Assembly: GCF_009883795.1 (NCBI RefSeq)
Contig: NZ_CP033868.1
Location: 186,001-250,000 of the forward strand
From: Coxiella endosymbiont of Amblyomma sculptum
GTDB lineage: Bacteria > Pseudomonadota > Gammaproteobacteria > Coxiellales > Coxiellaceae
Direction of reading: 5' to 3'
Length of the DNA: 64,000 bases
A program made the position numbers and the translations under genes. This document shows positions 1 through 64,000 of the stretch, in pieces. The notes under the pieces are model-generated. The model was not told the DNA's origin. It searched no databases and was given only the letters and a program-made list of their open reading frames with translations. The number at the start of each line of letters is the position of its first letter. Within the stretch, counting starts at the first letter, position 1.

Positions 1-649
1 GTCTGTATTTGATTTCTGTTCTTTTGGCTTTAGCGGCGATGACCGTCTGCTTACCGATTCTCTGGGTATCGGTCACGTCTTTTTTTGTTTGGTTGTGGGC
101 AGCGGCTGCTGTTATCTGTTATTCAAAAGGAATTTTACCCTTGGGGTTTCAATATAATATAACAAAAATCATTGTGAGTTTTATTGTATTAACGTCATGC
201 TCAGTTTCGGGAATCGTATTGCGTAAATACGACGTTGGTAGATTCGGTTGTTTTTATTTGGTTTGGTATTAATTTGGACTACAGATTTAGGATCTTATTT
301 GATAGGCCGAAGTTGGGGCAAAAGAACATTGATCGCTCGTGTCAGTCCTAATAAAACATGGGAAGGGTTATGGGGAGGGATATTTTCGGCGTTGGCAATT
401 GCTATTGTTGTTACTTTCATCGTTTTTCGACGATCCTATGTTCAATCAATGTTAGTAGATTTCTTAGCTTTGGTCGTATCTGTTTTTGCGATTGTTGGTG
501 ATCTATTCGAAAGTATGTTGAAGAGACAAGTTGGCGTAAAAGATTCGGGTTATCTTCTTCCTGGTCATGGAGGCATCTTAGATCGTATTGATAGTACTCT
601 TTCTGCGCTTCCTATTTTTCTTTTAGGACTTCTTTTTCTATTCAAATAA
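1..649 (+). pseudogene. cdsA: Phosphatidate cytidylyltransferase, 5'-truncated by the window and frameshifted
   Basis: CdsA makes CDP-diacylglycerol from phosphatidate and CTP in the inner membrane, the entry to all phospholipids. The reading frame enters from the left edge with hydrophobic membrane segments, then breaks near position 250. Adding one G after 250 joins the halves as GWFLFGLVLIWTTDLGSY, matching the CdsA family. The C-terminal signature is intact: KDSGYLLPGHGGILDRID. A single base is therefore missing, and an inverted copy of this stretch at 643-715 still carries it. CdsA is normally essential, so a sequencing or assembly error, or a very recent mutation, must be considered. 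The stop codon lies inside the right arm of the inverted repeat. In many gammaproteobacteria cdsA is followed by dxr, rseP and bamA; here it faces the mevalonate operon. Confidence 0.85.
189..260 (+). repeat. Left arm of a 72-bp inverted repeat (inside cdsA)
   Basis: Positions 189-250 are the exact reverse complement of 654-715 (62/62). Positions 251-260 match 643-652 (10/10) after one unpaired C at 653. The arm lies where the cdsA frame breaks; the other arm keeps the extra base that would restore the frame. The spacer between arms is 382 bases and holds the cdsA 3' half. Confidence 0.95.
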
Positions 650-715
650 AAACCAACCGAATCTACCAACGTCGTATTTACGCAATACGATTCCCGAAAC
701 TGAGCATGACGTTAA
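643..715 (-). repeat. Right arm of the 72-bp inverted repeat (copy of internal cdsA)
   Basis: This is an inverted copy of internal cdsA sequence placed across the cdsA stop codon (647-649). It contains CC at 653-654 where the gene copy has a single G at 250, so it looks like a copy made before the frameshift. The following bases up to the mvaD stop at 761 hold nothing else recognisable. Confidence 0.95.
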
Positions 716-760
716 ACGGAGAAGTTGTAGAGGTTGTCTGCATCAACTTTCGAAACATTT

Positions 761-2317
761 TCAGAGAGAGAGTTTGGTTTTGTTTTGAGAATCTGAAAAT
801 TTTTGGTGTAATTTTTGTAGTGCGATTTCTAAAGCCCGAACAAACCAAGGTGCAAAGTTTTCAGCATTATTATTAATTTCTCTTTTTAGGACAGAAAGAT
901 TAACCCAACGAATGGCGCTGACTTCCTTTCTATTAAAGGAAATCCCCTCGAGAGGGAGAATTGAAAATCCTATAAGTACGTAATCGTACTCGTTTTCAAT
1001 TAAGTCTCCTACCTTTGCCGTATAGCGAAACGTCTTTGCTTTCTGTAATGAGATTTTTAATCCCATTTCCTCAAACAGTCTTCTTTCGCCCGCTTTAATA
1101 ATATTTTCTCCCGGTCTCGGATGTCCGCAACAAGTATTTGTCCACAACCCACCACTGTGATATTTGTTGAGGTGTCGTTCTTGAAGAAGCAATTGCCATT
1201 CGCTATTTTTCCAAGAAAAAACAAAGATTGAAAAAGCGCGATGCAGTTTTCCTTCGCAATGGACTTTTATTTTTTCTTCGATTCCTAGAATTTGATCTTT
1301 TTCATCGACAAGAACAACCTTCTGAACAACAGCCTCTTTAAAAGGAGAAACGATCTCGAGATCGGGAAAGTGGTGAATTAATTTCTCATTATCTTTTTTT
1401 AAAAATAACAACTTGACATTTGCTCCTGCATCTTGAGTAAAATAAACTTCCAATCCCGTATCGCGAAGTTTCCATACTTTTTGAATTAATCGAATGGTGT
1501 CCGGAACAAAATACATTAAGGGTGGCCATGCAGTCAACATTGTGGCGTGCATCGCCAATGCATTGGATTCAGTAATCTTTCCTAGGAAAGAAAAGTCTCT
1601 CTGAACAATTGCTTTCTTTAAGTAAAGAAAATCTTTATTTGCTTTTTGAATCCATGCAGTATAAAACTCAGAAGTTTTTGTAGTGTGATTCATGCCTTCG
1701 CGTGAGCTTATTGTTTTTTTTTGGGAACTGATGATGCAGATTCCGATACGCAGTTCTGGCCAGCTTTCATTGATTTGTTCTGCATAGCTGTCCATTCCAT
1801 TGGGATCAGTTCCGCGGTGCCATTGTACAAATCCTTCAAAAATCGAGCGACAAGCGCTCCCGCTGCCCATTCGAGCGAGAATCGATAAAATTTTTTCATT
1901 CAAATTCCATCCGAAAAAATCGTTCGTAGCTTTTACAATAGCGGCATAACTGCAAGCAGACGAAGCAAGTCCAGTAGCAATCGGAACATTAAAATCGAGT
2001 TCCAGTCGAAAGGACTGTGTACTGAAAAATATCAATTCTTCCAAAAAAATCAAATAATGTTTTGAATGCGACGACTTTTTATGATTGACAATTAGTTCAT
2101 GATGCAAATGGGACGAGAAAGAAATTTTCGCGCAAGCACCTCTGTTTCCTAAAGACAGAGATAAACTTGAAGTAAAAGGCAAATTAAGCTGTAAATTTCG
2201 TTTACCCCAGTATTTGCATAAGGCAATATTCGAGGGTGCAAAAGCTTGTCCAAAAGATTTAATGGGAGTTTTTCTCTTTCGGTCAAGTAGTTGATAGAAA
2301 ATCTCATTATGTTTCAT
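761..2317 (-). CDS. mvaD-idi: Diphosphomevalonate decarboxylase fused to type 1 isopentenyl-diphosphate isomerase
   Basis: 518 residues. Residues 1 to about 330 are a GHMP-family mevalonate diphosphate decarboxylase: APSNIALCKYWGKR, the GLASSACSYAA ATP loop, GSGSACRSIFEG, and the catalytic-Asp motif TQDAGANV. Residues about 335-518 are a Nudix-type IPP isomerase with every expected active-site element: two His (VHCEGKLHRAFS), the catalytic Cys and a metal His in NTCCGHPRPGE, and the acidic pair in IENEYDY. The protein would convert mevalonate diphosphate to IPP and then DMAPP, the last two steps for undecaprenyl phosphate and quinone tails. The ATG at 2317 follows AAGGAG by about 9 bases and overlaps the mvaK2 stop by 11 bases. 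I see no stop or frameshift at the junction. The longer frame upstream is out-of-frame mvaK2 sequence. Confidence 0.9.
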   Translation of the reverse strand: MKHNEIFYQLLDRKRKTPIKSFGQAFAPSNIALCKYWGKRNLQLNLPFTSSLSLSLGNRGACAKISFSSHLHHELIVNHKKSSHSKHYLIFLEELIFFSTQSFRLELDFNVPIATGLASSACSYAAIVKATNDFFGWNLNEKILSILARMGSGSACRSIFEGFVQWHRGTDPNGMDSYAEQINESWPELRIGICIISSQKKTISSREGMNHTTKTSEFYTAWIQKANKDFLYLKKAIVQRDFSFLGKITESNALAMHATMLTAWPPLMYFVPDTIRLIQKVWKLRDTGLEVYFTQDAGANVKLLFLKKDNEKLIHHFPDLEIVSPFKEAVVQKVVLVDEKDQILGIEEKIKVHCEGKLHRAFSIFVFSWKNSEWQLLLQERHLNKYHSGGLWTNTCCGHPRPGENIIKAGERRLFEEMGLKISLQKAKTFRYTAKVGDLIENEYDYVLIGFSILPLEGISFNRKEVSAIRWVNLSVLKREINNNAENFAPWFVRALEIALQKLHQKFSDSQNKTKLSL

Positions 2318-3251
2318 TACAATTTGCTCCTTCAGAAATAATAGAAAGTGCAATTTGTTTAACCCCAAGTTTTTTTTCTTTTGTATTACGTGGAAAAAAA
2401 TTCGAAATAAGTTTTCCGACTCCAACAATACAATCTCCAAAACCAGAACCCGATATCTTAGCGCCTAGAATATTAGGTTGTTCTTGCAAACTTTTGGTCA
2501 AATTTTCTAAGAAAATATTACTAACCCCCATAATTCTCATGAGATCTTGTCCTTTATTGAATAATTTTCCCAAAGCAGTCCAATTTTGAGTATTAATGGC
2601 ACTGATGGCTCTCATTGAGAGTTTATGTACCTTTTCGTCCATTTTTTGAAAATGATCCGAACACTGCCTGCGACGACTATTAATCATACCGATCGCACAG
2701 GCGGTATTGAGTTTTTTTCCCGAATAGATTGCTACTAAAGGTGGTGTTCCCTTGAGAGAAAGAACCGAAAGGGGTGAAATACTAAAAGCAATTACTCCAC
2801 CGAAAATACTCGCTGCGCAATCGGCACCGGATCCCATTCCACCTTGTACTCGGTGAATTACCTGCAACGATTCTTTCCAGAGATTAATTTTTGTTAATGG
2901 TTTTTTGTTCCAGCGATTTAGTACTGTTAATAACGCTACAGTTACTGCCGCTGAGCTTCCTAACCCGAGAGCGATGGGTAAATCAGAGTCAATTTCAATA
3001 TCACATCCGGAAGGAAGATTTGTAAGTGCTAATGCTTCCAATACAAATTCAAAGGGCGGTTGTGAAATGATTTGATGACGGTTAATACGTAATTTACCCA
3101 AATTGGAATCGATAAAAATTTGATTGTCTTTACGAGGTTTAAGCGTTACGGAAACAGATTTACTAATAGCTGTTACCAATGCGGTTTTTCCGTACAGTAC
3201 AGAATATTCTCCAAGCAGTATTAAGTTTCCAGGAGCCTTTGCTTTATACAA
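2307..3251 (-). CDS. mvaK2: Phosphomevalonate kinase (GHMP kinase)
   Basis: 314 residues from the chosen start. It phosphorylates 5-phosphomevalonate to mevalonate diphosphate. The N-terminal KAPGNLILLGEYSVLYG, the glycine-rich ATP loop PIALGLGSSAAVTV, the GMGSGADCAASIFGG motif and the C-terminal GAKISGSGFGDC are standard GHMP features; the GEYSVLYG start looks more like phosphomevalonate than mevalonate kinase. The best start is TTG at 3251: it sits 9 bases after AAGGAG, which lies in the last codons of mvaK1, and overlaps the mvaK1 stop (3244-3246). A longer frame to 3290 adds 13 residues but has no better ribosome site. Overlaps on both sides indicate translational coupling in the order mvaK1-mvaK2-mvaD/idi. 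The split from mvaK1 function rests on motifs only. Confidence 0.85.
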   Translation of the reverse strand: MYKAKAPGNLILLGEYSVLYGKTALVTAISKSVSVTLKPRKDNQIFIDSNLGKLRINRHQIISQPPFEFVLEALALTNLPSGCDIEIDSDLPIALGLGSSAAVTVALLTVLNRWNKKPLTKINLWKESLQVIHRVQGGMGSGADCAASIFGGVIAFSISPLSVLSLKGTPPLVAIYSGKKLNTACAIGMINSRRRQCSDHFQKMDEKVHKLSMRAISAINTQNWTALGKLFNKGQDLMRIMGVSNIFLENLTKSLQEQPNILGAKISGSGFGDCIVGVGKLISNFFPRNTKEKKLGVKQIALSIISEGANCNET

Positions 3252-4272
3252 TACATTGTACTCCTTGGCTGTCAATTCGAATGGGTACAACAGAATAATC
3301 GTATTGTTGTATGAGATTATTGATCGGATTGTCAGTAATTACTAAAACAGAACCTCCGTTATCTCCTTGTATACTGCCTGCCCCGCAAATTTTTGCAGAA
3401 CCGCCAATTTTTTCTACATCAATAATAAAACAATCGATTTTATTGGGAACAACACCGATAGTTTTTAGTAATCGATGATTTTGTTGAATGCAATTTTTTA
3501 TATTCTCGAAATTACAATTTTGTAACGCTTGATCAAGTTCATTGGTAATTGCCGAGAAATCATCACCAATACGACTCTTCTTAAAAAGAGAAGAAGCTTG
3601 TAAGACACATTCACCGGTATTACTTTTCGGTCGCCCTGTTTGTACCAATTGCATCGAAAAGTTTGGAATAAAACGTTTTTCAAATTTTCCTTTTGCGTAA
3701 CGAATACACCCTCCGTAGTAAACGGTATATATGTCTAATCCACTGGAGTAACCATGTTGTAGATTTTCCGATTCTATACTTAATTTGAAATAATCCTCTG
3801 AATTGAGATTTATATTGAGAAATTGTGTGAGTGCGTGTACCAAACCCACTACACTAGCAGCTGAAGATCCTATCCCATATCCTATAGGAATATCGGAGTC
3901 GATGATGGTGTCGATACTCATAGGTAGGTTATTTTTCACACAGTTTAGTACTTTGATGAAAGTAAAAAGCGACAGCTCGGAGGGGTTTTTTAACACTTCT
4001 TGAATATCTAGATATCCTAAGCAGTATTGTTGATATCGGATTTCGAGTTTTTTTTGTAACTTGCGGAGTTCTTGGAGCGCAACTAATTTTCTGAAATTGA
4101 GATTTTTAAAATTAAAGGAAAAACACAATGATGCGGTTTTTCGAATGGTGACATTTGTATAAAGATTTATAGCCACAGCCAATGCCGGGTTTCCGTAAAC
4201 CACAGCGTGCTCTCCGGACAAAATTAGTTTAGCGGGTGTTCGTATTTTCAAGAGATTTTTTTTCTGTATCAT
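3244..4272 (-). CDS. mvaK1: Mevalonate kinase
   Basis: 342 residues; first kinase of the mevalonate pathway (mevalonate to 5-phosphomevalonate). Motifs: TPAKLILSGEHAVVYGNPAL at the N-terminus, the ATP loop PIGYGIGSSAASVV, the catalytic-Asp region GYSSGLDIYTVYYGG, and GGSAKICGAGSIQGDNGG near the C-terminus. First gene of a three-gene operon read leftward. The ATG at 4272 has no strong Shine-Dalgarno sequence in front. No HMG-CoA synthase or reductase is in this window, so mevalonate must come from genes elsewhere or from outside the cell. Confidence 0.9.
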   Translation of the reverse strand: MIQKKNLLKIRTPAKLILSGEHAVVYGNPALAVAINLYTNVTIRKTASLCFSFNFKNLNFRKLVALQELRKLQKKLEIRYQQYCLGYLDIQEVLKNPSELSLFTFIKVLNCVKNNLPMSIDTIIDSDIPIGYGIGSSAASVVGLVHALTQFLNINLNSEDYFKLSIESENLQHGYSSGLDIYTVYYGGCIRYAKGKFEKRFIPNFSMQLVQTGRPKSNTGECVLQASSLFKKSRIGDDFSAITNELDQALQNCNFENIKNCIQQNHRLLKTIGVVPNKIDCFIIDVEKIGGSAKICGAGSIQGDNGGSVLVITDNPINNLIQQYDYSVVPIRIDSQGVQCIV

Positions 4273-4910
4273 AAATACAGTCAGTATGTATCAAATTTTA
4301 CAGCGTGTAATGCTATATGATCTTTAAAACCACAATAATCGTATTGTTCAAGATTCTTTACCTGTTTCCCAAACAGCTTGTAGCTACATGAATAGCATAC
4401 AACAAATCAGCACAATGTACATTCTTCTGTGCGCAAACTCCCTGAAACAGAAAGATCTCTAGAATTGTTGAACAATTAGTGATTTTTTCCTATTAGAGTC
4501 AACAAACGCCCACATCTGTTGGTACCGATTTTTAGGAAATCAACAATTTTAATCGAACAGATATCATTTTATGTATCCAAACAAGTTATGTATCCAAACA
4601 AGAACAAAAGTAAGGAAACCAAACAAACTTTCTTATACTCTTCCTCTTTCGCAATTTGTCTTCCCGAAAAAAGTAGTGAATTTGTACTTGTTCCTTTGTC
4701 TTTTCTTAAATTATTTCTAGTTATGGAGGATACAAAGAAATTAACAACAAAAAAGATCATTTTGATCAAATTGGCGTATTTTTCTTTCCCAAATTATAGA
4801 TAAACACAAATCGGATGTTATAATATCCGGTTTGGGTGTTGCAAACGAGGTTTTTTTCTTCTCAACAAGAGGTATTTCTAAAACACCTTTACAAAACGAT
4901 CAGAGGGGTG
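4273..4910. other. Divergent intergenic region between mvaK1 and bamA
   Basis: No convincing gene. Short frames on both strands resemble no family I know. It must hold promoters for mvaK1 (leftward) and bamA (rightward). It contains an exact tandem duplication at 4569-4602. In related gammaproteobacteria rseP lies directly upstream of bamA; I could not recognise any rseP remnant. Confidence 0.6.
4569..4602 (+). repeat. Exact 17-bp tandem duplication
   Basis: The unit TTATGTATCCAAACAAG occurs twice head to tail (4569-4585 and 4586-4602) with no mismatch. It is probably a recent replication-slippage duplication in non-coding DNA; no function can be read from it. Confidence 0.9.
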
Positions 4911-7364
4911 GGATTGATATTTAGCGGCGTAACGAAATTGCACAGATGTTCTTTTTTGATTGCATTGATCGTATTTTGGATCGTGCCTCTAAATCTAGAG
5001 GCACATGACTTTGTTGTCCATTCTATTCGTATTCAAGGATTGAAAAGAATTTCAGAAAATACAGTATATCAGCACCTTCCGATTCATAAAGGACAACAAT
5101 ACTCTTCTCAGAGAGGTCGGGCGATTATTGCGGCACTGTACAAGACAGGATGTTTTGACGGAATTCGACTGAGTAATTGCGACAGGGTTCTGCTTATTAG
5201 AGTGAGAGAGCGCCCTACAATAAGTTCGATTCATCTTAGCGGAAAAGCTGTTTCTAACAAGAAGTTTCGTGTTATTTTATGCAGATTAGGAATCGTGGAG
5301 GGACGAACTTTCAATCCCTTCAAGCTAAAACAAATTGAGCGAGGATTAAAACAACAGTACGACTTTATGGGGTATACTATTAATGTATTCACTGACGTCG
5401 TAAGAAAGTCTGGAAATCGTGTAGAACTTTATATTAAGTCGGAAAATCCAAAAATCGTAAAGATCTGCTCGGTTCGATTTGTTGGAAATCACTCGTTTAG
5501 CGGAACTATCTTGTGTAAACAATTCAAACCGGTAACACCTTCAATTTTTCGAAGTTTGAAGAGTATGTGGACCGGTAATTATATCGATTGTTATTCGAAA
5601 ACCAGATTGGCACAAGATTTAGACAATCTTATCGTATTTTATTTGAACCACGGGTATCTACGTTTTCGAATTATTTCTTATGACGTTCGGCGGTTGTTGA
5701 ACAAAGATGGAGTTTTTATCACTATTTATGTTGACGAAGGACCAGTTTATCGAATTAAAGACTGTAGGATAAACGGAAAAGACTATGGTATTAGGAATCG
5801 ACTGTACCGAAAATTGATTACAGTAAAATCAGGAGATGTATTTTCTCGACAGAATATTATTGATACTGCTAGAGCAGTTAGTAATTCTCTGAAAGACCGA
5901 GGCTATGCGTTTGCACAAGTATCTGTCGTTTCGACAATCGAAGATCAGAAACATTTGGTTCATTTGAATTTTAAAATAATACCTGGCCAGCGCGTCTATG
6001 TACGACGAATTGGTTTCTTGGGCAATCGACACACAAATCGGAAAGTGTTACATCAAGAAATGCGCCAATACGAAGGAAGTGTATATTCTTTATCAAGAAT
6101 TGAGCAATCGAAGCGTCGACTGGAATCGCTAGGTTATTTGTCTAGCATTACTTACACTGTACAACCTATATCTAATTCCTCAAACCAAGTAGATCTGTGC
6201 TATCACGTAAAAGAAAAATCGTCTGGTCGAATCAGCATTCAGGGTGGATATTCAAATCTCTATGGATTTTTATACGGTGCCAGTGTGTCGGAACCCAATT
6301 TTTTGGGAACTGGAAAATATATCGCACTCGGAATGCAAAACAATCAATTTCAACGAAACTTTTCCTTTATTTACAATAATCCTTACTACACAATCTGGGG
6401 GTTGCAACAAGGTCTCTCAATTTATTATTCTCATGTTAGTCCGGACAAAAAATTTAATTTTTCTTCTTATTTGGAAGAAGGATATGGAGCTGATATTAAC
6501 TATAGCTATCCAATTTCAGAATACAACTCAATTGCATTCGGTTACGGTTTGGAGCATATCGCAATCAGAGATGTTGATGCTACCAGTGCAGCACCAAGCG
6601 TACTTTCGTTTCTGGGTGTCAATAATGGTATACAAAATACCAGTGCTGAATTCAATCAAGCTAAATTAACAGCCAATTGGGTTTACAATAGGCTCGATCG
6701 CTTTGTCTTACCAACTGCAGGTTTTTATATAGGATCAGATTTCGAGATGGATATACCTTTCTTTAAATCCAGTGCAGATTACTATTTGGCAACGTCCACG
6801 ATAAAATATTATCGTCCTTTGACAGGGAGATGCGATGGATTTATTGTAAATGTACTGGCAATATTGGGTTACGGAAGCGGATTTGGTCATGATCGATTGC
6901 CCTTTTTCAAAAACTTTTTTTCTGGAGGTATTGGATCTGTTCCTGCTTTCGCCCCAAATTCCTTGGGTCCAAAAAACCGTTATCCTCTTGGAAGAGAGTA
7001 CAACGCAATTGGTGGTAATTTAGAAACTATTCTTGGGGTACACTTGATTCTCCCACAATTTCTTAGTCAAAATATTCGGACCGCTATCGTATTCGATGCA
7101 GGAAATGTTTTTCAAATACCTCGGTGTCCAGAAGATATTGCGATTCCAGCGCACGGAGGAACTTCTGATCCTGAATCCAATATTCAGCCTCAAATTGTCC
7201 AAGACGATAGATTCTCTTTGAGAAATTTTCGTCCCTCATTAGGTTTTTCTGTAGAGTGGTATACTCCTCTTGCTCCAATCGATTTTACCCTAGCATTTCC
7301 TTTAAATATACGGTCAGGAGATCATTTCCAAGCATTTCAATTTTCTTTTGGAATGATCTTATAA
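4911..7364 (+). CDS. bamA: Outer-membrane beta-barrel assembly protein BamA
   Basis: 817 residues from TTG 4911, which follows GAGGGG; the frame is open back to TTG 4836. A signal peptide (CSFLIALIVFWIVPLNLEA) is followed by five POTRA domains over roughly residues 30-420 (for example VHSIRIQGLKRISENTV, ISSIHLSGKAVSNKKF, VYVRRIGFLGNRHTNRKVL) and a C-terminal barrel. BamA is the core of the BAM complex that inserts outer-membrane proteins. Two oddities: the near-invariant VRGF/Y of loop 6 reads VPAF (residues 677-680, bases 6939-6950), and the last residue is Leu (FSFGMIL) rather than the usual aromatic. The rest of the barrel motif (SGGIGSV, NSLGPKNR, FDAGNVF) is present. skp follows 124 bases downstream, the usual order. 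Confidence 0.93.
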   Translation, partial: GLIFSGVTKLHRCSFLIALIVFWIVPLNLEAHDFVVHSIRIQGLKRISENTVYQHLPIHKGQQYSSQRGRAIIAALYKTGCFDGIRLSNCDRVLLIRVRERPTISSIHLSGKAVSNKKFRVILCRLGIVEGRTFNPFKLKQIERGLKQQYDFMGYTINVFTDVVRKSGNRVELYIKSENPKIVKICSVRFVGNHSFSGTILCKQFKPVTPSIFRSLKSMWTGNYIDCYSKTRLAQDLDNLIVFYLNHGYLRFRIISYDVRRLLNKDGVFITIYVDEGPVYRIKDCRINGKDYGIRNRLYRKLITVKSGDVFSRQNIIDTARAVSNSLKDRGYAFAQVSVVSTIEDQKHLVHLNFKIIPGQRVYVRRIGFLGNRHTNRKVLHQEMRQYEGSVYSLSRIEQSKRRLESLGYLSSITYTVQPISNSSNQVDLCYHVKEKSSGRISIQGGYSNLYGFLYGASVSEPNFLGTGKYIALGMQNNQFQRNFSFIYNNPYYTIWGLQQGLSIYYSHVSPDKKFNFSSYLEEGYGADINYSYPISEYNSIAFGYGLEHIAIRDVDATSAAPSVLSFLGVNNGIQNTSAEFNQAKLTANWVYNRLDRFVLPTAGFYIGSDFEMDIPFFKSSADYYLATSTIKYYRPLTGRCDGFIVNVLAILGYGSGFGHDRLPFFKNFFSGGIGSVPAFAPNSLGPKNRYPLGREYNAIGGNLETILGVHLILPQFLSQNIRTAIVFDAGNVFQIPRCPEDIAIPAHGGTSDPESNIQPQIVQDDRFSLRNFRPSLGFSVEWYTPLAPIDFTLAFPLNIRSGDHFQAFQFSFGMIL

Positions 7365-7488
7365 AGGAATACAGGAAAACTTGGATTTGCCACTTGTGCA
7401 ATAGACTATTCTTGGTTTGCGTAGAAACCTGAATTATAATACGCGCGTTTTCTTGTTGTTTGTTGTTTTTTAATGTAGAGAGAAAATT

Positions 7489-7989
7489 ATGGTAAGACAA
7501 TATTTGTTTACGGCCGCTTGTTTTTTTATGATAATGGGTTGGACATCGGGCGCTGTCGGTCAATCTATAGGAGAAGTAGACGTTCGGAAAATTTTTCAAG
7601 TCTCGCAGCAAATTAAAGAGATAAATGCTCAACTCGAAAAAAAATTTGCACCACAGCGTGAAAACGTTATTGGATTGGATAAGCATTTGAGAGAAGACAT
7701 GAAGACGTTTCGGCGTGAGGAGGCTGTAATGAGTAAAAAAGAATCTGCAGATTTCCACGATAAGATTCAAAAAGAGCAAGAAGAATTACAGAAAGCGCAA
7801 ACAATATTTCAGAAAAGATTGTATGGAGAACAGAATCGGGCTATGAGTAATTTTATGGGAAAAATTTTGCATGCTGTAAAGGTGGTTGCTAGAAAAAAGA
7901 ATATAGATTTTGTTTTGCCAAAGGATGTCGTGTTATACGCCAGGGATGGAAAAGATGTTACTCCGGATGTAATTTCTGAACTGAAATAA
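7489..7989 (+). CDS. skp: Periplasmic chaperone Skp/OmpH
   Basis: 166 residues. An N-terminal signal peptide (MVRQYLFTAACFFMIMGWTSGAVG) precedes a mature protein opening with IGEVDVRKIF, the start of the Skp beta-strand core, then a long charged alpha-helical region (about residues 40-120, many Glu/Lys/Gln) that forms the coiled-coil tentacles. The C-terminal strand ends DVTPDVISELK. Skp escorts unfolded outer-membrane proteins to BamA, encoded just upstream. AGAGAGAAA lies ahead of the ATG. The length matches the family. The gene that normally follows, lpxD, is missing. Confidence 0.88.
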   Translation: MVRQYLFTAACFFMIMGWTSGAVGQSIGEVDVRKIFQVSQQIKEINAQLEKKFAPQRENVIGLDKHLREDMKTFRREEAVMSKKESADFHDKIQKEQEELQKAQTIFQKRLYGEQNRAMSNFMGKILHAVKVVARKKNIDFVLPKDVVLYARDGKDVTPDVISELK

Positions 7990-8265
7990 GTTGTTGGGAT
8001 TGTCTTTATGATTATTCACGATCGTAAAGTTGCACGGGATACCGTCAGAATCTCCAGACGTTTGGTTCGAAAGAAAAAATGTTTTGGAACCGCCGGCAGA
8101 ATATTTTGGTGGTGAAACGGAGGCTTTTGCCGTTGTTGTTCTTAAAGAAAGCGTTTTCCTAATCTGGAGATAGCGGTGGAAAGTACAATTGGATTTTGGA
8201 AACAGCTCGATAAATTTATAAAAAACAAAACGGACTAATCGATTGGCGGTTTAACGATTGTACAA
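7990..8265 (+). other. Spacer at the usual position of lpxD
   Basis: 276 bases between skp and fabZ without an open frame. lpxD (about 1 kb) normally sits here. In one frame I see a weak GIP...VW.RK pattern that could recall the LpxD C-terminus, but it is too little to call a remnant. No hexapeptide-repeat sequence is visible. Confidence 0.5.
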
Positions 8266-8703
8266 ATGAATACTATAGAAAATAGAGAAATTAAACAGTG
8301 CATTCCTCATCGATACCCATTCTTACTGGTTGATCGAGTGATAGCGATAGAAAAACATAAATCTTTAGTAGCCGTCAAAAATATTACGGCCAATGAACCT
8401 TTTTTTATGGGGCACTTTCCTATTCGACCGGTAATGCCAGGTGTTTTGATTATCGAATCTTTGGCACAATCGGCAGGAATTTTAATTGTTAAATCTTTGG
8501 ATCTTGCTGACCCGAAAGGCGTTTACTTCTTTGCTGGAATCGACAGTGCGCGCTTTAAACGTGTTGTTGAACCTGGCGATCAACTGATCTTAGAGATTAA
8601 GGTACTAAAATCGGGTCGTCTGTGGAAATTTGAAGGAAAAGCGAAAGTTGTAGAGCAGGTTGCTTGTAAAGCTAAGTTTATGATAGTAAAAGATACAAAT
8701 TGA
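8266..8703 (+). CDS. fabZ: 3-hydroxyacyl-[acyl-carrier-protein] dehydratase FabZ
   Basis: 145 residues, hot-dog fold. FabZ dehydrates 3-hydroxyacyl-ACP in each round of type II fatty-acid elongation. The hallmark [13 protein letters not shown] is at the N-terminus. The active-site helix [20 protein letters not shown] carries the catalytic His50 and Glu64. Length is normal (E. coli 151). It is normally followed by lpxA; here the next gene, tadA, is on the other strand. Retention of fabZ without lpxD and lpxA beside it suggests that the fatty-acid role is kept while the local lipid A genes were lost. Confidence 0.95.
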
Positions 8704-8717
8704 AAACAATTTTAGAT

Positions 8718-9221
8718 TTAACGACGTTTTCGAAAAAATTCTTTTAAAGCAGAAGAACATTCATCCGACAGAATTCCGCCTTTCCATGAAAGGCGGTGGT
8801 TTGTCCACAATTCATCTAAAATTCGACATCCTTCCTTTTTGGTCCAAGCCCGAAGAGGACGAAAAGCTCCGAAGACAAGACGCTGAATTCTGGCATGAAC
8901 TATCGCCCCCAGACACATTAAACAAGGTTCTAAAGTAACATACAAAGTTGTTTTGAGTAAACGATAATTTCCAAGATTTCTGGCGGCTTCTCGAATCGCA
9001 AGCATTTCCGCATGAGCCGTAGGGTCAATTGTTTTTACGGGACAGTTGAACCCTTCTCCAAGGATTGTACCATCTTTTGTCAAAACTGCACCAATCGGAA
9101 TTTCTTGGTTTTCGGATTGTCTTGCTAAAAAAAGCGCCTTCCGAATAAAAAATTCGTCAGCCGCATCGCATAGAACGTTTTTTATTTTCGAGGTATTGCT
9201 GTCTTGCACAAGAACCCTCAT
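8718..9221 (-). CDS. tadA: tRNA-specific adenosine deaminase TadA
   Basis: 167 residues. TadA converts A34 to inosine in tRNA-Arg(ACG), needed to read CGN codons. The zinc site is intact: DPTAHAEM (His70, catalytic Glu72) and TLEPCLMC (Cys100, Cys103). C-terminal half: NYRLLKTTLYVTLEP, GAIVHARIQRLVFGA, then GGILSDECSSALKEFFRKRR typical of TadA. The loop after VFGA usually reads like DxKxGAAGS; here it is FRPLRAWTKKEG, a divergent stretch. The first 8-10 residues exceed the family average, so a later start is possible. The gene runs toward fabZ, with 14 bases between the stops. Confidence 0.93.
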   Translation of the reverse strand: MRVLVQDSNTSKIKNVLCDAADEFFIRKALFLARQSENQEIPIGAVLTKDGTILGEGFNCPVKTIDPTAHAEMLAIREAARNLGNYRLLKTTLYVTLEPCLMCLGAIVHARIQRLVFGAFRPLRAWTKKEGCRILDELWTNHRLSWKGGILSDECSSALKEFFRKRR

Positions 9222-9879
9222 ATTTTAGGTCTGATTCGTTACAAGAAATCGGAATAGAACTAAAAAATGATTGTATTCTTCTAGGTAACTTTGCATCAAT
9301 GGAAAAATGCTAATAATCGTCATCAGTATCTAAATATTGTGATGTGGAAAATTACCGGCATCGCGTTGTGAAGAAAGTTAGAAAACAGAAATAAAAATCT
9401 ACTACATTGGTCGGTCTAGAAAACTTATTGTTCGTTCTTGAAAAAGACGAAAATCTGATTTTCTTTAGTTGACTTGCGACCGAAGAGTTGTTTTCAGATT
9501 GGTCATCCTAAGAACGCTAATTTTGTGCGCCGTCTTACCCGATTTCTTTTAAAATGTGACAATTGTATTAATTTCTTGACCAAAGAAGAAAAAGTGGTCT
9601 ATAACAGACTTAAGAAATACACAAAAAAGAAACGCACAATTGAACTAAAGTGCTATTTAGAAATCGAAGAAAATTTGTAAAAGCAATACAACTTTCTGTA
9701 ATAGCGTTACAGCAATTTTTAAGGACAAAGAAGATTATTTGTCTGTCTTAATTAGTATTTATTTTACGATATCTTTTCTCGCAAAAAAATTTCTTGCGTC
9801 TTTTTGATTTTGCTTCACCAGATTTATTAAATCTGGTACACTGTTTCCAACCGGGGTAGAGAAGAAGGACAGAATATTT
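9222..9879. other. 658-base intergenic region between tadA and ppa
   Basis: No recognisable gene. A 68-codon rightward frame (9474-9680) contains a CDNC pair and a lysine-rich tail but resembles no family I know; its TTG start has no clear ribosome site. The stretch looks like decayed coding DNA. A palindrome at 9818-9836 precedes ppa. Confidence 0.55.
9818..9836 (+). promoter_or_regulatory. Perfect 19-base palindrome upstream of ppa
   Basis: CCAGATTTATTAAATCTGG: 9-base arms around one central base. There is no T-run after it, and the tight centre suits a protein-binding operator better than a terminator. It lies 43 bases before the ppa start. Confidence 0.35.
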
Positions 9880-10398
9880 ATGGGTTTAGAAAGTAGTAAT
9901 GTCAACAATTTTGATGCGATTATTGAAATTTCTACATACGGAAGTGTTAAGTATGAGTACAATCAGAAATCTCAAATTTTGACTGTTGATCGATTTATTT
10001 TTACAGCTGTACGATATCCTTGTAATTATGGATTCGTACCGGATACATTAGCCGAAGATGGCGACCCGCTAGATGTACTGGTCGTCACACCGACGCCTGT
10101 ACAATCAGGAACCGCGATACAAGTACGCGCGGTAGGGTTGATGCGGATGGAAGATGAAACTGGAAGGGACAACAAAATCTTGGCGTTTCCCCTAGAAAAG
10201 GCTTGCAGAGAATATAGATTTATTCGATCCATCGAAGATGTGTCGCCTTTATTGTTGGATAACATTTCTCATTTTTTTACACATTATAAGGATTTGGAGC
10301 CTAATAAATGGTCTAAAGTGTATGGATGGGAAAACAAAGACGCAGCAGAAAAGGAATTACAATCTAGTAGACGAAAAAATCTTAAGAAAGATCTATAG
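9880..10398 (+). CDS. ppa: Inorganic pyrophosphatase (family I)
   Basis: 172 residues. It hydrolyses pyrophosphate in the cytoplasm, pulling biosynthetic reactions forward. The family I signature EDGDPLDVLV with metal-binding Asp residues is intact, preceded by the usual IIEISTYGSVKYEY, VDRFIFTAVRYPCNYGFVP. FFTHYKDLEPNKWSKVYGW is the typical C-terminal region. GAAGAAGGA lies about 10 bases before the ATG. Length is normal (E. coli 176). It stands alone, with purL 124 bases downstream on the same strand. Confidence 0.96.
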   Translation: MGLESSNVNNFDAIIEISTYGSVKYEYNQKSQILTVDRFIFTAVRYPCNYGFVPDTLAEDGDPLDVLVVTPTPVQSGTAIQVRAVGLMRMEDETGRDNKILAFPLEKACREYRFIRSIEDVSPLLLDNISHFFTHYKDLEPNKWSKVYGWENKDAAEKELQSSRRKNLKKDL

Positions 10399-10522
10399 AA
10401 AATTGTTATTTGTTCTTCAAACCTAAATCGCAAAACACTAGAGAAAAAACATACAGATAGATGACAGTAATAGAAAGAAAAGAGCGGTTTAAGGATTCGA
10501 AGGAACATAAAAGACTGGCGTT

Positions 10523-13500
10523 ATGTTGTTTTTGCAAGGTTTTCAAATTTATACACCGTTTCGTCGACAGAAAATCTTACAACGCTTAAAACAAAAATAT
10601 CCTAAAATTCGCAGTGTTGAAGCAACGTACGGGTACTTTGTCGAATGTGAAAGGTCTTTGTGTTCTGAAGAACGAAAGCAATTGCGGTGCCTATTGTCGA
10701 ACGCCCGGTTTACCTATCCTAGATTTTCCAAAGAGTTTTCTTGTTGGGTTCTTCCTCGTCTGGGCACTGTATCTTCTTGGTCATCGAACGCTACGGAAAT
10801 CGCACGCAATTGTTGTATGCCTTTTGTCACTCGGATTGAACGAGGAATCTTTTATCGTCTGTTTGGAATTTCTCGTGAGGAGAGTGAACAAAATTTTCAA
10901 ATAGCGTTAGAGTTGTACGATCCGTTAATTGAGTCGGTTTTGTTCTCTACGGATGCGTTGACTAGGATTTTCCAACGCCCTCCGCTCTTAAATTGTTCTT
11001 ATGTCAATTTATTGGAAAAAGGAAAAATTGCTTTGCTACAAGCAAATCAATTGCTAGGTCTTTCCTTGAGTGATAAGGAGATTCAGTACTTATCGAAATC
11101 CTTTCGTCAACTCAATCGCAATCCAACAGATGTTGAATTAATGATGTTTGCCCAGATAAATTCCGAACACTGTCGACACAAAACATTTAACGCAACGTGG
11201 AGAATTGATGGGAAACTAGAAGAAGAATCATTGTTTTCGATGGTTCGTTATACTCATAGGATAAATCCAAGACAAGTTTTGGTAGCGTATCGCGACAATG
11301 CAGCGGTTGTCAAAAGTTCTACTAGTCACATTCTCGAAATCAATTCCACTACCCGTTTCTATGAGAAAATAAGAAAACATCTGTGTAAAGTGTTAAAAGT
11401 AGAAACGCACAATCACCCTACCGCTGTATTACCCTTTTCTGGTGCAGCGACAGGAAGCGGTGGCGAAATTCGGGATGAAATGGCCACAGGTCGTGGTGGA
11501 CAAAGTCAAGCAGGGATGACTGGATTTTCCGTATCGCATCTTCGTATTCCTGGTTTTTCCCAACCTTGGGAGAAGAAAGACTTTAAAAAAAAATCAAAAT
11601 TGTCATCACCTTTAGAAATCATTTTGCGCGGACCTGTTGGTGCAGCTTCATTTAACAACGAATTTGGGCGACCAACCATTTGTGGTTATTTTCGAACGTT
11701 GGAATGCGAAGGGAATTTTTTTCCTAAAACCGATGAAGAAAAAGTTTCTTACGGATACCACAAACCCATTATGATTTCTGGAGGCATTGGACAAATTTAT
11801 CGCTCGCAAGTTGAAAAAAAATCTTTTAAAAAAAATACGTTTCTGGTAGTTATTGGTGGCCCCGCTATGCCTATAGGTTTAGGAGGAGGATTGGCTGCTT
11901 CTCGGGCAAGTATCGTTGAGTCTTTAGATTTTGCGTCTGTACAACGCGCAAACCCTGAGATGCAACGTCGTACACAAGAATTAATTAATGGATGTGTTGC
12001 TTTAGGAAAAAAAAATCCCATTTTAAGTATTCATGATGTAGGTGCTGGGGGTTTATCAAATGCTTTTCCAGAATTGGTTAGGACCAGTGGATGTGGAGGA
12101 GAGATTGAATTGAGGGACATTCCTATCGATGCTCCAGGGATGACTCCCTTAGAGATATGGTGTAATGAGGCACAGGAACGATTTGTTCTTGCCATTAGAC
12201 CGAAAGCATTGAAGACATTTTGTTCTATTGCTGAACGCGAACGCTGCCCTTTTGCAATTGTTGGATATGCAAAGCCGAAGAAAGAATTGGTAGTGAATGA
12301 TAACCATTTTCATAATTGCCCCGTCGATGTACCGTTGACTCTTTTATTCGATACAGTGCCTCCAATACAGAGAAAAGACCGACAACGATCATTCTGTAAC
12401 TTTTTTCCCCTTGATGTCGCGCATCTTAATCTAGCCGATATTGTCAAGAGAATTTTGCAATACCCTACAGTAGCAGACAAAAGTTTCTTAATCACCATTG
12501 GTGATCGTTCTGTAGGCGGAAAAATCGCTCGTGATCAAATGGTGGGTCCTTGGCAAGTACCGGTAGCAGATGTAGGAGTGGCGACAAATAGTTTTTTCGG
12601 CTATCAGGGACAAGCTTTAGCGATCGGCGAGAGAGCTCCGGTGGCTATGGTTGATTCCGTAGCATCGGCAAGAATAGCGATTGGAGAAGCCATTACCAAT
12701 ATAGCTGCTGCACCTATTGAAAAAATTTCTCAAATTGTATTGTCGGCAAATTGGATGGTGGCAGAAAATTTTCCGGGAGAAGGGGCCAATTTGTATGAAT
12801 CCGTTCGAGCGGTTACAAAAGAATTTTGTCCTGCATTGGGAATTTGTATTCCAGTAGGAAAGGATTCTTTGTCTATGCGTACTTCTTGGAAAGAAGGAAA
12901 TTGTACAAAAAATGTAATATCGCCACTTTCTTTAATTGTTACAGCTACAGCACCTGTATTAGATGTTCGTTACACACTCACTCCACAATTGAAAATCGAT
13001 ATGGAAACCCGATTGTTGCTTATCGATTTAGGTAAAGGCGCTCATCCATTAGGAGGTTCCTGTTTGACTCAAGTGTACGATGGGATAGGAGGAAAACCTC
13101 CTGACGTTGACGATCCTTATCTACTACGGAATTTTTTTCAAGCAATTCAAATGCTCAATCGCAGAAAACTATTGCTGGCGTACCACGACCGTTCTGATGG
13201 AGGATTGCTAACAACTTTATGTGAAATGGCTTTTTCTGCACATATTGGAATTACTATTGAAATACATTCTTTAGGAAAAAATCCAATAGCCAGTGTGTTT
13301 ACCGAATCTTTAGGATCGGTTATTCAAGTTAGAAAAGAAAACGTTGTCAGTGTACTAAAAATTTTAGAGAAATACAGACTAAAAATGCACACACACGTTA
13401 TTGGAAAACTTAACAAATCAGACGCATTTATTTTAAATTATCGAGGAAAAAGTATTTTTCAAGAAAATCGTACTGTCTTGCATCGGTGGTGGAGCGAGAC

Positions 13501-14431
13501 AAGCTATAAATTACAGAAATTACGGGACAACCCAATCTGCGCTAAACAGCAATACGATAAATTACTGGATAAAGACAATCCTGAATTGACGATATTAAGT
13601 TCTTTTTATAACGGTAGAGAAAAGAAAAACTCGTTTCCCCATATTGGCACAGGGGTGCGACCTCGTGTCGCTATTTTACGAGAACAAGGTAGCAATGGCC
13701 ATCGAGAAATGGCCGCCGCTTTTTATTTTGCAGGATTCAACAGTGTTGACATACATATGAGCGATTTGTTGAAAAATAATTGTATTGATTTGAAAACATT
13801 TAATGGATTAGTTGCTTGCGGAGGATTTTCTTTTGGCGATGTATTGGGTGCCGGTCGTGGATGGGCGCAATCGATCTTAATGCATCCGAGAATTTCGGAT
13901 GCTTTCGCTTTGTTTTTCCAAAATAAAAATTGTTTCTCACTAGGAGTTTGTAACGGTTGTCAACTTTTTTCTCATTTGAAATCAATAATTCCAGGTGCTG
14001 AAGATTGGCCTGTTTTCGAACGCAATGTATCGGAACAATTCGAAGCACGTCTTTCCCTAGTAGAAATTCCAGAATCTCCTTCTCTCTTTTTTCAGGGGAT
14101 GGAGGGCGGTCGCCTTCCCATTGTAGTTTCACACGGGGAGGGGCGTGCCGTATTCGAAATGGGGAGAGAAGAAAGAGTAACAGAAAAAAAATTGATCACT
14201 ATGCGTTATATCAATTCCCACGGGATACCTACAAAAAATTATCCGGAAAATCCTAACGGCAGTCCATTTGGAATTACAGGACTGACTGTACCGGACGGTC
14301 GAATAACTATTCTTATGCCTCATCCCGAAAGAGTTTTCCGTACGATTCAATTTTCTTGGCATCCCAAAGAATGGGGAGCAATGAGCCCCTGGATGTATAT
14401 GTTTTACAATGCACGGACATGGCTGAATTGA
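10523..14431 (+). CDS. purL: Phosphoribosylformylglycinamidine synthase, large single-chain form
   Basis: 1302 residues, close to E. coli PurL (1295). It converts FGAR, glutamine and ATP to FGAM in purine synthesis. Domain order: N-terminal PurS-like region, linker, two AIRS-type ATP-binding halves (KVETHNHPTAVLPFSGAATG, GPVGAASFNNEFGRP, SIHDVGAGGLSNAFPE; then VGGKIARDQMVGPWQ, CIPVGKDSLSMR, YHDRSDGG), and a class I glutamine amidotransferase domain with Cys1143 in GVCNGCQLFSHL and the His/Glu pair in LMPHPERVFR. The frame is intact throughout. The large form is typical of gamma- and betaproteobacteria, against an alphaproteobacterial assignment. purE at the other end of the window is a second purine gene. 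Confidence 0.97.
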   Translation: MLFLQGFQIYTPFRRQKILQRLKQKYPKIRSVEATYGYFVECERSLCSEERKQLRCLLSNARFTYPRFSKEFSCWVLPRLGTVSSWSSNATEIARNCCMPFVTRIERGIFYRLFGISREESEQNFQIALELYDPLIESVLFSTDALTRIFQRPPLLNCSYVNLLEKGKIALLQANQLLGLSLSDKEIQYLSKSFRQLNRNPTDVELMMFAQINSEHCRHKTFNATWRIDGKLEEESLFSMVRYTHRINPRQVLVAYRDNAAVVKSSTSHILEINSTTRFYEKIRKHLCKVLKVETHNHPTAVLPFSGAATGSGGEIRDEMATGRGGQSQAGMTGFSVSHLRIPGFSQPWEKKDFKKKSKLSSPLEIILRGPVGAASFNNEFGRPTICGYFRTLECEGNFFPKTDEEKVSYGYHKPIMISGGIGQIYRSQVEKKSFKKNTFLVVIGGPAMPIGLGGGLAASRASIVESLDFASVQRANPEMQRRTQELINGCVALGKKNPILSIHDVGAGGLSNAFPELVRTSGCGGEIELRDIPIDAPGMTPLEIWCNEAQERFVLAIRPKALKTFCSIAERERCPFAIVGYAKPKKELVVNDNHFHNCPVDVPLTLLFDTVPPIQRKDRQRSFCNFFPLDVAHLNLADIVKRILQYPTVADKSFLITIGDRSVGGKIARDQMVGPWQVPVADVGVATNSFFGYQGQALAIGERAPVAMVDSVASARIAIGEAITNIAAAPIEKISQIVLSANWMVAENFPGEGANLYESVRAVTKEFCPALGICIPVGKDSLSMRTSWKEGNCTKNVISPLSLIVTATAPVLDVRYTLTPQLKIDMETRLLLIDLGKGAHPLGGSCLTQVYDGIGGKPPDVDDPYLLRNFFQAIQMLNRRKLLLAYHDRSDGGLLTTLCEMAFSAHIGITIEIHSLGKNPIASVFTESLGSVIQVRKENVVSVLKILEKYRLKMHTHVIGKLNKSDAFILNYRGKSIFQENRTVLHRWWSETSYKLQKLRDNPICAKQQYDKLLDKDNPELTILSSFYNGREKKNSFPHIGTGVRPRVAILREQGSNGHREMAAAFYFAGFNSVDIHMSDLLKNNCIDLKTFNGLVACGGFSFGDVLGAGRGWAQSILMHPRISDAFALFFQNKNCFSLGVCNGCQLFSHLKSIIPGAEDWPVFERNVSEQFEARLSLVEIPESPSLFFQGMEGGRLPIVVSHGEGRAVFEMGREERVTEKKLITMRYINSHGIPTKNYPENPNGSPFGITGLTVPDGRITILMPHPERVFRTIQFSWHPKEWGAMSPWMYMFYNARTWLN

Positions 14432-14645
14432 ATGACTCGAATTTTGAGTTGCGGAAAAGGAGAGCTTTTGCTCTTCTAAGAAAGCGTTTTTTATCGTCTT
14501 GAATACTTTTCTCTGTTGTCGGAAAGAGAGTGGAATACGTTCCTCGTTTTTTGTCGTCTTATTTTACGACTTCCGTAAACAATTCCGAAAAACTATTTTG
14601 AACTGTTTAAATTTTATATTTACCTTTTCACAAGAAAATGTGTTT

Positions 14646-15791
14646 TCATTTCAATGAATTGATTAATGCTTTTAAAAATCTAGCTATTTCCCCTCCCGTG
14701 ACAATTCGATGGTCACTGGTTACAGATAAGGGCAGTATTCGATGAATTGCCGGGTGTCCATTTTCAGGAACTACTTGTTCTCGTATACGACCCACACCAA
14801 TAGTCGTAACTAACGGCGGCAAAACAACAGGATTTGCGTAACGTCCTGCAAAGATTCCAAAGTTGGATAACATGATTGTTGCGTCTTGAAGATCTTGAGA
14901 ACGAAAACTCCGCGTTTTTGCCATTTCTTTGAAACGATTAATTTGTTGACGGAGCTCATTGTTGTTTTTACGAGAGACATCTTCTAAAACCGGAACGTAT
15001 AGTCCGTGGTTGGTATCAACTGCGATCCCTATGTTGATTTGTTTTTTTATTTGATAGCTCATTGTATTGCTGTCGAAGTGGGCGTTCATAATGGGAACTT
15101 TTGCGCAAGCTTTTTCAATGGCTCGAATTATCTGTACAGAAATGTCTTTTCGATCTTTCCAGGAATGAATGTCTGCATCATCTGTCAGACTGACAGGAAC
15201 TATATCACGGTGAGATTGACTCATACTAAGAACCATTGCTCTCCGGACATTGGACAACAAATAGTTGTCAGACAAAGAAGAAGATGAATGAGAGGAAAAA
15301 TCTCTTTTTAAGTAGGTCTGTTGCAATCGAAAAGCTTCCTTAATATCATCGGAAGTGATTGTTTTTCCTTGAAACTTGACCGTAGAAAGATCTACACCAA
15401 GTTGCTTAGCAAGTCTTCGAACACCCGGAGTTGCTTGAGCGATTTTTCTTTCTTCGAATTTTTGGATTGCAACGTATGTATCGGCTTGTTCGATAGTTTC
15501 GTTTTCTTGAGAAATATTAACAATCATTTCAGAGTCTTCTGAAATTTCTTTTTCAGATGTTTCTTCAAATCCGACAAGAGCATAACCGGTTTTTATAGTA
15601 TCACCTTTTTTTCCAAACAACTTTTCGATTTTTCCGGGAAAGGGAGAAGGAACATCTACAATTGCTTTTGCTGTTTCCATAGCAACCAAAGGTTGATCTG
15701 CTGTAACTTTGTCTCCTTCTTGTACGTGCCATTTACAAATCACTGCATCAGGCAAACCTTCTCCTAAATCGGGCAGTTTAAAAAATTTCAT
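14646..15791 (-). CDS. pdhC: 2-oxoacid dehydrogenase E2 (dihydrolipoyl acyltransferase)
   Basis: 381 residues. One lipoyl domain (residues 1-78; lipoyl Lys42 in METAKAIVDVPS), one short peripheral-subunit-binding domain (about 115-150; TPGVRRLAKQLGVDLS) and a catalytic acyltransferase core. The active-site His361 is present in SDHRIVTGGEIARF; the usual Asp four residues later (DHRxxDG) is Thr, as I recall for part of this E2 subfamily. It transfers the acyl group from E1 to CoA. The ATG abuts the pdhB stop (1-base overlap) in the operon ldh-pdhA-pdhB-pdhC. No E3 (lpd) follows, so E3 must be shared from elsewhere. The substrate cannot be fixed from sequence; the ldh context favours branched-chain 2-oxoacids over pyruvate. 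Confidence 0.9.
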   Translation of the reverse strand: MKFFKLPDLGEGLPDAVICKWHVQEGDKVTADQPLVAMETAKAIVDVPSPFPGKIEKLFGKKGDTIKTGYALVGFEETSEKEISEDSEMIVNISQENETIEQADTYVAIQKFEERKIAQATPGVRRLAKQLGVDLSTVKFQGKTITSDDIKEAFRLQQTYLKRDFSSHSSSSLSDNYLLSNVRRAMVLSMSQSHRDIVPVSLTDDADIHSWKDRKDISVQIIRAIEKACAKVPIMNAHFDSNTMSYQIKKQINIGIAVDTNHGLYVPVLEDVSRKNNNELRQQINRFKEMAKTRSFRSQDLQDATIMLSNFGIFAGRYANPVVLPPLVTTIGVGRIREQVVPENGHPAIHRILPLSVTSDHRIVTGGEIARFLKALINSLK

Positions 15792-16771
15792 TAGGAAAAT
15801 TCCATTAGAAATTGTACAGCCTGTATAATGCGACTAGTACTGGGCATATATTCTCTTTCTAGTTGAGAATAGGGTACGATGGTGTCGTATCCGGTTACAC
15901 GTTTGATAGGCGCCAACAGAGAAAACAAACCTTGTTCAGCGATTCCAGCCGCAATCTCAGCTCCAACTCCACCGGTCAACGGCGCTTCGTGGACGATTAT
16001 ACAGCGTCCAGTTTTTTCCACTGAGGACAAAATGGTATCCATATCCAGTGGCTTGATGGTGGTAACATCGATTATCTCCGCTTGTATACCCTGTGTAGCG
16101 AGTTGATTCGATGCTTCTACAGTCTCTTTGGTCATTGCGCCCCAAGTTACTAAGGTAACATCATAACCTTTTCGTAAAAGAAAACACTGGTCTAAAGCGA
16201 GTTCTTTTCCATCATTCGGAACGTCTTGCTTTACTAAGCGATAAATTCTTTTTGGTTCTAGAAAAAGAACGGGATCTGGATTGCGAATAGCAGCTAACAG
16301 CAATCGATAAGCTTTATCGGGAGACGAGGGGATGACTACTCTCAATCCCGGAATATGAGCAAATAAAGCCTCCATGCTCTCTGAATGGTGTTCTGGAGCA
16401 CGAATCCCCCCCCCGAAAGGGGCGCGATAAACTATGGGGCAATGCAACCGACCTCGAGTTCGATTTCGTAATCGTGTTGCGTGACTTACAATATGATCAA
16501 AACCAGAGTAGATGAACCCTCCAAATTGAAACTCGGCAACAGGTTTTAATCCCTGAGCCGCCATTCCTATTGAGATTCCTGAGATCGTACTTTCAGCCAA
16601 TGGCGTATCTAAAACCCGCTCAGGGCCAAATTTCTCAAGCAATCCTACAGTAGCGCGAAAAACTCCTCCGTTAACACCTACGTCTTCTCCTAATACAATA
16701 ACCGAATTGTCTTGTGTCATTTCGTAGGTTAATGCTTGATTGATGGCTTCAACTAATGTAATTTGAGCCAT
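15791..16771 (-). CDS. pdhB: 2-oxoacid dehydrogenase E1 beta subunit
   Basis: 326 residues, full length for E1 beta of the alpha2beta2 type. N-terminus AQITLVEAINQALTYEM, then VIVLGEDVGVNGGVFRAT, DTPLAESTISGISIGMA and the mid-region APFGGGIRAPEHHSES, all hallmarks of pyruvate/branched-chain E1 beta. The C-terminal transketolase domain holds VTLVTWGAM and IIDVTTIKPLD. With E1 alpha it performs the thiamine-diphosphate-dependent decarboxylation of a 2-oxoacid. The start overlaps the pdhA end by 23 bases. A TCCT-rich stretch just past the start on the + strand is GGAG-like in sense and serves as ribosome site. Confidence 0.93.
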   Translation of the reverse strand: MAQITLVEAINQALTYEMTQDNSVIVLGEDVGVNGGVFRATVGLLEKFGPERVLDTPLAESTISGISIGMAAQGLKPVAEFQFGGFIYSGFDHIVSHATRLRNRTRGRLHCPIVYRAPFGGGIRAPEHHSESMEALFAHIPGLRVVIPSSPDKAYRLLLAAIRNPDPVLFLEPKRIYRLVKQDVPNDGKELALDQCFLLRKGYDVTLVTWGAMTKETVEASNQLATQGIQAEIIDVTTIKPLDMDTILSSVEKTGRCIIVHEAPLTGGVGAEIAAGIAEQGLFSLLAPIKRVTGYDTIVPYSQLEREYMPSTSRIIQAVQFLMEFS

Positions 16772-17846
16772 TTTTTCCTCCGATTAACTCATCACGTTGT
16801 CTTTTAAGAAGTTTCGGCGGTTTTTCATACAGAAAATCAAATATATCTGTCGTCTTTGGTGCCGGTCTTTTCAGAAATTCCCTTACAATTTGATCGACTT
16901 GGTTAGCTAATTTAGTTTTTAATTCCATTTCTTTATCTTGCGACCACAATTTCTGAGAGTTCAAATAATTTCCGAGACGAACAATGGGTTCGAGTTTCCA
17001 AGCCGTTTTCAGCTCTGCAGAAGATATGTAGCGACTCGCATCATCGGCTGTAGTATGATCACACAGACGGTAGGTGATAGCTTCGATTAACGTAGGACCG
17101 CCTTCTGTTCGCGCTTTCTCTAAAGCTTTAGAAACCGCATAACGGACAGCAACGACATCGTTACCGTCTACTTGCCATCCATCAAATCCCCCGGCAATGG
17201 CTTTTTGAGCTAGCGTTTGACAGATAGTTTGTCGACCTCGATTTACAGAGATAGCCCATTGGTTGTTATTAACGACGAAAACCACTGGTAATTTCCAACA
17301 TCCCGCCAAATTAATGGCTTCGTAAAAATCTCCTTTGGAGGTACCACCATCTCCACAAATAGTTACTACAGCACGATTCTGTTTTCGATATTTGATAGCA
17401 TACGCGATTCCAGTCGCATGTAACAGTTGTCCTGCGATTGGAATACAATTGGGAAAATCATCTTTGACTTTAGGATTGGAATAATTATTACTCCATTCGT
17501 CTCCTCCCCAATAAGCCAGAAATTCTGATAGTTTTATTCCGCGTTCTAAAAACGCCCCTTGATCACGATAATAAGGGCAGAAAATGTCCTCGATTTTCAT
17601 AGCATTCCCCATACCAACTCCTACCGCTTCCTGACCCAAAGAGGAAGGATAAGTACCCATTTTTCCAGTACGCTGAAGATTGACAGCTTTTTTATCAAAG
17701 CAACGTATCAGAGACATTTGGTGATAGAGATGTAACAAAACATCGGGGGCTGCAAATTTGGGAAGAGGCTGAGAAAGTTTACTATTCTCATCAAGAAATT
17801 GTAAATGTCTAATGGTAAAATTAACCACATTTGTTGTTTTTAGCAT
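16749..17846 (-). CDS. pdhA: 2-oxoacid dehydrogenase E1 alpha subunit
   Basis: 365 residues from ATG 17846 (a GTG directly before it at 17849 is equally possible; GGAG lies 8 bases upstream of the ATG). The thiamine-diphosphate fold is complete: GTYPSSLGQEAVGVGMG, PYYRDQGAFLERG, and the cofactor motif GDGGTSKGDFYEA ending in VVNNNQWAIS. The phosphorylation-loop-like region YRLCDHTTADDASRY is the one seen in branched-chain/pyruvate E1 alpha. It overlaps ldh upstream by 26 bases and pdhB downstream by 23, so the operon is tightly coupled. Confidence 0.93.
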   Translation of the reverse strand: MLKTTNVVNFTIRHLQFLDENSKLSQPLPKFAAPDVLLHLYHQMSLIRCFDKKAVNLQRTGKMGTYPSSLGQEAVGVGMGNAMKIEDIFCPYYRDQGAFLERGIKLSEFLAYWGGDEWSNNYSNPKVKDDFPNCIPIAGQLLHATGIAYAIKYRKQNRAVVTICGDGGTSKGDFYEAINLAGCWKLPVVFVVNNNQWAISVNRGRQTICQTLAQKAIAGGFDGWQVDGNDVVAVRYAVSKALEKARTEGGPTLIEAITYRLCDHTTADDASRYISSAELKTAWKLEPIVRLGNYLNSQKLWSQDKEMELKTKLANQVDQIVREFLKRPAPKTTDIFDFLYEKPPKLLKRQRDELIGGKNGSNYIS

Positions 17847-18942
17847 CACATTGTCTCCAACAGGACGGACTGTTAATTTTTTCTATAGTCATTAGATCCG
17901 CTATTTCTATAATCGATTTGTTCTCTCTAAGAGCACACGTGAACAATTCCAAAAGACGGTCGTACAACTTTTCGATCAATTTATCAGCAACATCGGTGCT
18001 GTGGTAATTGTAAACGGCGGATGCTTGAATCAACCCCCCTGCATTGATGACATAATCAGGGACATAGAGCAATCCACGTTGGTGAGCGATGACACCGTAT
18101 TTTCGATGAGCGAGTTGATTATTAGCCGGCCCCGCAATAATAGAAGCTTTAATTCGACCGAGCGTATTTAAATTGATAGTACCACCAATAGCAGCCGGTG
18201 AGAAAATATCACATTCGACATCATAAATTTCTTCAGGAGCAACTACACGTGCTTGGAATTCATCTGAAAATCGTTGGGTCGCCTCGAATTTAAGGTCACA
18301 GACCGTAATGGTAACTCCTTGTTGATATAAAAGTTGAGCCAAATAATAAGCTGTTTTTCCAGCACCTTGTATGGCAACATGCAAACCTTCCAGATTGTCA
18401 CGATCCCATTTAAATTTGACAGCGGCTTCCAACCCATGAAAAATACCCTTTGCAGTAAAAGGAGAAGGGTCGTTCTGAGTTTTATCAACGCCTGAAGCGC
18501 CCACAACGTGTAATGTACGTTCGAAAATACTATCCATATCCTTTGTAGTCGTTCCGATGTCCATTGCCGTGATATATCGGCCATTAATATCGTGAATAAA
18601 GTCGCCAAAAGAACGGAAAATCGCTTTGCGATCGTAGATGCCTGTAGGTTCGATAATAACAGCTTTAGCCCCACCATGAGGGAGATCGCTAAAAGCGGCT
18701 TTTAAAGTCATCATGTAAGACAAACGCAGAGCGTCTTTTAGCGCCAAATTTATCGAATTATATCGGTAAAAACGACAACCGCCGATAGCGGGCCCTCGCT
18801 TGGTACTATGAATAGCGATAATAGCTTGCAGCCCGCTTATAGGATCGATTCTGGTGTGAATATCCCCAAAACCAAGTATTTTAGCGTAGCGCATTAAACC
18901 TTCATATGTGGGACGACGGTATCTCTTATATATTTTTGGCAC
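17821..18942 (-). CDS. ldh: Leucine (branched-chain amino acid) dehydrogenase
   Basis: 373 residues. NAD-dependent reversible oxidative deamination of leucine, valine and isoleucine to 2-oxoacids. The Glu/Leu/Phe/Val dehydrogenase catalytic region is intact: MTLKAAFSDLPHGGAKAVI with Lys81 and Lys93, and YITAMDIGTT with Asp115. The Rossmann loop reads IQGAGKTAYYLAQ (GxGxxA rather than the commoner GxGxxG). ADINAGG-type ending is YVINAGGLIQ. It is the first gene of ldh-pdhA-pdhB-pdhC; deamination followed by oxidative decarboxylation would give branched short acyl-CoAs, the primers of branched-chain fatty acids, which Coxiella is known to contain in quantity. That link is inference. Confidence 0.88.
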   Translation of the reverse strand: MPKIYKRYRRPTYEGLMRYAKILGFGDIHTRIDPISGLQAIIAIHSTKRGPAIGGCRFYRYNSINLALKDALRLSYMMTLKAAFSDLPHGGAKAVIIEPTGIYDRKAIFRSFGDFIHDINGRYITAMDIGTTTKDMDSIFERTLHVVGASGVDKTQNDPSPFTAKGIFHGLEAAVKFKWDRDNLEGLHVAIQGAGKTAYYLAQLLYQQGVTITVCDLKFEATQRFSDEFQARVVAPEEIYDVECDIFSPAAIGGTINLNTLGRIKASIIAGPANNQLAHRKYGVIAHQRGLLYVPDYVINAGGLIQASAVYNYHSTDVADKLIEKLYDRLLELFTCALRENKSIIEIADLMTIEKINSPSCWRQCDAKNNKCG

Positions 18943-19333
18943 AAGTTAAATCCCTTTTTTATTCAAAACGAGAGGATAATAGTATCAAGGATACTAACAA
19001 TACTAGCAATATGTTGAGAAAGAATTTTTTCCTAATCTTTTCCTTAGGAAGCGTAGACATTGTATGTCTAAAATTTGTTTTTTTGTAGACTATTCGTGAA
19101 GAAAAGTGGAACAAATAATGTATGGCAATTGCAATTGATTGCAATTGTCGGTATTTTTGGCCGAAGAAGACTGCAATATTCCTTGCGGGTTCGGTAAAAT
19201 TCAATCAGTAGATTTTTTGTTTGATGTCGTTGTGTAGTTTGTACATCGTGGATTTGTTCTGTTTTTATTTGCAATTTGTGGATTTCAGTTTCTCGTTTGG
19301 CTGTTATCAGAAAATGCAAAAAATTAGAAATCA
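18943..19333. other. Divergent intergenic region between ldh operon and ribD
   Basis: 391 bases without a recognisable gene; it must contain the promoters of the ldh operon (leftward) and ribD (rightward). A strong dyad lies at 19126-19147. Confidence 0.6.
19126..19147 (+). promoter_or_regulatory. 22-base dyad between ldh operon and ribD
   Basis: 10-base arms CAATTGCAAT and ATTGCAATTG around a TG centre, perfectly complementary. There is no T-run on either side, so a regulator-binding site is likelier than a terminator. It sits between two divergent transcription units. The regulator is unknown. Confidence 0.4.
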
Positions 19334-20401
19334 ATGAAAAATCCCGAAATTTATTTAGAACAAGCGTTAAAACTCGCTGAAATTCGACGAGGATTTTGCG
19401 CGCCTAATCCTGCAGTGGGAGCTGTATTGGTTAAGGATGATCAAATAATTTCCATGGGATTTCATAAAAAAAGTGGATCACCCCATGCAGAGGTAGAAGC
19501 TATCAATTCCGCTGGTAGTAGTGCGAAAGGAGCAAATTTATACGTAACTTTAGAACCTTGCTGCCATCACGGAAAAACACCACCGTGTACCGAATTGATT
19601 GTAAAAACCGGAATAAAAGCAGTCTATTATGGATCGATTGATCCCAATCCGAATGTCCTTAATAAAGGCGCTCAGACGCTACAGGAATCAGGAGTCGATT
19701 GTTTTTTGATAGCGGTACCTAAAATTAGATCCTTTTATGAAAGCTATACTCATTGGATAACCAATAAAAAACCTTGGGTCACTATCAAACTGGCAATTAG
19801 TTTGGATGGAAAAATTTCAGGAGCGAAAGGAAAACCGATTTCTTTGACTGGAGAAGGGTTAAAGCTTTATACACATGAGTTTCGAAGAAAGAGTGATGCT
19901 TTGCTTACTACAATAAACACAGTACTATACGACAATCCTCAAATGAATGTACGTCTTGCCAACAAAATAGTGAAGAAACCGATTTATATTCTCGACTCCA
20001 ATTTGAGTTTTCCATTAGACGCACGTATACATCGAACTGCTAAAAAATTGACTCTTTTTCATATAAAATCTGCTGATAAGAAGCGAAAAAAGGCTCTTAT
20101 TGAAAGAAACGTTCATTGTATTGAGATACGGAAGACTAAAAGAGGCACTTTGGATCTAGAAGAGATTATTGATATGATTGGAAAAAACGGAATTCACGAT
20201 CTGTGGGTGGAATCAGGTGGAAAATGTTTCCAATCTTTTCTGTGTAAAAAATTGGTTCAACACGCTTTAATTTATATCGCCCCTAGAATTTTGGGTGCTC
20301 AGTCTGGTTCTGTTTTTCACATGCCGTTTAATTTTCAAGGACAACGCATTCAATGGCATCAGATTGGAGAAGATGCAGTGTGTGATATTAAATTTCTCTG
20401 A
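19334..20401 (+). CDS. ribD: Riboflavin biosynthesis deaminase/reductase RibD
   Basis: 355 residues, bifunctional. The N-terminal cytidine-deaminase-like domain (1-145) has the zinc site SPHAEVEA (His51, Glu53) and TLEPCCHHGKTPPC (Cys76, Cys85). The C-terminal reductase domain (about 147-355) begins PWVTIKLAISLDGKISG and carries LWVESGGKCFQSF. It performs the second and third steps of riboflavin synthesis. The start is ATG 19334, directly matching the family N-terminus (PEIYLEQALKLA). It is separated from the ribE-ribBA-ribH group by a 282-base structured spacer; gene order is the usual one for gammaproteobacteria. Confidence 0.96.
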   Translation: MKNPEIYLEQALKLAEIRRGFCAPNPAVGAVLVKDDQIISMGFHKKSGSPHAEVEAINSAGSSAKGANLYVTLEPCCHHGKTPPCTELIVKTGIKAVYYGSIDPNPNVLNKGAQTLQESGVDCFLIAVPKIRSFYESYTHWITNKKPWVTIKLAISLDGKISGAKGKPISLTGEGLKLYTHEFRRKSDALLTTINTVLYDNPQMNVRLANKIVKKPIYILDSNLSFPLDARIHRTAKKLTLFHIKSADKKRKKALIERNVHCIEIRKTKRGTLDLEEIIDMIGKNGIHDLWVESGGKCFQSFLCKKLVQHALIYIAPRILGAQSGSVFHMPFNFQGQRIQWHQIGEDAVCDIKFL

Positions 20402-20447
20402 AGGTTTATCGCAGTTTTATTCCGTTAAAATCTGTATAAAATAAAAA

Positions 20448-20600
20448 GGAAGTTGACTTCCCGGTTGGATTTGCTATTGTAAGTTCGTGCAAAATCTTCC
20501 TATTTAGGAAGACGGGGTTTTTTGGTTTTGGAGACAAGACTTTAAATTTCCCTTGTACGATAAGAGGAGTGTCATTTTTCTTCTCTCCAAAACCAAAAAA
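20448..20600 (+). promoter_or_regulatory. Structured leader between ribD and ribE with three nested-order hairpins
   Basis: Three inverted repeats occur within 153 bases: GGAAGT/ACTTCC (20448-20461), TCTTCCTA/TAGGAAGA (20495-20512) and a 16-bp perfect pair (20518-20533 with 20585-20600, loop 51 bases). The first two have two-base centres. The region could be a terminator/antiterminator, an RNA stabilising element or decayed DNA. I looked for the conserved FMN riboswitch segments and did not find them. Confidence 0.4.
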
Positions 20601-20686
20601 GTGGGTTTGTATCGTCTTACGCAGGCAAGAAGAGGTTTTGTTTGTAAATAAATCGGTTGTATAATTTGGATCCTGGTATATAGATG

Positions 20687-21313
20687 ATGTTTACGGGTAT
20701 GATTGACCATTGTGGCAGGATACGATCTATTGAGATGATGCCAAAACAGGCGGTGGTTTGTGTTGAGACAGAATTTTCTGATTTACAGATTGGAGAAAGT
20801 ATCGCGATGGATGGGATTTGTGTGACAGTTGTAGGGGGAGCGGAGGAGGGAAGATTCTTCTGCGAACTCTCTTCAGAAACGTTAGAGCGTACTTCTGCAA
20901 ATTTCTATCGGTTGGGAAATCGAGTGAATTTGGAGCGCGCTTTGCGACTAATGGATCGAATGGGGGGGCATATAGTTACAGGTCATATCGATCAAACTGC
21001 TGTTACAGAAATTCCAGAAACTAAAAAGCAGAATAGGTTTTCTCAGGTAACTTTCAAAGGCTTTTCAAAAGAAGTTCGGTCTTATTTGATCAAAAAGGGT
21101 AGTATATCGATAAATGGAGTGAGTTTGACGATTAATGATGTAATGAAAGATGCGTTTTCAGTGATGTTGATTCCTCACACTTTAGAGAGAACAAATTTGA
21201 AAGATCTAGTAGTAGGAGATACGGTAAATATTGAATTTGATCTGATCGCAAAAATCATTGCTCAAGCAACTCGGGAGAAGATTTCCAATGAACAGAGCGT
21301 TCGACAGTATTAA
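20687..21313 (+). CDS. ribE: Riboflavin synthase, alpha chain
   Basis: 208 residues. It makes riboflavin from two molecules of 6,7-dimethyl-8-ribityllumazine. Two tandem lumazine-binding barrels are visible: MFTGMIDHCGRI start, GESIAMDGICVTV and LSSETLERTSANF in the first, GGHIVTGHIDQTA, GSISINGVSLTIND and MLIPHTLERTNL in the second. The family starts at MFTG, so the second ATG (20687) of an ATGATG pair is chosen. The 3' end overlaps ribBA by 26 bases. Confidence 0.95.
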   Translation: MFTGMIDHCGRIRSIEMMPKQAVVCVETEFSDLQIGESIAMDGICVTVVGGAEEGRFFCELSSETLERTSANFYRLGNRVNLERALRLMDRMGGHIVTGHIDQTAVTEIPETKKQNRFSQVTFKGFSKEVRSYLIKKGSISINGVSLTINDVMKDAFSVMLIPHTLERTNLKDLVVGDTVNIEFDLIAKIIAQATREKISNEQSVRQY

Positions 21314-22523
21314 AACAGCTTTAAAGACTTTGCGTGAAGGAGGTATGATTATCCTGGTCGATGACAAGTCGCGTGAAAACGAAGGCGATTTGGTCGTCTC
21401 CGCTACACACATTACATCCGATCAAGTGAATTTTATGGCCCAATATGGGAGGGGTTTGATTTGTTTGCCAATGGTATCTAGCGATTTTGAACGACTAGAC
21501 ATACCTATGATGGCAAGTCGCAATCAATCCCGTTATCAAACTCCTTTTGGAGTATCTATTGAGGGAGCTTATGGAGTGACAACGGGGATCTCAGCTCAAG
21601 ATCGAGCGCGTACAATTCGTATTGCTGTTGACGAGAAAAGCGGCCCTAACGATATTGTAATGCCCGGACATATTTTTCCATTGAAGGCAAAAGATGGAGG
21701 GGTGTTGGCTCGCCCTGGACACACCGAAGGAAGCATCGATTTGTGTCGTTTAGCAAATTTAAAGCCGGCTGCTGTTTTGTGTGAAATTTTGAACGAAGAT
21801 GGTGGTATGGCACGGTTGCCGGATTTACAACGATTTTCTGAGCATTATCAGATTCCACTTGTTAGTATTCATGATTTGATTACATATCGTATTAATTACG
21901 AAGTTTTAATTGAAGAGATTTCCGCCTCAACTCTTCCTCTTAAAAATAAGGGTAAATACACAATTAAGGTATTTCGTAGTAGAATTGACCGCTTAGAACA
22001 CGTAGCTTTAATTAGCCAAAAAAATACAGTGGACGGTCTTTGTTTGGTACGAATCCATTCAGAATGCTTGACCGGTGATGTGTTTGGTTCTTCTCGTTGT
22101 GATTGTGGTTGGCAATTGACTGCTGCTTTGGACGAGATTTCTTCCCGAGGGGGTATTCTGCTTTACTTGCGTCAAGAAGGACGTGGTATCGGTTTGGGAA
22201 ATAAGATAAAGGCCTACGCTCTACAAGAACAAGGGTTAGATACGGTAGAAGCAAACGATCATCTCGGTTTTGAGGCGGATTTACGGGATTACGGATTAGC
22301 AGCACAGATATTACGAATTTTAGGAGTGCACAAAATTTGCCTGCTGACTAATAATCCTAAAAAAGTCACGGATTTAAATCGTTATGGTATTGAAGTCTCT
22401 AAGCGAATGGCTTTGGAAACGGTACCGACATGCGATAATATTAGTTACTTAAAAACCAAAAGAGAAAAATTGGGTCATTTGCTAAACCTAACTGTAGAAG
22501 CGATTAATGATAAACCTACCTAG
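21288..22523 (+). CDS. ribBA: Bifunctional 3,4-dihydroxy-2-butanone-4-phosphate synthase / GTP cyclohydrolase II
   Basis: 411 residues. Residues 1 to about 205 are Rib[35 protein letters not shown]. Residues about 210-411 are RibA: zinc cysteines in [35 protein letters not shown] and TNNPKKV. Together they provide both precursors of lumazine from ribulose 5-phosphate and GTP. ATG 21288 follows GAGAAGA and overlaps ribE; ribH overlaps the end by 17 bases. Both domains look catalytically complete. Confidence 0.96.
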
Positions 22524-22953
22524 ATTAGCTATCGTGGCCAGTAAATTCAACCAATCAATAACGGAGAAATTATTGTTTGGGGCTTTTGTTCGTCTAACGG
22601 AATTGGGTTTCGAAGAGCATTATATCAAGAAAATTTGGGTACCAGGAGTTGTAGAAATCCCATTAATGGCGAAACAACTGGCAAAGACTGGTTGGTACGA
22701 TGTCGTTGTATGTTTTGGGGTAGTGATTCGAGGGGAAACCGATCACTATCGTTACGTTTGTCAACAAGTAAGTTTTGGGTGCCAACGCGTAGCTTTAGAA
22801 TACGAAATTCCTGTTGTTTTTGGTATTTTGACTACTCATAATCAAGAACAAGCTCTTGCTAGAACAGGAGGAAGAAAAGGTAATAAAGGAGTTGAAATGG
22901 TAGACGCGGCAATGATGATGGTAGAAAGTATAAGACAGGCTAAAATCAGATAG
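22507..22953 (+). CDS. ribH: 6,7-dimethyl-8-ribityllumazine synthase
   Basis: 148 residues. It condenses the pyrimidine and butanone-phosphate precursors into lumazine. Motifs: [11 protein letters not shown]-type start, [32 protein letters not shown] (with the catalytic-region His) and [15 protein letters not shown]. Length is normal. It overlaps ribBA by 17 bases, and the next gene begins inside its stop codon, so all are one operon. nusB and thiL, which often follow ribH, are absent. Confidence 0.95.
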
Positions 22954-24050
22954 TGTACAACAGTAGAAATCCTATCTTACAAGGAATTTCTAATTGGTTT
23001 ATCCGTAATTTTTCGGATCCTGAAGCGTTGGCGTTGTTTTTTACTTTGTTTTTCGGATTTCTTCTGATTAAGTTTTTCGGAAAGTTTTTGTTACCGGTGA
23101 TAATAAGCGCGGTGTTTTCTTACCTCTTCGCTGCGCCAGTACGATGGTTAGAACGATGGTGGTTTCCAAGATGGCTTGCGGTTACTGTAATTTATTTCTT
23201 TCTTTTAGGTCTTTTTGTACTGACCCTATTTAGTTTACTTCCACTAATGTGGAAGCAGTTAGTAGGAATTATAGTGCACGAGCTCCCTAGAGCTATTACC
23301 AAAGGGCAAGCATGGATGACTGAACTCATGTTTCGTTATCCGAAACTATTTCCTATCAATCCGCTTTTCAGTTTTGGTGCTTATTTGCATCAGCAATCAG
23401 TTCGAATTGGACAATTGATTTTGTCCCGTTCTTTGGCTTCAATTCCTAATGTTATTGGGATAATTCTTTATTTTGTATTAGTGCCTTTACTTGTATTTTT
23501 CTTTCTAAAGGATGGAGAAATCATTAGTACCTGGATTAGCCGTTTTTTACCGGAGCGTCGAGGACTTATTCGAATTGTTTGGTATGAGATGGATCAAAAA
23601 ATTGGTGCTTATGTTCGTGGAAGAGCAATTGAAATAGTGATTGTCAGTTTTATCTCAGTTATCGCTTTTGTACTATTAGGGTTGCAATACGCTTTTTTAT
23701 TGGGTGTTTTACTGGGATTGTCTGTAATTGTACCTTATATCGGTGCGGTAATTGTTGCGATTCCCATTGCTATAATTGGACTCGTACAGTGGGGCTTTTC
23801 TGCGTATTTTGCGTACTTGGTGATTATCTACGCTGTAATTATTACTTTAGACGGAAATATATTGGTCCCGTTTCTATTTTCAGAGATTATGGACTTGCAT
23901 CCTGTGACAATTCTTTTGTCGACTTTGATTTTTGGAGGTATTTGGGGATTTTGGGGTGTTTTCTTTGCTATTCCTTTAGCTACGTTAACAAAATCAGTTC
24001 TGAGCGCATGGCCACAAACTTCTAGAAGGAGAGCCCTAGAAGGAGGGTAG
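22953..24050 (+). CDS. AI-2E family (PerM/YdgG-like) inner-membrane permease
   Basis: 365 residues with about eight hydrophobic segments: two pairs in the first 100 residues, a soluble stretch near 105-165, then several from 165 to 345. The AI-2E family signature region is present (YVLVP-like YFVLVPLLVFFFLKDGE, ARGRAIE-like YVRGRAIEIV, GLSVIVPYIGAVI, HPVTILLSTLIFGGIWG). Members export small molecules or act as Na+/H+ antiporters; the substrate here is unknown. The start is GTG inside TAGTG at the ribH stop (1-base overlap), so it is co-translated with the riboflavin genes; linkage to riboflavin transport would be speculation. Gene order ribH-AI-2E is unusual to me. Confidence 0.88.
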   Translation: MYNSRNPILQGISNWFIRNFSDPEALALFFTLFFGFLLIKFFGKFLLPVIISAVFSYLFAAPVRWLERWWFPRWLAVTVIYFFLLGLFVLTLFSLLPLMWKQLVGIIVHELPRAITKGQAWMTELMFRYPKLFPINPLFSFGAYLHQQSVRIGQLILSRSLASIPNVIGIILYFVLVPLLVFFFLKDGEIISTWISRFLPERRGLIRIVWYEMDQKIGAYVRGRAIEIVIVSFISVIAFVLLGLQYAFLLGVLLGLSVIVPYIGAVIVAIPIAIIGLVQWGFSAYFAYLVIIYAVIITLDGNILVPFLFSEIMDLHPVTILLSTLIFGGIWGFWGVFFAIPLATLTKSVLSAWPQTSRRRALEGG

Positions 24051-24162
24051 GGTAAAGAAAGAGACGGGTCCATCTCCTCACGTAGCGAAACAAGAATTCG
24101 CTGTTTTATCGTTTTATCACAGAAAATATTTTTCTACGACCAAATCACAATCTAGTGGCAAT

Positions 24163-24486
24163 TCAATTTTTGTCTTCTTCGTTACCAAACAACTTTCCTG
24201 AGGAAATTATTTTTTCTTGAGTGATTTTCGTTATTTTTCTATTTGCGTCGTTGAAAGCAGCTCTTATGAGAGCTTCAATAACTTCTTTTTTTTCTGCGAA
24301 AAGTTCATCAGAAAGTATAAAACTAACAATTTCATGTTGAGCGGTGAGAGTGACTTTCACCATGCCCGCCCCGGATTCACCGGTAACCTCAATTTTTGAC
24401 AATTCCTTCTGAGCTTTTTGCATTATCTCTTGGATTTTTTTCGTACTCTTCATTAATTTGTCTAAATTAAATGTGCCATCAATCAT
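24163..24486 (-). CDS. ybaB: YbaB/EbfC nucleoid-associated DNA-binding protein
   Basis: 107 residues. Features of the family: [19 protein letters not shown] amphipathic helix, [20 protein letters not shown] central strands, and an [15 protein letters not shown]-terminal helix. It is a small dimeric DNA-binding protein of unclear role in chromosome organisation or recombination. It follows recR by 9 bases and dnaX further up, the conserved dnaX-recR-ybaB neighbourhood with recR and ybaB swapped relative to E. coli. Confidence 0.93.
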
Positions 24487-24495
24487 TGTTTTCTG

Positions 24496-25116
24496 TTACC
24501 CCTTATTAAATTCTAAATTTTCGATAGGCACTCTGGAACGAAAAGCGTGACTTAAAGTACCGCCGTCAAGATATTCTAGCTCTCCTCCAATCGGAATTCC
24601 GTGCGCGATACGTGAGCATCTTATTTTGGCTCGATCTGTATGATTTACAATATAATGTGCTGTAGCCTTTCCTTCTACAGTCGCATTAGTGGCAATAATA
24701 AGTTCTGTAATAGATTCTTCTCTTAAGCGATCAAGTAAAATAGGGATTTTAATTTCTTGAGGTCCTATTCCATCCAAAGGAGATAATCGTCCTTGTAATA
24801 CAAAATAACGACCCGAATAAACTCGGGTCTGTTCTATAGCAACTACATCGGATGGGCCTTCTACAACACATAAAAGCGCAGAATTTCGCTTTGGATCGCA
24901 ACAAATATCACATAAATGTTGTTCAGTATAGATTTGACATAGTTGGCATTCTCGTACTTGGCTGATGGCAGATTGCAGAGATTGGGCTAACGCTAATCCC
25001 TTAGTATTAGCGGATTTTGTAAGAAGATGAAAAGCTATCCGTTGCGCAGATTTCGGACCCACTCCGGGTAAATATTGAAGCGCCATTATCAGCTTTTGTA
25101 TTAGTGGACTGAACAT
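24496..25116 (-). CDS. recR: Recombination protein RecR
   Basis: 206 residues from ATG 25116; an open frame extends 36 residues further but does not match the family. RecR with RecO/RecF loads RecA at gaps. Domains: helix-hairpin-helix (LQYLPGVGPKSAQRIAFHLL), C4 zinc finger (CQLCQIYTEQHLCDIC), then a Toprim domain (LLCVVEGPSDVVAIEQT, YFVLQGRLSPLDGIGP) and the C-terminal GIPIGGELEYLDGGTLSHAF. All are intact. It lies between dnaX and ybaB on the same strand. Confidence 0.95.
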   Translation of the reverse strand: MFSPLIQKLIMALQYLPGVGPKSAQRIAFHLLTKSANTKGLALAQSLQSAISQVRECQLCQIYTEQHLCDICCDPKRNSALLCVVEGPSDVVAIEQTRVYSGRYFVLQGRLSPLDGIGPQEIKIPILLDRLREESITELIIATNATVEGKATAHYIVNHTDRAKIRCSRIAHGIPIGGELEYLDGGTLSHAFRSRVPIENLEFNKG

Positions 25117-25236
25117 AAATGTATCCGCTTCACTTGTGCAAAATTTTTCATTTATTATCGCTTTTAAGAGATAAAGAAATTTCCTTACGATCGTTTTAGG
25201 GAGCGTACAAAATCTTCGCATCATCCTATTACAAAT

Positions 25237-26481
25237 TTATTGATTATTCAAAATTTTTGTTCTACCTCCTTCCGAAGGAGATAGGATTTCCTCTGTTGTA
25301 ATTTCCCGTTTTTCCTCTAAATTTGGGGGTTGGTTCTGTTTCTTTTGATAGTTCAGGTAGTCTTTCGGATCGTTGTGTTTTGATTTCCGAAGATGTTTTG
25401 ACGATTCCGGATAAAAGGCAAGCATCCGTAACAGCGTCATCTCAAATCCTATTTGTGAATTTGGTGAAAAAGGCAAATCTCGTTGTCCTAACAACGCAAT
25501 TTGATAAAAAAGTTGTACGTCTTCGCAATGGAGAAGATTCGCCAATTGACGCAGTCGTTTATGGTTGTGTTCAACATGAACGTCGGGGACTACTTGAATA
25601 ATAGCAATTTGATGAAGCAATGCTAATAATTCAACTAAAGCATTTGAGAAATCAATACCTTTTTGGGCAAGTGTATTGATCTGTTGTAACAGAACATTTC
25701 CTTGTTTCCACGCTAAAGCTTCAAGAATGTCAAATAACGGATTGGATTCAATAATTCCCAGCATGTTTTTAACATCTTTGGTAAAAATTTTACCGTTTCC
25801 GTAAGTTATACTTTGATCTAAAAGACTGAGAGCATCTCGAACATTTCCGTTAGCAGCGCGTACTAACAAATCAAGTGCGGATTTTTCAAACTCTATATTT
25901 TCTTTCTGTAGAATCTTTTGACAATGAACAGTCATTTGCTCCGGTAAAAGACGAATAAGATGAAATTGTAAGCATCTCGACAATACGGTTATTGGTAATT
26001 TTCGATAATCAGTAGTAGCGAGAATAAATTTCACATGATTGGGAGGCTCTTCCAGAGTTTTTAGTAGAGCGTTAAAACTGTGTCCAGAAAGCATATGCAC
26101 TTCGTCAATCAAGTAGACTTTAAATCGTCCTTTTGTTGGTGTATATTGAACACTATCAAGTAATTCTCTTATATCTTCTACTTTAGTTCGTGAAGCTGCA
26201 TCCACTTCAAAAAGATCAAGAAATCGCCCCGAATTGATTTCTTTACAGTTATCACAGACGTTGCAGGGATTAGCACTGATTTCTTTCTCACAATTAAGAC
26301 ATTTTGCGAGTAGACGTCCTAAAGTCGTTTTGCCTACACCACTAGGTCCTGTAAACAAATAGGCGTGGTGGAGGTGTTTTTGATTTAGAGCATTGACCAA
26401 AGCTCGAACAACAAATATTTGTCCAATTATTTCTCGAAAACGTTTAGGACGCCATTTCCGCGCTAATATTTGGTAAGACAT
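25237..26481 (-). CDS. dnaX: DNA polymerase III clamp-loader subunit DnaX, gamma-length only
   Basis: 414 residues, against 643 for E. coli tau and 431 for gamma. Complete AAA+ module: QILARKWRPKRFREIIGQ, Walker A GPSGVGKTTLG, four zinc Cys (CLNC...CNVCDNC), Walker B YLIDEVHMLS, SRC motif LSRCLQF, sensor GNVRDALSLLDQ; then collar domain III. The C-terminus is a short low-complexity tail (KQNQPPNLEEKRE). Domains IV and V, which bind DnaB helicase and the polymerase alpha subunit in tau, are missing. The frame ends cleanly and recR starts nearby, so this looks like a fixed truncation. I see no slippage heptamer. Confidence 0.93.
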   Translation of the reverse strand: MSYQILARKWRPKRFREIIGQIFVVRALVNALNQKHLHHAYLFTGPSGVGKTTLGRLLAKCLNCEKEISANPCNVCDNCKEINSGRFLDLFEVDAASRTKVEDIRELLDSVQYTPTKGRFKVYLIDEVHMLSGHSFNALLKTLEEPPNHVKFILATTDYRKLPITVLSRCLQFHLIRLLPEQMTVHCQKILQKENIEFEKSALDLLVRAANGNVRDALSLLDQSITYGNGKIFTKDVKNMLGIIESNPLFDILEALAWKQGNVLLQQINTLAQKGIDFSNALVELLALLHQIAIIQVVPDVHVEHNHKRLRQLANLLHCEDVQLFYQIALLGQRDLPFSPNSQIGFEMTLLRMLAFYPESSKHLRKSKHNDPKDYLNYQKKQNQPPNLEEKREITTEEILSPSEGGRTKILNNQ

Positions 26482-26606
26482 TTTGCAATCTTAGCCCCTT
26501 TTTTATTTTATCCTCTGCTGTCATCCGCGCTTTAGCGCTCGCCTGGTTTTAATTATGATCGAAATATGTAAACACAAACAACTTGCGCTGTTTTCTATCT
26601 TTCTCC

Positions 26607-26699
26607 CGGAGAGAGAGGGATTCGAACCCTCGGTACGAGATTGAAATCTCATACACACGATTTCCAGTCGTGCCTCTTTAACCACTCGAGCACCTCTCC
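26607..26699 (-). tRNA. tRNA-Ser(GGA)
   Basis: 93 bases with a class II long variable arm. Acceptor GGAGAGG pairs with TCTCTCC (one G-T), D arm GCTCGAGTGGTTAAAGAGGC, anticodon loop ACTGGAAATC with GGA at 34-36, T arm GAGGGTTCGAATCCCTC. CCA is not encoded (bases after G73 read GGG). Confidence 0.95.
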
Positions 26700-26862
26700 A
26701 TCTGATTCTATCTGTTTTAAGAATTTTAATATAAATTTTCGATCTTGTAACAAACGAAACAGAAATTGGTTTCAAACTAAACTAGAATGTTTAGAGTCGC
26801 AATATGTTAATTTTATAATTTCTTTTTTGTGAAAATCGTGGTCGCAAAAAATAGATCTTCCA

Positions 26863-28047
26863 TTAAAATTGCATAGGAGAATTTCGCACATCTTCTGTAT
26901 CAAGCGTTGGCTTATGAAATATACACTTTAGAATTTGAAAATACATTGTAGAAAGAATATCAAGGTCTGCAATACGGGTATTTTCGTTGATATGGTGTGC
27001 GGTTTTATTGACAGGACCTAGTTCGACAATCTCACAACCGGTAGAGGAAAAAAATTGCCCATCAGAGGTTCCTCCATGGAGGTTAGGTTTGGTTTGACAT
27101 TTTATGGTTTCTTTAATTACTCGACAAGTGATGGTTGCTAATTTGGTTTTTCCGCTAAAGAAAGGTCGACTGGCAAGGATCCATTGGACGTCGTATTTGA
27201 CTAGGTGTTGATTGAGAATAGACTCGAATTTTTCCTGTATTGTTTCTGGAAGACAAGAGGGAGCGAATCGCAAGTTAAATTTAGCTTTCAATTTTTCTGG
27301 AATGATATTAGGAGCTTCGCTATCGGATTCAATATTGTAGAATTGTAAAGAGGTAGACGTAGAAAAATCATTCTGATCCCAATTGGTGTGTATTAAAGCG
27401 TTGAATGCTTGAAAACAGCGATGGATGGGATTTTCGGCCAGATGAGGATAGGCAATATGTCCTTGTTTTCCAAATATGGTAATTCGACCGTACAGAGATC
27501 CTCGACGTCCGATTTTAATAGAATCGCCCAAAATGTTATTGCTGCTAGGCTCCCCAAGGATACAATAACGTATCTTGATATTCTTTTTTTGTAGAAATTC
27601 GACCACTCTACGAGTTCCGTTTTTCGCCAAACCTTCCTCATCGCTTGTAATGACAAATCCAATAGTTCCATTATAACTAGGATAATTCCTGACAAATTTT
27701 TGGGCTGCAACGACCATAGCAGCCAGTCCACTTTTCATATCTGTAGCTCCGCGACCATAGAGATATCCGTTTTTTTCAGTTGGAGTAAACGGAGGAGAGT
27801 TCCATTGTGTTTCGTCTCCAGGTGGAACGACATCAGTATGACCTGCAAAAACAAGAAGAGGAAGTTTTCTCTTTCCATTGTGTCTATGCCAAGCCCATAG
27901 ATTGCTGACTTCTGAAAAGTTCAAACGCTCGCACTGAAATCCTGAAGAACTCAGATATTTAATCAAAATGTCTTGACAACCCGCATCTTCGGGAGTGATG
28001 GAAGGGCATGCAATCAGTTGCTTTAAAAGCTTTAGTGTTTCACTCAT
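26863..28047 (-). CDS. dapE: Succinyl-diaminopimelate desuccinylase
   Basis: 394 residues. M20 metallopeptidase-fold enzyme cleaving N-succinyl-LL-diaminopimelate to LL-diaminopimelate for peptidoglycan and lysine. Zinc-site motifs: [12 protein letters not shown] (His/Asp), [27 protein letters not shown] (catalytic Glu pair), and the C-terminal His in [20 protein letters not shown] is also conserved. The start overlaps the dapD stop by 4 bases (ATGA), so the two are translationally coupled. The C-terminus is about 20 residues longer than E. coli DapE. Confidence 0.95.
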
Positions 28048-28892
28048 GCGCGTATTGTCTTAACATCGTGGTATTTTTCTTCGCGTAAGAATTCATTTAA
28101 AGAAATTTTATCCCGAGTGTTTTGGTCTACTTTTTTAATTATGATGGCACTGTAGCGATTGTATTCTTTTGTAGAAGAAGGAAGACTTCCAGAGATCACT
28201 ACAGAATTGGTAGGAATACGCCCGTAGGTAGTTTCTCCGGTGAGTCGATTGTAAATTGGAGTGCTCTTGCCGAGAAAAACACCCATAGAAACAACTGCGC
28301 CTTTTTCAATTACAATTCCTTCTGCGATTTCTGAACGAGCACCGATAAAGCAATTATCTTCGATAATGGTGGGATGCGTTTGTAGGGGTTCAAGAACCCC
28401 CCCAATGCCTACACCACCAGAGATATGTACATTTTTACCTATTTGAGCGCAAGAACCTATTGTTGACCAGGTGTCGATTAAAGTGCCTGAATTGATGTAA
28501 GCACCGATATTAACATAACTTGGCATAAGTACGGTATTTTGAGCTAAATAGGCACCTTTTCGTACAATCGCATGCGGAACGATGCGAATTTCTTTTTTAT
28601 TGAATTCAGCTTGGCAATAATTTTTTAGAGGAATCTTATCGTAAAAAGAAGCGTAGCCTGCTTTGAAAATTTTGTAAGGTTCGGTTTTAAAATAAAGCAA
28701 AATAGCCATTTTGATCCATTCGTTAGTTATCCAACGTCCATGGTGTTTTTCCGAAACACGAATTTCCCCTCGATCAAGAAGTTCAATAGTTTGGTGTATG
28801 CCTTCGCGAATTTTTTTCGGAATACTATCGCTGGAAAATGAATTCTTGTTGCGATAGGCCTCTTCGATAAGAGATTTAAGACAATTACTCAT
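28044..28892 (-). CDS. dapD: Tetrahydrodipicolinate N-succinyltransferase
   Basis: 282 residues. It succinylates tetrahydrodipicolinate, the step before aminotransfer and DapE. N-terminal helical domain ([16 protein letters not shown]), then a left-handed beta-helix of hexapeptide repeats ([71 protein letters not shown]). Length matches the family (E. coli 274). Presence of dapD and dapE shows the succinylase branch is used and that peptidoglycan is still made, in agreement with murA here. Confidence 0.95.
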
Positions 28893-29110
28893 TAGGGTTG
28901 GGTTCTGATACTTACATTTTTACATTGTGTAATGTTGTATTATGATAATAGATATTTTTTCATAAGTCTTGTATTCAGTATATATTTCTAACAATCGCTT
29001 TCGTGATACAAAGTCCGGAATAAAATACATAAGTAACTGTGTTGACGCATTCGAATATGAGCAGTAGAGTAAATGTTAATGTAATGAATATGTAATATTT
29101 TTGTGAAATT

Positions 29111-29184
29111 CGGGGTATAGCGCAGTCTGGTAGCGTACCTGCTTTGGGAGCAGGGTGTCGGGGGTTCAAATCCCTCTACCCCGA
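29111..29184 (+). tRNA. tRNA-Pro(TGG)
   Basis: 74 bases. Acceptor CGGGGTA/TACCCCG, anticodon stem CCTGC with loop TTTGGGA (TGG at 34-36), T arm GGGGGTTCAAATCCCTC. CCA is not encoded (TTT follows A73). Confidence 0.95.
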
Positions 29185-29279
29185 TTTACTATAAATCAGA
29201 GATTTGCGCAAAGGAAAAATGAAGTTATCATGGTTTTTGTTACGCGATAGTGGTAAGGAAAAAAGAAAATTAATAAACA

Positions 29280-29354
29280 GCGTCCGTAGCTCATTTTGGA
29301 TAGAGCATCGGCCTTCTAAGCCGAGGGTAGCGGGTTCAAATCCTGCCGGGCGCA
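29280..29354 (+). tRNA. tRNA-Arg(TCT)
   Basis: 75 bases. Acceptor GCGTCCG/CGGGCGC, anticodon loop CTTCTAA with TCT, T arm GCGGGTTCAAATCCTGC. The D loop (CATTTTGGATAG) is slightly unusual. CCA is not encoded (TCC follows A73). Confidence 0.93.
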
Positions 29355-29369
29355 TCCCTTACAGATTTT

Positions 29370-29443
29370 GGTGGACGTAGCTCAGTTGGTAGAGCTTCGG
29401 ATTGTGGTTCCGATTGTCGTGGGTTCGAATCCCATCGTCCACC
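29370..29443 (+). tRNA. tRNA-His(GTG)
   Basis: Acceptor GTGGACG/CGTCCAC with the discriminator C73 and a G at 29370 able to form the His-specific G-1:C73 pair. Anticodon loop TTGTGGT with GTG. CCA is not encoded (CCT follows). Confidence 0.94.
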
Positions 29444-29737
29444 CCTGCTTTCTGTATGTATGTATGATAAACGCGCATAAGAGGGTAGAATTTTTTCGTA
29501 TACAAGAAGTGTTTTGTTCTTTACGAGGTCAAATGATACAAAATAAAAATGAAGATTCTGTGTTTGTTTCTAATCGGTCAGAAAGGATTAAATTCTGATT
29601 TCCTTTCTCTTGGAAAGGAGAGTTTGCTATTTGTTTGTGTTGGTTTGTGTTGTGGACATTCTCATGGACTTAAGATTAAATCTAGGCAGAACATACAAAA
29701 TCTTAAAATCTTAGCGACTTCGAAAGATTGAAAATTC
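29444..29737. other. Spacer between tRNA-His and tRNA-Lys
   Basis: About 294 bases without a recognisable gene. A small hairpin CCTTTC/GAAAGG lies near 29600. Nothing else can be supported. Confidence 0.5.
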
Positions 29738-29849
29738 GAAAAAAGATGAGACTTTGTGGGCCGTTAGCTCAGTTGGGAGAGCAGCTGACTCTTAATCAGC
29801 GGGTCCACGGTTCGAGCCCGTGACGGCCCACAAAGTCTCATCTTTTTTC
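29738..29849 (+). repeat. Perfect 27-bp inverted repeat enclosing tRNA-Lys
   Basis: 29738-29764 and 29823-29849 are exact reverse complements. The inner 7 bp are the tRNA acceptor stem. The outer 20 bp (GAAAAAAGATGAGACTTTGT on the 5' side) are flanking DNA, so the precursor RNA could extend the acceptor helix without a break. The 3' arm ends in a run of six T and could also act as a terminator. Confidence 0.97.
29758..29830 (+). tRNA. tRNA-Lys(CTT)
   Basis: 73 bases. Acceptor GGGCCGT/ACGGCCC, D arm GCTCAGTTGGGAGAGC, anticodon stem GCTGA/TCAGC with loop CTCTTAA (CTT at 34-36), T arm CCACGGTTCGAGCCCGTG. CCA is not encoded (CAA follows). It is enclosed by a perfect inverted repeat that would continue the acceptor helix by 20 bp. 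Confidence 0.95.
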
Positions 29850-29945
29850 CAAAAAACGAGCGCTGTTTTACTCAATGTTGCCTAGTTTAGAAGAAAATGA
29901 CTTTTAAATGATTTGAATTTTCATAAGGAGGAAAGAATATTTTAT

Positions 29946-29974
29946 TTGACATTGCGATTAATCTGATATATTGA
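29946..29974 (+). promoter_or_regulatory. Candidate sigma-70 promoter of the polyamine operon
   Basis: A perfect -35 box TTGACA (29946-29951) lies 77 bases before the decarboxylase ATG. A -10 box is either TATATT with a short 15-base spacer (29967-29972) or TATTGA with 17 bases (29969-29974). The -35 box is convincing; the -10 choice is not settled. Confidence 0.45.
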
Positions 29975-30027
29975 TTGGTTGATTAGGCGCGAGTTTCGGA
30001 AAATTTCCAGAGTAGTTTTGTGCAGGA

Positions 30028-31218
30028 ATGACACTTCAAACCATTGCTTCTATAGTCGAAGAAAGGCCGGTACAACCTGTGTTTGCCTTTAGACCTTATG
30101 CTCTGGAGAAAGCAATCGATTTTTTTCGCACAAAATTCAAGGGGCGTGTTTTATACGCAGTAAAAACAAATCCAGAGCAGCATGTCGTTCAATTGGTGCA
30201 CAATTGTGGTATAACCGCGTTTGATGTAGCCTCTCATGAAGAAATGCATACTGTCAGAGAATTTGTACCGTCAGCAGAGCTCTATTTTATGCATCCTGTA
30301 AAATCGCCTTATGCAGTTTTTGAAGCTTACTTTAATTACAGTGTGCGTCATTTCTCTCTTGATTGCTTGGATGAATTGAATAAAATTTTGCGTTGTACAA
30401 AAAATGCCAAAGATCTCTGTTTACATTTACGGCTTGCCATTCCAAATACGTTCTCCGAATTTAATTTGTCGGAAAAGTTTGGTATTGACCTGTATGAAGC
30501 TCCTAAATTGTTGCAAATAATACGAAAGGTAGCTTATAAATTGGGTGTTACATTCCATGTAGGATCACAATGTATGCATCCCAATGCTTATCGTATTGCG
30601 ATTCGTATGGCCAATAAAGTAATTAGCGAGTCTGGTGTAGAAATCGAATATTTTAATGTAGGTGGGGGGTTTCCTTCTATTTATCCAGGTATGATTCCTC
30701 CAGCACTGCACATCTATTTCGAGGCGATTTACGCCGAATTCTCAAAAATAGTTTATGAGAAACCTCATATAGAATTACTTTGCGAACCGGGCCGTTCGCT
30801 AGTAGCAGAAAGTACTTCTGTAGTAGTAAATGTCGAATTGCGAAAGGGTGGAACCTTGTACATCAACGACGGTACTTACGGGAGTCTTTTTGACGCTGGA
30901 ATTCCTCACTTTATTTTTCCTGTGCATTTACTGAGTGCAAATCGCCCTACAGACAGAAATCTCTTGCCTTTTAGTTTTTACGGTCCTACTTGTGATTCTC
31001 TCGATCACATGAAAGGGCCATTCTATCTTCCTAACGACGTTAAAGAAGGCGATTATATTGAGATCGGGCAGATGGGCGCTTACGGTCGAACTTTATCAAC
31101 CACTTTCAATGGTTTTAAACAAAAAGAAGGCGTTGTTATGGTTTCAGATGAACCTCTCATGACAATGTATTCTGACGACTGTATCACACAAGAGCCTTTG
31201 GAAGTGATTGCCGCTTAA
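30028..31218 (+). CDS. Ornithine/lysine decarboxylase, PLP fold type III
   Basis: 396 residues. Alanine-racemase-fold decarboxylase like eukaryotic-type ODC. The PLP lysine is Lys46 in LYAVKTNP; HVGSQCMHP and GGGFPSIYPG bind the cofactor phosphate; the C-terminal GPTCDSLDHM supplies the active-site Cys/Asp, and GAYG.T.STTFNGF is the usual end. It would produce putrescine (or cadaverine) from ornithine (or lysine); specificity cannot be read by eye. It opens a three-gene cluster with a deoxyhypusine-synthase-like gene (31 bases on) and an agmatinase-like gene. Confidence 0.88.
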   Translation: MTLQTIASIVEERPVQPVFAFRPYALEKAIDFFRTKFKGRVLYAVKTNPEQHVVQLVHNCGITAFDVASHEEMHTVREFVPSAELYFMHPVKSPYAVFEAYFNYSVRHFSLDCLDELNKILRCTKNAKDLCLHLRLAIPNTFSEFNLSEKFGIDLYEAPKLLQIIRKVAYKLGVTFHVGSQCMHPNAYRIAIRMANKVISESGVEIEYFNVGGGFPSIYPGMIPPALHIYFEAIYAEFSKIVYEKPHIELLCEPGRSLVAESTSVVVNVELRKGGTLYINDGTYGSLFDAGIPHFIFPVHLLSANRPTDRNLLPFSFYGPTCDSLDHMKGPFYLPNDVKEGDYIEIGQMGAYGRTLSTTFNGFKQKEGVVMVSDEPLMTMYSDDCITQEPLEVIAA

Positions 31219-31249
31219 TTTGTACGATTTGTAGTAAGAGGAATGCTCC

Positions 31250-32287
31250 TTGTCTTTGAAGAAAAAATTCTTACAAAAAAAAATCGAACACATTGATATC
31301 ACTCGCTTTGACGCACGACCAATCGTTGATGCTATGAGTTGTATGTCTTTTACTTCCCGTGCACTCGCAAGAGCAACGAAGATCTTTAATCGCATGCTTC
31401 GAGACAAAAAGTGTAGCATTATTTTGACTATTGCTGGATCAACTTCAGCTGGAGGCTGTATGAAATTATACGCTGATTTGATCAGATATAACATGGTGGA
31501 TATCGTTGTAGCGACTGGTGCTAGCATTGTAGACATGGATTTTTTTGAAGCTCTGGGTTTTCGTCACTATCAAGGAACTCCGGAAGCGGAGGATCGGAAA
31601 TTGCGTGACCTATATATTGATCGAATTTATGATACTTATATAGATGAAGAAGATTTGCAACGATGCGATAATGTGATTTTTGGAATTGCCAACACTCTTA
31701 AGCCGAGACCTTACAGCTCGCGAGAATTTATAAAAGTTATGGGAGCCTTTTTACAAAAAAAAGATGAGAAAAAAGAAGATTCATTAGTTCGCTTGGCATA
31801 CGAACACGATGTGCCTATTTTCTGTCCTGCTTTTACCGATTCTTCAGCAGGGTTTGGTTTGGTTCTGCATCAAGTAAGAAACCCTGATAGACATCTGACC
31901 ATTGATTCTGTTCGCGATTTCCGTGAACTAATGGAAGCTAAAATTCGAGCGGGGACAACTGGATTGCTAATGATTGGAGGTGGAGTACCAAAAAATTTTG
32001 TTCAAGATGTAATAATTTGCGCAGAAGTTATTGGAAAATCGGTGGATGTACACAAATACGCTATTCAAATAACCGTAGCGGATGTTCGTGATGGAGCGTG
32101 TTCCAGTTCGACACTGAAAGAAGCTTATTCATGGGGAAAAGTGGATACTGCTTACGAACAAATGGTCTATGCGGAAGCCACCTCTGTATTGCCGTTATTG
32201 GTTAGCGACGCGTATCATCGAGGTTTTTGGAAAGACCGGCTGCGCAGACATTGTGCTCAGCTGTTTATCGAGGAATCGAAATCATGA
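31250..32287 (+). CDS. Deoxyhypusine synthase-like protein (probable polyamine aminobutyltransferase)
   Basis: 345 residues. NAD-dependent deoxyhypusine synthase fold: LTIAGSTSAGGCMKLYADLI, DIVVATGASIVDMDFFEALG, CPAFTDSSAGFGLV, LMIGGGVPKNFVQD, and the catalytic-Lys motif EAYSWGKVD (Lys297). Authentic synthases modify eIF5A, which bacteria lack; bacterial homologues are linked to polyamine (homospermidine) formation from spermidine/putrescine. The start is TTG 31250 with AAGAGG 8 bases before; an ATG at 31243 is out of frame. The agmatinase gene starts in its stop codon (ATGA), supporting a shared pathway with putrescine. Confidence 0.85.
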   Translation: MSLKKKFLQKKIEHIDITRFDARPIVDAMSCMSFTSRALARATKIFNRMLRDKKCSIILTIAGSTSAGGCMKLYADLIRYNMVDIVVATGASIVDMDFFEALGFRHYQGTPEAEDRKLRDLYIDRIYDTYIDEEDLQRCDNVIFGIANTLKPRPYSSREFIKVMGAFLQKKDEKKEDSLVRLAYEHDVPIFCPAFTDSSAGFGLVLHQVRNPDRHLTIDSVRDFRELMEAKIRAGTTGLLMIGGGVPKNFVQDVIICAEVIGKSVDVHKYAIQITVADVRDGACSSSTLKEAYSWGKVDTAYEQMVYAEATSVLPLLVSDAYHRGFWKDRLRRHCAQLFIEESKS

Positions 32288-33201
32288 GATGTCTTCCTTC
32301 TAGGAAAGCTTTTTTGGGATTAGATTCGAGAGACGCTGTAAATTATAAAGATGCGAAAGCTGTTGTTGTTCCATTTGGTCTGGAACAATCTGTCAGTTAT
32401 GGAAAAGGAACTGCTAAAGGACCTTCTGCAATGATTCAAGCTTCGTATAAAGTAGAGTTATTTGATGAAGTGTTTTGGTGCGAACCTTATCGCAATATCG
32501 GTATCGTAACCTTAGAAGAACCTAAAATTGAAAATGGTATATCGCGAGCGTTACAGCAATTGGAAAGATTAGTTGGATGCGTTGTAAGCGATAGAAAATT
32601 TCCTTTTGTTTTTGGAGGAGAACATTCTATTACTGTAGGTTCTATCCGCCCTTTTGTTAAGGAATATGCCGATTTGGCAATTTTGCATTTCGACGCGCAT
32701 ACGGATTTGCGCGACGGGTATCACGGAGAGTATTTTTCTCACGCTTCTGCAATTCGGCGTTGTTTAGATCATCCCAATGTCGAAGTCATTTCGATTGGTA
32801 TCCGAAATATTTCTTTGGAAGAGATTTCTTTTTTTGAAGCTAATAGGAATCGAATTCGTATTTATTGGGCGAAAGACAAAAAGAATTGGGACATTAGAAA
32901 AATCATCGATCCTCTAAAAAATCGTCCTATTTATCTTACAGTCGATGTAGACGGATTTGATTCCAGTTTAATGCCTGCTACCGGTACACCTGAGCCGGGA
33001 GGATTATTTTGGGACGATACGCTCGAAATCATTACTGCAGCGAGCGAGATAGGTACTATCGTTGGCGCGGATATTAATGAATTGGCGCCGATTTCTAATT
33101 TTCACAGTTGTGATTTTTTATCAGCAAAACTGGCTTATAAGATTCTTTCCATAGTTTTTAAAGATTTCTACAGAAGAAGAAAATTTCTGCAAGATTTCTA
33201 A
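32284..33201 (+). CDS. speB: Agmatinase/arginase-family ureohydrolase
   Basis: 305 residues from ATG 32284, which overlaps the upstream stop by 4 bases. Mn-dependent ureohydrolase with all metal motifs: [21 protein letters not shown], and [14 protein letters not shown]. The [12 protein letters not shown] signature is also present. It probably releases urea from agmatine to give putrescine. No arginine decarboxylase is in the window, so agmatine would have to come from elsewhere; guanidino substrates other than agmatine are possible. Confidence 0.88.
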
Positions 33202-33274
33202 AACTTATGAAAACGCGCACTCTCTTCAATTGCGAAATTGGCAACTGGTACACCAATCACAAACACAAATTCTT

Positions 33275-35026
33275 ATGAAAAAAAATCTCGAAGTTCTATT
33301 AAACCAAACCATCAAAAATTTAAAAGAAAAAGGAACGCTGAATTCCAATCTTTTTCCGCTATTCAAGGTTACGCAAAGTCAAAACCCTAAATACGGTGAT
33401 TTTACAACAAATTTAGCTTTAGTAATAAAAAAAACTGTGGGAATTGGCTCACGCGTTCTTGCCGAAGAGATTGTTAACGCTTTTCCATCTTCGCCATACG
33501 TTTCCAAAGTAGAAATTGCTGGTCCAGGTTTTATTAATTTTTATATTACAGCGAGCAGTTATCAGAATATCATTCCCGTTATTTTAGCAGCAGGATCACG
33601 CTATATTGGTAGTCAGATTGGTTTAGGAAAATCCATACATATAGAATATGTTTCTGCTAATCCAACAGGTCCTTTACATGTCGGTCACGGAAGAAGCGCT
33701 GCTTACGGTGCTTGTGTATCCAACTTGCTGAAAATAGTTGGCTATAGAGTACATCAGGAATACTACATCAATGATTCTGGGCGACAAATGGAGATTCTGG
33801 CGTTAAGCGTTTGGATTCGATACTTGCAACAGTATAAAGAAACTTTAACTTTTCCTCAAAATGCCTATCGGGGCCAGTATATTGTAGATATTGCCCGTAA
33901 CTTGAGAAGTAGATATGGAAATCTCTTTTTCTACTCACAGAAGACAATCTACAATCAATTGTCCATTTTAGGAATTAGCGGAAATTTTGACGATCTTAGT
34001 ACATGGATGCAGGTCCAAAAAGATTTGCTTGGAAAAAAGAATTGCAGCATTCTTCTCAATACAGCGCTTAGCCATATTTTGGAAGATATCAGAGACGATC
34101 TAAAAGAATTTGGAATTGTCTATGATGAGTGGTTTCCCGAAAGTCGATTGATAGAAAAAGATTTAATTAGAGAAATATTAGATCTTTTGTATCAACAAGG
34201 ACACGTATACGAAAAAAATGGCGCTCGGTGGTTTCGGTCCACTGGATTGGGCGATACAAAGGACCGAGTGTTGGTTCGAAGAAATGGTGTTCCCACTTAT
34301 TTTGCGTCTGATATCGCTTACCATTTCTATAAGTTCAATCAGAAATACGATGTTGTTGTCGACATTTTTGGATCGGATCATCATGGATATGTTCCTCGAC
34401 TGTGTTCTTTTTTGCGCACTCTAAGAGAGTCTGCTAATCTGCAAACTTTATTGGTACAATTTGTAGTCTTCTATCGAAAAGGTAAAAAAATTTCTATGTC
34501 TACTCGGAGTGGAGAATTTATCACGCTACGAGAACTTCGTAGAGAAGTTGGTAATGATGCAGCACGCTTTTTCTACATTATGTACAAACCCGATCAGCAT
34601 TTAGAATTTGATCTCAGTCTGGCAGTATCTCGATCAAATAAAAATCCTGTTTATTACATTCAATACGCCCACGCGCGGATTTGTCGTATTTTTCAAAAAT
34701 TGGACGAATCTTTAAAGGAATGGAACCCTGTAGAGGGAATGAGAAATTTATCTTTATTATCAAACTCTTATGAGAAAGCTTTACTGATTACTTTATCGTG
34801 TTACGAAGAAATTATACATACCGCTGTTGTACAATACGCTCCTCATCTTCTGGCTCACTATTTACAAAATCTCGCTAACCAATTTCATGCCTATTATAAC
34901 GCGGAACGTTTTCTTGTTGAGGACGACAAATTACGTAACGCGCGTCTGAATATAATTTCAGCTGTGCGACAGATTATTGCCAACGGATTGACTTTATTGG
35001 GTGTATCTGCGCCTGAAAAAATGTAG
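33275..35026 (+). CDS. argS: Arginyl-tRNA synthetase
   Basis: 583 residues from ATG 33275, which fits the family N-terminus ([16 protein letters not shown]); an in-frame upstream codon at 33230 adds residues that do not belong. Class I synthetase: additional N-terminal Add-1 domain ([13 protein letters not shown]), HIGH-like HVGHGR (residues 135-140), Rossmann core with [10 protein letters not shown], a KMSKS-equivalent [10 protein letters not shown], and an all-alpha anticodon domain ([15 protein letters not shown]). Intact. It lies 73 bases after speB, so it may be read from the same promoter. Confidence 0.96.
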
Positions 35027-35061
35027 GGAGGGGCACTCTTTGATATCGACAGAAGTCTAAT

Positions 35062-35079
35062 TTGGAATTTGCATTCCAA
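35062..35079 (+). terminator. Hairpin after argS
   Basis: TTGGAAT-TTGC-ATTCCAA: a 7-bp perfect stem with a 4-base loop, 36 bases after the argS stop. No T-run follows, so factor-independent termination would be weak. Confidence 0.35.
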
Positions 35080-35218
35080 TAATCCAATTTTGAACTTGTA
35101 AAGGTGTTTTCTTTTCTGTTCGCGTCCGTTTTTACATTCCTCTAGACGCAGATGACTTCATCGTAATTAGCGATGTTGTTTTAACATGAATTTATCTCTT
35201 AGAGATTTACAATCTGTG

Positions 35219-35247
35219 CTTGAAAACTAGGTGTTCCAACCCAATCT
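35219..35247 (+). promoter_or_regulatory. Candidate sigma-32 heat-shock promoter of hslVU
   Basis: A perfect -35 element CTTGAAA (35219-35225) is followed after 14 bases by CCCAATCT (35240-35247), one mismatch from the -10 consensus CCCCATNT. Spacing is within the known 11-16 range. It lies about 58 bases before the hslV ATG, the right place for a heat-shock protease operon. Confidence 0.65.
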
Positions 35248-35304
35248 ATGAAAGACGTTGCCCCATTTTTATTCATAACACGTATAGATTGACAATTAGA
35301 AGTG

Positions 35305-35850
35305 ATGAAAGAATTACGAGGTACTACGATAGTTTCTGTACGAAGGGGAAGTAAAGTTGTTGTAGGAGGCGATGGTCAAGTATCGATGAGTGGTACTGTT
35401 TTGAAGGGAAACGCTTGTAAAGTTCGGTATCTCTATAAAGACAAAGTAATCACTGGTTTTGCTGGAGGAACAGCAGACGCTTTTACTTTGTTTGAACGAT
35501 TTGAAGAAAAGTTGGAACAGTATTCGGGAAATTTAATTCGTTCTGCTGTTGAGTTGGCTAAAGACTGGCGAACCGATCGAATGCTGCGCCGCTTAGAAGC
35601 ATTATTGGCGGTAGTTGACGCAAAGAAGTCTCTTATTATTACGGGTCTTGGAGATGTCATTGAACCTGAACGAAATGTCATGGCCATTGGATCTGGGGGG
35701 TTGTATGCGCAAGCTGCAGCCAGAGCTTTATTGGACAATACAGATTTAAATGCGCGAGAAATTGTTGAAAAGACACTTACTATTGCCGCTGAAATTTGCA
35801 TTTATACGAACCTTCATTTCACAGTCAAGGAACTTGATTGCGAAAAATAA
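35305..35850 (+). CDS. hslV: ATP-dependent protease peptidase subunit HslV
   Basis: 181 residues from ATG 35305 (a GTG directly before is possible). Proteasome-like N-terminal-nucleophile hydrolase; after removal of MKELRG the catalytic Thr is exposed (TTIVSVRRG). Further motifs: [29 protein letters not shown], and [17 protein letters not shown]. It forms a dodecamer with HslU hexamers to degrade misfolded and regulatory proteins. hslU follows 63 bases downstream. The predicted sigma-32 promoter upstream suggests heat-shock control. Confidence 0.96.
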
Positions 35851-35913
35851 TTTCGTCAGATAAAATTATTATGACAACTAGAAATGTGGAGTATAACGTT
35901 TAACGTTTAGGAT

Positions 35914-37305
35914 ATGCTTGAGATTCAAATGGACATGACCCCTCGAGAAATTGTTGCGGAATTGGATAAATTTATTGTCGGACAAGACGATGCAAAGCGG
36001 GCTGTTGCCATTGCGCTGCGAAATCGTTGGCGTCGGATGCAACTTCCGGAGGATTTACAGAAAGAGATTTTTCCAAAAAATATCCTAATGATCGGTCCAA
36101 CTGGTGTTGGTAAAACGGAAATCGCTCGTCGCTTGTCTAATCTAGCCGGGGCGCCTTTTATTAAAGTTGAAGCCACTAAATTTACCGAAGTGGGTTATGT
36201 GGGAAGAGATGTCGAATCGATTATTCGAGACTTGGTTGATGCTTCTGTTAAAATGATTCGTGAAAACGCCATCAGACGAGTAAGAAATGTGGCAGAAGAA
36301 GCGTCTGAAGAGCGTATATTGGATGCTCTGGTTCCGTCCACACCATCATCCTCTTCTATTGAGAAAGGGAGTATTAAAGAGGGATTGATTTCTAAAGAGG
36401 TGGTGAATAATCCAACAGAGACAAAGGAGTCTATAACGAGAGATGTCTTTCGTAGAAAGTTGTACGATGGGAATTTGGATGATAAAGAAATTGAAATCGA
36501 AATTAATATTCATCCTTCATTTGAAATTATGGGTCCTCCGGGTATGGAGGAGATGATTAGCCAATTAAAAGGCATTATGTCGAGTATATCTAGTCGACGC
36601 ACTAAGTCTCGGCGTTTGAAAGTAAAAGATGCTAGGCGTATTTTAATCGAGGAAGAAGCAACAAAATTAATCAACGAAGACGAAATTAAATCTAGAGCTG
36701 TCGCGAATGTAGAACAACACGGTATCGTCTTTCTGGATGAAATTGATAAAATCGTAAAACGAGAAGGCGCTTCAGTAGGCGCAGATGTTTCACGTGAAGG
36801 TGTACAACGTGATTTACTACCGTTGGTAGAAGGCAGTACTGTTTTTACTAAATATGGCATGGTAAAAACCGATCACATTTTGTTTATTGCTTCTGGTGCT
36901 TTTCATATTGCAAAACCTTCCGATTTGATTCCAGAATTACAAGGTCGATTTCCCATTCGAGTCGAATTGAGGGCGCTGACATCCAGTGATTTTGTTCGTA
37001 TTTTAACGGAACCAAAAGCTTCGATAACCGAACAATATATTGCACTAATGAAAACAGAGAACTGCAGATTGTCCTTTACTCCGGATGGAATCCGGCGTCT
37101 CGCCGAGATTGCGTATCAAGTGAACAGCCGCTCTGAGAATATTGGAGCTCGTCGATTGCACACTATTATGGAGCGGTTGCTGGAAGAGATTTCTTTTGCA
37201 GCGACAGATAGGGGAGATGAATCGATTACGATTGACGTTTCCTATGTTAATGGACAATTAGAAAAATTTGTAGAAGATGAAAATTTGAGTCGCTACATTC
37301 TTTAG
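35914..37305 (+). CDS. hslU: ATP-dependent protease ATPase subunit HslU
   Basis: 463 residues. AAA+ unfoldase partner of HslV. Walker [15 protein letters not shown], pore motif GYVGRD, a large I-domain (about residues 110-240, rich in Glu/Ser/Lys), Walker [11 protein letters not shown], sensor 2 region [17 protein letters not shown] and the conserved C-terminal tail LSRYIL that inserts into HslV to activate it. Intact. The family start MDMTPREIV corresponds to the ATG at 35929; the ATG at 35914 is an in-frame alternative five codons earlier. Confidence 0.96.
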
Positions 37306-37634
37306 CTTCTTTATCTTTAAAAGCAGCTTCTTTAAAGCTTTATTCTTTAAAGCTTTAAAGTCAAACCAGAGAGGCCCAATTTGATCTGGGGGCAAATTTT
37401 GGGAAGCAAATGATTCCAAATTTCCTGTGACGGTTTGTTTGTTGTAACATGTTGTACAATCCTCAAAAAATTCCAGAATCCAGGAAACCGAATCGATCCC
37501 GGGCTTTGTGGTGTCCGATTCATTCGGGACTGCCTGCGCCCCTTCACCTCCCCCCCGTCACCTCCGGAAGCCTCTGAAAGTGAAAGAAAGACTAGCTCGA
37601 TCTTCCGCCGAAAAACACGAGATCTTTTTCTCCG
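37306..37634. other. Intergenic region after hslU with slippage repeats
   Basis: The first 60 bases are TTTAAAG-rich, including an exact 15-bp tandem duplication (37328-37342, 37343-37357) that ends in the palindrome CTTTAAAGCTTTAAAG and may act as terminator structure for hslVU. The rest is more GC-rich than its surroundings, with C-runs near 37540-37570. I find no recognisable gene or remnant. In E. coli kdsB would follow ycaR here; I do not see it. Confidence 0.55.
37328..37357 (+). repeat. Exact 15-bp tandem duplication
   Basis: The unit TTCTTTAAAGCTTTA occurs twice head to tail, no mismatch, directly downstream of hslU. It is probably replication slippage; the palindromic content could make a hairpin. 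Confidence 0.9.
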
Positions 37635-37796
37635 TTACAGGATACGAGATCTGTCAGACAACATTATCGGAATCCCTTCTTGAATAGAATAAGCGATTTG
37701 ATCGAATTGACAATGCAATTCTTTCATTTCTTGTTTAAATATCAACTTTCCTTTACAGAGCGGACAAGCTAATATTTTTAACAATTGTTTGTCCAT
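37635..37796 (-). CDS. ycaR: UPF0434/YcaR family (Trm112-like) small zinc-ribbon protein
   Basis: 53 codons. The sequence begins MDKQLLKILACPLCKGKL, continues with LHCQFDQIAYSI and ends with QEGIPIMLSDRSRIL, matching E. coli YcaR almost position by position (ACPxCxGKL, then C.....A....GIP.LL). The family resembles Trm112, the zinc-binding activator of methyltransferases; its bacterial role is unclear. Of the possible zinc Cys, CPLC and one later Cys are kept. GAGGGG lies 10 bases before the ATG. In E. coli the gene sits between lpxK and kdsB; neither is here. Confidence 0.9.
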   Translation of the reverse strand: MDKQLLKILACPLCKGKLIFKQEMKELHCQFDQIAYSIQEGIPIMLSDRSRIL

Positions 37797-37923
37797 CAGA
37801 AGTTTTCCCCTCTAAAATTAGGAAAACAATTTACCATCTTTGGAATATGAAAATCAACCGTTTTGTCTTAGAAGCAATGTAGAATTCTGTATAATGGATG
37901 TGTCTTATGGTTTCAACTATTTC

Positions 37924-37997
37924 TCGGGACGACAGGATTTGAACCTGCGACTTCTTGCACCCCATGCAAGTACGCTACCAGACTGCGCCACGTCCCG
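37924..37997 (-). tRNA. tRNA-Pro(GGG)
   Basis: 74 bases. Acceptor CGGGACG/CGTCCCG, D arm GCGCAGTCTGGTAGCGT, anticodon stem CTTGC/GCAAG with loop ATGGGGT (GGG), T arm GCAGGTTCAAATCCTGT. CCA is not encoded (GAA follows). With tRNA-Pro(TGG) it is the second proline tRNA in the window. Confidence 0.95.
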
Positions 37998-38276
37998 AAA
38001 AAGTTACTTAATCGAATTGTTACACCCCTCCCCAACAACCCCTTACCAATAACCCCCATACCACCCCCGCATTGTTGTTGTGGCAAAACTTACGAAAAAT
38101 ACTTGTAGAAAGAATTCCAATTCGATGTTGAAGTTTACGGATAGAATTGCTGTACAAAATTAATATTGTTTCAAAATCTATTCTTCTTTCTCTGTCTTGA
38201 GCTGGTTGTCCTTCCGTCTTCGTGTAAATCTGTCATTTTGAATAAACTTTTTTAAAATCCGAAAGATTATTTATCT

Positions 38277-40682
38277 TCAATTTACACTTCTCAATTTGGC
38301 TTTGAACTTATGTTCAAGAGCAGAAACCACCCGTTTAACAACCTGTTTTATCTCTTTGTCTACTAAAGTGCCCAATGGATTTTGTAAGGTTAATCTCAGA
38401 GCAATGCTTTTTTTTCCGAATTCAATGCGTTCTGTATCTTCGTACACATCAAAAATTTCGCTTACGATTAATAAATGCCCAGAGTTTCGAAAAATTTCTT
38501 CTTCGATTTGAGAAACTTCAACATCTCGATCTACTATAACAGAAATAGCGCGGTAAACGGCAGGAAATTTAGTAATGGGTTGATAGCGAGGTAATTGTGT
38601 TCTATTGACAATCTTAAGTTCTACTTCAAAAAGATAGAGAGGGAAAGATAAATTCAGTTCTTGTGTCAAAATAGGATGTAAAGCGCCCATATGGCCAATA
38701 CAAATTTCTCCAAAACAGAGAGCGGCACATTGCCCTGGATGCAATGCAGGATGTTCTGAGCGTATAAAATGAAAATCTTTTTCAGATCGATTGAGGGAAA
38801 ACAGAGCGCTGATATCTCCTTTCAAATCGTAGAAATCGATTGGACGTTCTGCTTCCCCCCATTGCAAATTGTGAGCATTCTCTGTAATTAATCCAGCTAC
38901 TTTAGTTACTTGCTGCCACTTTTCTTTCCCGTTTTTAATAAAACATGTGCCAATCTCAAAAAGTCTTATACGCTTAATTTGATGAGATTGATTGTACTTT
39001 ACTGCGGTAATAAGACCAGGCCATAAACTATTGCGCATGACATTCATGTCATTCGAAATTGGATTTGAAAGAGTGAGAAATTTTAAATTGGGGTTAAATC
39101 GACTTTGCAATCTATCGTTGACGAAACTGTAGCTGATAGCTTCGTTGTATCCTCGATCTACCATCAAATGGCGAATTCGAGATAAACTCACCTCCGTCTC
39201 TGGCAGAGGTAATATAACCATTTCACGACTTAAAACAGTTTGGGGGATACGTTCATAGCTATACAATCGTGCCAATTCTTCGATTAGATCTGTTTCTTGA
39301 ACGATATCAAAACGGTCACTAGGTATTGTTACTTGCCAACCTTGTATATCTAACTGCAAAGTCATTCTTAAAGAACTTAGAATTTGATGTACTTCATTGT
39401 CAGGAATTTCTATACCTAGCAGACGCTTAATGCGTTTGCGACGTAGACTAATTTTTTTGATGGAAGGATACGATTCATCAACAGTGTAGTCTTCAATCGG
39501 GCCTGGCTTTCCGTCGGTCATAGCTAGCAATAATTCTGTTGCTCTTTCCATTGCAAGTCTTTGTATCGTAAAATCAACACCACGCTCAAATCGATACGAA
39601 GAATCTGTATTCAGATTATAATGACGTGCCGTTAGAGTAATGTTTCCTGGAGTAAAATATGCGCTTTCCAAAAAGACGTTTTTTGTTTTTTCGTTGATGG
39701 CAGAACCAGAACTTCCCATAATACCAGCAATGGCGTGCGCTTGATTTTCGTCTGCGACGACTAGAGTGTGGCAATTTAAGGAAACTCCTGTTCCGTCAAT
39801 TAGGGTAATTTTTTCATCAGAATTTGCGTATCGTATATAAATTCCACCGGATAATTGATCGAAGTCAAATGCGTGCATAGGTTGTCCCCATTCCAACATT
39901 ACATAATTCATGACGTCTACAACAGGATGGATAGAACGTACCCCGCTACGACGTAGACGCTCTCGCATCCAAATCGATGTGTGAGCGTTACTATTGATAT
40001 CACGAATGACTCGACCGACGTAATGCGGACAATCTTTTTTTGCTTGTATATGAATAGGAAAAAAAGCGTCGTCGTACACCGACACAACGCTTTCTATTTT
40101 GGGCATCTTTACAGAAATCCGTTCAATAGCGCTGATTTCATTAGCGATTCCTCGAACGCTCGTCCAATCACCTCGGTTAGGCGTTAAATTGAAATCAAAA
40201 ATAGAATCTTTCAATTGTAAATAATCCTGTAAATCCGATCCAAGAGGAGCGTCAGAAGGAAGTTCCATAATATATGAATCTTTTTGATTCTCTGAAGACA
40301 CAAGACCCAATTCCCGCTCTGAACATATTATCCCGTGCGAAGAAAATCCCCGTAATTTGAGTTTTTTAACTTTTGTATCACCCAATCTTCCGCCAATTAA
40401 CGCAATCGGAACTTTCAAACCGAGTCGAATGTTGGGTGCTTTGCAAATAATTTTTAATATTCCAATCTTTTTCCCTACATTCACGTGACAAAAGAACAAA
40501 TTGTTTGTATTCGGATGTTGTTCTATAAAGAAAACTTCTCCCACTACCACTTTTTCAAAAGAAAAAGAAACAGGATTGATAGAATCAATTTCTAAACCAA
40601 ATAAAGCAAGTCGTTTTGCCAAATTTTCAGCATCAAGAGCAGGGTTAACCCATTCGCGAAGCCAGATTTCACTTAATTGCAT
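38277..40682 (-). CDS. pheT: Phenylalanyl-tRNA synthetase beta subunit
   Basis: 801 residues, normal bacterial length (E. coli 795). Domains: N-terminal tRNA-binding domain (VVVGEVFFIEQHPNTNNL), B3/4 editing domain, B5 domain, the catalytic-like core and the C-terminal ferredoxin-fold anticodon-binding domain (KFPAVYRAISVIVDRDV). With PheS it forms the alpha2beta2 synthetase and carries Tyr editing. It follows pheS after 10 bases. In many gammaproteobacteria ihfA comes next; here a 279-base stretch without a gene and then a tRNA follow. Confidence 0.97.
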   Translation of the reverse strand: MQLSEIWLREWVNPALDAENLAKRLALFGLEIDSINPVSFSFEKVVVGEVFFIEQHPNTNNLFFCHVNVGKKIGILKIICKAPNIRLGLKVPIALIGGRLGDTKVKKLKLRGFSSHGIICSERELGLVSSENQKDSYIMELPSDAPLGSDLQDYLQLKDSIFDFNLTPNRGDWTSVRGIANEISAIERISVKMPKIESVVSVYDDAFFPIHIQAKKDCPHYVGRVIRDINSNAHTSIWMRERLRRSGVRSIHPVVDVMNYVMLEWGQPMHAFDFDQLSGGIYIRYANSDEKITLIDGTGVSLNCHTLVVADENQAHAIAGIMGSSGSAINEKTKNVFLESAYFTPGNITLTARHYNLNTDSSYRFERGVDFTIQRLAMERATELLLAMTDGKPGPIEDYTVDESYPSIKKISLRRKRIKRLLGIEIPDNEVHQILSSLRMTLQLDIQGWQVTIPSDRFDIVQETDLIEELARLYSYERIPQTVLSREMVILPLPETEVSLSRIRHLMVDRGYNEAISYSFVNDRLQSRFNPNLKFLTLSNPISNDMNVMRNSLWPGLITAVKYNQSHQIKRIRLFEIGTCFIKNGKEKWQQVTKVAGLITENAHNLQWGEAERPIDFYDLKGDISALFSLNRSEKDFHFIRSEHPALHPGQCAALCFGEICIGHMGALHPILTQELNLSFPLYLFEVELKIVNRTQLPRYQPITKFPAVYRAISVIVDRDVEVSQIEEEIFRNSGHLLIVSEIFDVYEDTERIEFGKKSIALRLTLQNPLGTLVDKEIKQVVKRVVSALEHKFKAKLRSVN

Positions 40683-40692
40683 AGTATAGATA

Positions 40693-41709
40693 TTAAAATT
40701 GCTTCAAAAAACGTAAATCGTTTCTGAAAAAGAGACGCAAATCGGGTATGTTATAACGAAGCATAGCCAGTCGATCAAGACCAATACCAAAAGAAAACCC
40801 ATTGTATTCATCTGGATTAATATTCGCATTACGCAATACGTTGGGATGAACCATACCGCAACCTAAGATCTCTAACCATCTTTTAGTGTCCGATTGGTAA
40901 ATATCGACTTCAGCCGAAGGCTCAGTAAAAGGAAAGTAGGAAGGGCGAAAACGCACACACAATGTATTTTCAAAGAAAGAATTTAAAAACTGTCGCAACA
41001 GACCTTTTAAATCTGAAAACGCACACTGTTTGTCTACTACAAGCCCTTCTGCTTGATGGAACATAGGTGTATGAGTAGCATCAAAATCGCGACGATATAC
41101 TCGACCCAATACCATTGATCGAATTGGTATGTTTTGTTTTTTCATTATCCGTATTTGCATATTGGAGGTATGCGTTCGCAATAATTGGTTGTCTGAAAAA
41201 TAGAAGGTATCCACTGTTGTTCGCGCAGGGTGATCGGAAGGAATGTTTAGTGCTTCAAAATTATGGTATTCATTCTCAATCTCTGGCCCTTCGACAATTT
41301 GGAAACCTAGAGAAACAAACAATTGAGTTACTCGTTCAGAAACGAGAACGATAGGATGTACAGTTCCAAGATTGTCGTATCGACCGCGGAGAGTTATGTC
41401 AATTTTTTCCTGAGTTAATTTTTCATGGAGGGTTTTTTTACGCAATTCTACAGATTTTTTATCGAGTAAAGTTTGGATGCTATTCTTAGCGTAGTTAATT
41501 GCTTTTCCAAATTCCGGTCTTTTTTCACAAGAAAGATGCTCTAGCAATTTTAACAACTTTGTTAATTGCCCTCTTTTTCCTAGATAAAAGACGCGAACTT
41601 TTCCCAATTCCGATTCTGTTGACACCGTATTGATAGCTCTTTTTGCGGTTTGTAAAAGAGTTTCTATTTCCACTAATCGATTCTTCACAAATTTCCGTCG
41701 TATTGTCAT
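40693..41709 (-). CDS. pheS: Phenylalanyl-tRNA synthetase alpha subunit
   Basis: 338 residues. Class II synthetase: N-terminal coiled coil (residues 1-90), motif 2 region [10 protein letters not shown] and [43 protein letters not shown] and motif 3 [14 protein letters not shown]. All key parts are visible and the length is close to E. coli (327). The start overlaps the rplT stop (ATGA), consistent with the conserved operon thrS-infC-rpmI-rplT-pheS-pheT. Confidence 0.97.
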
Positions 41710-42065
41710 TTATTTAACGCATTCTTAGATCTCTCGACCAATTGTCCGAAAACAAATGTTTCGTTTACCGCTAGATGCGCTAATATTTTACGATCTATTA
41801 AAATTGATTCTTTGCTTAATCCGTAAATCAGTTGACTGTAAGAAAGATTGTATTGTCGTGCCGCAGCATTGATGCGTATAATCCATACAGTACGAAATTG
41901 GCGTTTTCTTTGTTTACGATCACGATAAGCGTATTGAGCTGCTTTTATTACGGCTTGTTTCGCGACACGATAGATACGACTTCGAGCACCATAGTAACCT
42001 TTTGCTTTATGCAACATTTTTTTATGACGAATTCTTGCGATCACTCCTCTTTTCACTCTTGGCAC
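41706..42065 (-). CDS. rplT: Ribosomal protein bL20
   Basis: 119 residues. Standard bL20: [74 protein letters not shown]. It binds 23S rRNA early in 50S assembly; in E. coli it also represses its own operon. The stop overlaps the pheS start. rpmI lies 78 bases upstream. Confidence 0.98.
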
Positions 42066-42143
42066 ATTATTTCTCCACTACAAAATGAAACTCTTATTTT
42101 TTTCTTTATACTTACTTTTCTAATTTTCAGCACTCGAAAAATC

Positions 42144-42338
42144 CTACATTTTTAACATTTTCTTAACTGCTCTAACATCGCTTCCGACAACTCTATGTAA
42201 CTTACGCAATCTGCGTTTTCGCTTCTGGGATTTTTTGGTTAGGATATGATTGTGGTTGGATGCAGATCTTTTAATGATGTTCCGTCCTGTTACTCTAAAC
42301 CGCTTCATAGCTCCACGATTGGTCTTTAGTTTTGGCAT
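42144..42338 (-). CDS. rpmI: Ribosomal protein bL35
   Basis: 64 residues from ATG 42338, matching the family start [18 protein letters not shown]; three codons upstream are not part of the family. The C-terminus [18 protein letters not shown] is typical. The first 44 bases overlap the 3' end of infC in another frame, so infC is translated across the rpmI ribosome site, which is unusual for this operon. Confidence 0.96.
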
Positions 42339-42888
42339 AATTCTCACTCTTTAGTCTGTTTCTCTCATTTTTACTCTCATTTTTGCCTTTCATGACAATC
42401 ATTGTCATTTGTTTACCTTCCATTTTAGGTTCCTGTTCAACAACAATATTACCTAAATCGCGCTTGATACGTTTTAGTAATTCCAATCCTAATTCTCGAT
42501 GTTGCACTTCTCGTCCTCTGAAACGTAAACTTATCTTTACTTTGTCTCCACGATCCAAAAAAATTGTAATCTTTCGTAATTTAATTTGATAATCCCCTAT
42601 ATCCGTCCCGGGACGAAATTTTACTTCTTTGAGATGAATAGATCGTTGTTTTTTTTTCTGAGCTGCTTTTTGTTTGCTTTTTTCAAATTGATATTTTCCA
42701 AAATCCATAATGCGGCAGACGGGCGGACTAGCTTTTGGAGACACTTCAACCAAATCCAATCCAGATTCTTCTGCAAGAGTCAAAGCGCGATCAATAATTA
42801 CAACCCCCATTTGTTCACCTTCTTTATTGAGCAATCGTACTTCTGGGACACGAATTTGCCTATTAATACGTACATGTTTCAATCTAAT
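42295..42888 (-). CDS. infC: Translation initiation factor IF-3, probable AUU start
   Basis: 197 residues from ATT 42888. IF-3 binds 30S, checks initiator tRNA and start codon. N-domain: [41 protein letters not shown]; lysine-rich linker; C-domain: [43 protein letters not shown] stands 6 bases before ATT, whereas the next candidate, TTG 42882, is 12 bases away. E. coli infC also starts with AUU, the basis of its autoregulation. After KGK, where the family ends, the frame runs on for about 28 residues ([10 protein letters not shown]...) over the rpmI ribosome site, with a 12-base tandem repeat (near 42357-42383) at that point. Confidence 0.93.
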
Positions 42889-42915
42889 ACGCTACCTCCG
42901 TAAAACAAGTTAATT

Positions 42916-44838
42916 CTACCGGAAATTTGTGTCATGTTGATCAATTCTCGCTTTCAACTGACGGGAAAATTCTTCTAACGTAGAACCGGTTGATTTTTCA
43001 TAACTTTGCAATGTGCGAACTGTTATTGTCTTATCAGCAACTTCACGATCGCCGACGATAATTTGATAAGGCACACGATCGACAGTATGATCGCGAATTT
43101 TAAAACCGATCTTCTCATTTCTCAAGTCTGAGATAACTCTAATGTCTAGGTTTTGGAGATTTTCTACAATTTCTTTAACGTAATCAACTTGTCGATCTGT
43201 AATGCTCATGACAACCACTTGCACAGGCGCTAACCAAAGAGGTAGTTTTCCAGAATATTCTTCCAACAAAATTCCTACAAAACGTTCAAAAGAACCTAAA
43301 ATAGCACGATGTAGCATTACGGGATTTTTTTTAGAACCTTCTTTATCTACGTAATACGCAGATAATTGTTTTGGCATCGAAAAGTCGATTTGTACTGTCC
43401 CGCACTGCCATATTCGTCCTAAACAATCTTGTAAAGAGAATTCAATTTTGGGTCCATAGAAAGCACCTTTTCCGGGCAAAATCTCCCAATTTATACGTTT
43501 TGTATCCAATACTTTCGATAAAACTTGTTCTGCTTTAGTCCAGATTTCGTCTTCTCCGACACGGTTTTCGGGTCGAGTGGACAATTTATAAATAATTTTT
43601 TTGAAACCAAAATTGGAATAGACCGCACGTAATTGGTCGATAAAATCTGATATTTCCCAATACATTTGTTCTTCTGTACAAAAAATGTGCCCGTCATCTT
43701 GAATAAAACTTCTCAGTCGCATTAAGGCATGTAAAGAACCTGATGGCTCGTTACGATGACAGACGCCAAATTCAGAGTAGCGAATGGGTAAATCGCGATA
43801 GCTCTTAATACTTTGACTGAACATTTGGATATGAGCCGGACAGCTCATTGGTTTAATTACGTATTGTTGTGATTCTACAGATACACTGAAAACATCGTCC
43901 CTAAATTTCTCTAGGTGTCCTGATTTATCCCACAATGTTTCTTTGATCAATTGAGGTGTGCTAATTTCTTGATATCCGTATTTGCAGGTCAGACTACGAA
44001 TGTATTTTTGCATCTGAAGAATAACAGTCCATCCTTTAGGATGCCAAAACACGTTACCAGGAGACTCTTCTTGGAAATGAAACAAATTCATTTTCTTGCT
44101 AAGTACACGATGGTCTTGGTTTTTGGAGTCTTCGAAACGAGAAAGATAGATTTTTAAATCCTGAATATTGGTCCATGCTGTTCCGTAGATTCTCTGTAGC
44201 ATTTCGTTTTTCCTATCACCTTTCCAATATACACCCGACAATTTTGTTAATTTAAAGGCTTTCAATAGTCCCGTATTGGGTATATGGGGCCCGCGACAAA
44301 GATCAATAAAATTGCCTTGTTGATATACCGTTATCGGTTCTTTTTCTAAAATATTTCGAATAATTTCAACTTTGTATGTTTCTCCCATTCTCCCAAAGAG
44401 AGCTAAGGCTTCCTTTCGATTTAACACTCTTCTTTCAATCTTCAAATTATTCTTGGCGATTTCATACATTTTTTTCTCAATTTTTTCGAGATCTTTTGAG
44501 GAAAGAGAATGTTTAAAAGCAAAGTCGTAGTAAAATCCATATTCAATTACAGGTCCAACCGCAATTCGAGTTTTAGGAAATAATTCTTTTACAGCATGAG
44601 CCAGAAGATGTGCTGTAGAATGTCGAATAATTTGCAATCCTTCAGGATCCTTATCAGTGATAATTGTCAGAACAGAATCTTCCTCAATTGAAGAAGAAAT
44701 ATCTACCCAACGATTATTGATTTTAGCTGCTAGAGCGGTTTTCAAAAGATCCAAATCGATAGATTCAATGACCTCATTAACAGTTATAGGTCTTGAAAAT
44801 TCTTTTATATTCCCGTATGGGAATTCGATTATTGGCAC
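42916..44838 (-). CDS. thrS: Threonyl-tRNA synthetase
   Basis: 640 residues (E. coli 642). N-terminal TGS domain (residues 1-60), editing domain with IRHSTAHLLAHAVKELFP, class II catalytic core with MSCPAHIQMF (zinc Cys), RYSEFGVCHRNEPSGSLHALMRLRSF (motif 2 area), PVMLHRAILGSFERFVGIL (motif 3), and a C-terminal anticodon domain (PLWLAPVQVVVMSIT). Intact. It is the first gene of the thrS-infC-rpmI-rplT-pheS-pheT operon; infC begins 27 bases downstream of its stop. The 234 bases upstream of it hold no gene. Confidence 0.97.
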   Translation of the reverse strand: MPIIEFPYGNIKEFSRPITVNEVIESIDLDLLKTALAAKINNRWVDISSSIEEDSVLTIITDKDPEGLQIIRHSTAHLLAHAVKELFPKTRIAVGPVIEYGFYYDFAFKHSLSSKDLEKIEKKMYEIAKNNLKIERRVLNRKEALALFGRMGETYKVEIIRNILEKEPITVYQQGNFIDLCRGPHIPNTGLLKAFKLTKLSGVYWKGDRKNEMLQRIYGTAWTNIQDLKIYLSRFEDSKNQDHRVLSKKMNLFHFQEESPGNVFWHPKGWTVILQMQKYIRSLTCKYGYQEISTPQLIKETLWDKSGHLEKFRDDVFSVSVESQQYVIKPMSCPAHIQMFSQSIKSYRDLPIRYSEFGVCHRNEPSGSLHALMRLRSFIQDDGHIFCTEEQMYWEISDFIDQLRAVYSNFGFKKIIYKLSTRPENRVGEDEIWTKAEQVLSKVLDTKRINWEILPGKGAFYGPKIEFSLQDCLGRIWQCGTVQIDFSMPKQLSAYYVDKEGSKKNPVMLHRAILGSFERFVGILLEEYSGKLPLWLAPVQVVVMSITDRQVDYVKEIVENLQNLDIRVISDLRNEKIGFKIRDHTVDRVPYQIIVGDREVADKTITVRTLQSYEKSTGSTLEEFSRQLKARIDQHDTNFR

Positions 44839-45072
44839 GATAAAATCCCTATTTTTTATAGAGGCATAACAAAAAAGCGACGAGTACCCTTTGTATTTTT
44901 GACTAGTTTTAGTGTACGGTGTTCTTTTTTTGACTCAACCCCCCCAAAAAATAAAAGTCAAATGCATTTTCGAAACGCGATTTGAGCAGTATGGACTTTT
45001 AATTGTCGTAATTTTTCTCTTTTCTCTATACATCCTTTTTTATATTCTTTGTCCTGTTGTAAATTCATTTTT

Positions 45073-46488
45073 TTACTGTATTTCTGCGATTAGTGCCTTT
45101 TTTAAGGCTGCGGCTTTGATAAGTGTTTCTTCGTATTCCATGACAGGATCAGAATCCAGAACAATCGCTCCACCTGTTTGGAATGTAATAATGTTGTTTT
45201 TAACGATGTATGTTCGAATAAGAATTGAGGTATCCATATTTCCATCAAAACCAATATATCCTATGCTACCACAATAAGGACCTCTTCGTGTAGGTTCTAG
45301 ATATTCGATTATTTCCATAGCTTTTATTTTAGGAGCTCCCGTTACCGAACCTCCTGGAAAGGAAGCACGCAACAAATCAATCGCGTGAAACCCTTTTTTT
45401 AATTTCCCTTCTACAGTAGATACTAAATGATGCAACGTCTCGTAGCTCTCTACTTTACAATATGCAGCTACCTTAACTGATCTAGTAGAACAAACTTTTG
45501 ACAAGTCATTACGCATAAGATCTACAATCATTGTATTTTCTGCACGTTCTTTACTGCTTGTTTCTAATTTTCTGGACAATGCAAGATCTTCTTTTTTATC
45601 TTGAGCACGCCCGATCGTACCTTTTATAGGTCTTGTTTCTACTTTCCGATTGTATATTTTTAAAAATCGTTCTGGAGAGCTTGAAATAATGGTTATATCG
45701 TCAAATCGAGCGTAGGCTCCAAACGGAGCGGGATTTATTTTTCGAATTCGTTGGTATAAAATAAATTCCGAATTTTTTGGAAAATTGCTTTGAAATCTTT
45801 GCGATAAATTAACTTCAAATATGTCGCCGTTCAAAATATAGCGACGACATTTTTCTACTGTTTCTACATAGGTTTTTTTAGTAAAATGATTGTCAATATC
45901 GTTTTCTTTGATCAAAGGTTTCTTTACCAGAATTGGTGACATTTTGGTGTTTTTTACTTTTTCCAAACATTGGAACAGACGTGATTCTGCACGTTGTTTT
46001 CTCCTCAATTTATTTTTTTCTGGTAGTCCTGAAGAGATGATCCAAGCCTTTTTTTTTACGTGGTCGAAGGCGATAACCAAATCATAGAACCCTATAGTCA
46101 TATGAGGATATTGCATATCATCCTGAGAAAGATTGGGCAAATTTTCTAAGTCTCTAGCTAAATCGTAGCTGAAAAGACCTACTATCCCGCCTTGAAAAGG
46201 CGGGAGATCAGGGTTTAAAGAAAACGAGAGAGTTCTTAGTTTTTGCTGCAGGAAAGTAAAAATATTTTCTTCCGTTTTTACTATTTTATTGCTGAAGTAA
46301 ATTTCATTATTTCGATAAACGAGAGTAGCAAACGGATCTACAGCAATATAACTGTACCTGCCTAACTTAGAATTAAATTGCATGCTGTCTAAAAAGACAA
46401 AAAAATTTGATCCGCTAAAAACGACTGCGTAGTCTATAGGATCTCGGTAAGGGATGGAAATCCAGTAAAGTTCTTGAATATTTGACAT
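45073..46488 (-). CDS. pabB: Aminodeoxychorismate synthase component I
   Basis: 471 residues of the chorismate-binding superfamily. It turns chorismate and ammonia (from PabA) into 4-amino-4-deoxychorismate for folate. The diagnostic residue is Lys289 in RPIKGTIGR: PabB has Lys, TrpE has Ala there. Other motifs: GGIVGLFSYDLAR, FEVNLSQRF, SSSPERFL, SFPGGSVTGAPKIKAME and GPYCGSIGYIGFDG. It is divergent from pabA, whose start lies 106 bases away across a shared promoter region, so all three pab genes may be co-controlled. Confidence 0.93.
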   Translation of the reverse strand: MSNIQELYWISIPYRDPIDYAVVFSGSNFFVFLDSMQFNSKLGRYSYIAVDPFATLVYRNNEIYFSNKIVKTEENIFTFLQQKLRTLSFSLNPDLPPFQGGIVGLFSYDLARDLENLPNLSQDDMQYPHMTIGFYDLVIAFDHVKKKAWIISSGLPEKNKLRRKQRAESRLFQCLEKVKNTKMSPILVKKPLIKENDIDNHFTKKTYVETVEKCRRYILNGDIFEVNLSQRFQSNFPKNSEFILYQRIRKINPAPFGAYARFDDITIISSSPERFLKIYNRKVETRPIKGTIGRAQDKKEDLALSRKLETSSKERAENTMIVDLMRNDLSKVCSTRSVKVAAYCKVESYETLHHLVSTVEGKLKKGFHAIDLLRASFPGGSVTGAPKIKAMEIIEYLEPTRRGPYCGSIGYIGFDGNMDTSILIRTYIVKNNIITFQTGGAIVLDSDPVMEYEETLIKAAALKKALIAEIQ

Positions 46489-46594
46489 TTTTTGTTCTGA
46501 CTATTAGATTCTGTTTTATTTTTACAAATTTCTAATGTGAAACACATTATTTAATTTATTTTCCCACTTTAGTGTATGTAGAGTTTTTTTAATT

Positions 46595-47215
46595 ATGATT
46601 CTGCTTATCGATAATTACGATTCTTTCGTTTACAATTTAGGAAGATACTTTGAAATGTTGGGTTATACAATACTAATACATCGTCACGACCGAATCACTC
46701 TTTCTGAAATAGAAACACTTCAGCCTTCTCATATCGTAATTTCTCCTGGACCTGGAACGCCGGAACAAGCAGGTATCTCAATTGACGTTATTGGACGGTT
46801 TTCGTCTCACGTTCCAATTTTAGGGGTATGCCTAGGACACCAGGCTATTGGATACGCCTTCGGCGCGAAGATACGCCGCGCTGATCGCCCTATGCACGGA
46901 AAAGCCAGCCAGATTTATCATAATGAACAGTCTCTTTTTTTGAAAGTTCCGAATCCCTTTTTTGCGGGTCGTTATCATTCGCTCATTATTAACAAAACTC
47001 AATTTCCTAATTGTCTCGAAATTACGGCAGAAAGCCCAGAGGGTGAAATTATGGCAATTTGCCATCGTGTCTATCCAATATTCGGTGTACAATTTCATCC
47101 AGAATCTGTTCTAACAAGACAAGGTCTTCAGTTGCTTAATAATTTCGTTACAAGAGATTATGAAAATTTTGGTAAACAACAACGTTGTCTCGATGGATTT
47201 GCCTGCAATTCATAG
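46595..47215 (+). CDS. pabA: Aminodeoxychorismate synthase component II (glutamine amidotransferase)
   Basis: 206 residues. Class I glutamine amidotransferase: ILLIDNYDSFVYNL, ISPGPGTPEQAG, catalytic Cys79 in GVCLGHQAIG, GRYHSLI and the His/Glu pair in GVQFHPESVLT. It supplies ammonia to PabB; in some bacteria it also serves TrpE, but no trp gene is present here. The C-terminus (FGKQQRCLDGFACNS) runs 56 bases into pabC in another frame, longer than usual for the family. Confidence 0.93.
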   Translation: MILLIDNYDSFVYNLGRYFEMLGYTILIHRHDRITLSEIETLQPSHIVISPGPGTPEQAGISIDVIGRFSSHVPILGVCLGHQAIGYAFGAKIRRADRPMHGKASQIYHNEQSLFLKVPNPFFAGRYHSLIINKTQFPNCLEITAESPEGEIMAICHRVYPIFGVQFHPESVLTRQGLQLLNNFVTRDYENFGKQQRCLDGFACNS

Positions 47216-48053
47216 TAATGATCGGGGATTCTTGTTTGGAGACGGTATATTTGAAACTATCAAAGTCGAAAGTGGGTGTTTGCTCTTTTTTCAGGAACAT
47301 TACCGCCGCCTGAAAATTTCTGCTTTGAAATTGGAAATTCCTTTTAAATTTTCATTACTCGAGCTTAAAAATCAATGTATGCGATTGTTGAAAATTAATT
47401 CACTATTGAAATCGGCTGCTCTCCGAATCACTTTGACTCGTGGAATTTCTCAAACAGGTTTCCAGACGCCTCTTGATACTCTTCCGCCTCCTACCTTAGT
47501 AATTAGAAGCACACCCTATGGCGACCCATGTGGGCGGTTTGATTCAACATCTTCATCTTCTTCCACTCTGCACGTTGTTACAAGCGTTAAACGGAATGAA
47601 AGTTCTCTTCTAAATCGAGTGAAAACATTAAATCGCTTAGAATTTGTACTGACCAGGCAAAAAGCTGTTAGAGCAGGATATCAAGAAGGTTTGATGCTCA
47701 ATACAAAAGGCGCTGTTTCTGAAACTAGTATTGGAAATTTGTTTGCTGTGATTGACGGAAAAATATTTACTCCTCGGATTGAGGATGGTATTTTCCCGGG
47801 AATTGTACGAGCTATCGTTATTAGAATCTCTGCGCAGATAGGAAATTCTGTAGTAGAAGAGAAAACTTTATATCCAGAGGACCTCTTAGAAGCTACTGAA
47901 ATTTTTCAAACCAATAGTCTGGTCGGAATCCAACCCTTTTCTAAAATTAACAGACACGTCCTCTTGTTGAAGGAGAAAGCTGCTAAAACGCGTTTTTTTT
48001 TCGATCGATATCAAAACTGCAAAGAAGAATATATAAAATTTTGTTCGGATTGA
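47160..48053 (+). CDS. pabC: Aminodeoxychorismate lyase
   Basis: 297 residues, PLP fold type IV. It releases pyruvate to give p-aminobenzoate. N-terminal HSNDRGFLFGDGIFETI, PLP Lys155 in VKTLNRLEFVL, EGLMLNTKGAVSETSIGNLF and GIFPGIVRAIV are the family hallmarks. With pabA and pabB the whole p-aminobenzoate branch of folate synthesis is in this window. The start overlaps pabA by 56 bases. The serine-rich stretch near residues 129-136 is an unusual low-complexity insertion. Confidence 0.92.
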   Translation: MKILVNNNVVSMDLPAIHSNDRGFLFGDGIFETIKVESGCLLFFQEHYRRLKISALKLEIPFKFSLLELKNQCMRLLKINSLLKSAALRITLTRGISQTGFQTPLDTLPPPTLVIRSTPYGDPCGRFDSTSSSSSTLHVVTSVKRNESSLLNRVKTLNRLEFVLTRQKAVRAGYQEGLMLNTKGAVSETSIGNLFAVIDGKIFTPRIEDGIFPGIVRAIVIRISAQIGNSVVEEKTLYPEDLLEATEIFQTNSLVGIQPFSKINRHVLLLKEKAAKTRFFFDRYQNCKEEYIKFCSD

Positions 48054-48090
48054 GGTGATGTGTTTCTTTAACAAACATATCGAAAGTTTC

Positions 48091-48115
48091 TTCCTTCCTC
48101 TCTGATAGGAAGGGG
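48091..48115 (+). terminator. Hairpin after pabC
   Basis: CCTTCCT (48093-48099) pairs with AGGAAGG (48107-48113) around a 7-base loop, extendable by two G-T pairs. The following TTAATTTTA is a weak T-rich tail. Confidence 0.4.
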
Positions 48116-48211
48116 TTAATTTTAAAATAATAAAAACAACCAAACAACCACAAATTAGAATAATAAAATTAGCTCCCTCCCCTAACCCTTCCCTAAGGGG
48201 GGAAGAGGGAT

Positions 48212-48283
48212 TGGGCACGGTTGGTGTCGAACCAACGACCTTCACCACGTCAAGATGACGCTCTACCGCTGAGCTACGTGCCC
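48212..48283 (-). tRNA. tRNA-Val(GAC)
   Basis: 72 bases. Acceptor GGGCACG/CGTGCCC, D arm GCTCAGCGGTAGAGC, anticodon stem TCATC/GGTGA with loop TTGACGT (GAC at 34-36), T arm GTTGGTTCGACACCAAC. CCA is not encoded (ATC follows). Confidence 0.95.
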
Positions 48284-48447
48284 ATTGAGTTGAATGAAAG
48301 GATTGACAAATGATAAAAACTCCCCTCTTAGTGTACTAGTTAGTAAGAAAGCGTCGTCACTAGGACTCTTATCTCTCTACAAAACAGAGCTAAAAAAACT
48401 TTACCTCAATAAGGAATCTTAAAAATCAATATCAAATGACGTCCTCT

Positions 48448-49818
48448 TCACTTTGTTTGGATTACTAGGAACAATCGTTCGGAACCTCGAGCTACTTTTA
48501 GCAGCAGTTGTTTAGGTTTCTGCTCTATAATTTCAATCAATTTATTGATTGTGGGAGTTTCTTGTCCGTTGGCGCTTAAAATGACATCTCCAATCCGTAA
48601 ACCGGATAAAGAACCATCACTGTCGTCATTAATAGCAGACACTAAGACCCCTTTTAAAAAGGTACTATTTGGTTCTAGGTCATTGAGTTGCTGTAAACGA
48701 ATACCCCCTAAAAAGGGTATTGGGCGTTTAGGCAATATATCTTTAGGATTTGCCATTGTAACCGTAAATTTTACGATCTTACGATCTTTATTGCGTAAAA
48801 CAACTAAATGGACAGCAGTTCCAGGGCGCGCCAGCCCCAATACGTTACGCAATTGTTCGGAAGTACAAATAATACCCCGATTGACAGATTTAACAATATC
48901 TTGAATTTGAAGACCGATTCGTTCAGCGGGACTTCCGGAAACGACTTGAGTTACTAAAGCACCAGTGCTATGTTTCAAATTTAAAGCGTGAGCCAGTTCA
49001 GGAGTGATGTTTTGAACAGATATTCCCAACGTGCTTCGTTCTACTTTTCCGTATTTAATCAATTGTTCAGATACATTTTTGACCATGTTGCTCGGAATCG
49101 CAAAACCAATACCTATGTTTCCAGAAGAAGTTGTGACAATCGCTGTATTAATACCAACCAATCGACCTTGCAAATCAATTAACGCTCCTCCCGAATTTCC
49201 AGGATTGATGGGAGCGTCCGTTTGAATAAAATTTTGAAAATTATCGATTCGGGGTTCTTGGCGATTCAGAGCGCTAATAATACCATAAGTTACCGTTTGG
49301 GTTAATCCAAAAGGACTGCCGATTGCCACTACGAAATCTCCCACTTTCAACTGATCAGAATTTCCAAAAGGTATCTCGGTTAAGTGTTTTGCTTTAATTT
49401 GAATTACAGAAAGATCAAATCCTTTGTTTTTACCAATTATTTTGGCTCGATAACGGCGACCATCTTTAAGAGTTACCAACATAAGTTTTTGGTCCTTAAT
49501 TACGTGAGTATTAGTAATGATATAACCTTTTTGTGCGTCGATAATAACTCCTGAGCCAACTCCAAGGACTTTTTTAGGTACTAAAAAATTTTGTTTGTTT
49601 TCTAATCTACGTAATGCACCGGATGGTTGCAGAATGAATTTTTCTACAATGATATTGACAATGCTGGGGGTAGTTCTATTTAACATAAAAGAAAGACTGT
49701 TATGCGTTCTGATGACATCGGAGGATAAATACGCACAGCTGCTGGGTGAAAACAAAAAAAGGGCGGTCGTTACAGAAACAACATTACAGAAAACAGTCCG
49801 TAATAGTTTTACGCCCAC
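48448..49818 (-). CDS. degP: Periplasmic serine protease/chaperone DegP-like (HtrA family)
   Basis: 456 residues. N-terminal signal peptide (about residues 1-30, VSVTTALFLFSPSSCA), trypsin-like protease domain with His105 (TNTHVI), Asp135 (GFDLSVIQ) and Ser209 (NPGNSGGAL), and two PDZ domains (about 270-360 and 375-456; STLGISVQNITPEL, GDVILSANGQETP). It degrades or refolds damaged envelope proteins. Compared with E. coli DegP the Q-linker loop is short, more like DegQ; the exact orthology is not decided. Catalytic residues are all present. Confidence 0.93.
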   Translation of the reverse strand: MGVKLLRTVFCNVVSVTTALFLFSPSSCAYLSSDVIRTHNSLSFMLNRTTPSIVNIIVEKFILQPSGALRRLENKQNFLVPKKVLGVGSGVIIDAQKGYIITNTHVIKDQKLMLVTLKDGRRYRAKIIGKNKGFDLSVIQIKAKHLTEIPFGNSDQLKVGDFVVAIGSPFGLTQTVTYGIISALNRQEPRIDNFQNFIQTDAPINPGNSGGALIDLQGRLVGINTAIVTTSSGNIGIGFAIPSNMVKNVSEQLIKYGKVERSTLGISVQNITPELAHALNLKHSTGALVTQVVSGSPAERIGLQIQDIVKSVNRGIICTSEQLRNVLGLARPGTAVHLVVLRNKDRKIVKFTVTMANPKDILPKRPIPFLGGIRLQQLNDLEPNSTFLKGVLVSAINDDSDGSLSGLRIGDVILSANGQETPTINKLIEIIEQKPKQLLLKVARGSERLFLVIQTK

Positions 49819-49906
49819 TACTCTTCTTTATGTATCGAAATAAGAAAAATTAACAGAGTGCAAATTTACCGCTCTCTGAGAAGCGGGTTCTAGGAAATTT
49901 TGGTTT

Positions 49907-50908
49907 TTATTCATTCGATGTATTTTTTCTTTTGGAAGCATAAATATCATTTTTCGATAAGGATTCTAACAAATTTAAAATATCTTGGGGTAATGGAGAG
50001 TGCCACTCCATTATTTTCTGAGTTAACGGATGAGAAAACTTTAGAGTAGTTGCGTGAAGCGCTTGACGACGGAAAGCCTGTAAAGTAGCTCTAAGAGTAT
50101 CTGAAAGATTAGAGGGGGCACTAAGACGACCCCCGTACACCTGATCTCCAATAAGAGGATGTCGAATGTAATTCATATGAACACGGATTTGATGTGTACG
50201 ACCGGTTTCTAATCGAATGCGAACATGCGTATGCGCTTTGTAACGTTGGAGAATACGAAAATGAGTGGTCGCCTCTCTACCGCCATCACTAACAACAGAC
50301 ATACGAGTCCGATTTACAGGGTGTCGTCCAATGGGCGCGCGAATTGTCTGTCCTGAAATAGGTGTACCCTTCACGATAGCCTCATATTCTCGCACAATTT
50401 TCCGTGTTTGTATAGCTTTTATTAAAAGATGATAGGATGTTAGGCTGCGAGCGATTACTAGAAGTCCCGATGTGTCTTTATCTAAACGGTGCACAATGCC
50501 CGAACGAGGTAAAGCGGCCATCTGTGGATTACGATGGAGAAGAGTGTCAATCAGTGTACAATCGGGAATACCAGCTCCAGGATGTACTGTCAAACCAGGA
50601 GGTTTGTCGATAATCAGTAGAGATTCGTCTTCATAAAGTACGTTTAAAGGCAGTTCTTGAGCGAAAACCTGTCTTTTTCTATCTTGATTAAGACGATATG
50701 CAATTATTTCAATTGACTGATTGTTTTGTACTGTCTCTCGAACGAGCGTTTTTTTAGTTCCATTAACGTATACATATCCCGCTCGGATCCAATTTTGCAG
50801 TTGTGAGCGAGAATAATTTGGAAATAATTTGGCTAAAGTCTGGTCCAGACGAATTCCTGTTAATTTTTTTGGCACAATACCTCTTAAAAAAATCTTTTGA
50901 CGATTCAT
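49907..50908 (-). CDS. rluD: 23S rRNA pseudouridine synthase RluD family
   Basis: 333 residues. N-terminal S4 RNA-binding domain (GIRLDQTLAKLFPNYSRSQL), then the RluA-type catalytic domain: VLYEDESLLIIDKPPGLTVHP, IVHRLDKDTSGLLV with catalytic Asp143, and ETGRTHQIRVHMNYIRHPLIGD. RluD modifies helix 69 of 23S rRNA (positions 1911/1915/1917 in E. coli). RluC-type specificity cannot be excluded by eye, but the S4 domain and length fit RluD. The C-terminal 30 residues are rich in Lys/Ser and poorly conserved. Confidence 0.88.
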   Translation of the reverse strand: MNRQKIFLRGIVPKKLTGIRLDQTLAKLFPNYSRSQLQNWIRAGYVYVNGTKKTLVRETVQNNQSIEIIAYRLNQDRKRQVFAQELPLNVLYEDESLLIIDKPPGLTVHPGAGIPDCTLIDTLLHRNPQMAALPRSGIVHRLDKDTSGLLVIARSLTSYHLLIKAIQTRKIVREYEAIVKGTPISGQTIRAPIGRHPVNRTRMSVVSDGGREATTHFRILQRYKAHTHVRIRLETGRTHQIRVHMNYIRHPLIGDQVYGGRLSAPSNLSDTLRATLQAFRRQALHATTLKFSHPLTQKIMEWHSPLPQDILNLLESLSKNDIYASKRKNTSNE

Positions 50909-51114
50909 AATGTTATCTACTCTATACAGAATGGAAAAATTCGCGTCCGCTATAGAGAAATTTCTCTAATTGCAACAAATAAGCACGAAATAGGATTTCG
51001 GTGCGTTCCAAAACGTACAAATTACAAATACAGATTTGGATTCTATGTTGGATTTTACAGAGGCAGTTTTTAAGCATTTCACAAGTTTCTTTCCGTACGG
51101 TGTTTACGAAATTT

Positions 51115-52407
51115 TCATGTTACAATGCGTGAAGAAGATATACGACGAATTTCCGCTCCTAACTGGGATAATTTTTCTTCAATACATTCGTAGCCTCGAT
51201 CAATATGGCGAATTCGATCGATTATGGTGTTTCCTTGTGCTGTCAAACCTGCTAAAACCAAACCGGCTGAAGCGCGCAAATCGGTAGCTATAACGGAAAC
51301 GCCGGTCAATTTTTCTTTCCCACAAATAAAAGCTTTACTTCCTTGTAATTTAACGTCAGCTCCCATTCTTTGTAATTCTTGTACGTGCATAAATCGATTT
51401 TCAAAAACAGTTTCCTTTACAACAGAATTTCCTTCTGCGATTACATTAAGTGCCATAAATTGGGCTTGCATATCGGTTGGCATTTTAGGGTAGGGGGCTG
51501 TAGTAATATCGACAGCTTTAGGTCGTTGGCCTTTCATATCAAGATCTATCCAATCGCTGCCAATCCTAATTTTTGCGCCTACTTCGTGCAGTTTTTGTAG
51601 AACAATCCATAAAGTTTCCGGTAAAACACCTTTAACCCTAATGTGACCTCGAGTTACTGCTGCGGCAACTAAGTAAGTACCTGCTTCAATTCGGTCCGGC
51701 AGAATATGATACCGACCTCCAGACAATCGATCAACACCGTCAATGGTAATAGTTTTTGTTCCTGCTCCTGAAATACATGCCCCCCTCTCATTTAAAAAAT
51801 TAGCCAAATCTCGAACTTCGGGTTCACAAGCTGCGTTATGAAGAATAGTGCGACCCTCTGCTAAACTCGCTGCCATAATGAGGTTTTCCGTTCCTGTTAC
51901 TGTAATTTTTTCCAGATGCAACTTTGTACCTTTTAAACGTTTTTCCGAACTGGCTCGAATAAATCCATCTTGCAATTCTATATCGGCACCAAGGATTTGC
52001 ATCCCGTCAATATGGAGGTCTACAGGTCGGGGGCCAATAGCGCACCCTCCAGGTAAAGAGATTTTTACTTTTCTAAATCGAGTTAACAAAGGACCTAAAA
52101 TGAGTATAGATGCGCGCATTGTCTTCACTAAAGCACAAGAAGTGTCTTCATCAAGAATACCAACGTCTTGAATGGACGAACAATCCACTTCGATGTTCAT
52201 TTTTGTGTCAGTAGCGATGCGTGCTCCCATACGTCTTAATAATTTCACCATGGCAATTACATCGTTGAGACGAGGGATATTACTTAAAATAACCGGTTCT
52301 TTGATCAACAATGTAGCTGCTAAAATTGGCAAAACAGCATTTTTGGCTCCCGATATCCGAATGATTCCGTTTAGGGGTATACCACCCATAATAATTAATT
52401 TGTCCAC
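51115..52407 (-). CDS. murA: UDP-N-acetylglucosamine 1-carboxyvinyltransferase
   Basis: 430 residues. First committed step of peptidoglycan synthesis, fosfomycin target. Motifs: [20 protein letters not shown], the active-site loop [15 protein letters not shown] with Cys122, [29 protein letters not shown] and [16 protein letters not shown]. Cys is kept, so fosfomycin sensitivity is expected in principle. In gammaproteobacteria murA normally follows mlaB and ibaG (bolA-like); both are absent and mlaC lies 100 bases upstream. Confidence 0.96.
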
Positions 52408-52507
52408 AGTTTTTTATCAAAACTCCAAAACCTAATTGTTTTGCAACAAAAAGAGCCGCATCGAAATGGGCAACGGTCGTGAAGAATTAGAAATCTTAAC
52501 AAGTCAT

Positions 52508-53113
52508 TTATCCGCCAACAAAATATTTCAATAGAGTGGTTAATCTTCCCGCTTGAACAAAAATTCCTGAAAACTGAGATCGGTAGTTTTGTACTATACC
52601 TTTGATATTGAAATTACAAATTTTCCATTGGCCTTTTTCATTGATTAAACTGTACCTGATAGGAACTTGTTGGCCGTTTTGACAAATGATAACACCTTCT
52701 ACAGTCACTTCTTTCTGGTTATCCATTTTACTAGAGATTCGAATTGGTTGAAACCTAATGTGATTCTTATCATAAGAAGTCAATATTGTCGAATAGATTG
52801 CAACGACTAATTTTTTTAGTTCCCAAATAAATAATTTTCTTTGTACAGCAGTAGCCATTTGCCAATAGCGACGACCAACAATGGAGATAACCACTCGGTC
52901 CATATCAATATAAGGAATTAATTTTCGATCGACGAATTGGCTGATTAATTTTGGGTTTTTTACTAATTGCAACCGGTTCTGTTGCAAGTCAGCTATCATC
53001 TTGTCTACAATATTTTGTAGAGAAATGAAGGACAATACATTTCTTGAAAAGAAAACACAGAGTATTAGTGCGATAAACACAAGATTTTTAATTAGTCTCT
53101 TTAAGAGAATCAC
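52508..53113 (-). CDS. mlaC: Periplasmic phospholipid-binding protein MlaC
   Basis: 201 residues. N-terminal signal peptide or anchor (LVFIALILCVFFSRNVLS), then the MlaC/Ttg2D fold: IDMDRVVISIVGRRYWQMA, QRKLFIWELKKLVVAIYSTIL, VTVEGVIICQNGQQVPIRY and QWKICNFNIKGIVQNYRSQF. MlaC ferries phospholipids between the outer-membrane MlaA complex and the inner-membrane MlaFEDB ABC system. None of mlaF, mlaE, mlaD or mlaB is next to it; a 1.5-kb silent gap lies where they are expected. Either the partners moved elsewhere or the protein is a relic. Confidence 0.9.
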   Translation of the reverse strand: MILLKRLIKNLVFIALILCVFFSRNVLSFISLQNIVDKMIADLQQNRLQLVKNPKLISQFVDRKLIPYIDMDRVVISIVGRRYWQMATAVQRKLFIWELKKLVVAIYSTILTSYDKNHIRFQPIRISSKMDNQKEVTVEGVIICQNGQQVPIRYSLINEKGQWKICNFNIKGIVQNYRSQFSGIFVQAGRLTTLLKYFVGG

Positions 53114-54614
53114 AACGGTTCCTGATTCTGTCGATAGCTAAGACACTTGAAAGCTATTCTCAATACTTTTCTGTTTTGAGACTTTCCTAAATAAATTTTT
53201 TTGTCCACTCAGAGAGTATCTCGATACAGTTTCTTACTTGGGTCCCGTAGTAGTAGTAACAAAGGCAATGTTCCACGAGTTGTATTGTGAATTGATCGTA
53301 ATTAAAGATAAGATTTATTTTATTTAGAAAACAACCAAATCTCATGCAAAAACATTCGCAAAAGCCATATGCATGTAAGAACTTTATTAATAATACCGGA
53401 ACTCATACGGCGATTCATTAGTATTGAGAGAAATTGAGGAATTCTTTTGTATTAGAAAGTCCTGTTAGTCTCTAGACAGGTAAAATCGAAAAAATCGAAA
53501 TTGTATATTGAGAAAAAATTTAGATACTTCGTCTTTCCAGTTCATCTTCTTCCCAGCGCATCTTACGTCCATCCGGAAAAGAAGGTTCCATGATTGCTAT
53601 GTCACTCTTCTACAGTTTTGTACTCTTTTCTGGTATAACTCTCGAAGAGAGTTAATATCTTTCTGATCGAAAAACTAGAGATTTTCTCATTTTCTTCATT
53701 TCTACCGGAATGTCTACAACGTGTAAAGATCCGCGATGAGGGTTACCTCATAGAATTACTTATCGTAAATCGCTACTGCGACATTGGTTACAAGAAGATT
53801 TTTCTTACTTAAAGTTGAAATTTTATATACGATCGATTATCGATTGAGGACTAATCTATAAAGTCCTAATTAGATACAAGAAAAAGTTACAATTGCTGAT
53901 CGGATACAAAATGTATTGTATTTAAAATCATCTTAGAAAAGTTGGTTATTGTTATCTAAACTTTCAGTAGCGGTGTTTAAAAAAGTTAGGGTGTAGAAAA
54001 AAATAATCTCTCTTTTTGTAAACAGGACAGACAATTTACGTGTTATTGGGGCTGTACACGCAAAACTCTTACGAGTTTCGGATAAATGTTTTTATTTATA
54101 AGAAATTTGTAATTTCAGTTACGATCAATTGTGTTGATTTGTTGTAAATAGAAACACTGAAATTTTTAATTTTGGCTATTCTTGGTTTGCAAAACAATAC
54201 AACAATGTTCATTTTTATCACGGAAATATTTTGTAGTGGGAGACAATTACACTTCCGAGTTAAAATGTTTTCACGAAAACAATCGGAGAGATAACCAGAC
54301 AGTCGGCAGTCTGCAACCATTATAGTTTCTTCTTTGAAAAGTTTAGGTTTTCTTATAAGAATTTCTCTTGTGTTATTTTCTTTTAAACTAAAAAAATATT
54401 GAATGGTCGCTCATAGTGTGTTCCAATTTATTCTGGAAGACACATATAACCTACAAGAACGTAAATTGACCTTTTTTGTGAATTCTTGGTATGCATTTAT
54501 CGAAATGCACCCCCACATCGTATATGGTAAAAACGGATTGTCAAAGCCTATAAAATAGATTTATAAGTTTTATAAAAAACAACAATTTTGTACGATACAA
54601 GAAGAGTTGAGCAA
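53114..54614. other. 1.5-kb gene-less stretch between mlaC and hprK
   Basis: The largest silent region of the window. No frame on either strand is long or family-like; the best (54096-54320, leftward) has no recognisable motif. mlaD, mlaE, mlaF and often kdsD, kdsC, lpt genes and rpoN occupy this place in relatives. Very AT-rich, with a small hairpin (AACTCTC/GAGAGTT) at 53638-53654. Decay beyond recognition is the simplest reading. Confidence 0.65.
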
Positions 54615-55115
54615 ATGAAAAATTTAGAATACAAATATAGTGATCGTACCGCTCTACACGCTAATTTTGTTGTTGTTAAAAAATTAGGTGTTTTAATTAT
54701 GGGTAATCCTTCTATTGGAAAAAGCGAATTGACTCTTTCTTTGTTAGATCGCGGACATCAAATGGTTTGTGATGATGTAGTGGATATTACTTATAAGGAT
54801 AACCAATTAATCGGTAGTTGTCCTTCTATTTCCTACGGGTATATTTTAATTTCAGGTATCGGAATAATCCATGTACCAAAGTTCTTTGGACCAAATTCCA
54901 TTGTTTCACAATATGGAATTAGCCTAATAATTAAACTGATCAAACACGAGAAGAATCGTGTGATTGCAGACCTTTTCAATCCTATTTCTCAAAAAGAAAA
55001 AATACTAGACACTACAGTGCCTAGTATTATGTTTCCTATCTCCCGTCGAAGAGGAAATTTGCCCCTTCTGATAGAAATGCTTATACGCAACCAAAATTTA
55101 AAAATGAAGTGTTAA
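54615..55115 (+). CDS. hprK: HPr kinase/phosphorylase, catalytic domain only
   Basis: 166 residues from ATG 54615; the frame is open to TTG 54588. Only the C-terminal kinase domain of HprK (about 310 residues in full) is present: LHANFVVVKKLGVLIMG, the P-loop GNPSIGKSELTLSLLDRGH (residues 30-37) and the acidic CDDVVDI, then the signature region ISGIGIIHVPKFFG, in which the usual E(V/I)RG reads ISG. C-terminus: PISRRRGNLPLLIEML. It phosphorylates HPr on Ser; the target gene follows directly. Short forms are known in alphaproteobacteria, and the isolated domain of Lactobacillus HprK is active. Confidence 0.82.
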   Translation: MKNLEYKYSDRTALHANFVVVKKLGVLIMGNPSIGKSELTLSLLDRGHQMVCDDVVDITYKDNQLIGSCPSISYGYILISGIGIIHVPKFFGPNSIVSQYGISLIIKLIKHEKNRVIADLFNPISQKEKILDTTVPSIMFPISRRRGNLPLLIEMLIRNQNLKMKC

Positions 55116-55129
55116 AAGAAACAATTTTT

Positions 55130-55402
55130 ATGGTTCTCAAAAAAAAAACAAAAATTATTAATAAATTGGGTCTACACGCTCGGGCAGCCATAAAACTTAC
55201 TAACGTAGCGTCTTGTTATCAAAGCACAATTTTAGTGCATTATAACAATCGTGTAGTCAATGCTAAAAGTCTCATGTGTCTTATGGTTCTTGCTGTCAAT
55301 TGTGGTTCCGAAATTGAGCTTATTGTCACAGGGGAGGACGAAAGAGAAGCTATGGGGGCAATCGAAGATTTGATTAGAAATCGATTCGGTGAGGAAGAGT
55401 AA
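55130..55402 (+). CDS. ptsH: Phosphocarrier protein HPr
   Basis: 90 residues. Both regulatory sites are visible: His16 in KLGLHARAA (EI-dependent phosphorylation) and Ser47 in NAKSLMCLMVLAV (HprK target). Start ATG 55130 fits the family; an earlier in-frame TTG at 55109 overlaps hprK. The hprK-HPr pair without PTS permeases here suggests a regulatory rather than sugar-uptake role, as proposed for incomplete proteobacterial PTS chains. Enzyme I is not in the window. Confidence 0.93.
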   Translation: MVLKKKTKIINKLGLHARAAIKLTNVASCYQSTILVHYNNRVVNAKSLMCLMVLAVNCGSEIELIVTGEDEREAMGAIEDLIRNRFGEEE

Positions 55403-55569
55403 ATAATTGTTGTTCTTCGCGGTCTATTCCATTGTTATTGCTAGTTGCGTTCTAAATAGCGAACGTTATAGAATCAACTTTACGAGATTCGTTTTCCAAA
55501 TTTATTACATAACCACCACAAAATTCGGGAGAGAGACAATCCTAAAATTGCAAGATTTCTACTTTGTAG

Positions 55570-56910
55570 CTATTTTCCCGCAATTGTCATTTGTTCTATT
55601 AATATCGATCCGGTTTTTATATTGCCACGATGATCGACATCGTTAGCCACCGCTTGGATATTTTCGAACATTTCTCGCAAATTTCCTGAAATTACAATCT
55701 CTTCAACTGGATGTTGAATCATTCCGTTTTCAATCCAATAACCAAAAGCGCCTCTCGAATAATTGCCTGTTAATAAATTATCAACACCTTGATTCATCAA
55801 TTCAGTGACAAAAAGTCCTGTTTGCATTTCTGCAAACAAATCGCCCAAACTCTTATTACCGGTAGTTATGAATAAATTAAAAACACCACCTGAGTTTCCT
55901 GTTGTTTTCATTCCTAATTTTCTTGCAGAGTACGTATCTAAAACATAGTGCATTAATACTCCATTCTGCACAAAATTCATTTTTTTCGTCTTAACACCTA
56001 TACGATCGAAAGGCATGCTACCAAATTCTTCCAACAAATGTGGTTCTTGGTAAACAGAACTAAACTCAGGAAAAATTTTTCGATTTAGATGATCGCATAA
56101 AAAAGAAGTCTTACGATATATGTTTCTGCCTTGAATGGAGGAAACAAATAACTTTAATAGCCCTTTTGCGATCGGTGCATGAAAAATAATAGGACAGCAA
56201 CGCGTTCTTATTTTTTTGGCTCCCAATCGGTGAATTGTTTTTTCTGCCACACGTTGAGCGAGAACATTAATAGGTAACAATTTATCGGGATTACGCGCTA
56301 TCGTGTAGTCGTAATCGCGTTGCATCTGACCGTATTGTTCAGCAACTAAACTACAACTTATGCTGTGAATTGTAGAAGGGTAATAACCTAAGAACTCATG
56401 GGAATTGGTATAGATTCTAAAAGAATTATATGTATTTACTACAACACCGTCAGAATTTTTAATTCGAAAGTCATACTTCCGCGCGGCTGTTTCGCACTTT
56501 ACAGCAAGATTGATTGCTTCTTCGGGAGAAGATAACCATGGATGAGCAAGTCTTAGATTGGGGTAGTTCATAGCCATTTCTCTTGAATCTTCTAATCCGG
56601 TGCAACGATCTGCTTGAGTAAATTGAGAAATGACACAAGCCTTATCGAAAGCAAACTTCATTTTTGTAAGAGATAAATCGGAAATGCTTGCGCTACCCAC
56701 ATGCTGTTGATGATAAACTGTGATATTCAGAGAGTTTTCTTGGTGATGCTCAATAGTCTCTACCCTTCCCAAACGAACTCCTACCGAAAAGCCTCTGTTT
56801 ATGTTTACGCTAATTTCGACTTGATCTACTCTCTTCCTTGCGTAATCTAAGAGAAGCAAAAGGTCGGACTGTAGTTTTTTCTGAGTTTTTTTGCAGAAAT
56901 AAACCGCCAT
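55570..56910 (-). CDS. pmbA: Metalloprotease PmbA/TldE
   Basis: 446 residues, length as E. coli PmbA (450). With TldD it forms a protease that processes small peptides (microcin B17, CcdA). Motifs: N-terminal VEISVNINRGFSVGVRLGRVE, MNYPNLRLAHPWLSSPEEAI region, KIRTRCCPIIFHAPIAKGLL, NSGGVFNLFITTG and the C-terminal LLTGNYSRGAFGYWIENG. The catalytic HExxxH is in TldD, not here. tldD is not in the window. It follows lon by 4 bases, so the two are one operon. Confidence 0.94.
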   Translation of the reverse strand: MAVYFCKKTQKKLQSDLLLLLDYARKRVDQVEISVNINRGFSVGVRLGRVETIEHHQENSLNITVYHQQHVGSASISDLSLTKMKFAFDKACVISQFTQADRCTGLEDSREMAMNYPNLRLAHPWLSSPEEAINLAVKCETAARKYDFRIKNSDGVVVNTYNSFRIYTNSHEFLGYYPSTIHSISCSLVAEQYGQMQRDYDYTIARNPDKLLPINVLAQRVAEKTIHRLGAKKIRTRCCPIIFHAPIAKGLLKLFVSSIQGRNIYRKTSFLCDHLNRKIFPEFSSVYQEPHLLEEFGSMPFDRIGVKTKKMNFVQNGVLMHYVLDTYSARKLGMKTTGNSGGVFNLFITTGNKSLGDLFAEMQTGLFVTELMNQGVDNLLTGNYSRGAFGYWIENGMIQHPVEEIVISGNLREMFENIQAVANDVDHRGNIKTGSILIEQMTIAGK

Positions 56911-56914
56911 ACAA

Positions 56915-59374
56915 TCAGTGTGTTCGTGTGCGACGATTTTCTTTTGGCGTTTTATCTGATGTTGCCAGTGTAGACGTTTCGAAAGAAGTTTCTTCTGGTG
57001 TGTGAATCAACGCCAATGCAAATACCTGATCGATCCATTTTACAGGATGGACTTTCAGACCATGAGTAACAGTCGTTGGAATCTCTTTCAAATCTCGTTT
57101 GTTGTCTTCCGGAAGAATCACGCATTTTATGTTTCCTCTTAGTGCGGCCAATAACTTTTCTTTTAGACCTCCAATTGGAAGTACTCCACCGCGCAAAGTG
57201 ATTTCGCCTGTCATAGCAATATCAGCTCGTACAGGGATTCTCGTAATCGCCGAAACAAGGGCTATACACATTCCAATACCAGCGCTTGGACCATCTTTTG
57301 GTGTAGCTCCTTGAGGAACATGAATGTGAAAATCATGTGTTTGAAAATAGTCATCTGGAATACCTAACCTTGTAGATCGGCTTCGTACAACTGTAGTGGC
57401 TGCATGAATTGACTCTTGCATGACGCTACCTAAACGACCAGTGTGCAAGAATTTACCTTTTCCAGGCATCACTTGAGCTTCGATTGTCAAAAGTTCACCT
57501 CCAAACTCTGTCCAAGCCAAACCTGTCACTTGTCCAATTTGGTCTTTTTCCTCGGCCGACTCGAATCGATAGCGCTTCACACCTAAATACTTTTCCAAAT
57601 TTCGGACAGTTATTCGGCGTCGTTTTCTCAAATTTTTCTTCTTAGATATTTTTTGTACTGTTAAAATTACTTTAACAACTTTTCGACACAATTTTGCAAT
57701 TTCTCTTTCCAGAGCTCGCACTCCAGCTTCTCTTGTATAATAACGAATAATTTCGTAAGTCGCGTCTTCAGAAATGAGCATCTCTTTTCCCCTTAATCCC
57801 GTTAATTTAATCTGACGCGGAATTAAATAACGCCTGGCTATATTTAATTTCTCTTTTTCTGTATAACCTGCCAAACGAATAACTTCCATTCTATCCAGTA
57901 ACGGCAATGGAATGTTAAGAGAATTTGCAGTGGCAATGAACATTACATCGGAGAGATCGTAGTCTACCTCCAGATAATGATCGCTGAATGCATGATTTTG
58001 TTCGGGATCCAAAACTTCTAAAAGAGCTGCAGCAGGATCTCCCCTGAAATCCGCCGCCATCTTATCAACTTCATCTAACATAAAAAGTGGATTGTGAACG
58101 CCAGATTTTGCCATCTTTTGAATAATCTTTCCGGGAAGTGCGCCAATGTACGTCCTGCGGTGGCCTCGGATTTCGGCTTCGTCTCGAATACCTCCTAAAG
58201 AAATTCGAACAAATTTGCGACCTGTTGCATTTGCGATTGATTGACCCAAAGAAGTTTTTCCTACTCCAGGAGGTCCTACTAAGCATAAAATAGCCCCCTT
58301 CAGTTTTCGCACACGCTGTTGTACGGCTAAGTATTCCAGAATTCGTTCCTTAACTTCTTTTAATCCATAGTGATCCGTTTCTAAAATTTCTTCGGCAAGT
58401 CGTAAATCTTTACTAATTCTGGCGCGTTTTCTCCAAGGAACTTGGATTAACCAATCTAAATAGTTTCGACTAACTGTCGCTTCTGCTGACATTGGTGGCA
58501 TCATTTTTAATTTGTTTAATTCGGATAATGCTTTGTCTCTAGCTTCTAGAGACATACCGGCTTTTTTAATTTTTTCAAGCAATTGGTGTTGTTCATCAAT
58601 AGGTCCGCCTTCTTCTAATTCGCCCAATTCTTGTTGAATGGCTTTTATCTTTTCGCTTAAGTAATATTGCCGCTGACTTTTTTCCACTTGCTGATGTACT
58701 CGACCTTGTACTCGTTTTTCCATTTCAACTAGATCTACTTCTTGAGCCAAAACTTTTTGTAAAATTTCCAATCGTTCTTTAATAGAGAGGATGGTGAGGA
58801 TCTTTTGCCGAGAATCCAATTTAATGGTCATATGAGCCGCGATACTGTCGGCTAGACGCCCTGGATCATTGATGTTTATTAAGGAAGGCAAAAGCTCTTG
58901 AGGAATTTTTTTATTTATTTTTATTAACTGCTCAAATTGGCTGAGTACGGCACGAACCAATACTTGTACTTCCATTTTGTCTCCTTGTGCCACTTCCTCT
59001 TCTTTTAAGAACTGAATCTCCGCTTGTAGATATTTTTCTCTTTTTTCCAGACGAATCAATTTTGCTCTTGCTAATCCCTCCACTAGCACCTTAACTGTGC
59101 CATCCGGCAATCGCAACATTTGCAATACGGAAGCAATCGTTCCAATTTCGTAAAGATCTTTTTGTTCAGGGGAATCATTGTTAGCATCTTTCTGTGCGAT
59201 AAGAAAAACCTTTCTGCTATCTTGCGATGACATAGCCATCTCCAACGATCCAACCGATTCAGACCGTCCTACAAACAAAGGAATCACCATATGCGGAAAC
59301 ACTACCACATCTCGCAAAGGCAAGACCGGCATTTCTATTTCTAATTCTAATTTCTCTCGTATTGTTTCTGCCAT
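56915..59374 (-). CDS. lon: ATP-dependent protease Lon
   Basis: 819 residues (E. coli 784). N-terminal LAN domain (VLPLRDVVVFPHMVIPLFV), coiled coil (HQQVEKSQRQYYLSEKIKAI), AAA+ module with GPPGVGKTSLGQSIA and FMLDEVDKM, and the protease domain with catalytic Ser697 (KDGPSAGIGM) and Lys740 (GGLKEKLLAAL). The last 30 residues are a charged, poorly conserved tail. Lon degrades misfolded and regulatory proteins. Order clpP-clpX-lon is conserved in gammaproteobacteria. No sigma-32 promoter could be read upstream. Confidence 0.97.
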   Translation of the reverse strand: MAETIREKLELEIEMPVLPLRDVVVFPHMVIPLFVGRSESVGSLEMAMSSQDSRKVFLIAQKDANNDSPEQKDLYEIGTIASVLQMLRLPDGTVKVLVEGLARAKLIRLEKREKYLQAEIQFLKEEEVAQGDKMEVQVLVRAVLSQFEQLIKINKKIPQELLPSLININDPGRLADSIAAHMTIKLDSRQKILTILSIKERLEILQKVLAQEVDLVEMEKRVQGRVHQQVEKSQRQYYLSEKIKAIQQELGELEEGGPIDEQHQLLEKIKKAGMSLEARDKALSELNKLKMMPPMSAEATVSRNYLDWLIQVPWRKRARISKDLRLAEEILETDHYGLKEVKERILEYLAVQQRVRKLKGAILCLVGPPGVGKTSLGQSIANATGRKFVRISLGGIRDEAEIRGHRRTYIGALPGKIIQKMAKSGVHNPLFMLDEVDKMAADFRGDPAAALLEVLDPEQNHAFSDHYLEVDYDLSDVMFIATANSLNIPLPLLDRMEVIRLAGYTEKEKLNIARRYLIPRQIKLTGLRGKEMLISEDATYEIIRYYTREAGVRALEREIAKLCRKVVKVILTVQKISKKKNLRKRRRITVRNLEKYLGVKRYRFESAEEKDQIGQVTGLAWTEFGGELLTIEAQVMPGKGKFLHTGRLGSVMQESIHAATTVVRSRSTRLGIPDDYFQTHDFHIHVPQGATPKDGPSAGIGMCIALVSAITRIPVRADIAMTGEITLRGGVLPIGGLKEKLLAALRGNIKCVILPEDNKRDLKEIPTTVTHGLKVHPVKWIDQVFALALIHTPEETSFETSTLATSDKTPKENRRTRTH

Positions 59375-59471
59375 ACTATGTATCTACGATGTTCTTGTTT
59401 TATTTTTTCTTAAATCTCTCTGAATATTCTATTCTATCTATTCGTCCGGTGACTCTCAATATTATGAAGCT

Positions 59472-60737
59472 CTATCCTACAGAAGAAACACCACCTTCTT
59501 TACTACCGCTATAAATAAAAGACGGTGGTGCCGTTTGATTGACAACAGCCGCATCGATCACCACCTTTTTTAAGTCAGAGACAGTTGGAAGCTCATACAT
59601 CAAATCTAATAACGTGTGTTCTACAATAGAGCGCAAACCTCGCGCTCCTACCTTTCTTTGAATTGCCTTCTTGGCAATTTGCCTCAAAGCATCTTCCTGA
59701 AAAGAAATTTCTACACCTTCTAGTTCAAACAATTTACGATATTGCTTGGCTAGGGCATTTTTCGGTTCCGTTAAAATACGCACCAAAGCGTTTTCATCCA
59801 ATTCCTCCAAAGTAGCGATGACGGGTAATCGTCCAACAAATTCTGGGATCAAACCGAACTTAATTAAATCTTCCGGTTCTGTTTGTTTAATCAATTTTGA
59901 AACGTTTGTAAAAGCGTCATTTATACGTATCTCTGCAGAAAAACCGATACTGCTTTTTCCTATACGATATTGAATAATTTTATGCAAGTCGGAAAACGCC
60001 CCTCCACAGATAAACAAAATATTGGACGTATCTACTTGTAGATACTCTTGTTGTGGATGTTTTCGTCCTCCTTGAGGAGGAATTGAAGCGACTGTGCCTT
60101 CGATTAATTTTAGTAAGGCTTGCTGTACTCCTTCGCCAGAAACGTCGCGAGTCAACGATGGACTGTCTGCCTTTCGGGCAATTTTATCGATTTCGTCAAT
60201 ATAGATAATTCCGGTTTTTGCTTTTTCAATATCGTAACTGCATTTCTGCAATAGTTTTTGGACAATGTTTTCCACATCCTCACCAACATACCCCGCTTCG
60301 GTTAATGTAGTGGCATCCGCAATAGCAAAAGGAACATCTAATATCTTCGCTAGTGTTTGGGCTAGAAGAGTCTTTCCAGAACCTGTTGGACCGATTAAAA
60401 GAATATTGCTTTTGTCGATTTCGACACCATCATAAACACTATCGTGTAGTCCTAATCGTTTGTAGTGGTTATATACAGCCACAGATAATACCTTCTTGGC
60501 AAAATCCTGTCCGACAATATGCTCGTCTAGCAATCGATCAATTTCTTCCGGAGTTGGAGGTTTTTTTTGTATATCGACAGATTGGACAATTTCTTCCTCA
60601 CGAAGAATATCGTTGCATAAATCTATACATTCGTTACACACAAAAACACCTGGACCCGCAATCAATTTTCGAACTTGGTGCTGACTCTTTCCACAAAATG
60701 AACAATATAAAATTTTCGATTTCTCTTCTTCACCCAT
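59472..60737 (-). CDS. clpX: ClpXP protease ATPase subunit ClpX
   Basis: 421 residues (E. coli 424). N-terminal zinc-binding domain with four Cys ([14 protein letters not shown], then CNECIDLC), AAA+ domain with Walker [13 protein letters not shown], pore GYVGED, Walker [11 protein letters not shown], sensor 2 [11 protein letters not shown], and the IGF-type loop reading RIGKSSIGF for contacts around ClpP. It unfolds tagged substrates for ClpP, encoded 55 bases upstream. Confidence 0.97.
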
Positions 60738-60792
60738 ACATGGCCTCGCTACCCCATTCTGACATGGGGATCAAAACTACTTATTTCAATGT

Positions 60793-61395
60793 TTAGAGTT
60801 GTGTTCCTTCTCGTTCCTCCGTAATTATCGAATCAATTAAACCGTACTCTAGAGCTTCTTTTGGAGTCAAAAAATAATCGCGATTGGTATCCTTTTCAAT
60901 TGTTTTAAAGCTTTTTCCTGTGTGTCTCGCCAAAATTTCCGTTAACTGATTGCTTACTCGCTTCGTTTGGTTGGCGTGGATTTGAATATCAGTTCCTTGT
61001 CCTTGATACTCTCCAAGAACTTGGTGAATCATCATCGTAGAATGCGGTAGGCATTGTCTCTTACCACAAGAACCTGCCGCAAGAAGTAAAGCAGCAGCGC
61101 TGGCTGCTTGACCGAAGCACAAAGTACGTACGTCACATTTCACAAACTGTATAGTGTCATAAATTGCCATTGTTGAACTTACAGATCCTCCTGGAGAATT
61201 TATGTAAAGATTAATTTCTTTCAAAGGATTTTCTGATTCTAAAAAGAGCATTTGTGCAATAACCAAATTGGCCATATAGTCTTCAATTTGACCGATCAGA
61301 AAAACGATTCGATCTTTTAGGAGACGCGAATAAATATCGTAAGCACGTTCTCCTCTTGCAGTCTGTTCAATCACCATTGGAATTAAGACATTCAT
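60793..61395 (-). CDS. clpP: ATP-dependent Clp protease proteolytic subunit ClpP
   Basis: 200 residues. Serine protease with Ser99 in [15 protein letters not shown], His124 in MMIHQVLGE and the Asp in [30 protein letters not shown] is the handle region. The family Met after the catalytic Ser is Ala. It forms the tetradecameric chamber of ClpXP. The trigger-factor gene that normally precedes it is absent. Confidence 0.97.
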
Positions 61396-61955
61396 TAGAC
61401 GACCTCTTTATTGTGTTCTTGTTAGAGCGTTTCTTTGTACGATACATTCATTCGTCGTTCTTCAATTTCAATGTTTGCTTGGAAGAAAAATCGACGATAT
61501 TGCGAGAACAATCATCTTCTTCTTGCGAAAATGAAGATGGTTCTGTTCAGATTTAGAGATGAAGAAAATCCATTTTTCTTGGTCTGTAGTGTTGTTTAAA
61601 TAAATCTGGCTTTGCATTATAACGTTCAATTGTTCGGCAAATAGTGTACGCGCTGCAAACGTTCTTACTTGTACAAATGGAATTTTCAAAAGCAGTTGTT
61701 CAACTTGTTTGAGTTTTTCGATTCCTTAATTTTCCGATCTCTATATAAGTTCAGAAGAAGTTTTTGCCAAGTTTAAAATTGGTTTTTTGCTCTAGTGGCT
61801 TTGTTTTCAAAGACACAAACTTTCTTGATTTTTTCCACCGTGATTGTCGATGTTATTCCAATACTTCCGGTTAGTATACGATACCTTTTCATTTTCTATT
61901 TCTGTTTTAACTTCTGATTCTTTAACGTTTCTAAAATTAGGGCAGACAATATGGA
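61396..61955. other. 560-base gap at the usual position of tig
   Basis: In gammaproteobacteria tig (about 1.3 kb) lies between this tRNA-Leu and clpP. Only short frames are found here; the best (61468-61689, leftward) shows no trigger-factor motif such as GFRPGKVP. The gap must contain the clpP promoter; I could not read a sigma-32 site. Confidence 0.55.
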
Positions 61956-62038
61956 TGCGAGAGGAGAGATTTGAACTCTCACAGGAATTTTCCTACCGGA
62001 CCCTAAATCCAGCGCGTCTACCATTTCGCCACTCTCGC
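61956..62038 (-). tRNA. tRNA-Leu(TAG)
   Basis: 83 bases with a class II variable arm. Acceptor GCGAGAG/CTCTCGC, anticodon stem CTGGA/TCCGG with loop TTTAGGG (TAG at 34-36), T arm GAGAGTTCAAATCTCTC. CCA is not encoded (TCC follows). Confidence 0.95.
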
Positions 62039-62316
62039 TAGAATCTTGTTAGTTGTTTGTGAAGTTTGTTCTTGTTGTATACAACATAGGAAACTTATTT
62101 CTATAAGAAGACAATTCAATTTCCTTTTACAGAGACTTGCAATATTCTATCGAGGAAAAAGTCTTTTATGCAACAAAACTTGTCTTTCGTTTGTTTCATT
62201 AAGAAAATTCGGAGTTGTATTCCTACAAATCGGATTGACACAGAAAGAAAATGTTTTCACTATAAATAATATCGTTTGACTGTTTTGAAAAGCCAACTTT
62301 TCATATAGAAAAAATA

Positions 62317-62874
62317 CTATCCGATTCTTAATATCTTTCCGGTGACAGCATCTCGAATTTCGGTAGGTCGTGCGGAAGATCCAAGAGGTCCTTTAAGAAT
62401 GACATCAATTTTATCACCAAACGTTTCTTCTAAGGTTTTTATATCCTGTATGGGTGAATTTCCTTCAAAATTGGCGCTAGTTGAAATAATGGGTTTTCCA
62501 AAATAGGAACAAAGCAGTCTGGATAGCGGATGAGCAGTAATTCGAATAGCAATAGTGGTATGGCATCCGTGTATCCAATACGGTGCTGTAGATTTTGTAG
62601 GAAAAATCCACGTAGTAGGACCAGGCCATGTGCTGAAAACTCGAGACAATCTTTTGGGATCTAAAGATCGAATCAGAAATTCTGCTTGCTTCCACTCTGA
62701 AGCAATTAGAATAAAACCCTTTTTGATTGAGCGGTTTTTGAGGAGAAGCAATTGAGTAACAGAATAAAAATTAAAAGGATCGCATCCAAGACCATAGACG
62801 GCTTCAGTGGGATAAGCAATTACTTTTCCTCTTTTCAAAGCTTCGGCAGCTTCTTTAACAGATCTTGTTATCAT
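62317..62874 (-). CDS. tsaC: Threonylcarbamoyl-AMP synthase TsaC
   Basis: 185 residues from ATG 62874; the frame upstream is out-of-frame purE sequence. Makes the activated threonylcarbamoyl group for t6A37 in tRNAs reading ANN codons. YrdC fold: [61 protein letters not shown] and the ending [17 protein letters not shown], as in E. coli TsaC. The ATGA overlap with the purE stop shows coupling. Confidence 0.95.
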
Positions 62875-63389
62875 TTGTGTTTTTCTACATGCAAAGCAGC
62901 CTGAAGCTTTTCGTCTGCGCTTTTTATAAGATTTTGGATTTCCGCTCTCTTCGCTCTCAATTTTTCGGAAATGGTCGAATTTCCGATCGCAATAATTTGT
63001 GCAGCCAAGAGAGCGGCGTTTTTGGCTCCGGCTTTTCCGATAGTAGTACAAGCGACAGGAACCCCTCCAGGCATTTGAACAGTAGAAAGAAGAGCATCTA
63101 GTCCACCCAAGTTATCGGTAGCTATAGGAACTCCAATAACAGGCCTGATGGTATACGAGGCTACAGTACCTGCCAGGTGTGCGGCGAGTCCAGCGATCGC
63201 AACAAAGACAGCGCATCCTCGTTTCTCAGCTTTTTCAACAAAATTTCTAGTGGCTTCCGGAGTTCGATGAGCAGAACAAATACGGGCTTCAAAAGAAATA
63301 TTTAGTGATTTTAATTCAGTAAAAGTTGTTTTTGCAATCGGCAAATTGTTGTTAGAACCTATTAGAACAGCGACAAAAGATTTACTCAT
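62871..63389 (-). CDS. purE: N5-carboxyaminoimidazole ribonucleotide mutase PurE, altered phosphate-binding motif
   Basis: 172 residues from ATG 63389 (AAGGAG 10 bases upstream; overlaps the topA stop as ATGA). It isomerises N5-CAIR to CAIR in purine synthesis. SAHRTPE with the catalytic His, [10 protein letters not shown] and [14 protein letters not shown] are normal. The N-terminal motif is not: the family has GSxSDW, here GSNNNL, so the near-invariant Ser and Asp that contact the substrate are both Asn. purK, often next to purE, is absent. The gene may be weakened, specialised or non-functional for this step. Confidence 0.9.
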
Positions 63390-64000
63390 CCGAAAAATTT
63401 CTCCTTTTTTGCAAAATAAGGTTTCGAAAAATTGCAATTTTTTTGGGCGCATACTTCTTCTACTCCTCGAGTTTTCGTTTTTTTTATCAACAAGATAGGC
63501 CAATGGCATATAGGACACTCTTGAGAGAGTGGCGCATTCCAAATTGTATAGTTGCAATTTGGATATTTGGTACATGAATAAAACATTTTTCCTTGACGAG
63601 ACTTTCGTTGTAAAAGAGTACCTTCGTTGCATTTGGGACAGATAATTTTTGTATCTTTGGGTTTTTCCAACGATTCTATGTAGCGACAATTCGGATAATT
63701 GCAGCAACCAATAAATTTTCCGTAACGTCCGATTTTGATGACAAGATTAGATTGGCATTCCGGACATTGCCGATCTTTTTCGATGAGTTGTTTTGAAGAA
63801 CTTACAGCAGTATTCTCTACATTGAGAGTGTAACTACAACTAGGATAGGCAGTGCATCCGATGAAACGCCCCTGTTTACCTAGTCGAATAGATAATTGGG
63901 ATTCGCATTTAGGACATTTTCTATCAATTTTTTCTTCTACTACATCGCTACGTTTAACAGTACTGTTAACAACATCAACAAGGTTTTTGAAAGGAAACCA
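63386..64000 (-). CDS. topA: DNA topoisomerase I, C-terminal zinc-ribbon region (partial)
   Basis: The last 204 residues of a protein that continues beyond the right edge. The frame is open to the edge and carries four zinc-ribbon modules in a row: CPKC...GCTAYPSC, CPEC...GCCNYPNC, CPKC...SCTKYPNC and CPIC...CAQKNC. This arrangement is the C-terminal DNA-binding region of TopA, which relaxes negative supercoils; the catalytic Toprim and Tyr domains would lie outside. The stop overlaps the purE start (ATGA), so topA-purE-tsaC form one unit. Confidence 0.92.
   Translation of the reverse strand, partial: WFPFKNLVDVVNSTVKRSDVVEEKIDRKCPKCESQLSIRLGKQGRFIGCTAYPSCSYTLNVENTAVSSSKQLIEKDRQCPECQSNLVIKIGRYGKFIGCCNYPNCRYIESLEKPKDTKIICPKCNEGTLLQRKSRQGKMFYSCTKYPNCNYTIWNAPLSQECPICHWPILLIKKTKTRGVEEVCAQKNCNFSKPYFAKKEKFFG

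Follow-up and report, generated by a model that had tools for sequence, protein, structure and literature searches.

When the leader of a precursor tRNA pairs with its 3' end, the acceptor stem becomes longer and E. coli RNase P, which has to unwind it, is slowed (PMC9433436). In rRNA precursors, leader-trailer helices are opened by RNase III; the one around E. coli 23S rRNA is 27 bp long, and its cleavage leaves the 8-bp helix H1 (PMC10250234). Template switching has been documented as a source of perfect RNA stems that appear in one event (PMC8794818) and perfects quasi-palindromes in E. coli (PMC7202029, PMC6357072); for quasi-palindrome template-switch mutations, Ripley (1982) and Dutra and Lovett (2006) are cited in PMC7202029.

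We compared these systems with a tRNA-Lys(CTT) locus in the window, i.e., the whole stretch of 64,000 nucleotides analysed here, which belongs to a genome consisting of a single 622,921-bp contig. As in the E. coli G(-2)U(-1) precursors (PMC9433436), position -1 pairs with A73 and position -2 with the next base, but those precursors pair over about 2 bp and the tRNA-Lys(CTT) flanks over 20 bp. With the rRNA helices (PMC10250234) the locus shares a long perfect leader/trailer helix that runs without a break into the terminal stem of the mature RNA, and the bacterium encodes RNase III. In contrast to them, the helix surrounds one tRNA, is not conserved in relatives and displays no covariation, and its cleavage is a prediction. 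Like template-switch (quasi-palindrome) mutations (Monttinen and Loytynoja 2022, PMC8794818), it is a perfect inverted repeat found in one lineage beside a pre-existing short stem and yields a perfect RNA hairpin, whereas its loop is the whole 58-nt tRNA core, the acceptor stem is lengthened by 20 bp and the ancestral state can be approached only indirectly. No comparable leader-trailer helix on any bacterial tRNA was found in the open-access literature searched. The structure around tRNA-Lys(CTT) is real and very unusual, and we regard it as most likely the product of a recent error in DNA copying at a tolerant site, not a new kind of device.

The helix around tRNA-Lys(CTT)

The features of the locus, all on the plus strand, are the following.
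29683..29709, +: candidate promoter, weak and located upstream of the helix (TAGGCA, 15 nt, TAAAAT); where the relatives have their -10 box, there is none here
29727..29736, +: ATTGAAAATT, which may be left over from an ancestral leader directly next to the tRNA, containing the 8-nt TGAAAATT that equals the leader end of the related genome G007 (G007 leader match)
29738..29757, +: 5' arm (leader), 20 nt, GAAAAAAGATGAGACTTTGT, perfectly complementary to A73 plus the trailer, probably newly made (inverted-repeat search; G007 leader match after removal of 21 nt)
29738..29764, +: 5' half of the perfect 27-bp stem, i.e., leader arm plus 5' strand of the acceptor stem (inverted-repeat survey)
29758..29830, +: tRNA-Lys (anticodon CTT), G1 to A73, CCA not encoded (ARAGORN; Rfam RF00005, 66.4 bits)
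29823..29849, +: 3' half of the perfect 27-bp stem, i.e., 3' strand of the acceptor stem, A73 and trailer arm (inverted-repeat survey)
29830..29849, +: 3' arm, A73 plus 19 trailer nucleotides, ACAAAGTCTCATCTTTTTTC, with a T6 run inside (inverted-repeat search)

Read from 29738 to 29849, the locus consists of GAAAAAAGATGAGACTTTGT, GGGCCGT ... ACGGCCC, A73 and CAAAGTCTCATCTTTTTTC. It had been claimed that 20 bases on each side of the gene are exact complements which prolong the 7-bp acceptor stem and even pair A73. Indeed, the seven acceptor pairs are continued flush and with no bulge by 20 further pairs, giving 27 bp (29738-29764 / 29823-29849) in which A73 (29830) is paired with T(-1). Just beyond the perfect 27 bp there is a C/C mismatch followed by two further pairs, so that the full arms (29735-29764 / 29823-29852) have 29 of 30 positions paired.

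The fold of the 151-nt region was far more stable than expected (z = -8.1; none of the shuffles was equally stable), and the 20-bp extension is predicted to contribute about -32 kcal/mol. Both this stability and the 27-bp length agree with the double strand of at least about 20 bp, enclosing an RNA, that marks leader-trailer helices opened by RNase III. All cloverleaf stems are intact according to ARAGORN, Rfam and the predicted fold. Within the extended helix, the cloverleaf is 2 kcal/mol less stable than the plain minimum; for the mature tRNA alone, an identical gap is predicted. Since the gap is equal with and without the arms, there is no sign that the arms cause misfolding.

A chance match of this length had been considered negligible, and the numbers bear this out. 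With a complementarity probability of 0.276 per flank position, derived from local base composition, a flush 20-bp extension is expected with a probability of 6.6e-12 per tRNA gene, or 2.5e-10 over the 38 tRNA matches in the genome. Among 151 distinct tRNA genes in the sampled stretches of this and related genomes, 106 had no flush extension, 33 had 1 bp and 11 had 2 bp; the remaining one, tRNA-Lys(CTT), had 20 bp. An inverted-repeat survey (loop up to 150 nt) that covered 223 kb of the genome identified the 27-bp stem as the longest inverted repeat, while shuffled sequences gave at most 13 bp. The helix is thus apparently unique. No further copies of the arms were found elsewhere in the genome: the other matches had 3 mismatches, which is the level of the reversed-pattern control. 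As the arms are single copy, they are not a dispersed element.

Origin of the arms

The closest relative compared, G005 (656,901 bp), has the same order of tRNA-Ser, dapE, dapD, tRNA-Pro, tRNA-Arg, tRNA-His, tRNA-Lys(CTT) and odc. Its tRNA-Lys(CTT) flanks are unrelated to those described here and non-complementary, and no inverted repeat is present at the syntenic locus. Because the gene order is shared and the repeat is not, the arms are lineage-specific among the genomes compared. The helix was also sought at tRNA-Lys(CTT) of G001, G004, G007, G008 and G009 and was absent in all of them; as no other compared tRNA-Lys(CTT) locus carries it, conservation by compensatory change was not observed. 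Selection may nevertheless act on keeping both arms.

The original prediction had called for an alignment in related genomes that would reveal the newer arm, and this comparison pointed, weakly, to the 5' arm. The intergenic flanks of G005 are too diverged for confident alignment, and direct alignments of the arms with the flanks of relatives were near background; the best one (z = 2.5, 3' arm vs G007) came from the shared CATCTTTTTT and was not significant over the number of tests made. When 21 nt beside the tRNA were removed on the 5' side, TGAAAATT came to abut GGGCCG exactly as at the leader end of G007. This 8-nt run was unique among 280 upstream positions, the next best being 5 nt; it is AT-rich, and the partner is G007 and not the closest relative G005. 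Removal of the whole 3' arm restored no similarity. Removal of its first 10 nt aligned the T-run with that of the G007 trailer, and the trailer of G005 has a T-run too. Since the T-run aligns with its counterpart in G007, it may be old. The promoter is also displaced: G001, G004, G005 and G007 have a -10-like box no more than about 17 nt away from the tRNA, and this position is occupied here by the 5' arm, with the nearest promoter candidate being weak and located upstream of the helix. Taken from these sequence matches, the view that the 5' arm is an insertion copied from the trailer is suggestive only.

We consider it fairly probable that the tRNA-Lys(CTT) flanks became perfectly complementary when, recently and in this lineage, replication switched template, with the 7-bp acceptor stem as the primer. 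In this event, the strand being synthesised towards the 5' side of the tRNA would have folded back on itself at the acceptor stem and used about 20 nt of the trailer as its template, whereby the 5' arm would have been inserted between the old leader and the tRNA, and the nascent strand would then have gone back to its template. A flush, perfect, one-sided extension at the acceptor stem is what stem-primed self-copying of a folded nascent strand gives. The reverse-complement arms are perfect and flush with a pre-existing short stem (20 bp on the 7-bp acceptor stem), as is typical of template-switch products, and the state is derived, given the lack of such a repeat at the syntenic locus of G005. 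Snap-back synthesis primed by the acceptor stem had been put forward as the origin of the repeat, and the flush start at this stem, the absence from syntenic G005 and the single-copy arms all fit it. We infer the copying event and its direction, starting from what was observed: the perfect flush helix, its uniqueness, the single-copy arms and the absence in G005. If this origin is correct, the locus would provide a clean case from nature in which the gene of a structured RNA acquired a long enclosing RNA stem in a single step.

Consequences for the precursor and alternative explanations

The tRNA-Lys(CTT) transcript is predicted to form a 27-bp stem with the tRNA core at its tip. Before RNase P action and CCA addition, this helix would have to be opened by RNase III or by unwinding together with exonucleases. 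The expected route would be RNase III entry, exonucleolytic trimming, RNase P cleavage and CCA addition; RNase III entry is expected since the enzyme is encoded (TIGR02191, 211 bits, above the cut-off) and opens comparable rRNA helices. Both consequences suggested earlier stand as predictions by analogy: hiding of the RNase P site would fit the slow processing of lengthened acceptor stems (PMC9433436), and cutting by RNase III would fit the presence of its gene. RNase III-dependent maturation is plausible, and a known mutational process best accounts for the helix itself. A profile search detected no RNase Z above the cut-off in this genome. It could be proposed that, in a reduced genome with no recognisable RNase Z, tRNA-Lys(CTT) maturation starts with a cut in the leader-trailer helix and not with the usual endonucleolytic entry; we regard this RNase III-first maturation as decidedly improbable. 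If true, it would mean that a single mutational step gave a tRNA a processing stem like those of rRNAs. The locus would also test, in nature, how much longer an acceptor stem can become before RNase P fails. If mature tRNA is made, RNase III (or unwinding) is able to rescue a precursor that textbook processing should reject; if it is not made, a tRNA gene has been caught being lost during genome reduction.

This latter outcome corresponds to an explanation in which the helix is the means of silencing: it blocks RNase P and further processing, and a dispensable tRNA is heading for loss. Pairing that lengthens the acceptor stem does inhibit RNase P (PMC9433436), and the usual promoter position is overwritten. 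Furthermore, the genome contains a tRNA-Lys(TTT) gene, AAG is the minor lysine codon (18% in the sampled genes), and in G002, G003 and G006 only tRNA-Lys(TTT) was matched as tRNA-Lys; since the best tRNA-Lys match in these three genomes is the TTT gene, loss of the CTT gene is suggested there. However, all cloverleaf stems are intact and the closest relative G005 retains tRNA-Lys(CTT), which makes silencing quite unlikely. The same observations on tRNA-Lys(TTT) also bear on the template-switch origin: the helix would be tolerated because tRNA-Lys(TTT) can also read AAG and the CTT gene is apparently lost in several relatives. Damage to tRNA-Lys(CTT) is probably tolerable, and the cell can probably do without this tRNA.

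A selected function is invoked if the helix is a terminator or insulator, in which the tRNA and the arms form a strong stem ending in U6 (with A6 opposite, hence bidirectional) that stops the transcript before odc. The A-run, stem, T-run layout is indeed that of bidirectional intrinsic terminators: T6 follows the stem core, A6 lies upstream, odc is downstream on the same strand, and the T-runs recur in the G005 and G007 trailers. In contrast to such terminators, the U-run lies within the stem, where U6 is predicted to pair with A6, and the loop is the 58-nt tRNA core, so that a short-loop G+C-rich stem followed by an unpaired U-run was not found here. Moreover, G005 lacks such a helix, a terminator does not need a perfect copy extending into the acceptor stem, and terminator-like sites were only mildly above shuffles in the genome (24 vs 16.5; 20 vs 14.5). 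The proposal that the 3' arm with its T-run could be a terminator is thus weakly supported, given the paired U-run and the mild excess of such sites, and we rate a selected terminator as unlikely. Hairpins are difficult for sequencing, and one arm could in principle come from a fold-back read error. Nevertheless, the genome is a single contig and the genes to either side of the helix are arranged as in G005, thus there is no sign of a misjoin and an assembly or sequencing artefact is very unlikely. Finally, tRNA genes are common integration sites, and the arms could be the end of a mobile element or the remnant of an attachment site. But attachment sites yield direct and not inverted repeats, the arms are single copy, none of the long ORFs nearby stood out as an integrase and the locus shares its gene order with G005; we consider this origin extremely improbable.

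Other inverted repeats and neighbouring sequences

The genome-wide scan for inverted repeats that had been proposed was run over the 223 kb mentioned above, with the tRNA-Lys(CTT) helix as the longest repeat and shuffles reaching at most 13 bp. Perfect inverted repeats that are not terminator-like were present elsewhere in the genus as well, some of them within ORFs, and judging from their sequences they look like template-switch products. In the same genome, a perfect 14-bp palindrome (L114:13201-13230, contig 13201-13230) lies in a conserved GTPase-like (MnmE-like) ORF (L114:12120-13535), coincides with one extra codon compared to G005 and G007, and resembles the outcome of a template switch within coding sequence. 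One 15-bp palindrome of G005, located in an ORF of 1080 amino acids, coincides with a 1-codon insertion that is absent from relatives. G007 (L073, L130-L133, L165-L169) is rich in perfect inverted repeats that are unique and have short loops: 20 with a length of 14 bp or more were counted in 200 kb, compared to a shuffle expectation of about 0.1 per 100 kb; several of them are within ORFs and have no T-runs. Inverted repeats of 27-38 bp were detected at L144:1607, L148:4810, L151:7372 and L152:12618; a motif resembling GAGCGAAGCGGAATACG is common to those belonging to G008 and G009, which look REP-like, i.e., like a repeat family.

Loss of ExoI-, ExoVII- or SbcC-like exonucleases was considered as a cause of these repeats and rejected, as it did not correlate with inverted-repeat density across the genus. 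ExoVII (xseA) and the C-terminal domain of ExoI were not found in this genome, G005 and G007, and SbcC was below the cut-off in all genomes searched. G000 and G005 have few long inverted repeats; G008 and G009, with intact xseA, have more, partly belonging to repeat families.

The second long inverted repeat of the window (20518-20600; 17 bp perfect, 22 positions at 95%) sits in the gap between two riboflavin-pathway-like ORFs. Since its T-run is outermost on the 5' arm and its A-run outermost on the 3' arm, it is not terminator-like. No counterpart was found in the G005 stretch upstream of ribE. This is the other long inverted repeat found in the window besides the tRNA-Lys(CTT) helix; the cdsA repeat, which had been suggested as a further product of the mechanism, could not be linked to the helix. 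At 37328-37360, after an HslU-like ORF, there is a tandem CTTTAAAGCTTTA unit that is also palindromic, with a tandem repeat of 15 bp and inverted arms of 13 bp.

Several genera belonging to the family (L012, L013, L019, L025, L032) have a copy of the leader and the first 20-26 nt of tRNA-Lys about 130-150 nt before tRNA-Lys. These partial copies, just upstream of the true tRNA-Lys, run on into unrelated hairpin-rich sequence; they appear to be a partial duplication. The decarboxylase-like ORF that follows tRNA-Lys in the window (odc, 30028-31218) is kept in 10 of 10 genomes of the genus. A single scan with its protein retrieved only distant relatives (46-53% identity) from proteobacterial records, several of them alphaproteobacterial, a distribution hinting at an old horizontal transfer.
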